From NCBI GenBank assembly GCA_003022815.1, contig PXSL01000019.1, forward strand, positions 1 through 11,319: a stretch of DNA of 11,319 bases. The letters are read 5' to 3'. Of this stretch, positions 1 through 11,319 are shown in pieces. Numbering within the stretch: position 1 is the stretch's first letter; the number at the start of each line of letters is the position of its first letter. Origin of the DNA: Halobacteriales archaeon SW_5_68_122. GTDB taxonomy: Archaea; Halobacteriota; Halobacteria; Halobacteriales; Haloarculaceae. Made by a program: the position numbers and the translations under genes. Under the pieces are notes generated by a model that saw nothing but the letters and a program-made list of their open reading frames with translations, ran no database searches and was not told the DNA's origin.

Positions 1-2052
1 CTTCTCGGCCGCCCAGGAAGGCCCGTGGCCCAACAGGAAGTGGAACTCCTTGTCGTGCTCGTAGGCGCCGAAGAACAGCAGGTTGACCGCGAAGGCCATT
101 CCTGCCTTTGCGAGCAGCACCGCCGCGATGCGGAGGTACGACAGGACGTGAGCCAGCACCTGGTGGGCCTCGATGAGTTCGTGGGTCGGCCCGATAGCCA
201 GCAGTGCCAGCCCCAGCACCAACACGCCGACGCCAACCAGCTCCATGAACGGGACGGTTCCGACGGAGGGGACGCCGACGGTGAACAGCCCCGGTATGCC
301 GCCGAACCCGAGCTCTATCGCGGCTTCGGGTCCCGTATCGAAGACCCGGTATACCAGGTCGGGCTTCGGCCCGAGGAACTTCGTCTCGCCGTCTTCGATC
401 TTCGTTGGCGGACGGGTGAGGACGAACAGCCACAGGCCGTTCAGCGCCAGGAGCCAGCCGCCGACCTCCTCGAGGGCCGCCCGGAGGCCGTGGAAGGTGT
501 ACTCCTCGACGAACTCGAAGGCCCACGCGAGGTTCAGGTGGAAGACACCGAACAGCGCGGTGATGACGAACCACGCCTCGGCCCACTCGGTGCTGGCCGG
601 CGAGAGGCCCTTCTCGATGATCGGGTGGCCGTACACCGAGCTAATCAACGGCAGCGTGTCGAGGTGGAGTCCGAACACCTCGCCGTAGAGCACGCCGAAC
701 ACGACGGTCGAGATACCGGCCGCCGCGGCGATTTTCCCGAAGTCCTCGAACGTCTCCGACTCGAAGCTGTTCAGCATGTAGTAGCCGATGGCGGTGTAGA
801 TAATCCCGTACCCGATGTCCCCGATCATGAACCCGAACATGAGCGGGAACGTCAGGAAGATGACGACGGTGGGGTCCAGCTCGGTGTACTTCGGCTTGCC
901 GACCGCCCGCGTGAGCAACTCGAAGGGCCGGACGCCCTTCGGGTTGTCCTGTTCGACGGGCGGCTCGCTGTCGCTCATCGCCCGCTCGTTTTCGGCGTAG
1001 CCGCCGTCGGACCGAACCTCCGCGCCGCCGGTACCGTCGGCCGCGACGGGATCCCCGGCGCCCGGCTCTCCGGCGTCGTGGTCGGCTCCGCCGTGGCCGC
1101 CGACGAACTCACGGTCGCGGTAGTCGGCCCGTTCCAGCTCCTCGACCTCGACGTGGTCGCCGACCGACGACTCCAGCGCCTCCGCGAGGTCGGTGAACCG
1201 CTCGCTCGGAATCCACCCCTCCGAGACGAACGCGTTCTCCGTCGTCGCGAAGCTCAGCGGCGCCTCCCGCTTCTGTGCCTCGACGGAGAGCTTCTCCTCG
1301 GCGGCAAGCAGGAAGTCCGCCACCTCATGTTTTAGGTCTTCGAGTTCGTTCTCCACGCCTTCGAGCTTCGACTCGATCTCTCCCCGGCGGCTCTCGAGCC
1401 GGTCGATGTACGCATCGGGGCTGGTCGCGCCCTCGGTGTCCTCGGGGTCCGGTACCTCGTAGCGGGTGAACGGCGTCCCGGCGAGGGCGTCCTCGACGTC
1501 GACGTCGGGGGCGACGAAGACGGCGACGTACTCGTCGGCCTCGAACAGCTCGAAGGCGTCGATTTCGTCGGCGCTCCCGAGGGCGGCCCGAAGTTCGTCG
1601 GCGTCACCCTCACCGACGGCCGTCGACAGCGAATCGTATCCCGACAGCAGGTCGAGGTCGATGCCGAGTTCGGCGACCGGACGGGCCGTCTCGATGCGCT
1701 CGTCGATGTCCCGCAGCTCGTCCTCCAGCTCCGAGCGACGGTCGTCCAGCTCGTTGACCCGGGTCCGGGTCCGCTCGAGCTCCTCGTCGAGTTCCTCGTC
1801 GTCGAGAATGCGCACGCGGCCGGCGTCGTCGTCGGTGACGCCGAGCGTGCTCTCGAGCGCCCGGACGGTGACGAGCTTCCGGGAGACCTCGTCGGAGCCC
1901 TCGACGGGGTCGCCGGGCGAAAAGCCCTCCCAGCTGTTGTCGTAGTCCGTGACATGAACCAGGTTCAGGTCGTGGACCGTCTCGACGGTCTTTTCCATCA
2001 CCCGCTTGGACCCCGTCACCGAGACCCGGCTCATCCGCTTGGGTCTAAGCAT
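1..2052 (-). CDS. atpI: A-type ATP synthase subunit I (subunit a homologue), 3' end cut by window edge
   Basis: Membrane stator subunit of the archaeal A1Ao ATP synthase; it forms the ion half-channels next to the rotating proteolipid ring and holds the peripheral stalk. Read on the minus strand, 684 codons are visible without a stop and the C-terminus lies beyond position 1. Residues 1 to about 315 are the soluble N-terminal part, with a heptad-rich helical stretch at 88-122 and another at 213-255. Residues 318-365 are a Gly/Asp/Glu-rich linker. Hydrophobic membrane segments begin near 394 (397-424, 438-460, 495-515, 530-547, 600-622) and the last visible one contains the conserved SYLRIA motif, with R641 (codon 132-130) matching the essential ring-facing arginine of V/A-type a subunits. 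The chosen ATG overlaps the last 8 nt of atpH, which implies translational coupling; a second Met (2034) is in frame but less likely. The family identity is firm. Confidence 0.95.
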   Translation of the reverse strand, partial: MLRPKRMSRVSVTGSKRVMEKTVETVHDLNLVHVTDYDNSWEGFSPGDPVEGSDEVSRKLVTVRALESTLGVTDDDAGRVRILDDEELDEELERTRTRVNELDDRRSELEDELRDIDERIETARPVAELGIDLDLLSGYDSLSTAVGEGDADELRAALGSADEIDAFELFEADEYVAVFVAPDVDVEDALAGTPFTRYEVPDPEDTEGATSPDAYIDRLESRRGEIESKLEGVENELEDLKHEVADFLLAAEEKLSVEAQKREAPLSFATTENAFVSEGWIPSERFTDLAEALESSVGDHVEVEELERADYRDREFVGGHGGADHDAGEPGAGDPVAADGTGGAEVRSDGGYAENERAMSDSEPPVEQDNPKGVRPFELLTRAVGKPKYTELDPTVVIFLTFPLMFGFMIGDIGYGIIYTAIGYYMLNSFESETFEDFGKIAAAAGISTVVFGVLYGEVFGLHLDTLPLISSVYGHPIIEKGLSPASTEWAEAWFVITALFGVFHLNLAWAFEFVEEYTFHGLRAALEEVGGWLLALNGLWLFVLTRPPTKIEDGETKFLGPKPDLVYRVFDTGPEAAIELGFGGIPGLFTVGVPSVGTVPFMELVGVGVLVLGLALLAIGPTHELIEAHQVLAHVLSYLRIAAVLLAKAGMAFAVNLLFFGAYEHDKEFHFLLGHGPSWAAEK

Positions 2053-2371
2053 CTACCGCCTCCGTGAACAACTCGACGACGTGTTCGACCGCCTCCTCGC
2101 GTTGCTTCTCCGCGCGGTCCTCCAGTGCCTCGCGCTCGGTTTCGCCCTCGGCGAGAATCTCCTCGCGCTCGGCCTCGATCTCCTCGCGGGCCGCCTCGAG
2201 GCGCTCTTTTCTGTGTTCGGCGGCCTCCGACTCGGCCTCCTGGCGGATGCGGTCGGCCTCCTCGCGGGCCTCGGCGATGCGCTCCTCCCGGGCCTCCTTC
2301 GCGTCAGCCACGATCTCGTCGGCCTCGCGCTCGGCCTCCTTGATTCGGTCGAGAACCTCTGGCCTCGCCAT
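2045..2371 (-). CDS. atpH: A-type ATP synthase subunit H (peripheral stalk)
   Basis: Peripheral-stalk subunit that, with subunit E, forms a long coiled coil linking subunit I to the catalytic head. The 108-residue protein is almost entirely one charged helix: from about residue 5 to 95 it is rich in E, R and A with regular hydrophobic spacing, followed by a short hydrophobic end (VVELFTEAVDA). There is no signal peptide or membrane segment. Its length and composition fit the archaeal AhaH family. It is the first gene of the operon, with atpI starting inside its last codons; the H-I order is the usual start of the haloarchaeal atp operon, whose remaining genes would lie left of the window. The ATG is preceded at short distance by a weak TATA-like box, consistent with a short-leader transcript. 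Confidence 0.92.
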   Translation of the reverse strand: MARPEVLDRIKEAEREADEIVADAKEAREERIAEAREEADRIRQEAESEAAEHRKERLEAAREEIEAEREEILAEGETEREALEDRAEKQREEAVEHVVELFTEAVDA

Positions 2372-2400
2372 AATTATGTCGCCTGAAAGTTCGGAAAGGA

Positions 2401-2410
2401 CCTATTTGGT
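2401..2410 (-). promoter_or_regulatory. Possible TATA box of the atp operon
   Basis: Read on the minus strand this is ACCAAATAGG, centred about 34 nt upstream of the atpH ATG. That spacing would put transcription start a few bases before the start codon, as is common in haloarchaea. The match to a TATA consensus is only moderate. Confidence 0.35.
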
Positions 2411-2512
2411 AGTTGCGAAACGGTACGGCCGGTCAGGCAGTCGGCGCCCGGCAGTCGGACGTGTTTCGGCCCGCTCCTGGCGACGACGCCCGCAGTATTC
2501 CACCGGACAGGA

Positions 2513-2881
2513 TCACTCGATGAAGGTGCGGTAGGTGGCCGCACCCGCGGCAGCGAGCAGCGCGAGGCCCAAGAGCGACGGGAGGAGTGGACTGTTGTGG
2601 CCGTTGCACCCGTCGTTCCAGTAGACTCGTAAATCGTGCCAGCCGATTTCAAGCTCGAACCCCGGCGGATAGATTCCGACGAGTTCGTATAGGGTCCCGT
2701 GGACTCCCCCGGGAAACTTACATGCGACGGCTGTTGTCGATCCCAGCCAGAGCGGCGAGACCGTGAGAACGAGCCCGAGGAGGACGCCGAGAGTGGCCAG
2801 GATGGCGTGGAGCAGGGATCGGTCGGGTGAGGTGGGCGGAGCTGTGTTGCCCACGGCAGCTGCAGTTGGCCCCGCCGCCAT
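2513..2881 (-). CDS. Small two-helix membrane protein of unknown function
   Basis: I do not recognise the family. From the ATG at 2881 the product is 122 residues: an Ala/Pro/Thr-rich N-terminus, a strong membrane segment at about 23-47, a loop of about 50 residues with two cysteines (C54 and C92) and several aromatic residues (motifs YPPGFELEIGW and RVYWNDGCNG), a second membrane segment at 98-117, and a short TYRTFIE tail. The reading frame continues upstream to a GTG at 2962 (149 residues), but I prefer the ATG because it is a stronger start codon and a TATA-like CTATTCC stretch (2911-2917) sits about 33 nt above it. The two cysteines on one loop could form a disulphide if it faces outside. 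The gene lies upstream of atpH on the same strand but 141 nt away, and nothing ties it to the ATP synthase. Confidence 0.7.
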   Translation of the reverse strand: MAAGPTAAAVGNTAPPTSPDRSLLHAILATLGVLLGLVLTVSPLWLGSTTAVACKFPGGVHGTLYELVGIYPPGFELEIGWHDLRVYWNDGCNGHNSPLLPSLLGLALLAAAGAATYRTFIE

Positions 2882-2992
2882 CGTGGATGTGGGATTGCCG
2901 ACCACGGTCCCTATTCCGGTCCGCGATGGAAGGGACCCGGCGACGGTGTCCCGACCGAGCACGGCGGCCGGTGCCCACCGATTCCGAGGGTG

Positions 2993-2997
2993 TTATT
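2993..2997 (+). promoter_or_regulatory. Possible TATA box of the methyltransferase gene
   Basis: TTATT centred 27 nt upstream of the ATG at 3022, the spacing expected for a leaderless haloarchaeal transcript. It lies inside the divergent region shared with the small membrane protein gene and also supports 3022 as the start rather than upstream in-frame codons. Confidence 0.4.
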
Positions 2998-3021
2998 GCT
3001 GGACCGCCCCAAACGCCGGCA

Positions 3022-3687
3022 ATGGGACTGCTCGAAGACAAGGCTCGTGCGCGGGGGTTCTACAAGTACCTCTCGCAGGTGTACGACATCATCAACCCGT
3101 TCATCTGGAACGAGGAAATGCGCGACGATGCCCTGGAGTGGTTCGGCATCGAGGAGGGCGACCGCGTGCTGGACGTCGGCTGCGGGACCGGCTTCGCAAC
3201 CGAGGGACTCCTCCAGCACACCGACAACGTGTGGGGACTCGACCAGTCGGCCCACCAGCTACAGAAGGCCTACGCCAAGTTCGGTAAGCGCGGCGACGTG
3301 CGGTTCCACCGCGGCGACGCCGAACGGCTCCCCTTCGCCGACGACAGCTTCGACGCCTACTGGTCGTCGGGCTCTATCGAGTACTGGCCCGACCCCGTCG
3401 CCGCCCTCGAGGAGGCCCGCCGGGTGACGAAGCCCGGTCGTCCCGTCCTCGTGGTCGGTCCGGACTACCCCAACTCCTCGGTGTTCCAGAAGATCGCCGA
3501 CGCCATCATGCTGTTCTACGACGAGGCGGAGGCCGACCGGATGTTCGCCGAGGCCGGCTTCGAAGAGTTCGAGCACCACATCCAGCAGCGCGCGCCGGGC
3601 ACGCCGCGGGCCATCACCACCGTCGCCTACGTTCCCAAAGAGGGCGCCGAGAAGACCGCCGAGGCCGACGCCGTCGAGGCCGCCTGA
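3022..3687 (+). CDS. SAM-dependent methyltransferase, VTE3-like (probable quinone-ring methyltransferase)
   Basis: Class I methyltransferase of 221 residues. Motif I, VLDVGCGTG, is at 49-57; the acidic ribose-contacting residue is D74 in GLDQSAHQL (72-80); GDAERLPF (98-105) and SSGSIEYWPDP (115-125) follow, then a GPDYPNSSVFQ region and an AIMLFYDE segment. DQSxHQL, GSIEYWPDP and the GPxYP/MLF pattern are, from memory, hallmarks of the plant MPBQ/MSBQ methyltransferase VTE3, which methylates tocopherol and plastoquinone precursors. Haloarchaea make menaquinones, some with an extra ring methyl, so a menaquinone-ring methyltransferase is the best guess (inference). Unlike VTE3 there is no C-terminal membrane anchor; the protein ends in an acidic Ala/Glu tail. 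It is a single gene, divergent from the small membrane protein and convergent with the pilin gene. The class is certain, the substrate is not. Confidence 0.85.
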   Translation: MGLLEDKARARGFYKYLSQVYDIINPFIWNEEMRDDALEWFGIEEGDRVLDVGCGTGFATEGLLQHTDNVWGLDQSAHQLQKAYAKFGKRGDVRFHRGDAERLPFADDSFDAYWSSGSIEYWPDPVAALEEARRVTKPGRPVLVVGPDYPNSSVFQKIADAIMLFYDEAEADRMFAEAGFEEFEHHIQQRAPGTPRAITTVAYVPKEGAEKTAEADAVEAA

Positions 3688-3747
3688 TACGACTGTCGTC
3701 TTTCGCCAATAGGAATCGACCCACGGCGGGCGCTCGCCGGCGCTTCC

Positions 3748-4212
3748 TCACGCCGCACGAACCGTCGTCTCAAGATCCGCTATTTTCTGGCCGTCGGCGT
3801 ACATCCGCACCTCGACGGTGGCGCCCGCCCGTGGCGACGGCTCGTTCGTCGACGCCACCCGGAGCGACGCGGCCTCGCCGGCGGTCCACTGTCCGGCGTA
3901 GGCGCTGTTGAACGGCCCAGTCGGACCGCTTTCGAAGCCGCGCGCCGCGAAGAACGGCACCGGCGGCTGTTCGGCCAGCGGGTCGCCGTTCACGCGGACC
4001 CGCACCCGGAGGGAGTTGGGGTCGACGGCGTCGCCGCTACGGTGGAGTACCCGGATTTCACCGTCGGACGCCGCCTCAAGGCCGAACGTGACGGCCGTCG
4101 TCTTGCCGGGAATGTCGACGGCGACGACGGCTCCGACGGCGGCGGCGGTGACGACGGTCAGCGCGACCAGAAGGACGACGCCGATGACCGGGGCGACGGC
4201 ACGGTCGGACAT
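3748..4212 (-). CDS. Type IV pilin-like protein (haloarchaeal pilin N-terminal domain)
   Basis: 154-residue surface protein with a class III (prepilin) signal. The N-terminus MSDRAVAPVIGVVLLVAL has the haloarchaeal pilin pattern R-A-V-x-P-V-I-G followed by one hydrophobic helix (about 8-30), so a prepilin peptidase would be expected to cut after A5. The remaining 120 residues are a beta-rich, Pro/Gly-containing domain that I do not recognise (motifs GEIRVLHRSGD, RVRVRVNGDPL, GATVEVRMYADGQ). It lacks features that would make it an archaellin and is probably a minor pilin or adhesion subunit. It lies 55 nt downstream of the frameshifted secreted-protein gene on the same strand; a weak CTTGTA box (4235-4240 on the minus strand), 26 nt upstream of the ATG, could give it its own promoter. 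Confidence 0.85.
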   Translation of the reverse strand: MSDRAVAPVIGVVLLVALTVVTAAAVGAVVAVDIPGKTTAVTFGLEAASDGEIRVLHRSGDAVDPNSLRVRVRVNGDPLAEQPPVPFFAARGFESGPTGPFNSAYAGQWTAGEAASLRVASTNEPSPRAGATVEVRMYADGQKIADLETTVRAA

Positions 4213-4267
4213 GCGGCCGATGGCCGCGGCATCCTACAAGAGAGTTCGTCCGGTCCGCGGATGTCGG

Positions 4268-5357
4268 TTACTCGACGATGGTCTCGACGGTGATCGTCTC
4301 CCCCTGATGGGTGGCGTTGATCATCGTCTCGCCCCGCGGTGCGACGGTCCAGAGCCGCTCGCCGCCCGTCGAGCCGACGGGGTCGCCGTCAACCACGACG
4401 GCGGCGTCGAGGCGATCGCCGGTGAGGTTGTCGACGACGGTCACGCCGAGCGGCCCGCCGGGGTGGGTCGTCTCCACTTGGACCCGGAGGTCGCTGGACC
4501 CGCTCGTCTCGTTCACGGTCGTCGTCGGTAGCTGCTCAACCCGGTTGCGCTGGGTCTCCCCGACGACCCGGCCCGTACCGCCGTCGAGGTACGGCCGCAA
4601 CTCCCCGTGGTCGTGGACCAGCGACATGCTGTAGAGCCGTTCCCCCCGCGACCCGACCCGGTCGGAGCCCTTCCCGGACGTACACGTACTCCCCGTCCTG
4701 CCGCGTGACCGTCGACAGGACGACTCCGCCCTGGCCGACCTCCGCATGGACGCGGGCCGACGTCCGGCCGTCGAGGCTCTCGGTCACGTCGTCGCGGACG
4801 GGCCCCTGCAGTGGGACCAGCCGCAACCGCAGCGAGTCCAGCCGGTTGGACTCCTCTCGCATGCCGAGTTCGCTGGCCCTGGCGTTCAGCCACTCTGCGG
4901 TCTCATCCTGCGCACCGGCCTTCGCGCCGACCGTCGACAGGACCCGCAACAGACTCGACTCGGTTATCTCGCCGCCGGCGTACCCCTCGACTGCCCGCGT
5001 CTCCCGCCGCTCGAGGGCGTCGACCCGCTCGGCGAGCCGGTTGGTTCCATTCCGGACGACCGCGCGCCGCTCCTCCTCGGAGTCGGCGCTCTGGTACTCC
5101 CCTTGTAGCGTGTCCAGAGAGTACGTCGACCGGGCCTGCCCGCCGCCGGCGCTGACGGCCGCGCCGACGTCCAGCGACGTCGTCGTCTCGCCGGACCGGT
5201 CGACGTCGCTCGCGTTTGGACCGAGGTAGTTGGAGGTGTTGTCGGCCTGCTGTACCGACACCGCCGGGCCGTCCGCCTGGGTGGCGCCGACGGAGACCGT
5301 GCCGAGCGTCGCTGCACACACGAGGAGGGCGACCGCGACTGCCCGGAGACCGTCCAT
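4268..5357 (-). pseudogene. Secreted helical protein with one frameshift (haloarchaeal protein of unknown function)
   Basis: The minus-strand gene starts at ATG 5357 with a signal peptide (hydrophobic stretch about 4-25, then GATQADG). Residues 38-50 contain ADNTSNYLGPNAS, resembling an NT(T/S)NYL motif I associate with secreted haloarchaeal proteins. Long charged helices fill about 85-180 (for example RLAERVDALERRETRAVEGY), followed by a beta-rich part ending at QDGEYVYVRE (residue 229, codon 4673-4671). The frame then fails, and the continuation SRGERLYSMSLVHDHG to the stop at 4268 is in another frame. Total length is 1090 nt, one more than a multiple of three, so removing a single base restores 362 residues. 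Candidate sites are the six-C run at 4642-4647 and the CCC at 4668-4670. The cause may be a real mutation or a sequencing error. The C-terminal part looks like beta-sandwich repeats (GPLGVTVVDNLTGDRLDAAV). It is divergent from the membrane regulator gene. Confidence 0.75.
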
Positions 5358-5381
5358 GTTCGGCCACTCGAACCGGGCAAC

Positions 5382-5388
5382 TAAAAAT
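5382..5388 (-). promoter_or_regulatory. TATA box of the secreted-protein gene
   Basis: On the minus strand the box reads ATTTTTA, centred 28 nt upstream of the ATG at 5357. This is the best TATA match on this strand in the divergent region and implies a leaderless transcript. It also argues against the longer in-frame reading from 5501. Confidence 0.55.
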
Positions 5389-5458
5389 CCGCCCGTCTCA
5401 ATCGCTGGAACAGAAACCGCTTCAGAAACGGTTAGAACTCCTTCAAAGCGCTCAGACG

Positions 5459-5464
5459 TTTTAT
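5459..5464 (+). promoter_or_regulatory. Possible TATA box of the membrane regulator gene
   Basis: TTTTAT, about 50 nt upstream of the ATG at 5511. Transcription would start near 5488-5490, giving a leader of about 20 nt. It shares the 153-bp divergent region with the TATA box of the secreted-protein gene, so one factor bound here could control both. Confidence 0.4.
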
Positions 5465-5510
5465 CGAGCGATAGAAAGCGTTTTCCCGCATCGGCGTGCA
5501 TGACCCAGTC

Positions 5511-6611
5511 ATGCGGTGTCGGGTCCCCCTGCTGCTCTGTGCCCTCTTCGTAGTCGGAACCCTCGTCGGCGTCGCCCCGGTCGGTGCGCAGTCACCCGCC
5601 GAGGAGACCCGGCTCGAGGCGCAACTGCAGGACGACGGCGACGCCCGCTGGACGGTCGTCACGACCGTCCCGCTCGAGGACGAAGAGGACGTCAAGAGCT
5701 TCCACTCGTTCGCCGAGGACTACAAGGCGGGAGAGCAGGACCTCCAGCTCGGGGTGGAAGCCTTCGAGCGGGCCGCCGCAGAGGCCTCGCGGGCGACCAA
5801 CCGCGAGATGTCGGTCGGGCAGACGAACCGGTCGGCGACCGTGGTGAACGAAACCGAGGACGGCGAGGTGACGGACCGCTACGGTGAGCTTCGGGTCTCG
5901 TTCACTTGGACTTCGTTCGCCCGAACCGACGAGAACGACACCATGTACGTCGGGGATGCGTTCAACACCACGGACGGGACCTGGCTGCCGGCCCTCGGTC
6001 CCAACCAGACGCTCGTCATCCGGTCGCCGCCGGGGTACACCGCTCCAACCACCTCGCCCATCGGCGCCGAGAACGGCAACCTCCGGTGGGAGGGCCCGCA
6101 GACGTTCTCGCCCGGCTACTTCAAGATAGTGTACCAGCCCGCCCCGTCGGGTCCGCCCGAGGCGTTCGACCTCTCGACAATGATGCTCACCGGAGCGCTG
6201 TTTTTGAGCGCCACGGCGCTGTCGCTGGGGCTGTACCTGCTGTGGCGCCGGCGCGACGGCCACGGGACCTCCGCACCGGAGCGGGAAGGCGCCGAGACCG
6301 ACGGACCGGACGACCTGGCGACAAGCGGGACGACGAACGCCGAACCCGAGACCGCGACCGACGATGAACCAGACCTGGAACTGCTCTCCGACGAGGAACG
6401 GGTCGAGTACCTCCTCGAGCAGAACGGCGGCCGGATGAAGCAGGCCGACATCGTCAAGGAGACCGGCTGGTCGAACGCCAAGGTGTCACAACTGCTCTCG
6501 TCAATGGCCGAGGCGGACCGCGTCGACAAGCTCCGAATCGGCCGGGAGAACCTCATCAGCCTGCCTAACGAGAGGGTCGCCGACCTCGACCCCGACGGCG
6601 AGGAGACCTGA
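5511..6611 (+). CDS. Membrane-anchored winged-helix transcriptional regulator with extracytoplasmic sensor domain
   Basis: The 366-residue protein has four parts. Residues 1-27 are a signal peptide or first membrane helix (VPLLLCALFVVGTLVGVAPV). An extracytoplasmic domain of about 195 residues follows, containing several N-x-S/T sites and motifs such as WLPALGPNQTLVI and GYFKIVYQP. A membrane helix lies at about 223-245 (TMMLTGALFLSATALSLGLY) followed by WRRR. After an acidic linker, a cytoplasmic winged helix-turn-helix occupies about 293-352: EERVEYLLEQNGGRMKQADI, then KETGWSNAKVSQLLSSM as the recognition helix, then a basic wing KLRIGRENLISL. This layout is a one-step membrane sensor: the outer domain detects something and the inner domain binds DNA. 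I recall similar haloarchaeal proteins with an uncharacterised outer domain and this C-terminal HTH. A GTG at 5496 would add five residues. The ligand is unknown; its own divergent promoter region is a likely target (inference). Confidence 0.85.
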   Translation: MRCRVPLLLCALFVVGTLVGVAPVGAQSPAEETRLEAQLQDDGDARWTVVTTVPLEDEEDVKSFHSFAEDYKAGEQDLQLGVEAFERAAAEASRATNREMSVGQTNRSATVVNETEDGEVTDRYGELRVSFTWTSFARTDENDTMYVGDAFNTTDGTWLPALGPNQTLVIRSPPGYTAPTTSPIGAENGNLRWEGPQTFSPGYFKIVYQPAPSGPPEAFDLSTMMLTGALFLSATALSLGLYLLWRRRDGHGTSAPEREGAETDGPDDLATSGTTNAEPETATDDEPDLELLSDEERVEYLLEQNGGRMKQADIVKETGWSNAKVSQLLSSMAEADRVDKLRIGRENLISLPNERVADLDPDGEET

Positions 6612-6704
6612 ATGAACTGAAGGAACTAGCCGCCGGTAGCGTCGTCGCTGAACAGCGTTCACCCCGGATGCCGCCGTAGGGAAAGACTGTAGCATTCGGA
6701 AACG

Positions 6705-6709
6705 TTTAA
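6705..6709 (+). promoter_or_regulatory. Probable promoter (TATA box) of the etfBA operon
   Basis: TTTAA, preceded by a purine-rich GGAAACG, lies 36-40 nt upstream of the etfB ATG. Transcription would start near 6733 with a leader of about 12 nt. A 12-base palindrome, CGCTGAACAGCG (6646-6657), lies between this box and the preceding gene and could be part of that gene's 3' end. Confidence 0.5.
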
Positions 6710-6744
6710 CCGAGGACAGCCGTCATATTCGGTGACTAGCCGCC

Positions 6745-7539
6745 ATGAAAATACTCGTCACCGTCAAGGAGGTAGCCGAGGTCGACGACGAGTTCCACAT
6801 CTCGGGACTCGACATCGACGAAGCCTCCCTGGAATACGACCTCAACGAGTGGGACGACTACGCCGTTGAGGAGGCCGTACAGATTTCGGAGGCAACCGAC
6901 GACGTCGAGGTGGTCACGGTCACCGTCGGCCCCGAGCGCGCCGAGGAGACCGTCCGGATGGCGCTGGCGAAGGGCGCCGACCGGGCCGTCCGCGTGTGGG
7001 ACGACGCCCTCGAGGACGCGCAGTTCCTCGACGTGGACACGAAGGCCGAGATTCTGGCGGCCGTCGCCGAGGAGGAAGAGCCCGACCTCGTTCTCTCGGG
7101 CGTCCAGGCCGGCGACGACGCCAACGGCGCCACCGGCGTCGCGCTGGCGGACCGCCTCGGCTTCGAGTGGGCCGCCGTCGTCAACTCGCTGGACCTCGAT
7201 TCCGACGCCGGCGTTGCGAGCGTCCGCCGCGAACTCGAGGGCGGCGTCGAGGAACTCACCGACGTCGACCTGCCCGCGGTACTGACCATCCAGACCGGCA
7301 TCAACGAGCCGCGGTACGCCAGTCTGCGGGGCATCCGGCAGGCCCAGCGCAAGCCGCTGGAGGCCAACACGCTGGACGACATCGGCCTCGACGCCTCCGT
7401 CGTCGACTCGCCCGTCGAGCGGACCGACATGTACGAACCCGAATCGGAGGGCGACGCCACCTACTGGGAGGGGAGTCCCGAGGACACCGCCGGGGAGCTG
7501 GCCGAGTTCCTCCGCAATAAGGGGGTGGTCGAGGGATGA
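6745..7539 (+). CDS. etfB: Electron transfer flavoprotein subunit beta
   Basis: Beta (FixA-type) subunit of the soluble ETF heterodimer, which accepts electrons from acyl-CoA and other dehydrogenases and passes them on towards the quinone pool. The 264-residue protein shows the ETF-beta fold: N-terminal MKILVTVKEV strand, YDLNEWDDYAVEEA (31-44), VTVGPERAEETVRMALAKGADRAVRV (residues 58 to 84), LVLSGVQAGDDANGATG (115-131) lining the nucleotide pocket, and the ETF-beta signature VRRELEGGVE...LPAVLTI (160-182) followed by GINEPRYASLRGI (185-197). The C-terminal 60 residues form the arm that wraps around the alpha subunit. Its stop overlaps the etfA start (ATGA). Whether it belongs to a plain or an electron-bifurcating ETF cannot be read from this gene alone. 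Confidence 0.95.
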   Translation: MKILVTVKEVAEVDDEFHISGLDIDEASLEYDLNEWDDYAVEEAVQISEATDDVEVVTVTVGPERAEETVRMALAKGADRAVRVWDDALEDAQFLDVDTKAEILAAVAEEEEPDLVLSGVQAGDDANGATGVALADRLGFEWAAVVNSLDLDSDAGVASVRRELEGGVEELTDVDLPAVLTIQTGINEPRYASLRGIRQAQRKPLEANTLDDIGLDASVVDSPVERTDMYEPESEGDATYWEGSPEDTAGELAEFLRNKGVVEG

Positions 7540-8501
7540 CGGTCCTGGGCGTCACCGAACACCGGCGCGGCGACATCCGGGACGTCTCCTTCGAGTTGGT
7601 CACTGCAGGCCGACGGCTAGCCGACGACCTCGGCACCGACCTCGCGCTGGCAGTCGTCGGCGGCGACGTCGAGGGCTTCGCCGACGACGTCAACCGCGAG
7701 GGCGTCGACACCATCTACACCGTCGACGAGGGCGAGGAATTCAACCACGGCGTGTACACCCAGGCCATCGAGGAACTGCACGCTGAACTCGAGCCGACGG
7801 CGCTTCTGGCGCCCAACTCGGTCAACGGGCTGGACTACGCGCCCGCCGTCGCCGAGCGCCTCGACATCCCGCTAGTCACCGACGTCGTCGACTTCGAGGC
7901 CGACGGCGCGCTGGAGGTCACCCGCGAGCAGTACGGCGGCAAGGTCGAAACCACCTACGACATCGACGCCGACCAGTACGCGATCACGGTCCGACCCGCT
8001 GAGTGGCCGAAGACGGAGTCGACCGGCGACGCGACCGTCGAGGCGTTTGACGCCGATACCGACGACGACCTCGGAACGACGGTCAACGGCTTCGAGGAGG
8101 TCGGCGGCGGCGACGTCGACATCACCGAGGCCGACGTGCTCGTCTCCGTCGGCCGCGGCATCGACGAGGAGGACAACATCCCGCTGATCGAGGAACTGGC
8201 CGACACCCTCGGGGCGACGCTGTCCTCGTCGCGGCCCATCGTCGACAACGGCTGGCTGCCGAAGAACCGCCAGGTCGGCCAGTCCGGCAAGGTGGTCACG
8301 CCCGACGTGTACATCGCCATCGGCATCTCCGGGGCGGTCCAGCACGTCGCCGGCATGAAGGGCGCCGACACCATCATCGCCATCAACACCGACCCCAACG
8401 CGCCCATCTACGACATCGCCGACTACGGCATCGTCAACGACCTCTTCGACGTCGTCCCCGAACTCATCGAGCAGTTCGGCGGCGAGGCGCCCGACGTATA
8501 A
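7536..8501 (+). CDS. etfA: Electron transfer flavoprotein subunit alpha
   Basis: Alpha (FixB-type) subunit carrying the redox-active FAD. Residues 1 to about 195 are the alpha/beta domain that pairs with EtfB. The C-terminal FAD domain (about 200-321) contains GRGIDEEDNIPLIEELADTL, the SSSRPIVDNGWLP...RQVGQSGK loop (230-251), and an exact match to the ETF-alpha signature at 258-284 (YIAIGISGAVQHVAGMKGAD, then TIIAIN), followed by TDPNAPIYDIADYGIV. The length of 321 is normal, and there is no extra ferredoxin domain. It starts inside the etfB stop codon with a GAGGG run just upstream, which supports translational coupling. No ETF:quinone oxidoreductase or dehydrogenase gene is visible next to it; they must be encoded elsewhere. 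Confidence 0.95.
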   Translation: MTVLGVTEHRRGDIRDVSFELVTAGRRLADDLGTDLALAVVGGDVEGFADDVNREGVDTIYTVDEGEEFNHGVYTQAIEELHAELEPTALLAPNSVNGLDYAPAVAERLDIPLVTDVVDFEADGALEVTREQYGGKVETTYDIDADQYAITVRPAEWPKTESTGDATVEAFDADTDDDLGTTVNGFEEVGGGDVDITEADVLVSVGRGIDEEDNIPLIEELADTLGATLSSSRPIVDNGWLPKNRQVGQSGKVVTPDVYIAIGISGAVQHVAGMKGADTIIAINTDPNAPIYDIADYGIVNDLFDVVPELIEQFGGEAPDV

Positions 8502-8509
8502 ACTCCCAC

Positions 8510-8514
8510 TTTTT
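8510..8514 (+). terminator. Oligo-T terminator after etfA
   Basis: A run of five T, eight bases after the etfA stop codon, in a locally T-rich spot (CACTTTTTGCAC). Archaeal RNA polymerase terminates at T-runs without needing a hairpin. It is followed at once by the hairpin array. Confidence 0.5.
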
Positions 8515-8525
8515 GCACTTCCTTC

Positions 8526-8879
8526 GCGCGCCCTCGGCGCGCTCGGTCAGGCAAAAACTTTGGGGAAAAATTGCGAGGTCGTTCGAGAGAGCGAAGCTCT
8601 CTCGTGATGTCGTCAGAACGCGAGGCGTTCTGACTGCAAGCGGGAAATCAAAGATTTCCCGCAATGACGAGAGACGCTTCCGGCGTCTCTCGAACCACGG
8701 CGAAGCCGCCTCGGTACATTGAATAGCGCGGGACCGTCGGTCCCGCGGACCGTGCGAGCGGGCACGCCCGCGAGCAGACGGCGCCGAAGGCGCCGTGAAA
8801 CATAGCGCGTGCTCTTTCGGCGGCGCTTCACGCCGCCTCAGTCCGTGCGCGCTACGGCGCCTCCCTGCGGTCGGCGCCG
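8526..8879. repeat. Array of eleven short perfect hairpins in a gene-free convergent region
   Basis: The 461 bp between the stops of etfA and the acetyltransferase hold no credible gene. Stem-loops read directly from the sequence (stem bp, loop): 8526-8542 (7, CTC); 8584-8604 (9, GAA); 8612-8634 (10, GAG); 8640-8662 (10, AAA); 8668-8692 (10, TTCCG); 8698-8708 (4, GAA); 8727-8747 (9, GTC); 8758-8771 (5-6, CACG); 8778-8796 (8, GAA); 8819-8837 (7, CTTCA); 8855-8879 (7, 11-nt loop). The hairpin at 8819 sits inside a longer stem, TAGCGCG (8803-8809) with CGCGCTA (8848-8854). Stem sequences all differ; only the design repeats. The GAA-loop units contain CGAAG, and two contain GCGAAGC, known as an unusually stable DNA mini-hairpin. 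The hairpins are symmetric and would form on either strand. A role as a two-sided transcription barrier or as a structured RNA is inference. Confidence 0.8.
8553..8570 (-). terminator. Oligo-T runs on the minus strand
   Basis: Plus-strand AAAAA at 8553-8557 and AAAAA at 8566-8570 read as two T-runs for transcripts coming leftwards from the acetyltransferase gene. Together with the T-run at 8510-8514 for etfA they make this gap a two-sided stop region. Confidence 0.35.
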
Positions 8880-8962
8880 CGAACCGCCTCGGGGGCGACC
8901 TGACGGACGCCCCTCTCGGCAGATGCTAACTCCGAATCGATGGCTCTGTCAGTGTAGAGAAA

Positions 8963-9410
8963 CTACTTCTCGTGTACTGTTTGCTGATACTGTTCTCGGG
9001 TGACGGTGTAGCGGTGGTGGTCTGCGATTTCGTCACCGAGTGGCGTCCGATTTCGTAGAACGCCATCGTACTGCCCTCCTACAGCCTCGATGAACTTCTC
9101 GATAGCCCGTTTCGACTTCTCATTCCCGTCTTCGTAGCCGATTGCCACCAGTTCCAAGTCGAGTCGGTCGAACGCGAGACGAGTTAGTGCCATTGCACAT
9201 TCGCCCGCATACCCGTTTCCCCAGTACTGTTTCGAGAAGGTGAATCCAATTCTCACCGTTCGCCGTTTCCACTTGAAGAACAGTCCCGTATAGCCCGCGA
9301 GCGAATCCTCGGCTGTGTAGACAGCGTATTGCGCAGAGTCAGCTTCTTTCCATGAAGTTCCCGCCTCAACCAGTTGGTCACGTGCCTCCTTTGCTGACCC
9401 GTACGGCTCC
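8963..9410 (-). pseudogene. GNAT N-acetyltransferase, C-terminal part (gene split by TnpB element)
   Basis: Reading the minus strand from the edge of the inserted element gives 148 codons with no stop until TAG at 8963. The protein begins EPYGSAKEARDQLVEAG and runs through AQYAVYTAEDSLAGYTGLFF, the acetyl-CoA loop region QYWGNGYAGECAMALTRLAF, LDLELVAIGYEDGNEKSKRA, and a HRYTVTREQ tail. This is the RimJ/RimL-like branch of GNAT enzymes, which acetylate protein N-termini or small molecules. There is no start codon at the correct place: the frame meets TAG immediately upstream, inside the element. The missing N-terminus is found intact beyond the element. The base composition is visibly less GC-rich than in etf or atp genes, suggesting acquired DNA. 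Confidence 0.88.
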
Positions 9411-9545
9411 TATCACCTACCTCGGCGTGAACGGCGAGGTTTGTCGGTGGACTCCCGGTCTATCCACCAGCGGTGGCGGGCGTGTAATCGCCGCTCCCGT
9501 TCAACGTCCCCGACTTCAGGGCGAGGTGATTGGTCGCCCCTCCAG
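9411..9545 (-). ncRNA. Probable omega RNA (reRNA) of the TnpB element; limits estimated
   Basis: TnpB nucleases use a guide RNA made from the 3' end of tnpB and the right end of the element, with the guide taken from the flanking DNA. Here that region contains a small hairpin CCACC-AGC-GGTGG (9464-9476) overlapping the end of tnpB and the right-end hairpin (9420-9439). The guide would read into the acetyltransferase gene, starting near 9410 with GGAGCCGTACGGG. The presence of the RNA is inferred from the family, and its 5' limit is a guess. Confidence 0.4.
9420..9439 (-). repeat. Right-end hairpin of the element
   Basis: On the minus strand: CCTCG, C, CG, loop TTCA, CG, C, CGAGG, i.e. 5 bp, a C-C mismatch, 2 bp and a tetraloop. 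A mismatched subterminal hairpin is what IS200/IS605 transposases recognise. Loop and inner stem (CGTTCACG) are identical to those of the left-end hairpin. Confidence 0.75.
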
Positions 9546-10624
9546 AACCAGACTTACGCCGATTCTGGATGAACTTATGTGCGATGTTGCGTGCCGCGTT
9601 GTAGTCGCTGTGCAGTTCTTTCCCGCACTTCTGACAGCAGAACTCGTCACCGTCGCGGTTCTTATCGTGGGTAAACCCACACTCTGTGTCGGAACACCGC
9701 TTGCTGGTGTACGCCGGATTCACCGTCTCGACGGCGATTCCAGCCGATTTGGCCTTGTACGTGGCCTGCCGTACCAGTTCGTTGAACGCCCATTGCTGGA
9801 ACTTCGAGGCGTTCGAGATACGCTCACGGATGCCCGATAACTTCTCGACCGCAATCACCGAACAGTCGTATGCGACAGCCTCCTCGACGAGCCGTTTGGA
9901 TGCTCGGTGGAGGAAGTCCTCCGACCAGTTGGCGAAGGTGTCACCGATGGACTGAATGGTGAGGTGGGCGCTTCGCGTGCCTTGCTGCTGGAGGCGGGCG
10001 CGGTGGCGTTCGTATTCGCGGCGCTTGTGGTTCAGCAGGTCGGCGTTCCCGATGAACGCGCCCGTGCTGGTGACGGCGAGGTACCCATCCACGTTCCGGT
10101 CGACGCCGAGAACTGTTCGGCTCTCGGCTTCTCCCGACGAATCGTCGCGGTCTTGCGTGACGGAGACGTGGAGGTAGTAGGTGTCAGATTGGCGGTCGTA
10201 GCGGAGTTTTGCCCCTTGCTTCGTCCACTCGTCGCTCTCCATGTAGTCGGCTTGCGGAGAGTCATCCGGGTAGACGTACTCGGCACGAACCCGCCCGTTC
10301 CCGTAGGCGGCCAGCGTACAGTAGCCGTTGAAGTAGCTGACCGCATTGGTGTTGTAGACGGTGGTGTTCGACATAAACACCGGCCGTGAGGTGCGTTCGC
10401 CGTCTTTCATTTTGTCGACGCACCCGCTGAGTGCGTCGGCAGCGTGGTTGGCGGCGGCGACGGTCAGGTCGGCGTGGAGTCCGGTGTCGTCTCGGATGTC
10501 GTCGTAAACGAGTGGTTGGAGTCGTGAGCGGGAGGTGATGACGTAGCCGTCGTCATCGCCGTCCCATCCCCGGTTTGCGAACCGCTGTGGAAAGCTTGAC
10601 GACGACAGTACGCTGAACCTCCAT
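9460..10624 (-). pseudogene. tnpB: TnpB RNA-guided nuclease, N-terminus frameshifted
   Basis: RuvC-type nuclease of IS200/IS605 elements. In the long open frame all three catalytic acids are present: D in TVLGVDRNVDG (codon 10101-10099), E in IAVEKLSGIRE (9846-9844) and D in HSDYNAARNIA (9606-9604). The zinc-binding segment RCSDTECGFTH...CCQKCGKELH has four suitable cysteines. The natural start is ATG 10624, giving MEVQRTVVVKL, a typical haloarchaeal TnpB beginning, with a strong TATA box just above it. That frame reaches TGA at 10553, and the homologous body (RFANRGWDGDDDGYV onwards) is in another frame from about 10593. The length from start to stop is not a multiple of three. By comparison with haloarchaeal TnpBs as I remember them, about 25-30 N-terminal residues are missing, so a short out-of-frame deletion is likely. 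The upstream GTG at 10707, in frame with the body, is not a believable start. Confidence 0.85.
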
Positions 10625-10648
10625 TTACATCCCACTTGTGGGGTTATG

Positions 10649-10659
10649 TATATATAAAA
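10649..10659 (-). promoter_or_regulatory. TATA box of tnpB
   Basis: On the minus strand the stretch reads TTTTATATATA, the strongest TATA box in the window. It is centred about 30 nt upstream of ATG 10624, fitting a leaderless tnpB transcript. Between box and start lies a small palindrome, CCCAC-AA-GTGGG (10631-10642). Confidence 0.7.
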
Positions 10660-10717
10660 TCTGGGAGTCAGACAGGTACTGTTGGGTGGGTTCTTGTCGA
10701 AGCGCACGCGATTCCCG

Positions 10718-10735
10718 CCCGCCGTGAACGGCGGG
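10718..10735 (-). repeat. Left-end hairpin of the element
   Basis: Perfect 7-bp stem CCCGCCG/CGGCGGG with loop TTCA (minus strand), about 17 nt inside the presumed left boundary. It shares loop and inner stem with the right-end hairpin. Confidence 0.75.
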
Positions 10736-10752
10736 ACTCCCTCGCTGTCAAA

Positions 10753-10898
10753 GGTGGCACGTACTCGAAAACGTCTTCGACTCCCTCCCTCGCTTCAGCA
10801 AAGAGGTCATATAACTCGAAAACGTCAACCTGCTCGTCACAGAACCGGTCGAGGACGAGATTTTCCGTCTCCAGCGTTTGAGGAAATATGTCACTCAT
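10753..10898 (-). pseudogene. GNAT N-acetyltransferase, N-terminal part (gene split by TnpB element)
   Basis: Starting at ATG 10898 the minus strand encodes MSDIFPQTLETENLVLDRF, then CDEQVDVFELYDLFAEAREG and VEDVFEYVP, a typical opening of RimJ/RimL-like acetyltransferases (LETENLVLDRF is the first strand). After EYVPP the frame enters the element and runs as unrelated sequence. Joined to the part ending at 9410 it gives EYVPPEPYGSAKEA and a protein of about 197 residues, the normal length for this family. The frame extends upstream to a TTG at 10916, but the ATG is preferred. Confidence 0.85.
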
Positions 10899-10951
10899 AT
10901 CGAAACAGACGAACAAAGTTGTTGGGTGGGTCCGGCGGGCGGTATTCAGAT

Positions 10952-10973
10952 ACGGACCATTTAGTGGGTCCGT
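10952..10973 (-). promoter_or_regulatory. Inverted repeat around a possible TATA box of the GNAT gene
   Basis: ACGGACC (10952-10958) and GGTCCGT (10967-10973) form a perfect 7-bp inverted repeat with an 8-nt centre. The centre contains, on the minus strand, CACTAAAT, a possible TATA box about 64 nt upstream of ATG 10898. A repressor or dimeric regulator could bind here, or it could be chance. Confidence 0.3.
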
Positions 10974-11025
10974 TTCTGCCGGCTGGCCGGTCGGGTCTTA
11001 GCGGAGTAAAAAGGGCGAGGCACTG

Positions 11026-11065
11026 CGAGGCGGTGAACCCGCCTCGAACGGAACGGCGGAGCCGT
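11026..11065. repeat. Two hairpins upstream of the polyprenyl synthase gene
   Basis: CGAGGCGG/CCGCCTCG with loop TGAAC (11026-11046, 8 bp) and ACGGC/GCCGT with loop GGA (11053-11065, 5 bp). They resemble the array after etfA in style. A TATA-like AGTAAAAAGG (11005-11014) just upstream could start a transcript that carries them in its leader. Confidence 0.45.
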
Positions 11066-11091
11066 CCAGCGGTCCGCGAGCAGACGCCGCA

Positions 11092-11122
11092 GATGCACTT
11101 TGCAGAACGTTCGGAGTGCATC
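11092..11122. promoter_or_regulatory. Nested dyad in the leader of the polyprenyl synthase gene
   Basis: GATGCACT (11092-11099) and AGTGCATC (11115-11122) are perfect 8-bp arms. Within the 15-nt centre lies the 8-bp palindrome GAACGTTC (11105-11112). The element ends 36 nt before the start codon at 11159. It could be an operator or an RNA stem-loop. Confidence 0.4.
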
Positions 11123-11158
11123 CGTCACGTACTTCCGGGGACCGGGCCTACCGAGCGT

Positions 11159-11319
11159 ATGGAGTATCTCGAGCGGCGTCGGTCGCTCATCGAGGGGCGG
11201 CTCGAGCCAGTCCTCGGGGCGACGGAGCCGGACGCCATGGCGGAGCGTCTGGAGCACGTCTCGCTGTCGGGGGGCAAGCGGGTGCGGCCGATGGTGACGC
11301 TGCTCGCCTTCGAGGCCGC
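11159..11319 (+). CDS. idsA: Polyprenyl (geranylgeranyl-type) diphosphate synthase, 5' end only
   Basis: The first 53 codons of an E-prenyl diphosphate synthase, the enzyme family that condenses isopentenyl diphosphate into the C20 or longer chains used for archaeal membrane lipids, carotenoids and quinone tails. Visible are MEYLERRRSLIEGRLEPVLG, LEHVSLSGGKRVRPMVTLLA, and FEA at the window edge. GGKRVRP (38-44) is the conserved first region that binds isopentenyl diphosphate; the DDxxD motifs lie beyond the edge. I chose ATG 11159 because haloarchaeal members begin about this far before GGKR; an in-frame ATG at 11093 would add 22 residues and lies inside the dyad. The gene symbol is by family and could differ. 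Confidence 0.85.
   Translation, partial: MEYLERRRSLIEGRLEPVLGATEPDAMAERLEHVSLSGGKRVRPMVTLLAFEA

Follow-up and report, generated by a model that had tools for sequence, protein, structure and literature searches.

The stretch of DNA analysed here, referred to as the window (11,319 nucleotides), reads as haloarchaeal chromosome and contains a GNAT acetyltransferase gene whose coding frame is split by a TnpB-only element of the IS200/IS605 group. The ends of this element are fixed to the base, it carries no tnpA, and its tnpB is frameshifted. The split is very probably a plain loss of function, caused by insertion of the element 3′ of a CCAC target in codon 49 of the gene, with no duplication of the target. 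Most likely, then, the gene has simply been knocked out, and the locus is no on/off switch.

The interrupted gene, which is RimJ/RimL-like, lies on the minus strand, with its ATG at 10898 and its stop codon at 8965-8963. The N-terminal part (10754..10898) comprises 48 codons and the first base of codon 49, and its last bases are the target CCAC. Translation from the ATG gives MSDIFPQTLETENLV...DVFEYVP and then proceeds into element sequence; no stop is found in this frame before the element, and it is closed at 10670-10668. The C-terminal part (8963..9411, same strand) carries the GNAT (acetyl-CoA) part of the domain. Between 9409 and 8966 its frame contains no stop; upstream it is closed by a TGA (9415-9413) and a TAG (9412-9410), both located at the right end of the element. 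Joining 10898-10754 to 9411-8963 results in a protein of 197 residues, with VPQEPYGS at the joint. This string is also found in the intact orthologs P0002 and P0004, and P0002 and P0003 are likewise 197 residues long. Two proposals of an earlier, sequence-only reading are thus borne out: one GNAT gene is split by a TnpB element, with flanks that rejoin as in the orthologs, and both halves are open in their own frame. That reading had set the joint at 10753 and 9410, which gives the right length (594 nt, 197 residues), but its ends are one base off and it reads VPPEPYGS. A proline then stands where 14 of 15 aligned orthologs carry glutamine, and this joint was replaced by 10754/9411. A 199-residue joint, in which TTTGAC is counted as host sequence, was also rejected; it has two extra residues relative to the homologs in the alignment.

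The alignment of the joined protein to GNAT homologs, proposed earlier as a check, confirms its continuity: the alignment extends across the joint in all 15 homologs, with glutamine at the joint in 14 and QEPY or QEPW in 12. The query in this alignment was the 199-residue joint, hence the two extra residues at this position. In DNA, the joint is gapless against whole genes of Haloterrigena turkmenica, Halocatena salina and Natrinema mahii. Identity to the H. turkmenica ortholog is 99/136 in the N-terminal half and 339/449 in the C-terminal half; the corresponding values are 94/136 and 307/449 for H. salina, and 103/136 and 319/434 for N. mahii. The two halves have diverged about equally from each of these orthologs (69-76% for the N-terminal half, 68-76% for the C-terminal half), and third codon positions hold most of the differences from H. 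turkmenica (25/37 and 68/110, respectively). Alone, the C-terminal half matches Pfam Acetyltransf_3 (PF13302; 1.5e-13, positions 36-134 of 138), and the 48-residue N-terminal half matches no Pfam family at an E-value of 0.1. A search of plasmid records for the gene returned four records, the best with 75.9% DNA identity.

The joined protein departs from its homologs at 2 of 65 near-invariant columns, inside the range of 0 to 9 found among 40 homologs, and the suggestion that the insertion is probably recent thus receives moderate support. One of the two departures, W170R, is also present in the remnant of this gene in a relative, G397, and therefore predates the insertion or is general in the group. 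The predicted model of the intact ortholog P0002 is confident (pLDDT 93.9, pTM 0.89) and has GNAT neighbours. On this model the joint is in the loop between helices 40-43 and 55-70; the C-terminal part would thus be without the first strands and helix of the fold.

The element itself (9412..10753, minus strand) is 1,342 bp long and extends from CTTTGACAGCGAGGG to GGTGAT; the orthologs fix its ends at 10753 and 9412. The host flanks rejoin without extra bases, i.e., there is no target duplication, and the insertion is 3′ of CCAC. This host target (10754..10757, minus strand) adjoins the left end, and stands at the equivalent place in most left ends of the subfamily. Each end has a hairpin on the minus strand, namely CCCGCCGTTCACGGCGGG at 10721..10738 on the left, which is common to related elements, and CCTCGCCGTTCACGCCGAGG at 9419..9438 on the right, which is found at related right ends and has one mismatch. 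This mismatch weighs little, since by eye the L038 hairpin is imperfect too. The left ends of related elements have CAGCGAGGGAGTCCCGCC and the hairpin in common, while the right ends share GACCGGGAGT.CACCGACA, the hairpin and TGAT (the latter in this subfamily); beyond these the sequences diverge. With a TnpB-family protein, no tnpA, hairpins at both ends and no target duplication, the element is of the IS1341 type.

Among the matches listed, CCAC is located 9 nt before CGAGGGAG in six of nine left ends of the subfamily. In L011 it is 10 nt before, one base further out, which brings the ends with CCAC to 7/9. The target is not universal: the remaining two ends have CTTC (L010) and CTAC (L013), and the more distant left ends L041, L042 and L046 have CCAT at this place. 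The 12 left ends compared were chosen by hand among the listed matches of a wider fuzzy scan. An Rfam scan for a guide RNA gave no match in the window or in five relatives; the folded right end is shared.

The tnpB gene (9460..10624, minus strand) matches the NCBIfam profile guided_TnpB (NF040570, 6.7e-50) and Cas12f1-like_TNB (2.5e-21). Within the element it is preceded by 129 nt and followed by 48 nt, too little for a tnpA. Three residues, D203, E288 and D368, are invariant in 14 aligned TnpB sequences; we take these to be the three RuvC acidic residues, which are kept. The sequence-only reading treated the element without remark on damage to this gene, but its frame is shifted. From the ATG at 10624 it reads MEVQRTVVVKLS, with a stop 11 codons later, and the body of the protein is in another frame. 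The frameshift is due to 59 nt missing after about 10589, a stretch that is present in all six related elements aligned. The guided_TnpB match starts at profile position 75 in the window, versus 15 in the intact P0122, and the full-length frame that characterizes an active RNA-guided TnpB is absent. A Pfam search of seven other ORFs over the region, that of the N-terminal half included, returned no family.

The window contains another break of this kind. At 4268-5501, on the minus strand, is what constitutes one gene in five relatives; here its frame breaks near 4660, with about 110-165 nt missing, while all five relatives are in one frame across this point. It is a second frameshifting gap of the window, or an assembly error. 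Given this second break, the gap in tnpB could be an assembly error as well.

Relatives of the element are found in other contexts. The element on plasmid pHmuk01 of Halomicrobium mukohataei (H2/L010) has 80.1% DNA identity over 98% of the element, and the same ends. A RidA-like gene of G397 is divided by a sister element with the same geometry; in seven relatives the reading continues through the corresponding joint. A sister element in G397 (L052, 1281-2679) also sits inside an ORF, which presumably encodes a protein resembling PIN-domain proteins. TnpB patterns searched in viral contigs gave no match. Two matches of ~53 bp were found in phage records, both of them left ends in Halorubrum tailed virus records (L013 and L014, 1501-1554), with no TnpB match adjoining; these are possibly a remnant or an end-only element. 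Among predicted proteins resembling the interrupted N-terminal half, no second copy of the insertion was found. One of three candidates was a match, namely P0242, a 53-residue metagenomic relative that looks frameshifted and is without the element. Where the gene frame predicts DVFEYVPQEP, P0242 has TFSSTYHRNR; from these protein letters, back-translation would give CCACAGGA as its DNA over the joint. A sequencing error is a possible source of this frameshift.

The GNAT gene and the element stand between an electron-transfer flavoprotein alpha gene (7536-8501, identified by Pfam ETF_alpha) and a gene starting at about 11161, which presumably is akin to polyprenyl synthases. Some GNAT match is present in 37 of 60 genomes near G252, with at most 47% identity for near-full-length matches. 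The sole close match among these genomes is a fragment in G397, with 76% identity over residues 124-197. This remnant is at the same place as the window gene, and the remainder of the gene is gone. Its flanks are colinear with the window (339/379 identical at 8805-9182, 213/251 at 11069-11319), and the differences between the joined gene and the remnant, over few sites, amount to 7/72, 7/72 and 13/73 at the three codon positions. No GNAT match adjoins the flavoprotein gene at five further loci (G252, G310, G100, G390 and G288). An empty site, which the sequence-only reading had proposed to look for in sister strains, did not appear: no intact allele of the locus is found among the 60 genomes near G252. 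A relative with a truncated remnant, other loci without a GNAT match, and the apparent frameshift in P0242 point to a dispensable gene, readily lost by the group rather than kept as a switch.

The course of events would then be as follows. A TnpB-only element, presumably mobilized in single-stranded form by a TnpA provided in trans, would have inserted 3′ of CCAC, within codon 49 of the GNAT gene. The acetyltransferase would no longer be made, because the C-terminal part is without beta-1 and alpha-1 of the fold, and the outcome would be a plain loss-of-function allele, in a gene readily lost in this group. A matching TnpA, if present, could still excise the element and restore the gene; as TnpB is broken, and the element is without means of being copied back, such a reversal would most likely be one-way.

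Continued expression of the C-terminal part to give a short but functional acetyltransferase, starting for example at the GTG at 9256 or further upstream within the element, is extremely unlikely. This part keeps most of the GNAT domain (PF13302, 36-134 of 138) and has no stop of its own, but it would lack the first strands and helix of the P0002 model; in addition, the TGA and TAG close its frame upstream, and a start at the in-frame GTG would lose more, leaving 97 residues. Both ends of the element are at the end positions of the family and the host flanks meet with single-base precision, an outcome hardly expected of a chimera, and the flanks are colinear with G397 to the extent given above. 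An artefact, in which the element or its deletion was placed by the assembler, is therefore exceedingly improbable, even with a second gene of the window broken in frame near 4660, at which point ~110 nt are extra in four of the five relatives and ~165 in the remaining one.

The sequence-only reading had also raised the possibility of a reversible state, in which the element excises and returns and the acetyltransferase is turned on and off in a population. We find no support for this proposal, and consider it very unlikely. The joint is indeed exact and in frame, and a source of excision is plausible, as 32 of the 60 G397 relatives carry Y1 TnpA genes (for G397, there are three partial matches). 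For ISDra2, PMC2806898 reports that excision and insertion require TnpA, that TnpB is dispensable, and that TnpA in trans excised a gene-free element precisely at about 2e-3. Because TnpB is not required for mobility, its frameshift is no argument against recent movement, and one-way excision by TnpA in trans is possible. The element, however, carries no tnpA. The proposed role of TnpB is to cleave the site left empty, which leads to the element being copied back in (PMC11870625), and with tnpB frameshifted there would be no copying back by its own nuclease. Insertion of ISDra2 into a chosen gene occurred at about 1.7e-7 per excised cell (PMC2806898), so that re-insertion at the original site would be a rare event in the absence of TnpB. 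Nor was a second example of the insertion, or an empty allele of the locus, found in the proteins and genomes searched, and one relative, G397, lost the same gene by truncation. That is, the element could leave if a matching TnpA were present, while its own means to leave or return are absent. There is a small chance that a TnpA encoded elsewhere excises the crippled element, giving a mixed population with and without the acetyltransferase; this would be mainly a one-way switch with a dead element, perhaps two-way if a sister TnpB used its guide. The joined gene shows no decay (2/65 columns), which leaves room for the gene to be still of use, with the element excised from time to time.

A dispersed structured repeat of ~125 bp is located beside the split gene (window 8797-8945, GCGCGTGCTCC...GGCGGATGCT), with further copies in L065, L067, L074 and L094-L105. 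It is present in at least 22 of 60 G397 relatives, with at least 16 matches in the fullest genome; these counts are lower bounds, as scoring covered 14 candidates in most genomes. A structure of 35 pairs, predicted for the repeat, holds in 460/489 cells across 14 aligned copies, with two-sided changes at 15 pairs; when the partners are slid by 1-3 columns, 30-49% of the cells pair. Against this, the alignment is also the one from which the structure was predicted, and the RNAalifold covariation term is +2.3, i.e., not a bonus. A comparison with Rfam gave no family at the cut-off, and the weak matches are not credible. Titles and abstract starts in the literature on dispersed haloarchaeal repeats contain no report of it. 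Between the flavoprotein gene and this repeat, at 8584-8796, are successive short perfect palindromes with loops of 1-5 nt. The ~125-bp repeat is less expected than the split gene, and may deserve more attention.

The insertion described here is a further TnpB element insertion of known type, with well-fixed ends, and otherwise an ordinary one in a gene easily lost by the group. As the interrupted coding gene reveals the prior state, the ends of a haloarchaeal TnpB subfamily can be placed to the base, and a CCAC target can be assigned to it. It is also a case of a gene that is perfectly rejoinable without being a switch. In the literature on IS605, TnpB, excision and switching, the titles and abstract starts among the matches listed contain no report of this insertion. 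The interrupted gene differs from RimJ/RimL-type GNAT acetyltransferases, with about 16% identity, and in being interrupted.

Haloarchaeal TnpB genes without tnpA, disrupted ones included, are described as common (PMC3119063), and TnpB guide RNAs of haloarchaea have been studied in Halobacterium (PMC12558985). Like the IS1341-type IS605 elements of Natronomonas and Haloquadratum, the window copy has a tnpB but no tnpA, palindromic sequence close to each end, a short target at one end, and neither terminal inverted repeats nor a target duplication; its tnpB is disrupted, as is often the case there (PMC3119063). Unlike those elements, it is inside a coding gene, with ends fixed to the base by orthologs, and its target is CCAC. 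The pHmuk01 element differs in that its tnpB is intact at the place of the 59-nt gap, and in its target, CTTC versus CCAC here. ISDra2 of Deinococcus radiodurans also belongs to the IS200/IS605 group and inserts 3′ of a short target, and its excision restores the interrupted gene; in contrast to the element described here, however, ISDra2 carries tnpA, its target is TTGAT, and its excision has been measured (PMC2806898).
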